From: Phyllobacteriaceae bacterium
Lineage (GTDB): Bacteria; Pseudomonadota; Alphaproteobacteria; Rhizobiales; Rhizobiaceae
Assembly: GCA_023954255.1 (NCBI GenBank)
Contig: JAMLIH010000022.1
Location: 1-42,482, forward strand
Direction: 5' to 3'
Length of the DNA stretch: 42,482 nt
The position numbers and the translations under genes were made by a program. Below, one piece after another: positions 1-42,482 of this stretch; within the stretch, counting starts at the first letter, position 1; the number at the start of each line of letters is the position of its first letter. Below the pieces are notes generated by a model. It did no database searches. It saw only the letters and a list, made by a program, of their open reading frames with translations, and was not told the origin of the DNA.

Positions 1-57
1 AAATATCGCTATCGAGGGGATCTAGCTAAAGGCAATGCCTGCAGTCCGGACGCCGAC

Positions 58-312
58 TTAAGGCTGAAATCGTTCTAGCCAAGTCTTTACGCGGCTTTCA
101 TCGCGATAGGCGCAGCGTTCGCTTTCACCACTGGCAAACTCCACCATCACCTCAAACATATCGAGGCAGGCTTGGCTTTCTGCAATCTCCTTTGCCAGCT
201 GGTGCACACAGGCTATCGCCTGTTCGACACTGTCATATTCATACTTCCAGCGGGCAACGCCGATCACGTAAACCTTGGCAACGGCAAGCGGTTGGCTGTC
301 GGGATGTGTCAT
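58..312 (-). CDS. small hypothetical protein, 84 aa
   Basis: I do not recognise this protein. It is an 84-residue, acidic, soluble-looking polypeptide with no signal peptide or membrane segment. The central part (about residues 28-60) has a helical amphipathic pattern rich in Ala, Glu and Gln, and the C-terminus ends WLERFQP. It starts at ATG, stops at TAA, and is the only gene-like frame left of the tRNA-Thr. The ribosome binding site is weak. It lies beside an AT-rich spacer next to a tRNA 3' end, so it may be the edge of an accessory region. The composition looks coding, but nothing else supports it, hence moderate confidence. Confidence 0.5.
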   Translation of the reverse strand: MTHPDSQPLAVAKVYVIGVARWKYEYDSVEQAIACVHQLAKEIAESQACLDMFEVMVEFASGESERCAYRDESRVKTWLERFQP

Positions 313-556
313 ATCCCGTAATCATACCATGAGTTCTCAGACGTGAACCGACATGGTCAACTGAATAGGACCAGCGCTAGTTCAGCGCGTTTCTGCTTCC
401 TTTTTATATTGAGGATTCCCAGATTCAAGGCTGAGGTGGTGCGTGGGGGAGTTCATACCCGCACATATCATCACACGAAAAAGGGTGGGCTAGACGGGGG
501 TCTGAAAAAATGTTCTCAGAAATTTTATAATAAAAACAGGTAGTTAGTAAGGTAAC

Positions 557-631
<75 letters not shown>

Positions 632-795
632 TTCTTGTGGGCTTTCGCCGTTTGAAGCGGCGTGGCGCCGGTTCGACTGCCGGGCAAAACCCTGACCGTT
701 TGCGAAACCGCGTGCCTTCTGCCATATGGGCAGGGGCGTTGCAAGCGCAGAATTCCGCCGCCGTGCGGCGGCAGCGCAGGAGCGGTTTTCAGATC

Positions 796-999
796 ATGAC
801 GGCAGGAAAGAGTACCCCCAAATCCGGCCTCGACCGCAGAAAGCAGGCGCTTCGGGAAAACCTGAAGCGCCGCAAGGGTGCGTTGCGCGGCATTGCCGCC
901 ACAGATGCCGGAGAGACAGCCGAAAGGCCGAAGGCAAGGCGGGATGCCCTCAAGCCCCGTGCGTCAGGACCCGGGCCGCAAAGCGAGTCAGGAAACTGA
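796..999 (+). CDS. small basic protein upstream of murA
   Basis: A 67-residue frame starts at ATG 796. An AGGAG lies about 13 nt upstream, which is long spacing. The N-terminal half carries the motif LDRRKQALRENLKRRKG, an Arg/Lys-rich amphipathic helix of a kind I associate with short uncharacterised alphaproteobacterial proteins located just upstream of murA. The C-terminal half is low-complexity and Pro/Arg/Ser-rich. There is no signal peptide or membrane segment. Several overlapping frames exist here because of the high GC content. This one is preferred because of the helix motif and its position. Function is unknown. Confidence 0.45.
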   Translation: MTAGKSTPKSGLDRRKQALRENLKRRKGALRGIAATDAGETAERPKARRDALKPRASGPGPQSESGN

Positions 1000-1247
1000 C
1001 AGCATCGCCAGGCTCGGCCTGCCGCATTCCGCCGAAGTTAACCCTTCGGAAACCATCTGCTTGAAGCGGCCCGGCCTTTGGGCTAAGAGCGGACATCTTG
1101 GAAAACGGGGCAAAAAGCCTGGCGTGGCGAACGGGAACGCCAGCCGGGCGGGTGTTTGCGCGGTTCGCGGCATTTGAAACGCAGTGCCCCGCTAAGGCCA
1201 ATATTCTGCTCAATGGTGGGCGCTTAAGCAGACAGGGATCGGGTTGC

Positions 1248-2537
1248 ATGGACAGTATCAAGGTAAGGGGAGGCAATCGCCTCAATGGGGTAATCCCGAT
1301 TTCCGGCGCCAAGAACGCCGCGCTCCCCCTGATGATCGCGTCCCTGTTGACGTCGGACGATCTCGTTCTCGAAAATGTGCCCCACCTTGCCGATGTGGAA
1401 TCGCTGATCCGCATCCTCACCAATCATGGCGTCGACTACCACGTCGAGGGCAAGCGCCCCGCGCATAACGGCCAGCAGGGCCGCAACATCGCCTTCAGGG
1501 CGGGCGAGATCGTCGATACCACCGCTCCCTATGAACTTGTCTCCAAGATGCGTGCCAGCTTCTGGGTCATCGGCCCGCTGCTCGCCCGCATGCACAAGGC
1601 CAGGGTTTCGCTTCCCGGCGGCTGCGCCATCGGCACACGGCCGGTCGATCTCTTCATCGACAGTCTGGAAGCCCTGGGCGCGCGCATCTCCATCGACAAT
1701 GGCTATGCCGTTGCCGAGGCACCCGGCGGTCTGGTCGGCGCGGACTACACCTTCTCCAAGGTTTCCGTCGGTGCCACCCATGTGGCGGTGATGGCCGCAA
1801 CCCTGGCGAAGGGCAAAACCGTCCTGCACAACGCGGCGCGCGAGCCGGAAGTGACCGACCTCGCCAACTGCCTGATTGCCATGGGGGCGAAAATCACCGG
1901 CGCCGGAACATCCACCATCACGATTGAAGGCGTCGACGCGCTGCATGGCGCGCGCCACCGCGTGCTGCCCGACCGCATCGAGACCGGCACCTATGCCATG
2001 GCGGTGGCGATTGCCGGCGGCGACGTGCTGCTCAAGGATGCCCAGGCGCCGCTGCTGCAGAATGCGCTCGATGTGCTGGTTCAGGCCGGCGTCGAAATCG
2101 AGGAAAAGAATGACGGCATCCGCGTCATGCGCAACGGCCATGGCATCAAGCCGGTCGATGTGACGACGGAGCCCTTCCCGGGCTTTCCCACCGATCTTCA
2201 GGCCCAGTTCATGGCGCTGATGACCCAGGCCGAAGGCACCAGCACCATTCGAGAGACGATTTTTGAAAACCGTTTCATGCACGTTCAGGAACTGGCGCGG
2301 CTGGGAGCAAGGATCGTGCTCGACGGTCAGAAGGCGACCGTTCACGGCCCGTCGCCGCTGAAGGGTGCGCAGGTGATGGCGACCGATCTTCGCGCCTCGG
2401 TCTCCCTCGTCATGGCGGGGCTGGTTGCCGAAGGCGAGACCACGGTGACCCGCGTCTATCACCTTGATCGCGGCTTCGAGCATCTCGAGCAGAAACTGTC
2501 GGCCTGTGGCGCAGCGGTTGAACGCATTTCCTCTTGA
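1248..2537 (+). CDS. murA: UDP-N-acetylglucosamine 1-carboxyvinyltransferase MurA
   Basis: This is the first committed enzyme of peptidoglycan synthesis. It transfers enolpyruvate from PEP to UDP-GlcNAc in the cytoplasm. The 429-residue length matches the family. The N-terminal substrate-binding motif GAKNAALP contains Lys22. The catalytic loop [13 protein letters not shown] contains Cys126, the residue attacked by fosfomycin in this family. DRIETG is at about 242-247, and [10 protein letters not shown] carries the general acid/base Asp316. The two inside-out alpha/beta domains are represented. I chose ATG 1248 because [10 protein letters not shown] is the usual start; the open frame runs 50 codons further upstream but looks unlike the family. 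It heads the murA, DUF2948, hisD cluster. Confidence 0.97.
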
Positions 2538-2687
2538 GCTGTTCCGTCAAACGTTCAGATCGGCCCGAGCAGAATGACGCACCGGGCACAGCAAACACCC
2601 GAAAACCTTGCTTTTCGCCGCGACCTTTTCTACCTGAACCGCGAAAACACAGATGTGCGGGAAATCCGGCGCGGGCGGGAAACTGTC

Positions 2688-3116
2688 ATGGCATCAAATC
2701 GCAGAAAACTGGTGGCGCTCGACGCAGAGGATCTCGCGGTCGTCTCGGCCCATTGCCAGGATGCCGTTCTCAAGCTCAGGGATGCGCGCTTCTTTCCCTC
2801 CGAACGCCGCTTCGTGCTCGAACTCAACCGCTTTGCCTGGGAGGAGGGCGAGCGGCAGAAGGAGCGGCGCAAGTCGGTACTGCATTTCGAAAGGGTTGAA
2901 AGGGCCTCGACCCAGGGCATCAACCAGCGCGACAGGGAGCAGGTTCTCTCCCTGCTCGCCATGCTTTATACGCCTTCGGAAAGTCCTGCTGGAGCCATCG
3001 ATCTGGTCTTTTCCGGCGATTTTCAGATACGCCTGTCCGTGGAGTGCATCGAGGTCCAGCTCACCGACATGGATGCTTCCTGGGAAGCGTCTTCCGTTCC
3101 CGTTCACAAGGATTGA
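2688..3116 (+). CDS. DUF2948 family protein
   Basis: This 142-residue protein belongs to an uncharacterised family that usually sits between murA and hisD in Rhizobiales. I recognise it from the opening LVALDAEDLAVVSAH, the RRFVLELNRFAWE core and the FSGDFQIRLSVECIEVQL strand near the C-terminus. No signal peptide or membrane helix is seen, so it is probably cytoplasmic. The frame is open further upstream, but ATG 2688 (MASNRRK) gives the normal family length. Its stop is 41 nt before the hisD start, consistent with one operon. The function is not known. The conserved neighbourhood is the main clue. Confidence 0.85.
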   Translation: MASNRRKLVALDAEDLAVVSAHCQDAVLKLRDARFFPSERRFVLELNRFAWEEGERQKERRKSVLHFERVERASTQGINQRDREQVLSLLAMLYTPSESPAGAIDLVFSGDFQIRLSVECIEVQLTDMDASWEASSVPVHKD

Positions 3117-3157
3117 AATCCGCAGCACCTCATCTGCGGTCATTGAGGAGCCAGCCC

Positions 3158-4450
3158 GTGCCCCAGAGGCTAGACAGCAATCAGCCGGATTTCGAGGCAG
3201 CCTTTGCTTCCGTTCTTTCCGCCAAGCGCGAACAGGCGGCCGATGTCGATGCCGTGGTTGCCGGCATCGTCGCCGATGTGCGCCGGCACGGCGATGCGGC
3301 ACTGATCGAATACACCGCGCGCTTCGACCGGCTGACGCTGGAGCCCGGACAGTTGCGCGTTTCGCCCGATGAGATCGCGGCTGCAATGGAGGCGGTTCCG
3401 AAGGAGCAGCTTGAAGCGCTGACGCTTGCTCGCGACCGCATTCGCGCCCATCACCAAAGGCAGATGCCGAAAGACGACCGCTATATAGATCCGGTCGGTG
3501 TCGAGTTGGGCTCGCGCTGGACGGCGGTGGAAGCCGTCGGCCTCTACGTGCCGGGCGGAACGGCGAGCTATCCGAGCTCGGTACTGATGAATGCCGTTCC
3601 GGCAAAGGTGGCAGGCGTCGGGCGCATCGTCATGGTTGTCCCGACCCCCGATGGCAAGCTCAATCCCCTGGTGCTGGTGGCGGCCGGTCTTGCCGGCGTC
3701 GACGAGATCTACCGCATTGGCGGCGCCCAGGCGGTGGCGGCCCTTGCCTACGGCACGGAGACCATTGCCCCGGTCGCCAAGATCGTCGGTCCGGGCAATG
3801 CCTATGTGGCGGCTGCCAAGCGCCAGGTATTTGGTACCGTCGGCATCGACATGATCGCCGGACCTTCCGAAGTGCTGGTCGTTGCCGATGGCGAGAACGA
3901 TCCCGACTGGCTGGCGATCGACCTGCTCGCCCAGGCAGAACACGATACCGCCGCGCAATCGATCCTGATCACCGATTCGCCCGAACTGGCCGATGCCGTG
4001 ATCGACGCCGTTGAGCGGCAGCTCAAAACCCTGCCAAGGGCGGAGATCGCGGCTGCGAGCTGGCGCGATTTCGGCGTTGTCATCACCGTTGGCGCGCTCG
4101 ATGAGGCGCTGCCGCTGGTCAACCGGCTGGCCGCCGAGCACCTTGAAATCGCGACAGCCGATCCCGAGGCCTTTCTCGCCGGTGTGCGCAATGCCGGTGC
4201 GGTCTTCCTCGGCAAGCACACGCCCGAGGCCATCGGCGATTATGTCGGCGGTTCGAACCACGTCCTGCCGACGGCCCGCTCGGCCCGCTTTTCCTCCGGT
4301 CTTTCTGTACTCGATTTCGTCAAGCGCACCTCGATCCTCAAATGCGGTCCCGATCAGTTGGCGGCCATCGGCCCTGCGGCGGTAACCCTGGCGGAAGCCG
4401 AAGGATTGCAAGCCCATGGCAGGTCTGTTTCAATCCGGATGAATCGCTGA
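3158..4450 (+). CDS. hisD: histidinol dehydrogenase HisD
   Basis: HisD catalyses the last two steps of histidine synthesis, converting L-histidinol to L-histidine with two NAD+. It is a zinc enzyme acting as a cytoplasmic dimer. The 430-residue product has VPGGTASYPSSVLM (131-144), GPGNAYVAAAKRQ (211-223), the metal ligands in LLAQAEHDTAAQS (Gln259, His262) and the catalytic pair Glu327-His328 in RLAAEHLEIA. The start is GTG 3158: a GAGGAG at 3145-3150 lies 7 nt upstream and the protein then begins MPQRLDSN. The ATG at 3044 in the same frame lies inside the upstream gene and is rejected. Histidine synthesis genes are otherwise absent from the window, as is usual for the scattered his genes of this order. 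Confidence 0.97.
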   Translation: MPQRLDSNQPDFEAAFASVLSAKREQAADVDAVVAGIVADVRRHGDAALIEYTARFDRLTLEPGQLRVSPDEIAAAMEAVPKEQLEALTLARDRIRAHHQRQMPKDDRYIDPVGVELGSRWTAVEAVGLYVPGGTASYPSSVLMNAVPAKVAGVGRIVMVVPTPDGKLNPLVLVAAGLAGVDEIYRIGGAQAVAALAYGTETIAPVAKIVGPGNAYVAAAKRQVFGTVGIDMIAGPSEVLVVADGENDPDWLAIDLLAQAEHDTAAQSILITDSPELADAVIDAVERQLKTLPRAEIAAASWRDFGVVITVGALDEALPLVNRLAAEHLEIATADPEAFLAGVRNAGAVFLGKHTPEAIGDYVGGSNHVLPTARSARFSSGLSVLDFVKRTSILKCGPDQLAAIGPAAVTLAEAEGLQAHGRSVSIRMNR

Positions 4451-4519
4451 TATTGACCTTGCCAAACCCGGCTTGGCGCCGGTCCCCTTCAATCTGCAAA
4501 GAGTTGCCGTTTCGCTGTC

Positions 4520-5005
4520 ATGTCCGCGCAAGATCAATCCAAGAACAGGCTGGTGGATGTTGTCCTCGACAGCGATTCCTTCGGCCGTGCCACGCCGGAC
4601 GTCGAGCATGAACGGGCGGTGGCGATCTTCGACCTGATCGAGGAAAACTCCTTCAGGCCCGAAGGGGATACCGGCGGGCCTTACAAGCTGACGCTGTCGC
4701 TGGCCGAAAACCGGCTGGTCTTCAACATCATGCGCGAGGACGGCAGCCCGGTGATCGTGCACATGCTGTCGCTGACGCCCTTCAAGCGGGTCATCAAGGA
4801 CTACTTCATGATCTGCGAAAGCTATTACGAGGCGATCCGCACCTCGTCGCCGGCGCAGATCGAGGCGATCGACATGGGCCGGCGCGGCCTGCACAATGAG
4901 GGATCGCAGACCCTGCAGGAACGCCTGAAAGGCAAGATCGAGGTGGATTTCGACACCGCGCGCCGTCTCTTCACACTGATTTGCGTATTGCACTGGCGCG
5001 GATGA
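4520..5005 (+). CDS. UPF0262 family protein
   Basis: This 161-residue protein of the conserved uncharacterised family UPF0262 is found next to hisD in alphaproteobacteria. Recognisable blocks are [26 protein letters not shown] split over residues 10-35, the [10 protein letters not shown] segment, [32 protein letters not shown], and the C-terminal [18 protein letters not shown]. There is no signal peptide or membrane segment. The final TGA overlaps the next start codon as ATGA, so translation of the phosphatase-like gene is probably coupled to it. No biochemical function is established for the family that I know of. Confidence 0.92.
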
Positions 5006-5487
5006 GCGACCCATCTAACAAGGCGGACGACAAGGCAGCGGAAGGCGCCGCACCGCTGACCTCGGTGCTGTTTGCCTGCACCATGAACTCCATCCGCTCG
5101 CCCATGGCCGAGCGCCTGTTCAAGAACCTGCTGGGCGCCACCGTCTATTGCGATTCGGTAGGCATCGAGGAGGGGGAGACCGACGGGTTCGCCGTCGCCG
5201 TCATGAGCGAGCGCGGCCTCGACATGGCAAGCCACAAGTCCAAACGGTTCGACGATCTGGAAGACATCTATTTCGACCTGATCGTCACCCTGTCGCCCCA
5301 GGCCCATCACAAGGCGCTGGATCTGGCGGCCGGCCACGCAATCGAGGTCGAGTACTGGCCGACCATGGACCCCTCGACGGTGGCCGGCAGCCGCGACCAG
5401 GTGCTGGAGGCCTATCGCCAGGTGCGCGATGCGCTGGAGGAGAAAATCCGCAGCCGGTTTGCCGTTTCCGCCGAAAAGGAAAAATAG
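5002..5487 (+). CDS. low-molecular-weight protein tyrosine phosphatase / ArsC-like protein
   Basis: This is a 161-residue protein of the low-molecular-weight phosphatase / thioredoxin-type arsenate reductase superfamily. The P-loop CX5R is CTMNSIRS (Cys26, Arg32), and a likely general acid Asp123 lies in TMDPST. The family uses the loop Cys to attack phosphotyrosine or arsenate. The cytoplasmic substrate here is unknown. ATG 5002 is preferred because it forms an ATGA overlap with UPF0262; a TTG at 4981 is also in frame. The charged N-terminal extension of about 20 residues and the Lys/Glu-rich tail are probably disordered. The gene is part of the conserved hisD-infA block. Nothing in the context points to arsenic. 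Confidence 0.88.
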
Positions 5488-5643
5488 ACAGGCTTGTTAT
5501 GTTGATAGTTCACTTTTCGGCCGCGCTGGGATAGGTTCCGCGCGAATTGAGCCCGGCTTCGCCATGAAACCGGGAAAACAGCCGGCGGGTCCAGGGCAAC
5601 GGTCCGCGGCAACGCAGAAAATGCAAAGCGCAAAAGAGGTAGA

Positions 5644-5862
5644 ATGCCGAAAGAGGAAGTCCTTGAGTTTCCGGGCGTGGTGACCGAACTGCTCCCCAAC
5701 GCCACTTTCCGCGTCAAGCTGGAAAACGACCACGAGATCATCGCCCATACCGCGGGCCGCATGCGCAAGAACCGCATCCGCGTTCTGGCCGGCGACAAGG
5801 TGCTAGTGGAAATGACGCCATACGATCTGACCAAGGGTCGGATCACCTACCGTTTCAAATAG
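5644..5862 (+). CDS. infA: translation initiation factor IF-1
   Basis: IF-1 binds the A site of the 30S subunit during initiation together with IF-2 and IF-3. The product has the standard 72 residues and consists of one S1/OB-fold domain: [41 protein letters not shown] and [20 protein letters not shown] in order. An AGAGG lies just upstream of the ATG, with short spacing. It is followed 9 nt later by maf, consistent with co-transcription. The 156-nt gap before it leaves room for its own promoter, although I do not see a clear one. Confidence 0.98.
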
Positions 5863-5871
5863 GATCGCACC

Positions 5872-6495
5872 GTGTCGGGCAGGTTGAAGCTCATCCTGGC
5901 CTCCGGCTCGCCCAGGCGCCTGCAGCTTCTGCAGCAGGCGGGCATAGAGCCTGACCATCTCTGCCCGGTCAATGCCGACGAGACGCCGGCCAAGGGTGAG
6001 GCGCCGCGCACGCTCGCCAAGCGGCTGGCCCGCGAAAAGGCGGAACTGGCAGTCGAGAACGCAACCCGCACGCCGGAACTGCAGGGCTGTCTGATCCTGG
6101 CCGCCGACACCGTGGTCGCGCTCGGCCGCCGCGTTCTGCCCAAGGCGGAAATGCTCGATCAGGCTTCCAATTGCCTCAGGCTTCTTTCCGGCCGCTCGCA
6201 CCGCGTCTATACCGGCATTACGCTGGTAACCCCCAAGGGCGCCTTCCGCCACCGGCTGGTGGAAACCCGCGTGCGTTTCAAGCGGCTGTCGCGCGAGGAG
6301 ATGGAAGCCTATCTCGCCTCCGGCGAATGGCGCGGCAAGGCGGGCGGCTATGCCATTCAGGGCCTTGCCGGCTCCTTCGTCGTCAAGCTTGTCGGCTCCT
6401 ACACCAATGTCGTCGGTCTGCCGCTGCACGAGACGGTTTCGATGCTCGTCGGCGAAGGCTATCCGGTTCATTTCAACTGGGTCAACCGCACCTGA
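5872..6495 (+). CDS. maf: Maf-like nucleotide pyrophosphatase
   Basis: A Maf/YhdE/YceF family nucleoside triphosphate pyrophosphatase of 207 residues. These enzymes hydrolyse dTTP/UTP or modified nucleotides to monophosphates and have been linked to division control and house-cleaning. The signature [11 protein letters not shown] is at residues 10-20. The catalytic Asp79 is in [10 protein letters not shown], and [13 protein letters not shown] and [13 protein letters not shown] follow. The start is GTG 5872, the codon that places the signature at the usual N-terminal position. The stop TGA overlaps the yacG start as TGATG. Which Maf subfamily, and therefore which nucleotide preference, is not decidable here. 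Confidence 0.94.
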
Positions 6496-6692
6496 TGACG
6501 GACGGCAAGGACAAGGTGGCGCCGCTGCGCAAGCCGGTTCCCTGTCCCAATTGCGGCAAGCCGTCGAGCCGCGATACCTATCCCTTCTGCTCGTTGCGCT
6601 GCTCGGAGGTCGATCTCAACCGCTGGTTTTCCGGCAGCTATGCTGTGCCGGGCAAGCCCGCGGATGATGGTCCCGACAGCAGTGAAAACTGA
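6495..6692 (+). CDS. yacG: DNA gyrase inhibitor YacG, zinc-binding
   Basis: A 65-residue zinc-finger protein. The four ligands are Cys17 and Cys20 in CPNCGK and Cys32 and Cys36 in PFCSLRC, followed by the family's DLNRWFSGSY segment. YacG of E. coli binds GyrB and inhibits gyrase by blocking DNA binding. The same role is inferred here by homology. The ATG overlaps the maf stop (TGATG), so translation is probably coupled. The acidic, Pro-rich tail after residue 50 is likely disordered. The maf-yacG pairing just upstream of a tRNA-Phe is common in rhizobia. Confidence 0.93.
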   Translation: MTDGKDKVAPLRKPVPCPNCGKPSSRDTYPFCSLRCSEVDLNRWFSGSYAVPGKPADDGPDSSEN

Positions 6693-6880
6693 CTGTTGGC
6701 CGCGTTCGGATGTTGCAGCGGTCAGCCCGAAAACGGCACGCCCGGACTTGCCGGAAATAATTCCCCCGGCAGTCTTTCAACCCACTGGACAGGTCCGGGG
6801 ACAGACACTATAACCCGCCCAGTCTTGGACGGGGAAACCCGTCAGCCCCTTATCGTGCACGTTCTTCTTTGTGTACAAAT

Positions 6881-6955
6881 GCCCGGGTAGCTCAGGGGTA
6901 GAGCAGCGGATTGAAAATCCGCGTGTCGGTGGTTCAAATCCGCCCCCGGGCACCA
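6881..6955 (+). tRNA. tRNA-Phe (GAA anticodon)
   Basis: A complete cloverleaf is present. The acceptor stem is GCCCGGG/CCCGGGC and the D arm contains AGCTCAGGGGTAGAGC. The anticodon stem GCGGA/TCCGC with loop TTGAAAA gives anticodon GAA (phenylalanine). The T loop is TTCAAAT, and discriminator A plus encoded CCA end at 6955. The 3' end lies 24 nt from the convergent LuxR-type gene. No duplicated tRNA 3' fragment is seen downstream. Confidence 0.98.
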
Positions 6956-6979
6956 TTTACCGATCTTTGCCGCAACGTT

Positions 6980-7768
6980 TCAGCGCCGCCAGGATTCCGA
7001 CAGGTGGCCGATGAACTTGTTGAACAGTTCGGCCTGCGAGGAAATGTTGAGCTTGGCATAGACATTCTTGCGGTGGATCTTCACCGTGCCGGGCGAGATG
7101 TTGAGAACCTCGCCGATCGACAGCGACGAGTGTCCCTTCAGGATCAGCAGCACGATCTCCACTTCCCGCTTGGACAGGATGTCCCTGCCGAACTCCCTGA
7201 AGGCGCTTTCCAGCAGGCTCGCCCTCGGCGGGGCGGAATTCGCGGCCGAGTTCTTCCAGAGCTTTTTGCCGAGCGCCGACAGCACGGGCGCCGCGCTTTC
7301 GAACAGTGCCTTTTCCTTGGCGCTGAACAGCCGCTGGTCCTTGTTGCGGGTGATGCTGAGGACGATGGAGGCGCCCTTGTTGGCCTTGAAGGCAATGCCG
7401 ATTTCATCGGCTATGCCGGTGAGGTGGTAGTGCTGGCGGTAGAACTCGCTTTTCTGGAAACGGTCCGGCGACAATTGCCGCATGACCATCAGCCCGGAGT
7501 CCGGATTGACGATGGAATGCGCGTAGAACGGATCGAGCAGGAACGGCCCCTGCAGATAGTCGTCGATGATGACCTTGCGGCGCTCCCTGGCGACATGATG
7601 GTAGACCGCTTTCGCCTTGGCTTGCCCGTATTCGAAGACCATGAGGGCATCGAAATCCAGCATGCTGGCGACAAGGTCGCGATAGCCCTTCTCCGTCGGG
7701 CCCTTTTCCACTTGTCCGGCGACCGCCGCATTCCATTCGGCGAACAGCTCTGTCGGTTTTTTGCGCAT
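6980..7768 (-). CDS. LuxR-family transcriptional regulator
   Basis: A 262-residue regulator. The C-terminal LuxR-type helix-turn-helix is clear (about 195-255): LSKREVEIVLLILKGHSSLSIGEVLNISPGTVKIHRKNVYAKLNIS, here written in pieces of the family signature (SxREVEI, SIGEVLNIS, TVKIHRKNVYAKL). The N-terminal about 170 residues form an alpha/beta sensor-like domain with no receiver Asp signature and no autoinducer-domain Trp/Tyr pattern that I can confirm. ATG 7768 (MRKKPTELF) is chosen; the frame remains open upstream but runs into the intergenic region. It is transcribed away from gabT across a 163-nt gap, so it probably regulates gabT-gabD. The ligand is unknown. Confidence 0.88.
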   Translation of the reverse strand: MRKKPTELFAEWNAAVAGQVEKGPTEKGYRDLVASMLDFDALMVFEYGQAKAKAVYHHVARERRKVIIDDYLQGPFLLDPFYAHSIVNPDSGLMVMRQLSPDRFQKSEFYRQHYHLTGIADEIGIAFKANKGASIVLSITRNKDQRLFSAKEKALFESAAPVLSALGKKLWKNSAANSAPPRASLLESAFREFGRDILSKREVEIVLLILKGHSSLSIGEVLNISPGTVKIHRKNVYAKLNISSQAELFNKFIGHLSESWRR

Positions 7769-7817
7769 TATGCGAAGCAATCTGCACCGGCGTGCTGCAA
7801 GGTTCAACAAGGGCGAG

Positions 7818-7845
7818 GCGATATCCCTTTGGATATATGTATCGC
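7818..7845. promoter_or_regulatory. inverted repeats in the regulator/gabT intergenic region
   Basis: An ATATCC / GGATAT inverted repeat (7821-7826 and 7831-7836, 4-nt spacer) lies inside a GCGATA / TATCGC pair (7818-7823 and 7840-7845). It is the only conspicuous dyad in the 163-nt gap between the divergent LuxR-type gene and gabT, so it is a candidate operator. This is inference from symmetry and position only. Confidence 0.35.
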
Positions 7846-7931
7846 TTTTGCCGGTTTGGCTATCATTTTGCCAAGGTTCGGGGAGGAGCCGGCTTGCTGC
7901 TCCCCTGTGTGGCGATTTCAGGGGAAACGAC

Positions 7932-9212
7932 ATGGCTACGAATAAGGAAAATGAAACACGCCGCAAGGGTGCGATTGCCCGTGGTGTCGGCGTGATGACG
8001 CAGGTCTATGCAGACAAGGCCGAGAATGCCGAACTGTGGGACGTCGAGGGCAACCGCTACATCGACTTTGCCTCCGGTATCGCGGTGCTCAACACCGGCC
8101 ACCGCCATCCCAAGGTGATGGCGGCAGTCCACGAGCAGATCGACCGCTTTACCCATACCTGCCATCAGGTGGTTCCCTACGAGAATTACGTGCGCCTTGC
8201 CGAGCGGCTCAACGCGCTGGTGCCGGGCAGTGAAGAGAAGAAGACGATTTTCGTCACCACCGGGGCCGAGGCTCTGGAAAACGCGGTGAAGATCGCCCGT
8301 GCCTCGACCGGCCGCAATGCGGTGGTCGCCTTTTCGGGCGGCTTTCACGGCCGCACCTTCATGGGCATGGCGATGACCGGCAAGGTCTTCCCCTACAAGG
8401 CTGGCTTCGGTGCCATGCCGGGCGATGTCTACCACGCCCCGTTCCCCGTCGAGATGCACGGGGTCAGCGAGGCGGATGCCATTGCTGCGCTCGAGCGGCT
8501 GTTCAAGGCGGACGTGGACCCGGCACGGGTGGCGGCCATCGTCATCGAGCCGGTGCAGGGCGAGGGCGGTTTCTATGTCGCGCCCAAGAGTTTCATGCAG
8601 AAGCTGCGCGCGATCTGCGACGAATACGGCATCCTGATGATCATCGACGAGGTGCAGACCGGCTTTGCCCGTACCGGCACCATGCTGGCGATCGAGCAGT
8701 ACGACATCGAGCCCGATCTGGTGACGATGGCGAAAAGCCTTGCGGGCGGTTTCCCGCTGGCAGCCGTCACGGGGCGTGCCTCGGTCATGGATGCGCCGGC
8801 GCCGGGCGGTCTCGGCGGCACCTATGGCGGATCGCCCATCGGCATCGCGGCAGCCAATGCGGTCATCGACGTGATCGAGGAAGAGGGGCTTTGCGAGCGG
8901 GCGAACCTGCTCGGCAACCGCCTCAAGCAGCGCCTTGAAAGCCTGCGCGATGACGTTCCGGAGATTTCCGACATCCGCGGACCGGGTTTCATGAATGCGG
9001 TGGAGTTTGCCGATCCCGGCTCGAAAGCGCCCGATGCCGGCTTTGCCGGAAGGGTCAAGGACATCGCGCTCACGAAGGGGCTGATCCTTCTGACCTGCGG
9101 CATTCATGGCAATGTGATCCGCTTCCTGTCGCCGATCACCATTCAGGACGAGGTCTTCGGCGAGGCACTGGACCTTCTGGAAGCCTCGATCCGCGAAGCC
9201 CGCACGGCCTGA
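7932..9212 (+). CDS. gabT: 4-aminobutyrate aminotransferase (class III)
   Basis: A PLP-dependent class III omega-aminotransferase of 426 residues, the same length as E. coli GabT. It transfers the amino group of GABA to 2-oxoglutarate to give succinate semialdehyde. Visible elements are the TTGAEALENAVKIAR cofactor-phosphate region (109-123), SGGFHGRT (135-142), the IIDEVQTGFARTGTM block with the cofactor Asp239, and MAKSLAGGFPL with Lys268, which forms the Schiff base. ATG 7932 has AGGGGAAA upstream; the open frame extends further left but is not coding-like. It is followed by gabD 39 nt later. A beta-alanine or other omega-amino acid activity cannot be excluded, which matters given the pyrimidine locus further right. 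Confidence 0.93.
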   Translation: MATNKENETRRKGAIARGVGVMTQVYADKAENAELWDVEGNRYIDFASGIAVLNTGHRHPKVMAAVHEQIDRFTHTCHQVVPYENYVRLAERLNALVPGSEEKKTIFVTTGAEALENAVKIARASTGRNAVVAFSGGFHGRTFMGMAMTGKVFPYKAGFGAMPGDVYHAPFPVEMHGVSEADAIAALERLFKADVDPARVAAIVIEPVQGEGGFYVAPKSFMQKLRAICDEYGILMIIDEVQTGFARTGTMLAIEQYDIEPDLVTMAKSLAGGFPLAAVTGRASVMDAPAPGGLGGTYGGSPIGIAAANAVIDVIEEEGLCERANLLGNRLKQRLESLRDDVPEISDIRGPGFMNAVEFADPGSKAPDAGFAGRVKDIALTKGLILLTCGIHGNVIRFLSPITIQDEVFGEALDLLEASIREARTA

Positions 9213-9251
9213 GGCAATCGAGATCATCTCCTTCAAGAGAGCGGAGTTCCC

Positions 9252-10733
9252 ATGACGATTTCAAACACCCTGTCGGCGCGTCTTGCCGATCCCTCGCTGC
9301 TGAAAACCGGCGGTGTCATCGACGGTAGGTGGCTGGAGGCATCTTCCGCCGCTTCGACCTTCGACATCACCAATCCGGCCAATGGCGAGGTCATTGCCAC
9401 ACTGGCAGAGATGGGACCGAAGGAGACGCAAGCCGCCATCGACGCCGCCTATCAGGCACAGAAGGCCTGGGCTGCGAAGACCGGCAAGGAGCGGGCGGCT
9501 GTGCTGCGCAGGCTCTATGACCTGATGGTTGCCAATGTGGACGACCTTGCCACCATCCTGACCATGGAGATGGGCAAGCCGCTGGCCGAGGCGAAGGGTG
9601 AAATCCTCTATGGCGCTTCCTATGTGGAGTGGTTCGGCGAGGAGGCAAAACGCGTCTATGGCGATGTCATCCCCGGCCATCAGGCCGACAAGCGCATCGT
9701 CGTTCTGAAACAGCCCATCGGCGTGGTCGGCATGATAACGCCCTGGAACTTCCCCAATGCCATGCTGGCGCGCAAGATGGCGCCGGCGCTTGCCGTGGGC
9801 TGCGCCGTGGTGGCAAAGCCCGCCGAGCAGACGCCGCTTTCGGCCATGGCGCTTGCCGTGCTGGCCGAACGCGCCGGGCTTCCTGCCGGGCTTTTCAACA
9901 TCATCACCGGCACCGACGGACCGGCCATCGGCAAGGCGATGTGTGCCAGCGACAAGCTGCGCAAGATCTCGTTCACCGGCTCGACGGAAGTCGGCCGCAT
10001 CCTGATGCGCCAGGGCGCCGACAAGATATTGCGGCTCGGCCTCGAACTGGGCGGCAATGCGCCGTTCATCGTCTTTGACGATGCCGACCTTGATGCGGCG
10101 GTCGAGGGCGCGATGATCTCGAAATACCGCAATGCCGGCCAGACCTGCGTCTGTGCCAACCGGCTCTATGTCCAGTCTGGCATCTACGATGCCTTTGCCG
10201 AAAAGCTTGCGGCGAAGGTCGGCGAGTTGAAGCTCGGCGACGGGTTTGCCGAGGGCGTGACCACCGGCCCGCTGATCGACGAGCAGGGTCTTGCCAAGGT
10301 GGAGGACCACATTGCCGATGCGCTTGCCAAGGGGGCGAAGGTCGCGACCGGCGGCAAACGGGCGAGCCAGGGCGCCCTGTTCTACGAGCCGACCGTCCTG
10401 ACCGGCGTGACGCCGCAGATGAAGGTGGCGCGCGAGGAGACCTTCGGCCCCGTTGCGCCGCTGTTCAGGTTCGATACTGCAGAAGACGTCATCGCCCAGG
10501 CAAACGACACCGAGTTCGGCCTTGCAGCCTATTTCTACGCCCGTGACTATGCCAACATCTGGCGCGTTGCCGAGGCGCTGGAATACGGCATGGTCGGCGT
10601 CAATACCGGGCTTATCTCGACGGAAGTGGCACCGTTCGGCGGCGTGAAGCAGTCCGGCCAGGGCCGCGAGGGTTCCCATTACGGCATCGACGACTATCTC
10701 GAGATCAAGTATCTCTGTATTGGCGGTGTATAG
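9252..10733 (+). CDS. gabD: succinate-semialdehyde dehydrogenase (NAD(P)+)
   Basis: A 493-residue aldehyde dehydrogenase that oxidises succinate semialdehyde to succinate, the second step of the GABA shunt. Conserved parts are the nucleotide-binding stretch ITPWNFPNAMLARKMAPAL (162-180), AKPAEQTPLSA, the FTGSTEVGR turn (241-249), the general base Glu265 in LELGGNAP and the nucleophile Cys299 in NAGQTCVCANR, then EETFGPVAPL. The N-terminus VIDGRWLEASS and C-terminus GREGSHYGIDDYLEIKYLC are typical of GabD. It lies directly after gabT. Both cofactors are possible; the sequence does not settle NADP+ versus NAD+. Confidence 0.95.
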   Translation: MTISNTLSARLADPSLLKTGGVIDGRWLEASSAASTFDITNPANGEVIATLAEMGPKETQAAIDAAYQAQKAWAAKTGKERAAVLRRLYDLMVANVDDLATILTMEMGKPLAEAKGEILYGASYVEWFGEEAKRVYGDVIPGHQADKRIVVLKQPIGVVGMITPWNFPNAMLARKMAPALAVGCAVVAKPAEQTPLSAMALAVLAERAGLPAGLFNIITGTDGPAIGKAMCASDKLRKISFTGSTEVGRILMRQGADKILRLGLELGGNAPFIVFDDADLDAAVEGAMISKYRNAGQTCVCANRLYVQSGIYDAFAEKLAAKVGELKLGDGFAEGVTTGPLIDEQGLAKVEDHIADALAKGAKVATGGKRASQGALFYEPTVLTGVTPQMKVAREETFGPVAPLFRFDTAEDVIAQANDTEFGLAAYFYARDYANIWRVAEALEYGMVGVNTGLISTEVAPFGGVKQSGQGREGSHYGIDDYLEIKYLCIGGV

Positions 10734-10788
10734 GGAACGGGCTGGCGCGAGCGGAATTCAGCCCTGAAGAATGCAGGGAGAGTACTGA

Positions 10789-11631
10789 ATGAAACTGTTG
10801 CGCTATGGCCCCCGGGGGCAGGAAAGGCCTGCCATGCTGGACGAGGACGGCGGTTTGCGCGACCTCTCCGCTCATGTCGGCGATATCGCTGGCGATGTGC
10901 TGTCGCCTGAGGGCCTTGCAGCCCTCGCGGCGCTTGATCCGGCTTCCCTGCCGCTGGTCGGGGAAACGCCACGCATCGGACCATGTGTCGGCGCGGTCGG
11001 AAAGTTTCTGTGCATCGGATTGAACTATGCCGACCATGCGCGGGAAACCGGCGCCGAACCGCCGGCCGAGCCCGTCCTCTTTGCCAAGGCCGTCTCGGCC
11101 ATCTGCGGTCCCGATGACGATATCGAGATACCGCGCGGTTCCGACCAGACCGACTGGGAGGTGGAACTGGGCGTGGTGATCGGAACCCGGGCGAAATATG
11201 TCACCGAAGCCGATGCGCTCGGTCATGTGGCCGGCTATTGCCTGGTCAACGATGTCTCCGAACGGCGTTTCCAGTTCGAGCATTGCGGCCAGTGGACCAA
11301 GGGCAAGAGCCACGACACCTTCGGTCCGATCGGTCCCTGGCTGGTGACGCCCGACGAAATCGGCGACGTTCAGGCCCTCGACATGTGGCTCGATGTCGAC
11401 GGCGACCGCCGCCAGACCGGCAATACACGCACGATGATCTTCTCCGTGGCGCAGATCATAAGCCACTTGTCGCAGTTCATGACCCTTCAGCCGGGCGATG
11501 TCATCGCGACGGGAACACCGCCCGGGGTCGGCTTCGGCATGAAGCCGCAAACCTTCCTGCGTGCCGGACAGACCATGACGCTGGGCATTGCCGGGCTCGG
11601 CGAGCAGCGCCAGAAGACGGTGCAGGCGTAG
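10789..11631 (+). CDS. fumarylacetoacetate hydrolase family protein
   Basis: A 280-residue member of the FAH superfamily (hydrolases, isomerases and decarboxylases of 2-oxo or 1,3-dioxo acids). The N-terminal about 60 residues form the small beta domain. The catalytic domain begins FLCIGLNYADHARETG. The metal site is indicated by DWEVELGVVIG, with the second Glu of the usual E-x-E pair and a downstream Asp in YCLVNDVSERRFQ. GDVIATGTPPGVGFGMKP is the family's C-terminal signature. A GGGAG lies upstream of the ATG. It follows gabD by 55 nt and may be in the same unit. The substrate is unknown; ureidoglycolate lyase-like and catechol-pathway roles are common annotations for this subgroup. Confidence 0.85.
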   Translation: MKLLRYGPRGQERPAMLDEDGGLRDLSAHVGDIAGDVLSPEGLAALAALDPASLPLVGETPRIGPCVGAVGKFLCIGLNYADHARETGAEPPAEPVLFAKAVSAICGPDDDIEIPRGSDQTDWEVELGVVIGTRAKYVTEADALGHVAGYCLVNDVSERRFQFEHCGQWTKGKSHDTFGPIGPWLVTPDEIGDVQALDMWLDVDGDRRQTGNTRTMIFSVAQIISHLSQFMTLQPGDVIATGTPPGVGFGMKPQTFLRAGQTMTLGIAGLGEQRQKTVQA

Positions 11632-11741
11632 GCGCGCCGGACAAACCTAACGGAAATTTCACGTGACTTTCGCCGGCCCGCCATGGGATTATGAAAAAGC
11701 GGTAATGTTGCGCGCGGGAAGCTCGTACTGTCGGATTCGAA

Positions 11742-12905
11742 ATGGCTTCGTGGAAACAGCTACTGATCATAGCAGCGCTGGGCTTGGTATGTCTGCTTGC
11801 CTGGACGCGCATTGATCCCGGTGCCGGGGACCGCCTGCAGGCCTGGGGTCTTGATCCGGCCCTTGCCAGGCGGATCACTGGTACGGATGCATCGGCAACG
11901 ACCGGCTCCGTTGGCGGCGCCGGCGGCCAATCGGGCGGCGGGCAGCGCGCGGGCGTGCTGGTCGTAACAGCACCCGTCTTTACCGCCAGCATCGACAATT
12001 CCGTTACCGCCATCGGCGATGGCGAGGCGTCCCGCTCGATCACCCTCGTGCCGCTGGAAGCCGGTGTCCTCACCGCGGTGAACGTGACACCGGGCGACCG
12101 GGTGAAGGCCGGCGATGTGGTCGCCGAACTCGATTCCGATACCGAGCGCATTGCCCGCGACCGGGCAGCGCTTCAGGAGCGGCTCGCCGCCGACAAGGTT
12201 GCCCGCATGGAGCAGCTTACCCGTTCGCGCACCGCCTCCGCCGTGCAGCTTGACGATGCCATGGGCGAACTGGAAACCGCGCGGCTCGCCCTGCGCGATG
12301 CCGAGGTAGCGCTGCAGCGCCGCCGCATCGTTGCGCCCGCCGACGGCATCGCCGGCCTGGTGCCCGTCGAAATGGGCGCCTATGTCACCACGCAGACGGC
12401 AATCACCACGATTGACGACCGTTCTTCGCTGATCGTCGACTTCTGGGTACCTGAACGGTTTGCCGCCCTCGTCGGTGTCGGCGATCGGATCGAGGCCGAG
12501 GCCGTCGCCTTTCCCGGACGGCCCTTCGAAGGCACCGTTTCCCAGATCGCCAGCCGTGTCGACCGCGACAGCCGCACCCTGCAGATACGGGGGCGCATTC
12601 CCAATGCGGAGGATCGGCTGCGCCCTGGCATGTCCTTCCGCGTCAGCATGAGGTTTCCCGGCGAGCGTCATGTTGCCGTCGACCCGCTGGCGATCCAGTG
12701 GAGTTCGCAGGGTCCCTATGTGTGGATTGTTGCCGACAACAAGGCGAAGCGGCTCGACGTGCGCATTATCCAGCGCAACTCCGATGCCGTCATGGTTGAG
12801 GCCGACCTCAAGCCCGGTGACGTAACCATCATCGAGGGCGTCCAGAGCGTGCGCGAGGGCGCGGCGCTCAACATCACCAGCCAGCCTTCTGCCGGAGGTG
12901 CCTAG
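11742..12905 (+). CDS. RND efflux periplasmic adaptor subunit
   Basis: A membrane fusion protein of 387 residues linking an inner-membrane RND pump to an outer-membrane channel. An uncleaved-type signal anchor covers residues 6-21 (LLIIAALGLVCLLAW). A Gly/Ser-rich linker follows, then the barrel-sandwich half motif ITLVPLEAGVLTAVNVTPGDRVKAGDVVAELD, a short coiled coil (about 130-180), the second lipoyl half RRIVAPADGIAGLVPVEMGAYV, a beta-barrel and a membrane-proximal domain. The stop is 3 nt before the pump gene, so they form an operon. No outer-membrane factor gene lies nearby. Substrates cannot be inferred. Confidence 0.92.
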   Translation: MASWKQLLIIAALGLVCLLAWTRIDPGAGDRLQAWGLDPALARRITGTDASATTGSVGGAGGQSGGGQRAGVLVVTAPVFTASIDNSVTAIGDGEASRSITLVPLEAGVLTAVNVTPGDRVKAGDVVAELDSDTERIARDRAALQERLAADKVARMEQLTRSRTASAVQLDDAMGELETARLALRDAEVALQRRRIVAPADGIAGLVPVEMGAYVTTQTAITTIDDRSSLIVDFWVPERFAALVGVGDRIEAEAVAFPGRPFEGTVSQIASRVDRDSRTLQIRGRIPNAEDRLRPGMSFRVSMRFPGERHVAVDPLAIQWSSQGPYVWIVADNKAKRLDVRIIQRNSDAVMVEADLKPGDVTIIEGVQSVREGAALNITSQPSAGGA

Positions 12906-12908
12906 CCG

Positions 12909-15900
12909 ATGAAGTCCGGATCGCACAAGGCAGGTTCCAACGGTGGCGGTTCCGATGGCGGCTTTGCCGGTCTGTTTGTCAGGCGTCCGATCCTTGCCCT
13001 CGTCCTCAGCGCGCTGATCGTCGTTGGCGGTCTTGCCGCGCTGTTCGGCGTTGAGGTGCGCGAGCTTCCCGAGGTGGACAATCCCGTCGTTTCCGTGCGC
13101 ACCGAATATCCGGGGGCAGCGCCCGAAACCATCGACCGCGAGGTGACCGCCCGTATCGAAGGTGCTGCCGGGCGCGTGCCGGGCGTCGATTCGATTTCGT
13201 CATCCTCCACCTTCGGAAACAGTTCGGTGACCGTCGAGTTTACCGAGGAAACCGATATCGACATCGCGGCCAACGATCTGAAGGATGCGATCAGCCGTAT
13301 TTCGCGTGATCTGCCGGATGACATCGAGGATCCGCGCGTGGTCAAAAGCGACGACAATGCCCAGGCCGTGCTGCGTGTCGCGGTAACCTCCGCTGATCTG
13401 TCCGTGCAGGAACTGACCACGCTGGTCGAGGAGGAGGTTGTCGACCGGCTGACGGCGGTGCCCGGCGTTGCCGATGTTTACGTCTATGGCGACCGCGACA
13501 ACATCTTCCGCATCGATGTCGACCAGAACAAGCTTGCAAGCCGCGGGCTGAATGTCGGCGACATTGCCGAGGCACTTTCCAATGCCGCCTTCGATTCCCC
13601 GGCCGGCTCGCTCACCAGCACGTCGCAGGACATTGTCGTGCGGGCGACCGCCGGCATCGATACGGCAGCGGAATTCGAGGCATTGGTTATCAGCGGGAGG
13701 ACCCGCATCTCCGACGTGGCCGCTGTGTCGCTCGGACCCGATCCCGGTGACAGCATTCTGCGGGCCAACGGACGTTCCGGCGTCGGCCTCGGCATCGTGC
13801 GCCAGGCAGGCTCCAACACGCTGGAAATCTCCAGAGGCGTGCGGGAAACCGTCGATGAAATCGCCGAAATCCTGCCGGGTGATGTTACCATCCGCGTTAC
13901 CAGCGACGATGCGACCTTCATTCAGGGGTCGATCAACGAGGTGCTGTTCTCGCTTCTGCTTGCTGCAGCCATCGTCATCGGCATCATCTACGTGTTCCTG
14001 CTCAACGTCCGTGCAACGCTGGTGCCGGCCATTACCCTGCCGGTCGCGCTGATCGGTGCGGTCGGCGGTATCTGGCTGGCGGGATTGTCGATCAACATCC
14101 TCACCCTGCTGGCGCTGGTGCTCGCCACCGGACTGGTCGTGGACGATGCCATCGTGGTGCTCGAAAACATCGTCACCAAGCGCAATGCGGGCCTCGGCCC
14201 GCGCGCTGCCGCCGTGCTCGGGGTTCGGGAAGTCTTCTTCGCCGTCATCACCACGACGGCGACGCTGGCCTCCGTCTTCATTCCGATCTCCTTTCTGCCC
14301 GGCAAGGTCGGCGCCCTGTTCGGGGAGTTCGGCTTTACCCTTGCGCTTTCGGTTGCACTGTCTTCCCTCGTGGCGCTGACGCTTTGCCCGATGCTCGCCT
14401 CGAGGTTTCTGTCGTCCGCCCCCGATCCGGATACCGGACCCGGGCCGGCAAGCCGCTTCGGCGGACTGCTGGTCGGTGTCTATGGGCGTCTTCTCAGGGC
14501 GTGCCTTGCCGCGCCCATGGTCGTCATCGCCGTGTCGGTGGCGACCGCCATCGCGGCCGTGGTGCTGTATGGCACCATCCGCAAGGAACTGACCCCGCCG
14601 GAGGACCGGGCGGTCATCCTGATGTCGATGAGCACGCCGCAGGGCGTCAGCCTCGATTTCACCAGCGCGCAGATGCGCAAGGTCGAAGCCCTGGTCGAGC
14701 CTCTGCGCGCCAGTGGTGAGGTCCGCAACGTCTTTTCCATCGCCGGCCGCCGCGGCCAGGCCAATAGCGGTTTTGCCGTGCTGACGCTTGCGCCATGGGA
14801 CGAGCGTTCGCGCAGCCAGCAGGAAATTGCCGCCGAGGTGAACAGCAAGCTTGCCTCGGTGCCCGGTGTCCGCGCCTTTGCCATCCAGCCCAACAGTCTC
14901 GGCATCCGCAATGCCGGTGAGGGGTTGAAGATCGGCCTTCTGGGCGATGACTACGACCGGCTGGCGGAAGTGGCAGGGCAACTGATGAGCAGGATGGAGG
15001 CTGATCCGCGCTTCGGCCGGGTGCGCCTTTCCTACGAGACAACGCAGCCGCAACTGTCGATCTCCATCGACCGCGAGCGTGCCTCCGATCTCGGCATCAA
15101 CATTGACGGTCTTGCGCCGGTAATTCAGGCGATGCTGGATGGCCGTTCCGTCGGTACGGTCTTTGTCGGCGACCGCGCCGTCAACGTGAAGATGATTTCC
15201 ACTGCCAATCCGATCAACGACCCTTCCGATCTGGAGGACATCTTCCTCAAGGCTTCCGATGGCCGGATCGTTCCGCTGTCGTCGATCTCCACATTGGAGG
15301 AAAAGGCGGTCGCCCCGTCGCTCGGCCGCGAACAGCGCCGCCGCGCGGTCACCCTGACCGCGGGTCTCGATGGCAATTTCCCCATCAGCGCGGCGCTGGC
15401 CGAAGCCGAAGCGATGGCGGAACCGCTCCTGCCGCCGGGCGCGCGGCTGGCTCCGCTTGCCGAGGCCGCAACGCTGAACGACACCGAAAGCGGCATGCGC
15501 ACCACCTTCCTGTTTGCCATCATCGTCGTGCTTCTGGTGCTTGCCGCCCAGTTCGAAAGCTTCATATCGGCTCTGATCATCATGCTGACCGTGCCGCTGG
15601 GTCTTGCCTGCGCGGTCTTTGCGATGGTGCTGACGGGAACCAGCCTCAACGTCTATTCACAGATCGGCCTTGTCCTGCTGGTCGGCATCATGGCGAAGAA
15701 CGGTATCCTGATGGTCGAATTCGCCAACCAGTTGCGCAACCGTGGCATGAGCGTTGCCGAGGCGGCCGAACAGGCCGCCATCCGGCGCGTCCGGCCGATC
15801 ATGATGACGATGGTCTCCACGGTGCTGGGCGCCATTCCGCTGGTGCTGGCGAGCGGCGCGGGTGCCGAGGCGCGCATCGCGCTTGGCTGGGTAATCGTTG

Positions 15901-16040
15901 GCGGCCTAGGCCTTGCAACCACGGCGACCCTGTTCGTCACGCCGGTCGCCTACCGTCTGCTGGCCGGATTGTCGTCTCCGGCAGCGCTCGAAGAGGAACG
16001 TCTGCGGCGGGAGCTGGAAGGCGTCCAGCACACGGCCTGA
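12909..16040 (+). CDS. RND family efflux transporter permease
   Basis: An inner-membrane proton-driven pump of 1043 residues with the AcrB/MexF-like 12-TM, two-large-loop plan. The first TM segment is FVRRPILALVLSALIVVGGLAAL. The porter-domain motif LPEVDNPVVSVRTEYPGAAPETIDREV follows it. The proton-relay region in TM4 is LATGLVVDDAIVVLENI with the Asp-Asp pair. The second half repeats the pattern with VYSQIGLVLLVGIMAKNGILMVEFANQ and RRVRPIMMTMVSTVLGAIPLVLASG-AG-AEAR. It is co-transcribed with the adaptor gene just upstream. Length and domain order are normal. A role in export of hydrophobic compounds is a family-level inference. Confidence 0.95.
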   Translation: MKSGSHKAGSNGGGSDGGFAGLFVRRPILALVLSALIVVGGLAALFGVEVRELPEVDNPVVSVRTEYPGAAPETIDREVTARIEGAAGRVPGVDSISSSSTFGNSSVTVEFTEETDIDIAANDLKDAISRISRDLPDDIEDPRVVKSDDNAQAVLRVAVTSADLSVQELTTLVEEEVVDRLTAVPGVADVYVYGDRDNIFRIDVDQNKLASRGLNVGDIAEALSNAAFDSPAGSLTSTSQDIVVRATAGIDTAAEFEALVISGRTRISDVAAVSLGPDPGDSILRANGRSGVGLGIVRQAGSNTLEISRGVRETVDEIAEILPGDVTIRVTSDDATFIQGSINEVLFSLLLAAAIVIGIIYVFLLNVRATLVPAITLPVALIGAVGGIWLAGLSINILTLLALVLATGLVVDDAIVVLENIVTKRNAGLGPRAAAVLGVREVFFAVITTTATLASVFIPISFLPGKVGALFGEFGFTLALSVALSSLVALTLCPMLASRFLSSAPDPDTGPGPASRFGGLLVGVYGRLLRACLAAPMVVIAVSVATAIAAVVLYGTIRKELTPPEDRAVILMSMSTPQGVSLDFTSAQMRKVEALVEPLRASGEVRNVFSIAGRRGQANSGFAVLTLAPWDERSRSQQEIAAEVNSKLASVPGVRAFAIQPNSLGIRNAGEGLKIGLLGDDYDRLAEVAGQLMSRMEADPRFGRVRLSYETTQPQLSISIDRERASDLGINIDGLAPVIQAMLDGRSVGTVFVGDRAVNVKMISTANPINDPSDLEDIFLKASDGRIVPLSSISTLEEKAVAPSLGREQRRRAVTLTAGLDGNFPISAALAEAEAMAEPLLPPGARLAPLAEAATLNDTESGMRTTFLFAIIVVLLVLAAQFESFISALIIMLTVPLGLACAVFAMVLTGTSLNVYSQIGLVLLVGIMAKNGILMVEFANQLRNRGMSVAEAAEQAAIRRVRPIMMTMVSTVLGAIPLVLASGAGAEARIALGWVIVGGLGLATTATLFVTPVAYRLLAGLSSPAALEEERLRRELEGVQHTA

Positions 16041-16064
16041 GCCGAAGAAGCCGCCCGGCCGGCA

Positions 16065-17276
16065 TTACGAGAGCAGCTTTGAAACCCTCCAGGAATGGGG
16101 GCTTTGTTTCGCTACCGATTGCATCAGGGCCGCGATTTCGCCGATGCCGCGGCTTTCGGCATAATGCATCGGCCCGCCACGCCAGCGCGGAAAGCCGTAA
16201 CCGTGCAGTTTCACCACATCCACATCACCCGCCGAGGCGGCGATGCCTTCCTCGACGATCAGCGCACCTTCATTGACCATGGCGGCGATCAGCCTTCCGG
16301 AAATCTCTTCCGGTGAAAAGCCCTGGCGCGTGATGCCCTGCTCGTCGGAATACCGGGTGATCAGCGTTTCGACTTCCAGGTCGCGTAGCGGTTTCTTGGC
16401 GCCGTCCTCATAGCGGTACCAGCCTCTGGCGCTGCGCTGGCCGAACCGCTCCATCTCGCAAAGCCGGTCGGCAATGGTGACATAGCGCTCCTGCGGATCG
16501 CGCGTTTCTGTCTGGCGCTTGCGGTTTGCCCAGGCGATCTGCAATCCGGTCAGGTCCTGCAGTTCGTACGGTCCCATCGGCATGCCGAAGGCCCGCATGG
16601 CTGCATCCACCTCATGCGGCATGGCGCCATCGGCGAGCATGTAATCTGCCTGCCGGCGGTAGGCAGCCAGCATGCGATTGCCGATGAAGCCGTCGCAAAT
16701 GCCCGAAAGTACGGAAATTTTCCTGAGCCGGCTGGCAAGCGCAAAGCCGGTGGCAAGCGTCCCGGCCGAGGTTTCCTGCATGTGGACGATTTCCACCAGC
16801 TTCATGATGTGGGCGGGTGAAAAGAAGTGCAGGCCCAGGCACCGCGCCGGATTGGCAACCCCCTCGAAAATCAGCCCCGGATCGATATAGGAGGTGTTGG
16901 TCGCCAGAATGGCGTCTTCCGCCATGACGGCAGCCAGTCCGGCAAACGTGCCCCGCTTGACCTGCAAATCCTCGAACACCGCTTCAATCGCCAGATCGGC
17001 ATCGTGTGCTGCCGCGTAATCGGTTCCGGCTGACAGGCGGTCCATCTGCGCTGCCGCCTTTTCGGTCGAAAGCTTGCCGCGCTTTACCGCGCCATCGATA
17101 TTGGCCCTTACCCGGCCGATGGCAGCCTGTGCGCCCGCTTCATTCTGCTCCAGAATGTGGACGCTGTAGCCCGCGCCGACACACGCCGTGGCGATGCCCG
17201 CGCCCATCAGCCCGCCGCCGACGACAATGATGCGTTCGACGGGTTTTGCTTCTGCCCCCCTGATCAGTTCCGGTTT
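16065..17276 (-). pseudogene. 3-hydroxyacyl-CoA dehydrogenase half of a frameshifted FadJ-type gene
   Basis: This frame encodes the NAD-binding and C-terminal domains of 3-hydroxyacyl-CoA dehydrogenase. The Rossmann start reads VERIIVVGGGLMGAGIA, but its first strand lies upstream of the only ATG (17207). The coding pattern continues back to about 17276 (KPELIRGAEAKPVER) with no start codon. Further signatures are ILATNTSYIDP, GLHFFSPAHIMKLVEIV, DGFIGNRMLAAYRR and the second helical domain ending at 16065. It therefore looks like the 3' part of one long gene whose 5' part is the enoyl-CoA hydratase frame (17264-18097). A one-base loss near 17275 would separate them. If intact, the product would be a roughly 680-residue beta-oxidation enzyme. 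A sequencing error is as likely as real decay. Confidence 0.8.
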
Positions 17277-18097
17277 GCCGCCTGCCGCTCGGCAAAAAAG
17301 GCGTGGCGCAGGGCCTTCGACTGCTCGGAGGTTCTGAGTTCCAGAAACCGCTCACGCTCGCGCTGCTGGCCGTCCGAAAAGGGCAGGGTGGCAGCCCATT
17401 CGATGGCTTCCAGCGCCTGCACGGGGGAAAGCTGGCCTTTCGCCTTCTTTTCAAGTTCCGCACGTTTGGCGGCGAACCATTCGCTTCCGGGGTTTTCCAC
17501 CGGCCTCTGGCTGACGGGTTCGGGTATAAGCGGGAGCATGTCCGCAAAGGCAGCCACGGTCCCATCAAGATCGTCCACCAGTACATCGACGATGCCGGCT
17601 TCCAGCATCTTTTCCGCAGGAAACATGCCGCCTGAGCAGATGATGTCTGCTGCAGTCTCGACACCCGCCAGTCTCGGCAGGCGCTGGGTGCCGCCGGCAC
17701 CCGGGATGATGCCGATATTGACCTCGGGCATGCCGAAACGGGTATCCGGCAAAGCAAGGCGAAAGGCGCAGGAAAGCGCGATCTCGAAACCGCCGCCCAG
17801 CACCGTGCCGTGCATGGCCGCGATCCACGGAACGGGCGAGGCCTCGATGGCGTTGCAGATATCGGGCAGGTGAGGTTCGGCGGCAGGCTTGTCGAACTCG
17901 CTGATATCGCCGCCGGCAACGAAGGTCTTTCCGGCGCATCTGAGGATTGCCGCCTTCGAATCCGAAGCTGCCACCTGCTGAACGGCTTCCGCCAGTCCCG
18001 CGCGCACCGCCTGCGATGTCGCATTGACCGGCGGGTTGTCGATGGTCACGAACGCCAACCCGTTTTTGAAGTCCACCGTCACCGGTTTGCCGCTCAT
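17264..18097 (-). pseudogene. enoyl-CoA hydratase half of a frameshifted FadJ-type gene
   Basis: This is the crotonase-fold N-terminal domain of a bifunctional fatty-acid oxidation enzyme. It includes NPPVNATSQAVRAGL (about 18-32), the oxyanion-hole strand CAGKTFVAGGDISEFD, the second oxyanion motif MHGTVLGGGFEIALSCAFRLA, the catalytic-Glu region FGMPEVNIGIIPGAGGTQRLPR, and helices to RHAFFAERQAANRN, where a TGA stops it. Family members continue from this helix into the dehydrogenase domain, which lies here in the frame reached by a -1 shift. ATG 18097 has GAGGAG upstream and is preferred to the TTG one codon earlier. The hydratase domain alone might still fold and act. Confidence 0.8.
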
Positions 18098-18163
18098 CAA
18101 ATGCTCCTCAACCCAACCGTCCGCTACTGCCGCGGATTGGTAGCGTCAGCGAATGCAAAAGAA

Positions 18164-18193
18164 AAGGGCGATCCCGGTGACGGGACCGCCCTT
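18164..18193 (-). terminator. rho-independent terminator of the transporter operon
   Basis: A 13-bp stem with one mismatch (arms 18164-18176 and 18181-18193, loop GTGA) is followed on the minus strand by T-rich sequence (TTCTTTTGC). It lies 56 nt past the stop of the substrate-binding protein gene, so it probably ends the long leftward pyrimidine-transport operon. Confidence 0.8.
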
Positions 18194-18248
18194 CGTTCGA
18201 TTGCCGGAAGGATAGTGCATCCCTCCGGCCAACCCCGGCTTGAACGCC

Positions 18249-19235
18249 TTACAGCGCCTTGTCGGTGATCATGTGCGTCCAGGCACCTTCCGGTTTTGCA
18301 GAAATGACCGGATCGGAACCCCCCGACATCAGCGCCTCAACCGTGCGCTCGTAGTCGGCGGGGTCGAGCGCGCCGTTGGAACCGGCGGTCAGCTTGGCGA
18401 TCTCGCCCATCATGCGCTTCTGGTGCTTTTCGGTCTGGGCGCCGGTGGCATCGTTTTCGAGCACGATTCCGGCTGCCTCATCCGGGTTTTCCTCGGCGTA
18501 TTTCCAGCCCTTCATCGAGGCACGCACGAAACGCACCATCTTGTCGGCGAAGGCCTCGTCCTTCAGGCTGTCTTCCAGCACATAGATGCCGTCTTCCAGC
18601 GTCGAAACGCCCTGATCCTCATACTTGAAGACCACCAGATCTTCCGGCGTCAGGCCGGCGTCGATGATCTGCCAGTATTCGTTATAGGTCATGGTCGAAA
18701 CGCAGTCGGCCTGCTTCTGCAGGATCGGGTCGACGTTGAAGCCCTGCTTGAGCACCGTCACACCGTTCTCGCCGCCATCGGTCGAAAGGCCGAGCTTGTT
18801 CATCCAGTTGAGGAACGGATACTCGTTGCCGCCGAACCACACGCCCAGCGTCTTGCCCTTGAAATCGGCAGGCGAGGTGATCCCGGAATCCTTGCGGCAG
18901 GTCAGCATCATGCCGGAGGATTTGAACGGCTGGGCGATGTTGACCAGCGGCACGCCTTTCTCGCGCGTTGCCAGTGCCGACGGCATCCAGTCGAGCACCA
19001 CATCGGCGCCACCGCCTGCGATCACCTGCGGCGGAGCGACGTCCGGGCCGCCCGGCTTGATTTCGACATCCAGGCCTTCCTCTTCATAGAAGCCCTTGTC
19101 CTTGGCGACGTAGTAGCCGGCGAACTGGGCCTGGGTCACCCACTTCAGCTGCAGCGTGACCTTGTCGGCCGCCCATGCGCTGAAGGAAGCAAGCGACATG
19201 GCTGCCGCGAGCAATAGCGTCGTGATTTTCTTCAT
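18249..19235 (-). CDS. ABC transporter substrate-binding protein, NMT1/THI5-like
   Basis: A periplasmic solute-binding protein of 328 residues. A signal peptide (about residues 1-22, cut after SFSAWA) precedes the mature start ADKVTLQLKWVTQAQFAGYYVAKD-KGFYEEEGLDVEI, the hallmark of the NMT1/SsuA-like fold that binds pyrimidine-like or sulfonate ligands. A GGGAGA lies before the ATG. It is the last gene of the operon that carries dihydropyrimidine catabolic genes and two permeases, so pyrimidines or their breakdown products are the likely cargo (inference from neighbours). Its position 15 nt after the permease and before a strong terminator is consistent with high expression from the end of the message. 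Related thiamine-precursor binders look similar. Confidence 0.9.
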   Translation of the reverse strand: MKKITTLLLAAAMSLASFSAWAADKVTLQLKWVTQAQFAGYYVAKDKGFYEEEGLDVEIKPGGPDVAPPQVIAGGGADVVLDWMPSALATREKGVPLVNIAQPFKSSGMMLTCRKDSGITSPADFKGKTLGVWFGGNEYPFLNWMNKLGLSTDGGENGVTVLKQGFNVDPILQKQADCVSTMTYNEYWQIIDAGLTPEDLVVFKYEDQGVSTLEDGIYVLEDSLKDEAFADKMVRFVRASMKGWKYAEENPDEAAGIVLENDATGAQTEKHQKRMMGEIAKLTAGSNGALDPADYERTVEALMSGGSDPVISAKPEGAWTHMITDKAL

Positions 19236-19250
19236 TTTTGGTTCTCCCTG

Positions 19251-20122
19251 TTAGGTCCGCGCTGCGCGCACGGACGGATGCCAGAAGGTGACGGCGCGCT
19301 CGATCAGCGCCACCACCCCGTAGAATGCGGAGCCCGCAAGGGCTGCCACTGCGATTTCTGCCCAAACCATATCCGTATTCATCCGGCCGATTTCGGCTGA
19401 AATACGGAACCCCATACCGACAATGGGCGTGCCGAAGAATTCGGCAACGATGGCACCGATCAGTGCCAATGTCGAATTGATCTTGAGTGCATTGAAGATG
19501 AATGGCGCTGCGGCAGGCAGCCGCAGCTTGACGAGCGTCTGCCACCAGCTCGAAGCATAGGTGCCCATCAGATCGCGCTCCATGTGGCCTGCTGCCGAAA
19601 GCCCCTGCACGGTGTTCACCAGCATGGGGAAGAAGGTCATGATCAGCACGACGGCGGCCTTCGACTGCCAGTCGAAGCCGAACCACATCACCATGATCGG
19701 CGCGATGCCGATGATCGGCAGGGCGGAAACGAAATTGCCGAGCGGCAGCAGGCCGCGCTTCAGGAACGGCGAGCGGTCGATGGCGAGCGCGGTCAGGAAA
19801 CCGAGACCGCAGCCGAGCGCATAGCCAGCAAGCACCGCCTTGAGAAACGTCTGCCGGAAGTCGGCCCACAGCAGCGGCACGGAATTGACGATCCGCTCCC
19901 AGATCATCGAGGGCGGCGGCAGCAGCACGGTGGGAATGTTCAGCCGCGCGTCAGCCCCTCCCACAGCACCAGCAGGGTCGCGCCGAAAATCAAGGGCACC
20001 ACGACGCCAAGGCTGCGCCGGGAGAACAGCATGCTGCCTTCCTGGCGCACCAGCCACTCGTTGAGCGCCCATGCAGCAGCCCAGAACAACAGCGCGAAGA
20101 TCAGCCAGCCCGAGGCGCTCAT
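19251..20122 (-). pseudogene. ABC transporter permease with a frameshift
   Basis: An SsuC/TauC-type inner-membrane permease. The N-terminal part starts at ATG 20122 with two hydrophobic helices (WLIFALLFWAAAWAL and LGVVVPLIFGATLLVLW), then reads EGLTRG and hits TGA near 19940. The expected continuation, LNIPTVLLPPPSMIWERI, lies in the -1 frame and runs cleanly to 19251, including the EAA-like loop region from ERDLMGTYASSWWQTL to KINSTLALIGAIVAEFF. One added base near 19942 restores a permease of about 290 residues. The downstream frame has no plausible start near the break. Without this protein the importer would lack one of its two permeases, unless the break is a sequencing error. Confidence 0.8.
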
Positions 20123-21348
20123 GCTGCCACCCAGGATTGCACGGGCGGCGCGTTCGCCAGACAAACGGGCGCCGGCGCAGGTCTGCATCAACGGTCCTCC
20201 AAGCGCTTCACCGGCAAAATGGATACGCTCCGCCACCGGCACGGCAGCACATCGCGTGAATGGGCCTGCCCCGGCCGGGCTGCGGCATAGGCGCCATGCG
20301 TCCACCGCTCGGATCCCCATCTCGTCATCGAGCCCTTCTTCACCGCCTTGCGGGCGTTCGATCCGAAGGTTCGCACCAGTCTTTCGGTGGCGAATTCCAC
20401 CGCCACGTCTTCGCCCTGGCACTCGATCTCCCAGGCAAAGTCGCCGCCGACAAAGCCGACCATCATCGGCAGGTCGAACGGAAAGCAGAGAAAATAGATA
20501 TCGTGGTGGCTGCGCCGCTCGATCAGCAGGTCATCGAAGGCGGAAAGCCCGAAGCGTTCTCCCTCGATCAGCAGCGGGATCTTGGTCAGCAGGCCCATGG
20601 CGAGGCCGTCGAATGCGGCATCGTAGTCCTCCGGCAGGTCCGGCGAGAACTTGATGCCGCCCATCGCCAGAACGCCGGTCGAAGCCGTGACAATCACCTG
20701 GTCGGCCTCCAGCGTTCCGCGATCGGTTTCCAGCCGGACGCCGGAACCTTCCCAGTGAACCGTGCGCACCGGCGTCGACAGTTCCACCGGCACGTCGGCA
20801 CCCCAGCGATGAACCAGTGCGCCGAACCCCTCCCGGGTAAAATAATTGGGGTCGAGGTCGGCGGCCCTGGCAAAGTCGGCAATCGATATTTCGTCGACGT
20901 CCTGGGCAAAGTCCATCGGCCCGGAAAAGGTGCCTGCGGCATGGTAGCTCCTGGACGATTGCAGCAGTTCCGAGACCCGGTCCGTTTTCGAGGAATAGGT
21001 GACCAGCAGTTCCGAGAACGCCTCTTCCGCTGCCTCCATCTCGGCGATCTGGTCTGTGGTCGCCCTGGTTCGCCCGTAGTAGAGCCGGTCGACACCCATG
21101 TCGTGATGATACAGCGTCCAGCCCGCCGCCTGCGCTTCGGGAAAGAAGGGATTGCGATCAGCCGCATGCAGCCAGGCACAGCCCTGGTCGAAAGGCAGGC
21201 CGAAGGTATCGCTTTCCGTCCATGCCCTGCCGCCGATGCGGTCCATGGCCTCCAGCACCTTGACCTGCTTGCCTGCCGCCATGAGCACCTTCGCCGCACC
21301 GAGGCCGGCGGCACCCGCACCGACAATCGCCACATCCACGCTGGTCAT
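20123..21348 (-). pseudogene. FAD-dependent amine oxidase family protein with a frameshift
   Basis: A flavin monoamine oxidase-like protein. The N-terminal dinucleotide fold is VDVAIVGAGAAGLGAAKVL and the next motif is VLEAMDRIGGRAWTE, typical of the family, with ITASTGVLAMGGI-like substrate-domain text (VIVTASTGVLAMGG). The frame reads well to RPGQAHSRDVL near 20250 and then turns to nonsense, stopping at 20188. The missing C-terminal FAD motif, PVAERIHFAGEALGGPLMQTCAGA, lies in the -1 frame and ends RAARAIL near 20130. One added base restores about 408 residues. The ATG overlaps the stop of the preceding permease gene (ATGA). An oxidase between two permeases suggests action on the imported compound. 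Its substrate is unknown. Confidence 0.78.
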
Positions 21349-22217
21349 GAGGTTGCTCCCATCCGCCGAAGCGTCATGCGGTGCAGCGCTCCGACCAGCG
21401 CAACCAGGCAGGCAGCCAGGATCGCCGCCATGAACAGCGCCGACCAGATCTGGATCGTCTGGCCGTAATAGGAACCGGCCAGCAGCCGCGCGCCAAGCCC
21501 GGCCACCGCGCCTGTCGGCAGTTCACCGACGATGGCGCCGACAAGAGAGATGGCAACGGCCACCTTCAGCGAGGTGAAGAGATAGGGCATCGAAGAGGGC
21601 CACCTCAGTTTCCAGAAGGTATGCGCGGTCGAGGCGTTCCAGGTGCGCATCAGGTCGAGTTGCATGTTGTCGGGCGAGCGCAACCCTTTCACCATGCCGA
21701 CGACGACCGGGAAGAAGGAAAGGTAGGTCGAGATCAGCGCCTTGGGCAGCAGGCCGGATAGCCCGACGGCGTTGAGCACGACAATGATCATCGGCGCGAT
21801 GGCGAGGATGGGAATGGTCTGCGAGGCAATCACCCAGGGCATGACGGACTTGTCCATCGCCCGGTTGTGCAGGATGCCGACCGCCAGCAATATGCCGAGC
21901 GCCGTGCCGATGAGGAAGCCGAGCAGGGTCGCCGACAGCGTTACCCAGGAATGATAGATCAGCGAGCGTTTCGAGGTGATGTTCTTGTTGACGGTCGTAT
22001 CCCACATCTCCACCACCACCTGATGCGGTGCGGGCAGGATCGGGCGTTCCTGTTTCATGGTCGCCGATACGAGTTCGGAGAAGGTGGGCGCGGGCTTGCC
22101 GAGGCGCTCGGCCTGATCGTATTCGAACGGCGCGTTGAGCCAGACCACGCAGGCATACCAGATCGCCACGATGACCGCGACGACGGTAAGAACGGGAATG
22201 GTCTTGCCCTGCGCCAT
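21345..22217 (-). CDS. ABC transporter permease
   Basis: A binding-protein-dependent inner-membrane permease of 290 residues. After a single N-terminal helix (PVLTVVAVIVAIWYACVVWL) comes a periplasmic stretch of about 70 residues. The core TM domain follows: SWVTLSATLLGFLIGTALGILLA, WVIASQTIPILAIAPMIIVVL, LSFFPVVVGMVKGLRS, and the EAA-like loop MRTWNASTAHTFWKLRWPSSMPYL. It pairs with the second permease (19251-20122) to make a heterodimeric channel. ATG 22217 is chosen; the open frame continues upstream only because it runs into the mobile element. The element end at 22222 puts GAGGGG 5 nt before this ATG, so the ribosome binding site comes from the inserted repeat. Confidence 0.92.
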   Translation of the reverse strand: MAQGKTIPVLTVVAVIVAIWYACVVWLNAPFEYDQAERLGKPAPTFSELVSATMKQERPILPAPHQVVVEMWDTTVNKNITSKRSLIYHSWVTLSATLLGFLIGTALGILLAVGILHNRAMDKSVMPWVIASQTIPILAIAPMIIVVLNAVGLSGLLPKALISTYLSFFPVVVGMVKGLRSPDNMQLDLMRTWNASTAHTFWKLRWPSSMPYLFTSLKVAVAISLVGAIVGELPTGAVAGLGARLLAGSYYGQTIQIWSALFMAAILAACLVALVGALHRMTLRRMGATS

Positions 22218-22218
22218 T

Positions 22219-22770
22219 CTACCCCTCACCGCCCTCGCGGCGCTCGGGCACCTCTCCCCTGAGGGGAGAGGACGCAGATGGCCAATACCCGGCTTCCTTC
22301 CCGGCATCGCGCAGTCGGCCTTCAAGGGCTTCTATGATCATGGAAAGCGCCATTTGGCGTGCGTTGAGAATATCGTGGTTCCAGAAACGCAATACCGAAT
22401 ACCCTTGCTTGTTGAGCCATTGGGTTCTTCGGGCGTCCTTCGGACTTTCTGCATGCTGATAACCGTCAGCTTCGACGATCAGCTTTCGTTGTCTGCAGAC
22501 GAAATCGGCAATGAACGGGCCGATGGGCACTTGCCGTGAAAACTTGAATCCATTCAGGTTCCTGTTTTTCAGCTCCCACCAAAGGAGTCCTTCGGCTTCG
22601 GTCTGTGCTTTTCGCAGCTTTCTCGCCCGGGCTGTTGCTCCGGTTGTTTTTGAGACACGGTGAACGGTTGGAGGGTGTCCTCTCCCCCCAAACTTGTTTG
22701 GAAAAGGGGAGAGGTGCCGAGGCTGAGCTTGCCGAAGCCGAGGCGGTGAGGGGGGAAGATCACTCATCAT
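22219..22770 (-). CDS. DUF559 domain (Vsr-like) endonuclease in a mobile element
   Basis: A 183-residue frame whose centre (about residues 45-152) is a DUF559 domain, a small PD-(D/E)XK fold related to very-short-patch-repair endonucleases. Recognisable parts are [39 protein letters not shown] with Asp89, [11 protein letters not shown] with Glu100 and Asp102, and [13 protein letters not shown]. The first 25 and last 18 residues are encoded by the terminal inverted repeats and are low-complexity. The ATG at 22770 overlaps the end of the ABC ATPase gene. No start codon lies in frame between there and the domain. The stop TAG is just outside the other repeat. It interrupts the transporter operon and is probably co-transcribed with it. 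Nuclease activity is inferred only. Confidence 0.82.
22222..22271. repeat. left terminal REP-like palindrome of the DUF559 element
   Basis: The outer repeat CCCCTCACCGCC is followed after 13 nt by GGCACCTCTCCCC. The last nine bases of this form a perfect hairpin with GGGGAGAGG (22251-22259 and 22263-22271, loop TGA). A further GCCC/GGGC pairing frames the segment between. It ends 4 nt from the permease start codon and supplies its Shine-Dalgarno sequence. Confidence 0.75.
22679..22753. repeat. right terminal REP-like palindrome of the DUF559 element
   Basis: CCTCTCCCC (22679-22687) pairs with GGGGAGAGG (22706-22714) around a loop that itself contains the palindrome CCAAACTTGTTTGG (22688-22701). 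The segment between the inner and outer repeats is 23 nt, against 13 nt at the left end, and contains a duplicated GCCGAGG. The outer repeat ends 6 nt before the ATPase stop codon. Confidence 0.75.
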
Positions 22771-23536
22771 AACTGTGCCCCGCTCTCAGCCCGTCGCGCA
22801 CGCGGTGGGCGATCTTGAGGAATTCCGGCGTTTCGCGGATGTCGAGTGGCCGCTCCTTCGGCAGCGTTGACTCGATGACGTCGGTCACCCGGCCGGGCCG
22901 CGGGCTCATCACCACGATCTTGGTTGAAAGATAGACCGCTTCGGGGATCGAATGGGTGACGAAGCAGATCGTCTTGTTGGTGCGGTCCCACAATTGCAGC
23001 AATTGCTCGTTGAGGTGATCGCGGACGATCTCGTCCAGCGCCCCGAAAGGTTCGTCCATCAGCAGAAGATCGGCGTCGAAGGCGAGTGCGCGGGCAATCG
23101 AGGCCCGCTGCTGCATGCCGCCCGACAACTGCCAGGGATATTTCTTGCCGAAGCCTGCAAGGTCGACCAGTTCCAGCGTTCGCTTTACCCGTTCTGCCTG
23201 CTCGGCTTTCGAATAGTCCATGATCTCCAGCGGCAGCGAGATGTTCTTCTCGATGGTGCGCCAGGGAAAGAGGGATGCAGCCTGGAAGACATAGCCATAG
23301 GCGCGGCTCTTGCGCGCTTCCTCCGGCGTCATGCCGTTGACCGAAATCGTGCCGCCGGTGGGTTTTTCGAGATCGGCGATGACGCGCAGAAACGTCGTCT
23401 TGCCGCAGCCCGAAGGCCCGATGAAGGAAACGAACTCGCCCTTTTCGATGTCCAGGTTGACATCCGACAGGGCATGCACCGGCCCGTCATTGGTCTCGAA
23501 AGTCAGCGAAAGGTTCTTGGCGGAAATGACGCTCAT
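22760..23536 (-). CDS. ABC transporter ATP-binding protein
   Basis: The ATPase of the NMT1-type importer, 258 residues, of the SsuB/TauB/nitrate subfamily. Walker A is GPSGCGKTT (40-48), the Q loop is [12 protein letters not shown] (81-92), the signature is LSGGMQQR (137-144), Walker B is [12 protein letters not shown] (158-169) and the switch His is in [10 protein letters not shown]. It drives uptake through the two permeases encoded downstream. It begins 9 nt after the hydantoinase stop. The last codons overlap the start of the DUF559 frame. The C-terminus HSYDE appears complete, so the element landed after the stop codon without damaging the protein. Confidence 0.95.
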
Positions 23537-23545
23537 GCAGACTGA

Positions 23546-25003
23546 TCAAACCCCGCTTGCCGGAATGCCGCTGCGCTCCACCTTGCGCGGTGCGGTAAGC
23601 TCTTTCCACGAGGAAAGCGCCTTGTTGACCGCGCCCGCAGGCTCCCGCTTGACGAATTCGCCATGGCCTTCCTGTGTCTTGATCTCGCCGTCATCGACGG
23701 AGACATGGCCGCGGGTCAGCGTATAGCGCGGCAATCCCTTCACATGCTTGCCCTCGAAGACGTTGTAGTCGATGGCCGATTGCTGGCTTCCGGCCGAAAT
23801 CGTCTTTTCCTTCTGCGGATCCCACACAACGATGTCGGCATCGGCGCCGACCAGGATCGCGCCCTTCCTGGGATACATGTTGAGGATTTTCGCGATGTTG
23901 GTGGAGGTCACCGCCACGAACTCGTTCGGCGTCAGCCGCCCGGTATTGACGCCATGGGTCCACAGCATCGGCATGCGGTCCTCGAGCCCGCCCGTTCCGT
24001 TCGGGATTTTGGTGAAATCGCCGACGCCGAAGCGCTTCTGCTCGGTGGTGAACGCGCAGTGGTCGGTGGCGACCACCGAAAGCGAGCCCGACTGAAGCCC
24101 GGCCCACAGCGAATCCTGATGATGCCTGTTGCGGAAGGGCGGGCTCATCACCCGGCGCGCCGAGTGGTCCCAGTCCTTGTCGAAATATTCGGTCTCGTCG
24201 AGGGTGAGATGCTGGATCAGCGGCTCGCCCCAGACGCGCATGCCCTTCTGGCGCGCCCGGCGGATCGCCTCATGCGCCTGTTCGCAGGAAGTGTGCACCA
24301 CATAAAGCGGCACGCCCGCCATGTCGGCGATCATGATCGCCCGGTTGGTGGCTTCGCCCTCGACCTCCGGCGGGCGCGAATAGGCATGGCCCTCCGGCCC
24401 GTTATTGCCTTCCTCCAGCAGTTTCGCCTGCATGGTGGCGACGACATCCCCGTTTTCGGCGTGAACCAGCGGAATGGCACCCAGCTCCGCGCAGCGCTGG
24501 AAGGAGGCGAACATCTCGTCATCGTTGACCATCAGCGCGCCCTTGTAGGCCATGAAGTGCTTGAAGGTGTTGATGCCCTTGTCGCGGACGATCGTCTCCA
24601 TCTCGTTGAAGACCTGCTCGCCCCACCAGGTGATCGCCATGTGGAAGGAATAGTCGCAATTGGCCCGCGTCGACTTGTTGTCCCACATCTGGATGGCTTC
24701 GAGCAGCGACTGGCCGGGCGAGGGCAGGGCGAAATCGACCACCATGGTCGTGCCGCCGGAAAGGGCCGCCCGGGTTCCGCTCTCGAAATCGTCGGAGGAA
24801 TAGGTGCCCATGAAGGGCATTTCCAGATGGGTGTGCGGGTCGATGCCGCCCGGCATCACATAGCAGCCGGTCGCATCCAGTTCCCTGTCGCCGGAAAGCT
24901 TCGGGCCGATCTCGGTAATGACGCCCTTTTCGATCTTCACATCCGCCTTGTAGGTCAAATCGGCGGTGACGATCGTGCCGTTCCTGATAACCGTGCTGGC
25001 CAT
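23546..25003 (-). CDS. hydA: dihydropyrimidinase (hydantoinase)
   Basis: A cyclic amidohydrolase of 485 residues. It opens 5,6-dihydrouracil or dihydrothymine to N-carbamoyl-beta-alanine or its 2-methyl form, the second step of reductive pyrimidine degradation. The metal motif GGIDPHTHLEMPF carries His57 and His59. The carbamylated Lys154 is in HFMAYKGALMVNDDE, and HAENGD and VVHTSCEQAH supply further ligands, with VATDHCAF holding the catalytic Asp. ATG 25003 is preceded by GGAGG at good spacing; an in-frame ATG 31 codons upstream is rejected. D-hydantoins may also be substrates. The gene lies in an operon with hydC and the importer. Confidence 0.95.
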   Translation of the reverse strand: MASTVIRNGTIVTADLTYKADVKIEKGVITEIGPKLSGDRELDATGCYVMPGGIDPHTHLEMPFMGTYSSDDFESGTRAALSGGTTMVVDFALPSPGQSLLEAIQMWDNKSTRANCDYSFHMAITWWGEQVFNEMETIVRDKGINTFKHFMAYKGALMVNDDEMFASFQRCAELGAIPLVHAENGDVVATMQAKLLEEGNNGPEGHAYSRPPEVEGEATNRAIMIADMAGVPLYVVHTSCEQAHEAIRRARQKGMRVWGEPLIQHLTLDETEYFDKDWDHSARRVMSPPFRNRHHQDSLWAGLQSGSLSVVATDHCAFTTEQKRFGVGDFTKIPNGTGGLEDRMPMLWTHGVNTGRLTPNEFVAVTSTNIAKILNMYPRKGAILVGADADIVVWDPQKEKTISAGSQQSAIDYNVFEGKHVKGLPRYTLTRGHVSVDDGEIKTQEGHGEFVKREPAGAVNKALSSWKELTAPRKVERSGIPASGV

Positions 25004-25043
25004 GGGTTTCCTCCGTTGTATCCCGTAACGCGGCGATGCCGCG

Positions 25044-25259
25044 CTAATCCTTTTTCCGTTTGCCGCGCTGGGCAAACCATCCCGACAATATGGCATACCC
25101 GGCGCCCGCCAGCGCCCAGATCACGACGATCCGGATCAGTGTCATGGCGTCGACCGCAACACCGCGATAGCCGAATTCATAGGCGCACCAGACAGCAATC
25201 ATCACCACCGTCCAGACGGCGCCGTCCATCCACTTGGCGTTCTTGAGAAGTTCGTTCAC
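25044..25259 (-). CDS. small two-helix membrane protein
   Basis: A 71-residue protein starting at GTG 25259, which overlaps the hydC stop as GTGA, so translation is probably coupled. There are two hydrophobic helices: residues about 11-30 (MDGAVWTVVMIAVWCAYEFGY region) and about 38-60 (MTLIRIVVIWALAGAGYAILSGWF). A basic tail, RGKRKKD, predicts a cytoplasmic C-terminus by the positive-inside rule. I know no family for it. Its place between two catabolic enzymes and upstream of the ABC genes suggests a role with transport or with anchoring the enzymes at the membrane, but nothing more can be said. A longer in-frame start at 25322 lies inside hydC and is less likely. Confidence 0.72.
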   Translation of the reverse strand: MNELLKNAKWMDGAVWTVVMIAVWCAYEFGYRGVAVDAMTLIRIVVIWALAGAGYAILSGWFAQRGKRKKD

Positions 25260-26506
25260 TCCACGATCTCCGCCGTTTCGACGACCGCATGAAACAGCAC
25301 ATCCGCGCCGGCTGCGGCCCATTCCTTGGAAATGTCCTCGGCTTCATTGTGCGAAAGCCCGTCGACGCAGGGGCACATCACCATCGCGGTCGGCGCCACC
25401 CGGTTGACCCAGCAGGCATCGTGGCCTGCGCCGGAGATGATGTCCATGTGCGAATAACCGAGCCGCTCGGCCGCATCGCGGATCGCCTTAACGCAGCCAT
25501 GATCGAACTCCGGCGGATCGAACTGGCCGACGATCTCGCATTCGAAGGAAACACCGATGCTTTCGCAAAGCGCCGGCGCCTCTGCCTTCAGCCGCTCGAC
25601 CATGGCGTTGAGGCGGTCGAGCTCGTGGCTGCGGAGATCGACGGTGAAGACGACCTTGCCGGGAATGATGTTGCGCGAGTTGGGATAGACGTCGATATGG
25701 CCGATGGCGCCCACCGCATTGGGCGCATTGTCCATGGCGATCTTGTGCACCAGCTCGGTGACCAGCGCCAGGCCGCGCCCGGCATTCCTGCGCATCGGCA
25801 TCGGTGTCGAGCCGGTATGGCTTTCCTTGCCGGTGATTGTGCATTGAATCCAGCGCAGTCCCTGGCCATGGGTGACGACGCCGATGTCCTTGCCCTCGGC
25901 TTCGAGAATCGGCCCCTGTTCGATATGCAGTTCGAAGAAAGCCTTCATCCTGCGGGCGCCGACTTCTTCGTCGCCCTTCCAGCCGATGCGTTCCAGCTCG
26001 TCGCCGAATTTTTTGCCCTGCGCATCGGTGTGCCGGTAGACATCGTCCTGCTCCAGCACGCCGGCGAAGACGCCCGATGCCATCATGGCCGGCGCAAAGC
26101 GCGTGCCTTCCTCATTCGTCCAGTTGGTAACGACGATGGGATGCTTCGTCTTGATGTTGAGGTCGTTGAGGGTGCGGACGACTTCGAGCCCCGCTAGCAC
26201 GCCCAGCACGCCGTCATAGCGCCCGCCGGTCGGCTGCGTGTCGAGGTGCGATCCGACATAGACGGGCAGGGCATCGGGGTCGGTGCCGGGCCGCGTCATG
26301 AACATGGTGCCCATCTGGTCGACGCCCATGCTGCAGCCGGCTTCCTCGCACCATTTCTGGAACAGCCGGCGCCCTTCGCCATCCTCGTCGGTGACTGTCT
26401 GGCGGTTCGATCCGCCGGCAATCCCGGGGCCGATCTCGGCCATTTCGTGGATCGAATCCCAGAGCCGGTCGCCGTTGATCTTCAGGTTCTCGCCTGGCGC
26501 TGCCAT
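25256..26506 (-). CDS. hydC: N-carbamoyl-beta-alanine / N-carbamoyl-amino-acid amidohydrolase
   Basis: An M20-family Zn-dependent hydrolase of 416 residues (beta-ureidopropionase / allantoate amidohydrolase group). It cleaves the carbamoyl group from N-carbamoyl-beta-alanine to give beta-alanine, CO2 and ammonia, the third step of pyrimidine breakdown. The dinuclear metal site is VGSHLDTQPTGGRYDGVLGV (His87, Asp98) and NWTNEEGTRFAP (Glu132-Glu133). ELHIEQGPILE follows, then the dimerisation lid. GGAGGAAGG precedes the ATG. Neighbouring hydA, preA and preT favour the beta-alanine role over allantoate, although the sequence alone does not separate these. Confidence 0.92.
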   Translation of the reverse strand: MAAPGENLKINGDRLWDSIHEMAEIGPGIAGGSNRQTVTDEDGEGRRLFQKWCEEAGCSMGVDQMGTMFMTRPGTDPDALPVYVGSHLDTQPTGGRYDGVLGVLAGLEVVRTLNDLNIKTKHPIVVTNWTNEEGTRFAPAMMASGVFAGVLEQDDVYRHTDAQGKKFGDELERIGWKGDEEVGARRMKAFFELHIEQGPILEAEGKDIGVVTHGQGLRWIQCTITGKESHTGSTPMPMRRNAGRGLALVTELVHKIAMDNAPNAVGAIGHIDVYPNSRNIIPGKVVFTVDLRSHELDRLNAMVERLKAEAPALCESIGVSFECEIVGQFDPPEFDHGCVKAIRDAAERLGYSHMDIISGAGHDACWVNRVAPTAMVMCPCVDGLSHNEAEDISKEWAAAGADVLFHAVVETAEIVE

Positions 26507-26516
26507 CGCCTTCCTC

Positions 26517-26810
26517 CTACTTCAATTCCGTTTCCACGAATGTCATCGCCGTATCGCCGGCATTGATGACATTGTGTTCGACACCCTCCTGCCTGCGATA
26601 GGCTGCGCCGGCGGGCATCGCCACTTCCCGGCTTGTGCCGTCCGGTTCTTCAAGCAGCATCCGGCAGTCGGTGACAGGCGTGACCACATAGTCGTGGCCA
26701 TGGCGGTGCCAGCCCGTCTCTGCTCCCGGAGCAAAGTCGAAGCGGGTAACCCGCACCCGGTCATCATCGACCAGGATCGTTGCCGTCGCCTGTTGTCGGG
26801 CCGGTGGCAA
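26517..26810 (-). CDS. small cupin-domain protein, TTG start
   Basis: A single-domain cupin of 97 residues. The metal-binding motif 1 is GWHRHGHDYVV, with two His spaced as in the family, and motif 2 is the GVEHNVINAGDTAM region. The TTG at 26810 is chosen because AGGAGGGG lies 5 nt upstream and no ATG is available; the same frame runs far upstream only as noise. The gene is first in the leftward operon, 10 nt before hydC, and sits directly under the candidate RutR operator. Cupins of this size often bind small acids or act as isomerases. Here a role in pyrimidine breakdown is inferred from position only. Confidence 0.8.
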   Translation of the reverse strand: MPPARQQATATILVDDDRVRVTRFDFAPGAETGWHRHGHDYVVTPVTDCRMLLEEPDGTSREVAMPAGAAYRRQEGVEHNVINAGDTAMTFVETELK

Positions 26811-26827
26811 AATCCCCTCCTGAAAAA

Positions 26828-26843
26828 TTGACCGGTTGGTAAA
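26828..26843. promoter_or_regulatory. candidate RutR operator upstream of the cupin-hydC operon
   Basis: The 16-mer TTGACCGGTTGGTAAA matches the known RutR site TTGACCA-NN-TGGTCAA at 12 of 14 defined positions. It lies just downstream of the predicted -10 box of the leftward promoter, in the gap between the cupin gene and the divergent RutR-like gene. That fits repression by blocking initiation. Confidence 0.7.
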
Positions 26844-26870
26844 GATTACAGGTTCCGCTTTGACTCTCAA
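26843..26870 (-). promoter_or_regulatory. predicted sigma-70 promoter of the cupin-hydC-transporter operon
   Basis: On the minus strand TTGAGA (26865-26870) and TAATCT (26843-26848) are separated by 16 nt. The last base of the -10 box is the first base of the operator (26828-26843). The start site would fall within the operator, about 25 nt before the cupin ribosome binding site. Confidence 0.55.
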
Positions 26871-26993
26871 GGTGTAAAATGCCGCTTTGAAACACTTTCT
26901 TTGGATGGCGAACAACCAGCCGGTGCAATGGCCGCTGTGCTGGCAAGCCCCGGGGGAAGCGGAAAGCATGAAAGCGGCAGGGAGCAGTGCAAA

Positions 26994-27638
26994 TTGGCGG
27001 TAGCCGTACCCAGAGCAGCAAAAACGCAGCGGCGCACGCGGATTCAGGCCGAACGCGAGGAACTGATTCTCGGAGCGGCTCTGGAAGTCTTTGCCGCACA
27101 CGGCTTTCGCGGTGCCACCATCGACCAGATCGCCGAGCAGGCCGGCATGTCGAAGCCCAACCTGCTCTACTATTTTCCCAACAAGGAGATCATGCATCGC
27201 ATGCTGATCGACCGGCTGCTGGAAACCTGGCTCGAGCCGTTGAGAAAGCTCGATCCCGAGGGTGAGCCGCTGACGGAAATCCGCAGCTACATCCGGCGCA
27301 AGCTTGAAATGGCGCGCGACTATCCCCGCGAGTCGCGGCTGTTCGCCAACGAAATCCTGCAGGGCGCGCCGCGCATCGCCGACGAGCTTGAGGATCTGAA
27401 GAAACTGGTCGACGAAAAGGCCAAGGTCATCGGCCGCTGGATAGAGCGCGGCAAGCTGGCCAGGGTCGACCCCTATCACATGATTTTCTCGATCTGGGCG
27501 ACCACTCAGCACTATGCCGATTTCGACGTTCAGGTCTGCACCGTTCTGGGTCCCAAACGGTCCGGCGAAGGCCGCTTTGAGGATGCCGCGCGCTATCTCG
27601 ACCAGCTCTTTGTCGGCGGCCTGAACCCGAAGGCCTGA
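26994..27638 (+). CDS. rutR: RutR-like TetR-family regulator
   Basis: A TetR-family protein of about 214 residues that closely resembles E. coli RutR, the uracil/thymine-responsive regulator. The N-terminal helix-turn-helix includes FAAHGFRGATIDQIAEQAGMSKPNLLYYFPNKE. The RutR-like ligand domain shows YIRRKLEMARDYPRESRLFANEILQGAP, DELEDLKKLVDEK, and the diagnostic IWATTQHYADF. The start is uncertain: TTG 26994 has AGGGAG 9 nt upstream and gives RutR length. ATG 26928 and TTG 26901 are also in frame but lack a good ribosome site. It lies between the two pyrimidine arms and diverges from the cupin-hydC operon. Repression relieved by uracil is the expected mode. Confidence 0.88.
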   Translation: MAVAVPRAAKTQRRTRIQAEREELILGAALEVFAAHGFRGATIDQIAEQAGMSKPNLLYYFPNKEIMHRMLIDRLLETWLEPLRKLDPEGEPLTEIRSYIRRKLEMARDYPRESRLFANEILQGAPRIADELEDLKKLVDEKAKVIGRWIERGKLARVDPYHMIFSIWATTQHYADFDVQVCTVLGPKRSGEGRFEDAARYLDQLFVGGLNPKA

Positions 27639-27643
27639 GGTCT

Positions 27644-28546
27644 TTACCCATCCGGCGCGAAGGCCAGCACCAGCAGCGCCCCGGCGGTGACGAGCGCCCC
27701 GGCAAGCACCGATGCGTTCACCCAGCCATGGCCGATCAGGCCTTCGAGCACGATCACGAAAGCCGGTGTCAGATAGCCATAGGCCAGCACCTTGGAGGCG
27801 GGCAGCCGCAGCGCTGCAAACTGCAGCAGGAAGAAGGTCAGCGCCGTGGTGAAGATGAACAGATAGGCGATGGCGATCCACACGATTGCCGGCAGGCCTG
27901 CCCAGTCGGTCGCGGCAATGTCGGGCAGCCCCGCCAGCGTGACCCAGATGCAGACCGCGGCCAGTGTGTAGAAGGAATAGGCAACGGTCGGTTCGCCGCG
28001 ATTGAACTTGCGCACCAGCGGCGCATAGGCGGCATGGCAGGCGCAGCCGATGAAGAAAATCGCCTCGCCCCGCCCTACCTCGAAGCCGAGAATGGCATTG
28101 ATGTCGCCCCTGAAGATCACCCAGATGGCGCCGGCGGCTGCCACCAGCAGGCTGACCATCACCACGGGCCGCGTCTTCTGGCGCAGGAACAGCCAGCCGA
28201 AACCGGCACTCATCAGCGGAATGAGGGTGAACACCGCGCCGGTGGAGACCGGCCCGGTAATCCGCAGCGCGACGAACATCAGCACGAAATAGATCGCCAT
28301 CAGCCCGCCAAGTATCACGAAACGCCATGGCGATTGCGGCCAGCCGGGCACTTTCCCGGTAACCGCGTAAGCAATGCCACCCATCATCAGCGCGGCAAGG
28401 AAGAAGCGCAGGGCGTTGAGTGCCGCCGGGGCGATGTGCGGCGCGGCCTGATCGCCGATGGAAAACGATCCGGCGATCAGCACGGCAAACAGCAGCATGG
28501 CCAGGTGGCCGAGCCATTTGTCTTTTCCGGTGGCGTGGTTGTTCAT
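27644..28546 (-). CDS. DMT superfamily transporter (EamA domain)
   Basis: A 300-residue inner-membrane protein with ten predicted helices arranged as two EamA repeats: LAMLLFAVLIAGSFSIGDQAAP, LRFFLAALMMGGIAYAV, FVILGGLMAIYFVLMFVAL, GAVFTLIPLMSAGFGWLFLRQ, then the second set from VVMVSLLVAAAGAIWVIF to VLAGALVTAGALLVLAF. ATG 28546 (MNNHATGK) is chosen; longer starts overlap low-complexity sequence before the preA stop. It faces the RutR-like gene with a 5-nt gap and could be read from the preT-preA transcript. Members export or import amino acids, nucleobases or metabolites, so a role in the pyrimidine locus is plausible but not shown. Confidence 0.88.
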   Translation of the reverse strand: MNNHATGKDKWLGHLAMLLFAVLIAGSFSIGDQAAPHIAPAALNALRFFLAALMMGGIAYAVTGKVPGWPQSPWRFVILGGLMAIYFVLMFVALRITGPVSTGAVFTLIPLMSAGFGWLFLRQKTRPVVMVSLLVAAAGAIWVIFRGDINAILGFEVGRGEAIFFIGCACHAAYAPLVRKFNRGEPTVAYSFYTLAAVCIWVTLAGLPDIAATDWAGLPAIVWIAIAYLFIFTTALTFFLLQFAALRLPASKVLAYGYLTPAFVIVLEGLIGHGWVNASVLAGALVTAGALLVLAFAPDG

Positions 28547-28631
28547 GGCAGGCAGGAAACCGTGGAAGGGGCGGGGCTGCATGATGCTGGCACCCGCCCC
28601 CTCCCGGGAGGAAACCCTGGACCGGGTCCGG

Positions 28632-29942
28632 TTATTCGGCGGCAATCCGGGACGGGTTGTTGGGATGCTCCGTCCAGTTGCCGTAGTCCTTCTTGACCTT
28701 CTTGCCGGTGCGCTTGTCAAGGCTGCCCGCCTTTAGCGGCTCCATGGTGATGCAGCCTTCGACCGGGCAGACATTGACGCAAAGATTGCAGCCGACGCAT
28801 TCCTCCTCGATCACCTCGAAACGGCGCGCGCCGTCAACCATGTGCGTGATCGCCTGGTGCGAGGTGTCCTCGCAGGCGATGTGGCAGCGGCCGCACTTGA
28901 TGCACAGGTCCTGGTCGATGTTCGCCTTGGTGACGTAGTTGAGATTGAGATACTGCCAGTCGGTAACGTTGCCGGTTGCCCGGCCGGTGATGTCGTCCAG
29001 CGTTCTGTGGCCCTTGGAATCCATCCAGGCTTCCAGCCCGGCAATCATCTCCTCGACGATCTTGAAACCGTAGGTCATTGCGGCGGTGCAGACCTGCACA
29101 TTGCCCGCACCGAGCGCGATGAACTCGGCCGCGTCGCGCCAGGTGGTCACGCCGCCAATGCCGGAAATCGGCAGGCCGGCAGTTTCCGGATCGCGGGCGA
29201 TCTCGGCAACCATGTTGAGCGCGATCGGCTTTACCGCAGGGCCGCAATAGCCGCCATGGCTGCCCTTGCCGTCGATCGAGGGTTCCGGCGAGAACGTGTC
29301 GAGGTTGACGCTGGTGATGGACGAGATCGTGTTGATCAGCGACACCGCGTCGGCACCGCCCGCCTTTGCGGCGCGCGCCGGATAGCGGATATCGGTGATG
29401 TTCGGTGTCAGCTTGACGATCACCGGCATGCGGGTATTCGCCTTGCACCAGCGCGCCACCATCTCGATGTATTCCGGCACCTGGCCGACGGCAGAACCCA
29501 TGCCGCGCTCACTCATGCCATGCGGGCAGCCGAAATTGAGCTCGATCCCGTCGGCTTCCGTTTCCTCGACCAGTGGCAGGATTTTCTTCCAGGCCTGCTC
29601 ATCGCAGGGAACCATGATCGAAACGATCACCGCCCGGTCGGGCCAGTTGCGCTTGACCTCCTTGATTTCACGCAGGTTCACGAACAGGTCGCGGTCGGTG
29701 ATGAGCTCGATGTTGTTGAGGCCGAGCAACCGACGGTCGGCGCCCCAGATCGCGCCATAGCGCGGGCCGTTGACGTTGACGACGGGCGGGCCTTCCTCGC
29801 CCAGTGTCTTCCACACGACGCCGCCCCAGCCGGCCTTGAAGGCGCGTTCCACATTGTACTGCTTGTCGGTCGGCGGCGCGGAAGCAAGCCAGAACGGATT
29901 GGGAGACTTGATCCCGACAAAGTTGTTGGAAATGTCAGCCAT
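28632..29942 (-). CDS. preA: NAD-dependent dihydropyrimidine dehydrogenase subunit PreA
   Basis: The catalytic FMN subunit of dihydropyrimidine dehydrogenase, 436 residues. It reduces uracil and thymine to the 5,6-dihydro forms, the first step of the reductive pathway. The TIM-barrel domain begins SNNFVGIKSPNPFWLASAPPT. It carries ELNFGCPHGMSERGMGSAVGQ, with the active-site Cys-containing loop at GMSERGMG, and the FMN-phosphate region GIGGVTTWRDAAEFI. Two 4Fe-4S motifs end the protein: CIKCGRCHIAC and CVGCNLCVNVCPVEGC. GAGGAAA precedes the ATG. It starts 11 nt after the preT stop, so the two subunits are co-expressed in the usual PreT-PreA order. Confidence 0.95.
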   Translation of the reverse strand: MADISNNFVGIKSPNPFWLASAPPTDKQYNVERAFKAGWGGVVWKTLGEEGPPVVNVNGPRYGAIWGADRRLLGLNNIELITDRDLFVNLREIKEVKRNWPDRAVIVSIMVPCDEQAWKKILPLVEETEADGIELNFGCPHGMSERGMGSAVGQVPEYIEMVARWCKANTRMPVIVKLTPNITDIRYPARAAKAGGADAVSLINTISSITSVNLDTFSPEPSIDGKGSHGGYCGPAVKPIALNMVAEIARDPETAGLPISGIGGVTTWRDAAEFIALGAGNVQVCTAAMTYGFKIVEEMIAGLEAWMDSKGHRTLDDITGRATGNVTDWQYLNLNYVTKANIDQDLCIKCGRCHIACEDTSHQAITHMVDGARRFEVIEEECVGCNLCVNVCPVEGCITMEPLKAGSLDKRTGKKVKKDYGNWTEHPNNPSRIAAE

Positions 29943-29953
29943 GGCTTTCCTCC

Positions 29954-31312
29954 TCAGGCGCTCAGTGCCCGGTGAATGCTTTCAGCCGCGTCGCGCCCCT
30001 GGGCGACGGCGGTCACGGTCAGGTCCTCGCCGCTGTTGGTGCAGTCGCCGCCGGCCCACACGCCCTTCATCGAGGTGCGGCCTTCGCCGTCGACCTTGAT
30101 ACGGCCTTTCTCGAGCGTGATACCGGCACCGCTGCCATTGAGGTGTTTCGGCGTGAGCTTCTGTCCGATGGCGCGGAATACCTGATCGGCTTCGAGTTTC
30201 AGTTTCTCGCCGGTGCCTTCCAGCTTGCCCTTCGCAAGGCGGGTATATTCAAGCTCGATGCCCGTTATCCTGCCGCCCTTGCTCCGGAGCTTTGCCGGCT
30301 GCAGCCAGTGGCGGATAGTAACGCCCTTGGAGGTGGCCAGTTCCTGCTCGTATTCGGAAGCGTTCATCTGCTCCTGGCCGCGCCGGTAGCAGATCGTGAC
30401 GTCTTCGGCGCCGAGCAACTTGGCCTGGATGGCGCAATCGATGGCCGTCATGCCGCCGCCGATGACGACGACGCGGCGGCCGACCGGAATTTTCGACTTG
30501 TCCTTTGCCTGGCGCAGTTCAGCGATGAAGTCGACGGCATCCTCGACACCGTCAGGCTCCTTGCCCTTGAGGCCCAGCGCATTGACGCCGGAAAGTCCCA
30601 TGCCGAGAAAAACGGCGTCATACTTCTGCGCCAGATCGGCGAGGTGAATTTGCTGTCCCAGCTTCTTGCCGTACTGGATATCGATGCCGCCGATGGCAGT
30701 GACGTAGTCCACTTCCGCCTGGGCAAACCCGTCCACGGTCTTGTAGGCGGCGATGCCGAACTCGTTGAGGCCGCCGGGCTTCTTCCTGCCTTCGAGCAGG
30801 GTGACCGCATGGCCATGCATGGCGAGGCGGTGGGCGCAGGCAAGCCCTGCCGGTCCGGCACCGACAACGGCGATCTTCTTGCCGCTGGCCTTCGCCCGTT
30901 TGTAGAACTGGATGCCCTGATGCATGGCGTGGTCGGTGGCATAGCGCTGCAACTCACCGATCTTGACCGGCTTGCCTTCGGCGGTTTCGCGCACGCAGAC
31001 CTGTTCGCACAGCGTCTCCGTCGGGCAGACCCGGGCACACATGCCGCCCAGAATATTCTGGTCGAAAATCGTCTTCGCCGAGCCTTTCACATTGCCCGTG
31101 GCGATCTGGCGGATGAACATCGGAATGTCGATGGAGGTCGGGCAGGCCGTCATGCACGGCGCATCGTGGCAGAAATAGCAGCGGTCGGCTGCGACCAGCG
31201 CTTCGTGATGATCAAGCGGCGGATGCAGATCGAAGAAATTCCGGTCGATCTCCTTGCGAGACAGGCGCCCCGCCGAAATTCCGTCCTGAATGATACCCGG
31301 TTTGCTTGCCAT
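29954..31312 (-). CDS. preT: NADH-dependent dihydropyrimidine dehydrogenase subunit PreT
   Basis: The electron-transfer subunit, 452 residues, of the GltD-like flavoprotein type. It passes electrons from NADH through FAD and Fe-S clusters to PreA. N-terminal cysteines lie at 45, 48, 53 and 57 (CYFCHDAPCMTAC) and at 92, 96, 102 and 106 (CARVCPTETLCEQVC). The FAD fold is VVGAGPAGLACAHRLA (149-164). The NAD fold is VVIGGGMTAIDCAIQAK, and the C-terminal GVWAGGDCTNSGEDLTV binds FAD. ATG 31312 has AGGAGG upstream; the in-frame ATG 75 codons earlier is rejected. Its promoter overlaps a RutR-like palindrome. Confidence 0.95.
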   Translation of the reverse strand: MASKPGIIQDGISAGRLSRKEIDRNFFDLHPPLDHHEALVAADRCYFCHDAPCMTACPTSIDIPMFIRQIATGNVKGSAKTIFDQNILGGMCARVCPTETLCEQVCVRETAEGKPVKIGELQRYATDHAMHQGIQFYKRAKASGKKIAVVGAGPAGLACAHRLAMHGHAVTLLEGRKKPGGLNEFGIAAYKTVDGFAQAEVDYVTAIGGIDIQYGKKLGQQIHLADLAQKYDAVFLGMGLSGVNALGLKGKEPDGVEDAVDFIAELRQAKDKSKIPVGRRVVVIGGGMTAIDCAIQAKLLGAEDVTICYRRGQEQMNASEYEQELATSKGVTIRHWLQPAKLRSKGGRITGIELEYTRLAKGKLEGTGEKLKLEADQVFRAIGQKLTPKHLNGSGAGITLEKGRIKVDGEGRTSMKGVWAGGDCTNSGEDLTVTAVAQGRDAAESIHRALSA

Positions 31313-31386
31313 GAATGCTCCTCCTGACAGGCGCTCTGCCCGTTTGGGCGATCTGCCAAGTCCGCCGAAGCGGGTCTCCTCGAAGA

Positions 31387-31424
31387 AGTATAGGCACAGG
31401 TCAAAAAATTTATCAATTGGTAAA
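31387..31424 (-). promoter_or_regulatory. preT-preA promoter with RutR-like operator
   Basis: The palindrome TTTATCAATTGGTAAA (31409-31424) shares the half-site TTGGTAAA with the operator at 26828-26843 and fits the RutR consensus at 11 of 14 defined positions. On the minus strand TTGATA inside it (31411-31416) and TATACT (31387-31392), 18 nt apart, form a good promoter, so the operator covers the -35 box. A perfect overlapping dyad, GGTAAAA-T-TTTTACC (31419-31433), extends upstream and may be a second site. Confidence 0.62.
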
Positions 31425-31481
31425 ATTTTTACCGGATGGAAAAGACCAAGAGGCAAAAGCGCGCGGAAAAACAGGCGTCCG

Positions 31482-32534
31482 CTAGGGCTTGCCGGCCAGA
31501 TACCAGACCAGCCTGTGGCGTTCGGGGTCCGCCGCAAATGCCCGGATCTCGGTGGCGATTCGGGAAAGGGAGAGGTGATCCGCGTGATATTTGCGCGCCG
31601 CAGCAGAGAGTGGCTTCACCCCGTTTTCCGGCATCGCCAGCGCCTTGCGGACGGCCGCTTCGAAATCCGCCTTGCCGGAGAAGGTCAGGCTGTCGGTGCC
31701 GTCCGCCAGCGCGGGATTGTAGAGACGGGGATATTGCAGCACGGGGACCGTGCCGCAGGCCATCGCCTCGTTGAGGTTCTGGCACCAGGGATAGCGCACA
31801 CCGGGCGTGCACACGAAGAAATTGGCCCTGGCCACCAGTTCGAGCCATTGTTCAGCCGGAATGCGGAAGTCCTGCGTGTCGATCCAGACAAGCTTGCCGA
31901 GCGGCTTGCCGCTTTCAACAGCCTGACTGACGAGGGCTTCCAGTTCTTCCGGGCTCCTGGGAAAAACAGTCAGTTCGCAAGGAAGCTGCCGCGCAAGCTG
32001 GTGCAGTTCGTGACGGTTCAGCAGGCCGAACTCCCGCGCCATGTCCGGTGTATCGTAGGTCGCCGGATCGCAATTGCCGGCAAACAGCAGTGACAGCGGG
32101 CGATTGCGGTTGTCCGATAGGACCTCGGCTTTTGCATAGGCCTCGTCGCTGATCTGGCCTGGATGAAACAGGATCGGATGATAGACTTCGTCCGAAGAAA
32201 GCGGGCGGCCTGCGGCGGTCGCAAGGTCGTAGGAGATCTCGATTACCTTGGAAGCGCGGTCTGCCGCTTTGGGCTGGTCGGTAATCAGCAGCGGCGGGCT
32301 GGCCGGCATGCGCCAGCCGGCCTGGCAATAGTCGCTGTCGATCGCCGAGCGCTCGAGCTTGCCAAGCCGCAGCAGCCGCAATGGCGGGAAAACCGCGCGA
32401 TGGCGGATGCCGACAGCGCTCAGCACGTTCGAGACCACGGCAAACCGCCTTCCGTTGCGGCGCGACGGAATGAAAACGACAGGCAGCGCACTGGTCTGTT
32501 CGGCCCTGCTGGCGAGTGTCCGGCCAAGCTTCAT
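31482..32534 (-). CDS. glycosyltransferase-like protein
   Basis: A 350-residue soluble protein that I place with the GT-B type or exostosin-like glycosyltransferases on the C-terminal pattern ANFFVCTPGVRYPWCQNLNEAMACGTVPVLQ (about 255-285). There the conserved E-x-M-x-x-G-x-x-P-V block normally binds the nucleotide sugar. The LSLLFAGNCDPATYD segment (about 165) would start the C-terminal Rossmann domain. No signal peptide or TM helix is seen. ATG 32534 is the only good start. It is divergent from the nucleotidyltransferase-kinase gene and close to a GT2 gene, which suggests surface glycan synthesis. Donor and acceptor are unknown, and the N-terminal 100 residues match nothing I know. Confidence 0.7.
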   Translation of the reverse strand: MKLGRTLASRAEQTSALPVVFIPSRRNGRRFAVVSNVLSAVGIRHRAVFPPLRLLRLGKLERSAIDSDYCQAGWRMPASPPLLITDQPKAADRASKVIEISYDLATAAGRPLSSDEVYHPILFHPGQISDEAYAKAEVLSDNRNRPLSLLFAGNCDPATYDTPDMAREFGLLNRHELHQLARQLPCELTVFPRSPEELEALVSQAVESGKPLGKLVWIDTQDFRIPAEQWLELVARANFFVCTPGVRYPWCQNLNEAMACGTVPVLQYPRLYNPALADGTDSLTFSGKADFEAAVRKALAMPENGVKPLSAAARKYHADHLSLSRIATEIRAFAADPERHRLVWYLAGKP

Positions 32535-32699
32535 GCGCTTTTCGTTCCGGTAAGGCGGTTGTGTGACAAACCCTGTTTAGTCGGTTTCCCCTTCCAATTC
32601 AAAACCCCAGAGTCTATTGCATCGGGAAAAGAAAACGCCCTTGGGCTGCGCCCGGCAGGTAGCGGCATCAAGGAGGCAGCAAGGCCCGGGGAAGAGCAT

Positions 32700-34748
32700 T
32701 TGCATTCCGAACTGGTTCCGAAAAAGACCTGGTTGTCGAAACGCCAGCAGAAACTCAATCTCCTGCTGGCGCGTATCTTCAATCCGGTTCTGCTCAATTT
32801 CCGCTACGGCTATGTCTTCAAGGACGGCAAGTGGCGGTTCCGGCGCGTCAAGGGCAAGCCGAAACGCATTCGCCACACCTTCGAGGACGGAACGCCCAAC
32901 TGGGACATGGATGGCGCGGCACCCCTGCCGTTCGAGGAAAACACCGTCCGCCGGATGATCGAGGTCAAGCCCGAGGGCAGCATCGGGGTACGTTCGAAAA
33001 AGTCCAAGCAGCGCAAGCGCCGCTACATACCGGCCAGTCTCGGCGTGGAAGGCTTTTTCAGAAAGCTCAACGAGAACAACATCTCCTATGCGGCACTGCG
33101 CTGGTTCGACGACCTGCCGAAGGTCGCCGCCGGCGAGGACATCGATCTGCTGTTTGCCGATGAGGACATGGCGTTTCTCGACACGCTCTTCATCCCCCAC
33201 CGCAAGCGTGGTGCCGTCAAATGCGATGTTTATTCGGCAGGCGGCCTGCCGGGCAGCAATTTCGAGGGGCTTCCCTATTACGAGCAGCGCCTTGCCACCG
33301 ACATCCTGACCCATACCGAACTGGTCAACGGCCTGGTCAGGGCGCCGGATGCGGAGCGTCACTTTCTGTCGCTTGCCTATCATGCAGTCTATCACAAGGC
33401 CCATGGCTCCGGCCTGCCGCTCGAAGCAGGCGGCAAACCGCTGAAGCAGGTCGACGACCACGATTACGCTGCGGTGCTCGGCCGCCTTGCCGCGCGCCTC
33501 GGCTGGGAAGTCGAACTGTCGCTGTTCGGCCTGCACCGCTTGCTGACCGACAGGGACTGGGCGCCGGCAACCGACACCATTCGCAAGCTGTCGGTGACTC
33601 GGCCCGTGCTGAAGCTGTTGCTGGGTGGTCACGATGGTGTTGCCGCCGACCGCGAACTTAGCGTCTTCGTGGTGCGCGAATGGGCGCGGGAACGCAATCT
33701 GCTGCCCTGGATCACCGCCAATCTGCGCTATTACGGCTTTGACGTGAAAATGGTTCACGAACTGGGGGCGCAAGGGCGCGAGGCGGCGGCCACCCGCATT
33801 CGCGGCGGCAACTGGAACAAGGGGCCTTATCCGGTTTCCGGCGGCAAGCCCTATGCCGTCATCGCCGCCTGTGATTATGCGCCGGAGTCGCCCGATGATG
33901 AATTGAAGCGTGCCCAGCCCTATGCGCTCAATGCCCGTTCTGTTGCGATCAAGGCGTTGTTGCGTCTGGGCATCAACCGGGTATTGCCGGCAAGGCTCAG
34001 AACCAACCCCGTGCACAGCGCCGATGACGAGGTCGAGGCCTGGGAGTATCTCGAAATCTGTTGCCCGGATCTGGTGCCGGAAATCCGCCGCCGTGTCGCC
34101 CAGGGTTACCACGGCGATCCGACGCTGAAATTGCGCCTGCACCGTGGAAAGCGCGCCATCAGCTATCTGGTCTTCCGCGATGGCAGGCCCTGCGTGCTGA
34201 AACTGTTCAGCGATCATGCCGATGCACGGCGCGCCTACAATGCGGAGATGCGCGCGCGCGACCTCTTCGAGGACAGGCCCTGGTCGCCCCATTGGGTCGA
34301 TACCGGGCCGAACTGGATACTGGAGGAGTTCTATCCCCAGTCGACCCGGCTTGACCGGATCGCTGAGACGATGGAGCGCGACCAGCGCGTGGCCATTGCC
34401 GCGCAGGCGGTCGGCGTGTTGCGCGATATCTACGATACCGGGCATGCCCACCGTGACGTTCATGCCGAGAACTTCTTTCTGGTGGACGGCCAGCTCGTGC
34501 TGATCGATTTCGAGACACTCGGGGAGCAGGAGCCGGGCGTGCGCTTCGAAAGCTCCTACGATATTACCGGCAAGGGGATGGATTCTCCTTTCATGACCGG
34601 CGCCATGTGCTATTCCAATCGCAGCAGCGACCGTTCGCTCGCCAGGGTTCTGGGCGTCCGCTTCGACGAGGCCCTGGAAGCCGAGTTGAGCCTGGCTCGC
34701 GGCAGGAAGCGCGCGCAGAAAAAAGGCGGTCGCAGGAAATCCGCCTGA
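32700..34748 (+). CDS. nucleotidyltransferase-fold / kinase-fold fusion protein
   Basis: I do not recognise a named family. The product (682 residues from TTG 32700) has a basic N-terminal region of about 110 residues (RFRRVKGKPKRIRHTF, SKKSKQRKRRYIP). A likely nucleotidyltransferase-like domain follows (about 120-380; LRWFDDLPKVAAGEDIDLLF with Asp147 and Asp149). The C-terminal kinase-like domain has the ATP Lys501 in CVLKLF, the catalytic loop HRDVHAENFF (Asp586, Asn591) and Asp603 in LIDFET, like Kdo/RIO-type small-molecule kinases. The start is uncertain, since no ATG or GTG lies in frame nearby; an AAGGAGG at 32670-32676 is too distant. A GT2 gene follows 18 nt later. Phosphorylation or nucleotidyl modification of a cell-surface glycan is my inference. 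Confidence 0.72.
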   Translation: MHSELVPKKTWLSKRQQKLNLLLARIFNPVLLNFRYGYVFKDGKWRFRRVKGKPKRIRHTFEDGTPNWDMDGAAPLPFEENTVRRMIEVKPEGSIGVRSKKSKQRKRRYIPASLGVEGFFRKLNENNISYAALRWFDDLPKVAAGEDIDLLFADEDMAFLDTLFIPHRKRGAVKCDVYSAGGLPGSNFEGLPYYEQRLATDILTHTELVNGLVRAPDAERHFLSLAYHAVYHKAHGSGLPLEAGGKPLKQVDDHDYAAVLGRLAARLGWEVELSLFGLHRLLTDRDWAPATDTIRKLSVTRPVLKLLLGGHDGVAADRELSVFVVREWARERNLLPWITANLRYYGFDVKMVHELGAQGREAAATRIRGGNWNKGPYPVSGGKPYAVIAACDYAPESPDDELKRAQPYALNARSVAIKALLRLGINRVLPARLRTNPVHSADDEVEAWEYLEICCPDLVPEIRRRVAQGYHGDPTLKLRLHRGKRAISYLVFRDGRPCVLKLFSDHADARRAYNAEMRARDLFEDRPWSPHWVDTGPNWILEEFYPQSTRLDRIAETMERDQRVAIAAQAVGVLRDIYDTGHAHRDVHAENFFLVDGQLVLIDFETLGEQEPGVRFESSYDITGKGMDSPFMTGAMCYSNRSSDRSLARVLGVRFDEALEAELSLARGRKRAQKKGGRRKSA

Positions 34749-34766
34749 TACGCCACACCGGATGTA

Positions 34767-35585
34767 ATGAAGCTTTCCGTCATCATCTCCACCTACAACT
34801 CGCCGCAATGGCTCGAAAAGGTGCTGTGGGGCTACCAGTGCCAGTCCGATGGCGATTTCGAGGTGGTCATCGCCGATGACGGATCATCGGCTGAAACGCG
34901 CGATCTGATCGAGACCTTCAGGGCTGCCTCCGGTTTCGGCATCCGTCACGTCCGGCATGAGGATGACGGCTTCCGCAAATGGGAGATCGTCAACAAGGCG
35001 ATCGAGGCGGCAGGCGGCGATTATCTGATTTTCACCGATGGCGACTGCATTCCCCATCCCGATCTTGTGAAAACCCATCGCGAGAATGCCCGGCCCGGCC
35101 GGTTTCTCTCCGGCGGCTACTGCAAGCTGCCGATGAAAACCAGCAAGGCGATTACCCGTGAGGATATCGTGTCGGGCAGGGCGTTCACGCTTGGCTGGCT
35201 GTCGCGCCACGGCTACGGCTTCACGCCGAAATGGCTGAAGGTGATTGCCCCCGGAACCGTCTTCGCCGGCCTGCTCAACCGCCTGACCCCGGCAGCAAAG
35301 ACCTTCAACGGCAACAATTCATCCTGCTTCAGATCCGACGCGATGCGCATCCGGGGCTTCGATGCGCGCATCCGCTATGGCGGCGGCGACCGCGAATTCG
35401 GCTACCGGCTCAGCCACGCCGGTATACTGCCGCGGATCATCCGCTATTCGACGATCTGTCTTCATCTCGACCACCCGCGCGGCTACAAGAGTGCCGAGGT
35501 GCGCCGGAACAATCTCGCGATGATCGACGAAACGCTGAAAACCCGCCGTATCGAAACCGAATACGGCATAGCCGCGCGCTCCTAG
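34767..35585 (+). CDS. glycosyltransferase family 2 protein
   Basis: A 272-residue GT-A fold glycosyltransferase. The N-terminal motif is LSVIISTYNSPQWLEKVL, the nucleotide-binding Asp pair is VVIADDGSSAETRDLI, and the metal motif is IFTDGDCIPHPDL (DxD-like). The acceptor-side block is FNGNNSSCFRSDAMRIRGFDARIRYGGGDREFGYRL. There is no membrane segment, so it probably works at the cytoplasmic face. It directly follows the nucleotidyltransferase-kinase gene and is likely co-transcribed. Similar GT2 enzymes decorate lipopolysaccharide core or capsule. Donor sugar is not predictable. Confidence 0.9.
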   Translation: MKLSVIISTYNSPQWLEKVLWGYQCQSDGDFEVVIADDGSSAETRDLIETFRAASGFGIRHVRHEDDGFRKWEIVNKAIEAAGGDYLIFTDGDCIPHPDLVKTHRENARPGRFLSGGYCKLPMKTSKAITREDIVSGRAFTLGWLSRHGYGFTPKWLKVIAPGTVFAGLLNRLTPAAKTFNGNNSSCFRSDAMRIRGFDARIRYGGGDREFGYRLSHAGILPRIIRYSTICLHLDHPRGYKSAEVRRNNLAMIDETLKTRRIETEYGIAARS

Positions 35586-35609
35586 TCCCAACCTGCACTG
35601 GATTTTCCG

Positions 35610-36380
35610 ATGAAACACCCTGTCAACAACCTGAAGAAAGCGCTGCGGCAGAGGAAATTCCAGCTCGGCGTCTGGTCCGGCCTCTGCAGTCCGATCGCGG
35701 TGGAGGTCCTGTCGGGCACGCCCTTCGACTGGATGACGATCGACATGGAACACAGTCCTAACACGCTGGATGGCGTGTTGCGCCAGTTGCAGGCCAGCCA
35801 GGGCAACACCATGCCCATCATCGTCCGCCCGCCCTGGAACGATTTCGTCATCATCAAGCAATTGCTCGATATCGGCGTGCAGTCCTTCATCATCCCCTTT
35901 GTGCAGACGCGCGAGGAGGCCGAGCAGGCGGTCGCGGCCACCCGTTACCCGCCCGAAGGCATTCGCGGTGTTGCCGGCGGAAACCGGGCCGGGCTCTACG
36001 GTGCGGTTCCCGACTATCTGGTGAATGCCGGAAAACAGATCTGCGTCATCGTGCAGGCGGAAACGGCTTCGGCCATCGACCGCATCGAGGAAATCGCCTC
36101 GGTCAAGGGCGTCGACGGCGTCTTTGTCGGTCCGTCCGATCTTGCCGCTTCCATGGGCCACCTCGGCAACTATAACCATCCCGATGTGCAGGCGAAGATC
36201 GCTGAAGCGGCGAAGCGCATTCTGGCGACCGGCAAGGCGGCGGCGACGCTCTCCTTCAATGCCGACCAGGCGCGAGCCTATGCCGGCATGGGCTATCACA
36301 TGATTGCCGCCGCATCGGACGCTACCCTTCTGCGCCAGGGCGCGGCGGCGCTGGTGGACGGGTTCAAGTCCTTCCGTTGA
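35610..36380 (+). CDS. HpcH/HpaI family aldolase
   Basis: A class II pyruvate-type aldolase of 256 residues with a TIM barrel. Motifs in order are LGVWSGLCSPIAVEVLSGTPFDWMTIDMEHSPN, with the metal/base Asp-Glu-His cluster, PIIVRPPWNDFVIIKQLLDIG with the Arg that binds the 2-oxo acid, and ICVIVQAETASAIDRIEEIASV with the metal-ligand Glu. GVDGVFVGPSDLAASMGH follows. Members cleave 4-hydroxy-2-oxoheptanedioate, 2-dehydro-3-deoxyglucarate or 2-keto-3-deoxy-rhamnonate. The substrate cannot be fixed here. It lies 24 nt after the GT2 gene, with only a weak ribosome site. Confidence 0.92.
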   Translation: MKHPVNNLKKALRQRKFQLGVWSGLCSPIAVEVLSGTPFDWMTIDMEHSPNTLDGVLRQLQASQGNTMPIIVRPPWNDFVIIKQLLDIGVQSFIIPFVQTREEAEQAVAATRYPPEGIRGVAGGNRAGLYGAVPDYLVNAGKQICVIVQAETASAIDRIEEIASVKGVDGVFVGPSDLAASMGHLGNYNHPDVQAKIAEAAKRILATGKAAATLSFNADQARAYAGMGYHMIAAASDATLLRQGAAALVDGFKSFR

Positions 36381-36404
36381 GCGGTACCGGACCTGCAAAG
36401 CGCT

Positions 36405-37160
36405 CTAAAGCTGTAACGCGAAGCGCCGCAGGTGCTCGTAATGCGGGCGCACTTCCTCCGCGATTGCCGCCAGGGACGGTGGTAACGCTGCCGGATCGCC
36501 CGCTTCCGGCGGCGCAAAGCCGGTCGACCGCCACACCGCATCATACCAGTGTGCCGCCCAAACGCCGTCGGCCTCGTGCGGCCCCTGCGGCCAGGAAAGC
36601 ATGGCCGGATCGTAGGCAATGCCGATTGCTGCGCAGAGTTGCTCCAGCATGCGGCCCGGATTGCCGCGGATATCGGCGGCGTCGATCACGACAGGTGTTT
36701 CACCCGCCGCCGCATGCACCTCGTCGAACAGTTCCCGCTGTCGCGTAAAGCCGATATCTCCGGCCGTCACCTGTTCTGCCTTGGCGGCATAGCTCGCCAG
36801 CACCCGTTCCGGCGCCCGGATCAGGAAGACATTGGTGACCTGCGCCATCCATGCGGTATCGAACCCGTCGATCATGTGCTGGGTCATGTGCTTCTGGTAG
36901 ACGATGCCGGTCTTCGGCGCTTCCAGACACCGGGAAACGACCTCTGCCGGATCGGTCGGCTGGGAGGCGATGACCGCGTCCCGCATCGGGTGCTGAAGTC
37001 CGGTTGCCTTGAGATAGGCGGCATAGAAGGGCTCGTCGACGACCCTGCAGTCGCTGCGGGAGGAAAAGCTTCGCATCATCGCGGTGGAAAGGTTGCGCGG
37101 CCCCGACCACATGGCGATGATCCGGCCCTTGCCGCTTTTCCCCGAATTTTCCGCCGCCAT
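36405..37160 (-). CDS. sulfotransferase family protein
   Basis: A 251-residue P-loop sulfotransferase-like protein. The 5'-phosphosulfate loop is IIAMWSGPRNLSTAMMRSF (about 13-31), followed by the acceptor region CRVVDEPFYAAYL. The 3'-phosphate-binding strand is probably NVFLIRAPERVLASYAAK, with Arg and Ser in the usual order. ATG 37160 (MAAENSGKSGKG) is selected; the frame is open upstream only into the intergenic region. It is divergent from a CysQ-type phosphatase 106 nt away, which would remove the PAP produced by sulfation, so the pair makes sense together. The acceptor is unknown. Confidence 0.85.
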   Translation of the reverse strand: MAAENSGKSGKGRIIAMWSGPRNLSTAMMRSFSSRSDCRVVDEPFYAAYLKATGLQHPMRDAVIASQPTDPAEVVSRCLEAPKTGIVYQKHMTQHMIDGFDTAWMAQVTNVFLIRAPERVLASYAAKAEQVTAGDIGFTRQRELFDEVHAAAGETPVVIDAADIRGNPGRMLEQLCAAIGIAYDPAMLSWPQGPHEADGVWAAHWYDAVWRSTGFAPPEAGDPAALPPSLAAIAEEVRPHYEHLRRFALQL

Positions 37161-37266
37161 TCCGTTTCTCCGGTTTTCAGTCCGCGCCAAGCCGTGTAGG
37201 CAGAAGCCGGCAGAGCGCAAAGGCTGCCGAAACTCCAGCCTCCCACCATACAAGAGCAGTTCGCGA

Positions 37267-38085
37267 ATGAAACAGCTTTCCCAGACGGTCGATAAACTCC
37301 TCGATCTGGCACCGGGCTGCATGGCCGAGGCGTCTGCCATTGCCATGCGCCACTACAACAGCGTCGATGATGAAACCAGGGTGATGGTGAAAGCCGACGA
37401 CAGCCCGCTGACGCTTGCGGATCTGGAGGTCGATGCCCTTGTTGGCCGGTTTCTGCTCGAGCATTTTCCGGATATTCCGGTCGTTACCGAAGAGCGTGCC
37501 GCCTCGCATGCGCAGAACCTTTCCGGCGGCATGTTCTTTCTGGTCGATCCCATCGATGGCACCAAGGAGTTCATCAACAGGCGCGACGAGTTCACCGTCA
37601 ACATCGCCCTGGTGGAAGACGGCAAGCCGGCCGCCGGCATCGTTTGCGCTCCGGCGCTTGGCTCCTGCTACTTCGGTGCGGCGGGCAAGGGTGCCTGGCT
37701 CGGCGGGCTCGACGGCACGGAAATGCGGGAGATCGCCGTCGCCGTTCCCGACAACGGGGCGCTGCGGGTGGTGGCCAGCCGGTCCCATCTCACCGACGAG
37801 ACGAAGGCGTTCATCGACGCGAATGCGGTTGCCGAATGCAAGAATGCGGGCTCCTCGCTCAAGTTCTGCCTTCTGGCAAAAGGCGAGGCCGATCTCTACC
37901 CCCGTTTCGGGCCGACCATGGAATGGGACACGGCAGCGGGCCATGCGGTTCTGCTGGCCGCAGGCGGCTTTGTCTCGGCGATGGACGGAAAGCCGATGGC
38001 CTATGGCAAGAAGGACTACCGCAATGGCTGGTTCATAGCCGGTGCCCGGGGCGTCGAGTTCACGACGCCGGATGCGTTGGCCTGA
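37267..38085 (+). CDS. cysQ: 3'(2'),5'-bisphosphate nucleotidase CysQ
   Basis: An inositol-monophosphatase-fold enzyme of 272 residues. Motif one is FFLVDPIDGTKEFINRRDEFTVNIALV, the CysQ-type version with GTKEFI and EFTVNIAL. The first metal ligand is in VVTEERAAS, and the second motif is MEWDTAAGHAVLLAAGG. CysQ removes the 3'-phosphate of PAP (and PAPS) in the cytoplasm and so recycles the by-product of sulfotransferases and PAPS reduction. ATG 37267 is chosen; its ribosome site is weak. It is divergent from a sulfotransferase gene. The family also includes general inositol phosphatases, but the motif details favour CysQ. Confidence 0.92.
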   Translation: MKQLSQTVDKLLDLAPGCMAEASAIAMRHYNSVDDETRVMVKADDSPLTLADLEVDALVGRFLLEHFPDIPVVTEERAASHAQNLSGGMFFLVDPIDGTKEFINRRDEFTVNIALVEDGKPAAGIVCAPALGSCYFGAAGKGAWLGGLDGTEMREIAVAVPDNGALRVVASRSHLTDETKAFIDANAVAECKNAGSSLKFCLLAKGEADLYPRFGPTMEWDTAAGHAVLLAAGGFVSAMDGKPMAYGKKDYRNGWFIAGARGVEFTTPDALA

Positions 38086-38110
38086 AAGCGGTGATGCGAA
38101 GGATGGGATA

Positions 38111-38247
38111 AGGTGCGAGAAGCATAAGCCCCTAACTTCCATCCGGATAAATGCCCACCCGGACGAAAGATGCTCCTCGCACCTTTCAGGCCGGGACAAA
38201 GACCCCATAGAAATCCCGGCAGACTATCTGACTACAGGAGAAGTCTG
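38111..38247 (+). promoter_or_regulatory. structured leader upstream of folD (possible riboswitch)
   Basis: The gene-free stretch 38086-38392 holds several strong helices. AGGTGCGAG (38111-38119) pairs with CTCGCACCT (38176-38184). After a 1x1 mismatch an AGCAT/ATGCT helix continues inward, and a TCCGG/CCGGA helix lies inside. Downstream GCCGGGA (38190-38196) pairs with TCCCGGC (38214-38220), and CAGACT (38220-38225) with AGTCTG (38242-38247). The joint CTTTCAGG-CCG-GGACAAAG partly resembles the conserved 3' block of glycine riboswitches, but the rest of that consensus is not clear. It is probably a cis-acting RNA of unknown class. Confidence 0.45.
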
Positions 38248-38339
38248 AACAAGCCGTTAAATGGTTTGGTGCAATGCCGAACGTCCTGCCGGGCCACAAT
38301 GACGGAATCCGAAAAGAAATTGGCTGCTTTTCGATGTTG

Positions 38340-38373
38340 ATTTGCGCCATGGTCGACTAATAAGGGCGCAAAT
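38340..38373. promoter_or_regulatory. inverted repeat just before the folD ribosome binding site
   Basis: ATTTGCGCC (38340-38348) and GGCGCAAAT (38365-38373) form a perfect 9-bp inverted repeat with a 16-nt spacer, ending 19 nt before the folD ATG. It could be an mRNA hairpin next to the GAGGG ribosome site or a protein operator. The sequence does not say which. Confidence 0.4.
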
Positions 38374-38392
38374 TCAGCGAGGGTGAAGCAGC

Positions 38393-39298
38393 ATGACAGC
38401 CATGATCATCGACGGAAAGCAGGTAGCGGCGGACGTCGTCGAAACGGTCAAGGCGGCAACCGCCGATCTCGTATCGGCAACGGGAACCGTGCCGGGTATC
38501 GCGGTGGTGATCGTCGGCGAGGATCCGGCGAGCCAGGTCTATGTCCGCTCGAAAGGCAAAAAGGCGGAAGAATGCGGCTTTCATTCCGAAACCTACACCA
38601 TGCCCGCCGACACTAGCGAAACTGACCTGCTGGCCAGAGTGGCCGAACTCAATGCCGATGAGCGCATTCACGGCATTCTGGTGCAGCTGCCCCTGCCGGA
38701 CCACATCGACGAAGGCAAGGTGATCCAGACCATAGCGCCGGAAAAGGATGTCGACGGCTTCCACTTCATCAATGTCGGCAAGCTCGGCACCGGGGAACTC
38801 GGTGATGCCTTCGTTCCCTGCACGCCGGCAGGCTCCATGGTCCTGCTCAGGCGCGCACTCGGCAAAGGCGATCTGTCCGGTCTTGGCGCGGTGGTTGTCG
38901 GCCGCTCCAACATTGTCGGCAAGCCGATGGCCAACCTGCTGCTTGCAGCCAACGCCACCGTGACCATTGCCCACTCCCGCACGAAGGACCTGCCGGCGCT
39001 CTGCCGCACCGCCGACATTCTGGTGGCTGCCGTCGGACGTCCGGAGATGATCAAGGGCGATTGGGTGAAGCCCGGCGCCTGCGTCATCGATGTCGGCATC
39101 AACCGCATCGACGCACCGGAAAGAGGCGAGGGCAAGACCCGCCTCGTCGGCGATGTCGACTATGCCGGCGCAGCCGAAGTGGCGGGTTCCATCACGCCGG
39201 TGCCCGGCGGTGTCGGACCCATGACCATCGCCATGCTGATGGCCAACACGCTTGCTTCCGCCTGCCGTTCTGCCGGCGTTGAGCCACCCAGCTACTGA
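38393..39298 (+). CDS. folD: methylenetetrahydrofolate dehydrogenase / methenyl-THF cyclohydrolase FolD
   Basis: The canonical bifunctional one-carbon enzyme of 301 residues. It converts 5,10-methylene-THF to 10-formyl-THF through methenyl-THF with NADP+. The active site is intact: [17 protein letters not shown] with Tyr50 and Lys54, GILVQLPLP with Gln, and [13 protein letters not shown] with Asp. The NADP fold is [18 protein letters not shown], and [15 protein letters not shown] closes the pocket. The ATG at 38393 has GAGGG upstream. It is followed 17 nt later by a divergent paralogue in the same direction, so both are probably under the same structured leader. Confidence 0.96.
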
Positions 39299-39315
39299 TT
39301 GCGGAATCACTCCCG

Positions 39316-40230
39316 ATGAATCATGCGCAAGCCGAGCGGTCCGAACCCGGCTGGATCGACCCCCGCTACCTCGATGGCCGCGCAGTGCAGCAGCGCATCG
39401 TTGCAGCAGTGCGCGACGAACTTGAGCAACTTAGGGCAACCGGCGGGATCGGGCGGCTTGTCTCCATCGCCATCGGCGATATCGATGCCGTTGCCGTTTA
39501 TATCCGCAACCAGAAACGCGTCGCGGAAAAAACCGGCATCCCCTTCGAGGACCAGTTCTGGCCGGGGGATTTGAGCCAGGAGGAGTGCAAGGCGCGGATC
39601 ACCGCCATGAATGACGATCCGTCGATCCTCGGCATCATCCTGCAGCGCCCGGTACCGGCCCACATCAATGTGCGCTCGCTGCAATCGGCCATTCATCCGC
39701 TCAAGGATGTCGAGGGCATGAACCCGGCCTCCATCGGCAACATCGTTTATAACGATCTGGCGCTGGCGCCATGCACGGCGGCGGCTTCCGTCGAGCTGAT
39801 CCGTGAGACAGGATTGGAGATGAAGGGGCTGGAAGTGGTGATGATCGGCCATTCGGAGATCGTCGGCAAGCCGGCAGCCTTCATGCTGATGTCGGAAGGC
39901 GCCACCGTCACCGTCTGCCATCACATGACGCGCTCTGTGGCAGCCCATTCAAGGCGCGCCGATGCGGTCATTGTTGCCGTCGGCATTCCCGGCTTTCTGA
40001 AGCCCGACATGGTGAAGCCCGGCGCTGCCGTCATCGACATCGGCATCAACCAGATTACCGATGAAAATGGCGACATGCACATCGTCGGCGATGCCGATAC
40101 CAGGGGCCTGCTGGACGTGGCGAGCTGGATCACGCCGGTGCCCGGTGGCGTCGGGCCGGTAACCGTGGCAATCCTGATGCGCAATGCGCTTACTGCGTTG
40201 AAACGCCAGCACGAGGCCGGCTGGATCTGA
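39316..40230 (+). CDS. FolD paralogue with altered cyclohydrolase site
   Basis: A 304-residue FolD-fold protein that retains the NADP-binding loop (MIGHSEIVGKPAAFML) and the closing motif [15 protein letters not shown]. The ungapped active-site alignment reads VYIRNQKRVAEKTGI against [15 protein letters not shown] of its neighbour. Tyr62 is kept, but the catalytic Lys becomes Gln66. KDVDG becomes KDVEG, and QLPLP becomes QRPVP. In the human enzyme the equivalent Lys56 to Gln change abolishes cyclohydrolase but not dehydrogenase. This protein may therefore act as a dehydrogenase only, or on a different pterin. It also has a 12-residue N-terminal extension and sits directly after folD. Confidence 0.88.
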   Translation: MNHAQAERSEPGWIDPRYLDGRAVQQRIVAAVRDELEQLRATGGIGRLVSIAIGDIDAVAVYIRNQKRVAEKTGIPFEDQFWPGDLSQEECKARITAMNDDPSILGIILQRPVPAHINVRSLQSAIHPLKDVEGMNPASIGNIVYNDLALAPCTAAASVELIRETGLEMKGLEVVMIGHSEIVGKPAAFMLMSEGATVTVCHHMTRSVAAHSRRADAVIVAVGIPGFLKPDMVKPGAAVIDIGINQITDENGDMHIVGDADTRGLLDVASWITPVPGGVGPVTVAILMRNALTALKRQHEAGWI

Positions 40231-40891
40231 CCGCGCCCGTGTGCAGGGTATAATCGACTGTCAGGGACAGAACCGTACCGGAATAGGCGAGCGTCGGGCT
40301 TTGCGGCGTCGTTTCGCAGCCCAGCACGGCGGGACGGTTCTCCACAGTGCCTTGCCAGCGAATGAAATGCGCGCCCGTTGCTTCGTAACGCTGGTTTGAG
40401 TCCGGCGCCTTGCCGGCAAGCCTGCCCATGGCTTCGCACTGGCTCAAGAACGGCGCTTCGGTGTAGAGCGCGCAGCGTGTCGAACGGGTATGACCGTCAG
40501 CCATTCGGCGCTCGGCCGACACGATCAGCGGCACCGCACTGTCAGGTATTGGCAGCGCCAGCAATTGCTGTTCCTCGCTTATCCTTGCGCCGCCGCCCGG
40601 CATTTCGAGAACGGTCTTTCTGAGCGTTTCAAGCGCGGACGCTTCAAGATCGGTTTCGCTGGCCGGCCGCCATCCCTGATCAAGGGCCAGCGTGGAGACG
40701 GATTGCGGAAAGGTCCTTCCCGTCAGGCAGACTTGCCGGAAGACGGTAACGGGCTCCGTCAGGCCGGTGGCAATTTCGCGTGGTGCGGTTTCGGTGAAGA
40801 CCGGATCGAGGCCGGAAACGCAGGCCGGCAGGCAAAGGCATGCGCAAAGCATGTAAAAGGCGCGTGCAGGACAGGATTCGAATAATCTCAT
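40190..40891 (-). CDS. hypothetical lipoprotein
   Basis: A 233-residue protein of unknown family. Its N-terminus has a hydrophobic run, MLCACLCLPAC, with a lipobox-like LPAC ending at Cys24, so it is probably a lipoprotein exported by Sec and processed by signal peptidase II. The mature part is mixed alpha/beta with five more Cys residues, some of which could form disulfides in the periplasm (VCLTG, RCALY, QCEAM, LGCET). The 3' end overlaps the convergent folD paralogue by 41 bp. Nothing in the context gives a function. The start could also be the ATG at codon 14, which would shorten the n-region. Confidence 0.65.
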   Translation of the reverse strand: MRLFESCPARAFYMLCACLCLPACVSGLDPVFTETAPREIATGLTEPVTVFRQVCLTGRTFPQSVSTLALDQGWRPASETDLEASALETLRKTVLEMPGGGARISEEQQLLALPIPDSAVPLIVSAERRMADGHTRSTRCALYTEAPFLSQCEAMGRLAGKAPDSNQRYEATGAHFIRWQGTVENRPAVLGCETTPQSPTLAYSGTVLSLTVDYTLHTGAVRSSRPRAGVSTQ

Positions 40892-40954
40892 AAGTTGTAT
40901 ATGCTACCGGTTTCCCGTTGGCGCAAGAGCTTTCAGATGTCTCGCAGGGCAGCA

Positions 40955-40986
40955 AAAAGCCCGGAGCGTTGCCGCCCCGGGCTTTT
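40955..40986 (-). terminator. rho-independent terminator after katG
   Basis: AAAAGCCCGG (40955-40964) pairs with CCGGGCTTTT (40977-40986) around a 12-nt loop. On the minus strand the stem is followed by T residues, 21 nt past the katG stop. The near-symmetric A and T flanks could let it work in both directions. Confidence 0.85.
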
Positions 40987-41007
40987 GTGTCACAACGTTA
41001 AACGTGA

Positions 41008-42482
<1,475 letters not shown>

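Follow-up and report, generated by a model that had tools for sequence, protein, structure and literature searches.

A 532-bp unit (22222-22753) with folded repeats at both ends lies between an ABC transporter ATPase gene and its permease gene in the window analyzed here, a contig of 42,482 nucleotides from a Phyllobacteriaceae bacterium (JAMLIH010000022.1). What is this unit, and what could mobilise it? The earlier note on this DNA offered two options, an undescribed partnership between REPs and a nuclease, or a REP pair captured by a nuclease gene. We read the unit as the former, a partnership that works like REP-RAYT with an unrelated enzyme and in which the DUF559 nuclease would be the mobiliser. 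The unit is thus probably one copy of a nuclease-REP element, i.e., a DUF559 endonuclease gene bracketed by its own REP hairpins. The family of this element also exists as gene-less REPs and REP pairs.

The unit fits tightly between its neighbors, as the earlier note had described. It ends 6 bp from the stop codon (22760-22762) of the ATPase gene (22760-23536, minus strand, PF00005), which is its upstream neighbor, and 4 bp from the ATG (22215-22217) of the downstream permease gene (21345-22217, minus strand, PF00528). The copy would have inserted between two genes of one operon, and neither gene is broken. A GAGGGG stretch left by a REP tail directly ahead of the permease ATG could serve the permease as a ribosome site. 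Both ends of the unit fold as DNA, each into a REP of two hairpins, which bears out the proposal that each end forms its own hairpin. The REP on the 3' side of DUF559 (22222-22273, minus strand) comprises stem A (22251-22271), a second GC stem, and a tail GGTGAGGGG that ends at 22222. The REP on the 5' side (22677-22753, plus strand) comprises stem A (22679-22714), with 9-nt arms and an 18-nt loop that itself folds, a second stem, and a GGTGAGGGG tail reaching to about 22753. One fold shape is hence common to both ends: the stem CCTCTCCCC/GGGGAGAGG, which begins with GC pairs, the second GC stem, and the tail. The fold z of the ends ranges from -2.1 to -3.2, and equally good folds were obtained in 0 to 4 of 200 shuffles.

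The two ends also match each other in inverted orientation. The outer inverted repeat pairs CCCCTCACCGCC (22222-22233) with GGCGGTGAGGGG (22742-22753) at 100% identity over 12 nt, and the inner one pairs GGCACCTCTCCCCT (22247-22260) with AGGGGAGAGGTGCC (22705-22718) at 100% identity over 14 nt. Perfect pairs of 12 and 13 bp had been announced for this unit: the first has the length given, the second is one nucleotide longer. A third inverted pair (22260-22273/22677-22690) has 93% identity. When the geometry of the unit was applied to 1134 positions of the window, matches of at least 12 nt arose at two of them, both within the unit. No target-site duplication is visible at the window site. Within the unit and 10 bp beyond it, GTAG occurs only at 22219-22222, which is the outer margin of one arm rather than the foot of a hairpin, and it is absent from the other arm.

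The sole cargo of the unit is one DUF559 gene, as had been claimed. An open frame of 183 aa (22219-22770, minus strand), of which both ends are REP sequence, contains the DUF559 nuclease domain (22324-22635, minus strand), matched by the Pfam profile PF04480 with E 3.7e-38 and 130.2 bits, relative to a curated cut-off of 20.6. Residues that are invariant in an alignment of 11 sequences, e.g., E60, D89, E100, D102, H106, D112, and R115, are kept in the window copy. The frame has only two ATGs 5' of the domain, adjacent to each other and within the final codons of the ATPase. The open frames of related DUF559 proteins have repeat-coded tails of the SPLAGEG type at their ends. Pfam recognized neither a DDE nor another transposase in the frame of the unit, its matches being limited to DUF559 and to an REase model below threshold, and the NCBIfam Vsr model scored 12.3 bits, below its cut-off of 97.85. 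A search of the unit with Rfam returned two matches, both far under the gathering scores, PADLOC gave a single weak match (E 0.05), and PHROGs gave one endonuclease family (E 1.9e-5).

The structure model of the window protein is of good quality over the domain (pLDDT mostly near 90; mean of 75). Its sole Foldseek match below E 0.001 is the DUF559 structure 3hrl of N. gonorrhoeae (E 1.2e-7). A mitoribosome protein ranks second (E 1.2e-3), followed by the catalytic domain of the homing endonuclease I-Bth0305I (3r3p_B; E 2.5e-3, probability 1.0), with a TM-score of 0.73 by target length and 0.41 by query length. The Vsr structures 1cw0 and 1vsr match more weakly (E 0.14-0.15). As modeled, the DUF559 fold resembles that of I-Bth0305I.

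Is the bracketing by REPs particular to this locus? PF04480 is present in 92 of the 199 genomes of the host's order. From this order we took 91 of the best-scoring DUF559 loci of a longer list, and 82 of them had full flanks of 300 bp, the other nine being left out of the flank counts for having a contig end within that distance. With a hairpin pattern derived, together with the three stem classes used below, from the first loci examined, a REP hairpin was found within 300 bp of DUF559 in 78 of the 82 loci (both sides in 56, one side in 22, none in 4). The same pattern was found beside none of 30 Vsr genes among the matches listed. When the DUF559 loci were shifted by 1-2 kb, in six controls, there were no two-sided hairpins, and one-sided ones occurred at 0-4 of 53-84 loci. 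Exact inverted repeats of at least 12 nt join the flanks of 57 of the 82 DUF559 loci, of 0 of the 30 Vsr loci, and of 1-4 of 54-85 shifted loci. At a length of at least 14 nt, they are found at 47 of the 82 DUF559 loci but at no Vsr or shifted control locus. The perfect arms reach 57 nt among the DUF559 loci of the order. Both tails were readable at 27 loci: in 21 they are directed toward the gene, in 4 they share one orientation, and in 2, among them the atypical window copy, they are directed outward.

The association extends beyond the host's class, where a hairpin was found at 14 of the 16 DUF559 loci among the matches listed, a count that comes without a control set. In E. coli K-12, repeats of the kind CCCCTCACCC..CCTCTCCCC lie near ycjD (L142:5164-5821), their similarity being judged by eye. 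The earlier note had expected the same end repeats around diverged DUF559 copies if the partnership exists, and DUF559 homologues lacking them if it does not. The counts in the order and outside the class agree with the first expectation, and homologues of the second kind are few.

The number of REPs in a genome is also tied to DUF559. We counted hairpins with one pattern over the 199 genomes and called strong the DUF559 matches with E < 1e-20. The median number of hairpins per genome is 51 in genomes with strong DUF559 (n=74), 2.5 in those with weak matches (n=18), and 0 in those without a match (n=107; p 5e-25 for strong relative to none). Among the families that have both kinds of genomes, DUF559 carriers have more hairpins in 16, fewer in 1, and are tied in 1; among such genera, the figures are 10, 2, and 1. 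Shuffling the DUF559 status within families, with the 18 weak genomes set aside, reached the observed difference in 0 of 5000 shuffles, and the same test gave 347 of 5000 for Vsr and 74 of 5000 for Y1_Tnp. There are exceptions: 5 of the 74 carriers have fewer than 5 hairpins and 9 of the 107 non-carriers have at least 10. The window's own genome, one of these five carriers, is REP-poor for a DUF559 carrier, with 4 hairpin matches. It has a second DUF559 gene (C64:34432-34877), on a contig that ends inside the repeat, and a REP arm of this gene is nearly identical to an arm of a gene-less REP pair elsewhere in the same genome (C96:69262-69398). Repeats occurring everywhere regardless of DUF559 had been named as grounds for giving up the partnership, and the medians in genomes with and without the gene run against this.

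We sorted the REP hairpins by stem into three ad hoc classes and compared them with the kinship of the nucleases. In 54 of 81 cases, a DUF559 gene shares its REP class with its nearest kin in another host family, 10 of the 91 loci being left out for having no class or a mixed one; the mean of the shuffles is 30 and 0 of 1000 reach 54. The match is weak inside single genomes (25 of 49, relative to 18 expected, with 84 of 1000 shuffles as high). The match across families fits either the recognition of the REP by the nuclease or a joint transfer of the two. In one genus, the junction between dnaN and recF (names assigned by Pfam) contains DUF559 at 30 of the 30 loci among the matches listed. The median dN/dS of these DUF559 genes is 0.08, computed from 72 usable pairs of 253 among the 23 full-length loci with an intact domain, a sample that excludes the other 7 loci, which had partial or split matches. 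By this measure, the DUF559 genes at the dnaN-recF site are under purifying selection.

The earlier note had also looked to relatives for alleles lacking the unit. Such empty sites occur at the operon junction of the window and at a site in genus g3. The operon loci come from the best 30 of 101 genomes, i.e., 29 besides the window's own, and the permease lies downstream of the ATPase in 26 of these 29 loci of the window's family. We regard four of them (G202, G208, G199, and G273) as empty sites because ATPase and permease adjoin within a few bases, and in nine the gap between the two genes has a REP hairpin. In G000, G267, G215, and G227, DUF559 occupies the ATPase-permease junction; in G201 and G280, it is found between hydantoinase and ATPase; and in a Shinella, it separates carbamoylase from hydantoinase. 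Among the matches listed, the closest relative (68%) is at a different junction of this operon. The junctions of the operon (21345-26506) and its relatives are an insertion hot spot, with DUF559 at three junctions in different genera. At the ATPase-permease junction, several relatives carry inserts other than DUF559, including the genus-mate G236, where the other sequence is without a REP hairpin. In Sinorhizobium, a block composed of a REP pair, DUF559, and a REP pair parts two genes that adjoin in Shinella.

The site of genus g3, which is filled in G136, was studied in 20 stretches without DUF559; these, and 20 dnaN-recF stretches, were picked from genomes with split matches or without the element. 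Two alleles are short and free of REPs (31 and 66 bp). Three have a lone REP, which in two of them is by eye like one arm of the G136 element, and 8 of the 20 stretches have gene-less REP pairs. Five stretches have around 585 bp of other sequence, one has such sequence together with a REP pair, and one has a degenerate hairpin. No clear target-site duplication emerged. The REP pair present in these eight copies is compatible with one of TTCA, but the copies count as one event because all are at one orthologous site. Such an allele series was found in two genera. Filled and empty sites were compared between species and without tree-based polarity, so that the series may reflect loss as well as gain.

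Some candidate sites were rejected. The E. coli ycjD locus does not provide a clean empty site: in the four strains examined with the other allele, TetR and efflux genes stand next to fabI, and in the one of them that was followed as far as sapF, an ST131 strain, an efflux operon fills the place of ycjD between these two genes. The K-12 ycjD segment is held to at least 80% by 3333 of 5426 E. coli genomes. Azospirillum Sp7 was considered as lacking the REP pair, and its locus turned out to be 99.98% identical to that of MTCC4038. The REP pairs of S. meliloti pSymB, considered as recent insertions, are ancestral, and Rm41 has lost one REP. In its pSymB (L217), the loss of around 50 bp turned a REP pair into a single REP. 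Loss within a REP pair can thus be one route by which lone REPs arise. Since the REP pairs on this replicon look old and stable, nuclease-REP activity may be rare.

How would the nuclease spread these repeats? In the mechanism we propose, the DUF559 nuclease would recognize the REP (stem A, second stem, and GGTGAGGGG tail) and nick or cut the DNA at or beside it, either as a single-stranded hairpin or as a duplex. Host repair would then copy a REP, a REP pair, or a REP-gene-REP block into the break, and gene-less REPs would be moved in trans. Such a homing-like route fits better than transposition because there is no tyrosine or DDE strand-transfer enzyme present. Since the repeats recur at diverged loci, relatives have empty sites, homologues without repeats are few, and the repeats do not occur regardless of the gene, the undescribed partnership is the better of the two options first considered. 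If true, it would give a role to DUF559, a large family of unknown function, and would explain the repeat-coded ends of the frames. It also provides a REP class with a clear enzyme candidate, so that experiments combining the purified protein with REP oligonucleotides can address the question.

DUF559 could instead be a functional partner of the REPs, one that binds or trims their hairpins without mobilising them, for example in a Vsr-like repair of structured or mismatched DNA. The REPs would then be its substrate or a regulatory site and would multiply by replication slippage and recombination. We consider this unlikely. It would agree with the weak match of the modeled fold to Vsr and with the apparent stability of the S. 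meliloti REP pairs. It would also agree with the available part of a study of the Caulobacter DUF559 protein VsrA, where it is treated as Vsr-like, with a predicted role as an endonuclease of mismatch repair, and where a DNA damage response requires it when a methyltransferase is missing (PMC12907096). However, a repair role would predict neither the two-sided inverted REP brackets, nor the match of REP class across host families, nor the presence of blocks at sites empty elsewhere and at different junctions, and Vsr itself lacks such REPs at every locus of the comparison set.

It is also conceivable, with a rather low probability, that another agent moves the REPs and that DUF559 is a cargo sometimes caught between two of them. 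The window copy does look like a cargo inside its tail-out REP pair, and insertion sequences are reported to target REPs, in the accessible portion of one article (PMC1525189). Yet a passenger should be one of a mixed set, whereas at the sampled loci DUF559 is nearly always beside REPs and Vsr never is, and the number of REPs depends on the presence of DUF559. Small GIY-YIG genes are also found in repeats, and DUF559 is therefore not the sole gene so placed.

The spread of these REPs by RAYT (TnpA-REP) transposases, with DUF559 as an incidental neighbor, is very improbable. Y1_Tnp, present in 33 of the 199 genomes, has a weak link to REP number within families, as given by the shuffles above. 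However, genomes with strong DUF559 and without Y1_Tnp have a median of 40 hairpins (n=61), and those with Y1_Tnp and without DUF559 a median of 0 (n=19). The genome of the window, at 91.8% completeness, yielded no Y1 transposase (PF01797), and the hairpin foot is devoid of the GTAG motif. Finally, the hairpins are GC-rich and intergenic, as terminators of GC-rich genomes lying near DUF559 by chance would be, but the shifted and Vsr controls, the counts with reversed patterns, and the length of the perfect arms leave this explanation with practically no probability.

The GIY-YIG genes extend the nuclease-REP reading to another enzyme. Seven of the 20 dnaN-recF stretches (L260-L263 and L265-L267) have a GIY-YIG gene, identified as such by Pfam in the one of the seven that was checked, inside inverted TGTCATTGCCGGGCTTGACCCGGCAATCCA repeats, at a site where other species of the same genus carry DUF559 between its REPs. 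This looks like a second nuclease-REP partnership. We collected 30 GIY-YIG loci among the matches listed, and 13 of the 26 with full flanks have an inverted pair of at least 12 nt, relative to 2 of 49 shifted loci. Palindromes with a CGTC tag were seen at at least three of the seven GIY-YIG loci inspected. The genes at L270, L274, L283, and L298 are flanked by CGTC- or TGTC-tagged palindromes, e.g., TTCGTCATTCCGGCGAAAGCCGGAATCCAG, and the one at L288 by another type of repeat, CACCTCAGGATGAGGT.

These observations tentatively suggest a general class of nuclease-driven REP elements apart from RAYT, although we lean slightly against so broad a claim. It would include at least two unrelated nuclease families, DUF559 with REPs of CYYCYCCC stem and GGTGAGGGG tail, and small GIY-YIG with CGTC-tagged REPs, which would spread by cutting and repair-copying with no transposase. 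If true, this would answer what moves CGTC and RIME-like repeats, and such elements would form a major group of selfish DNA that has stayed hidden in Proteobacteria. In the available part of an evolution experiment, mutation and rearrangement hotspots included the surroundings of GIY-YIG genes and segments containing both a transposase and a DUF559 gene, and pairs of such sites were joined in 44% of 61 long-range structural variants (PMC12308824). As far as this account goes, the hotspots speak independently for the capacity of such loci to be active, the transposase in the DUF559 segments being an alternative cause there.

How does the unit compare with known systems? MITEs and insertion sequences resemble it by their terminal inverted repeats, which the unit has, by their gene-less short forms, and by their empty sites, but the unit is without a DDE or HUH transposase. 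The Vsr mismatch endonuclease has a weakly similar fold, but its loci are without REPs and its model falls below the cut-off. The nearest characterized nuclease fold besides DUF559 itself, as far as the structure model tells, is that of I-Bth0305I, which we take to be an EDxHD homing endonuclease and which suggests a cut-and-repair route. In contrast to it, DUF559 is here free-standing and bracketed by REPs, with no intron or intein setting shown. REP pairs of the CCTTCTCCCC/GGATGAGGGG kind are found in the intergenic DNA of Sinorhizobium, and we presume that they are the Rhizobium intergenic mosaic elements (RIME). RIME and the S. meliloti REPs are like our elements in being REP pairs in intergenic DNA, with no link to DUF559 in the literature searched.

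Bacterial genomes commonly contain REPs, and the CGTC REPs among them are short palindromes, mostly in head-to-head pairs and mostly in Alphaproteobacteria, with no dedicated transposase known for the superfamily in 2013, according to the accessible text of one study (PMC3733652). Their definition there includes a CGTC, TGTC, or CCTC tag, a stem of 8-9 bp starting with AT pairs, and a CCA tail. The REPs of the unit depart from it by their GC-started stem and GGTGAGGGG tail, whereas the CGTC- and TGTC-tagged repeats of our data were seen beside GIY-YIG genes. An open-access literature search, with most subscription journals outside its scope, returned no work linking DUF559 or GIY-YIG with REPs, and the words nuclease, RAYT, and transposase are absent from the available part of a 2025 REP survey (PMC12306157).

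The closest parallel is REP-RAYT (REPtron/REPIN), where a nuclease gene is also flanked by REPs and where there are many gene-less REPs, often in inverted pairs, as we found in the window's genome and in genus g3. The enzyme is there an HUH tyrosine transposase and here a PD-(D/E)XK-type DUF559 nuclease; GTAG stands there at the hairpin foot, and the unit does without it; and the Y1_Tnp of those systems has no counterpart among the matches in the window's genome. REP number is tied to DUF559 in our data, whereas tyrosine transposase genes and REP families are described as having no obvious correlation, in the part of the source available (PMC3733652). Since both the HUH enzyme and the GTAG at the hairpin foot fail, the unit is not a member of REP-RAYT, though it would work alike.
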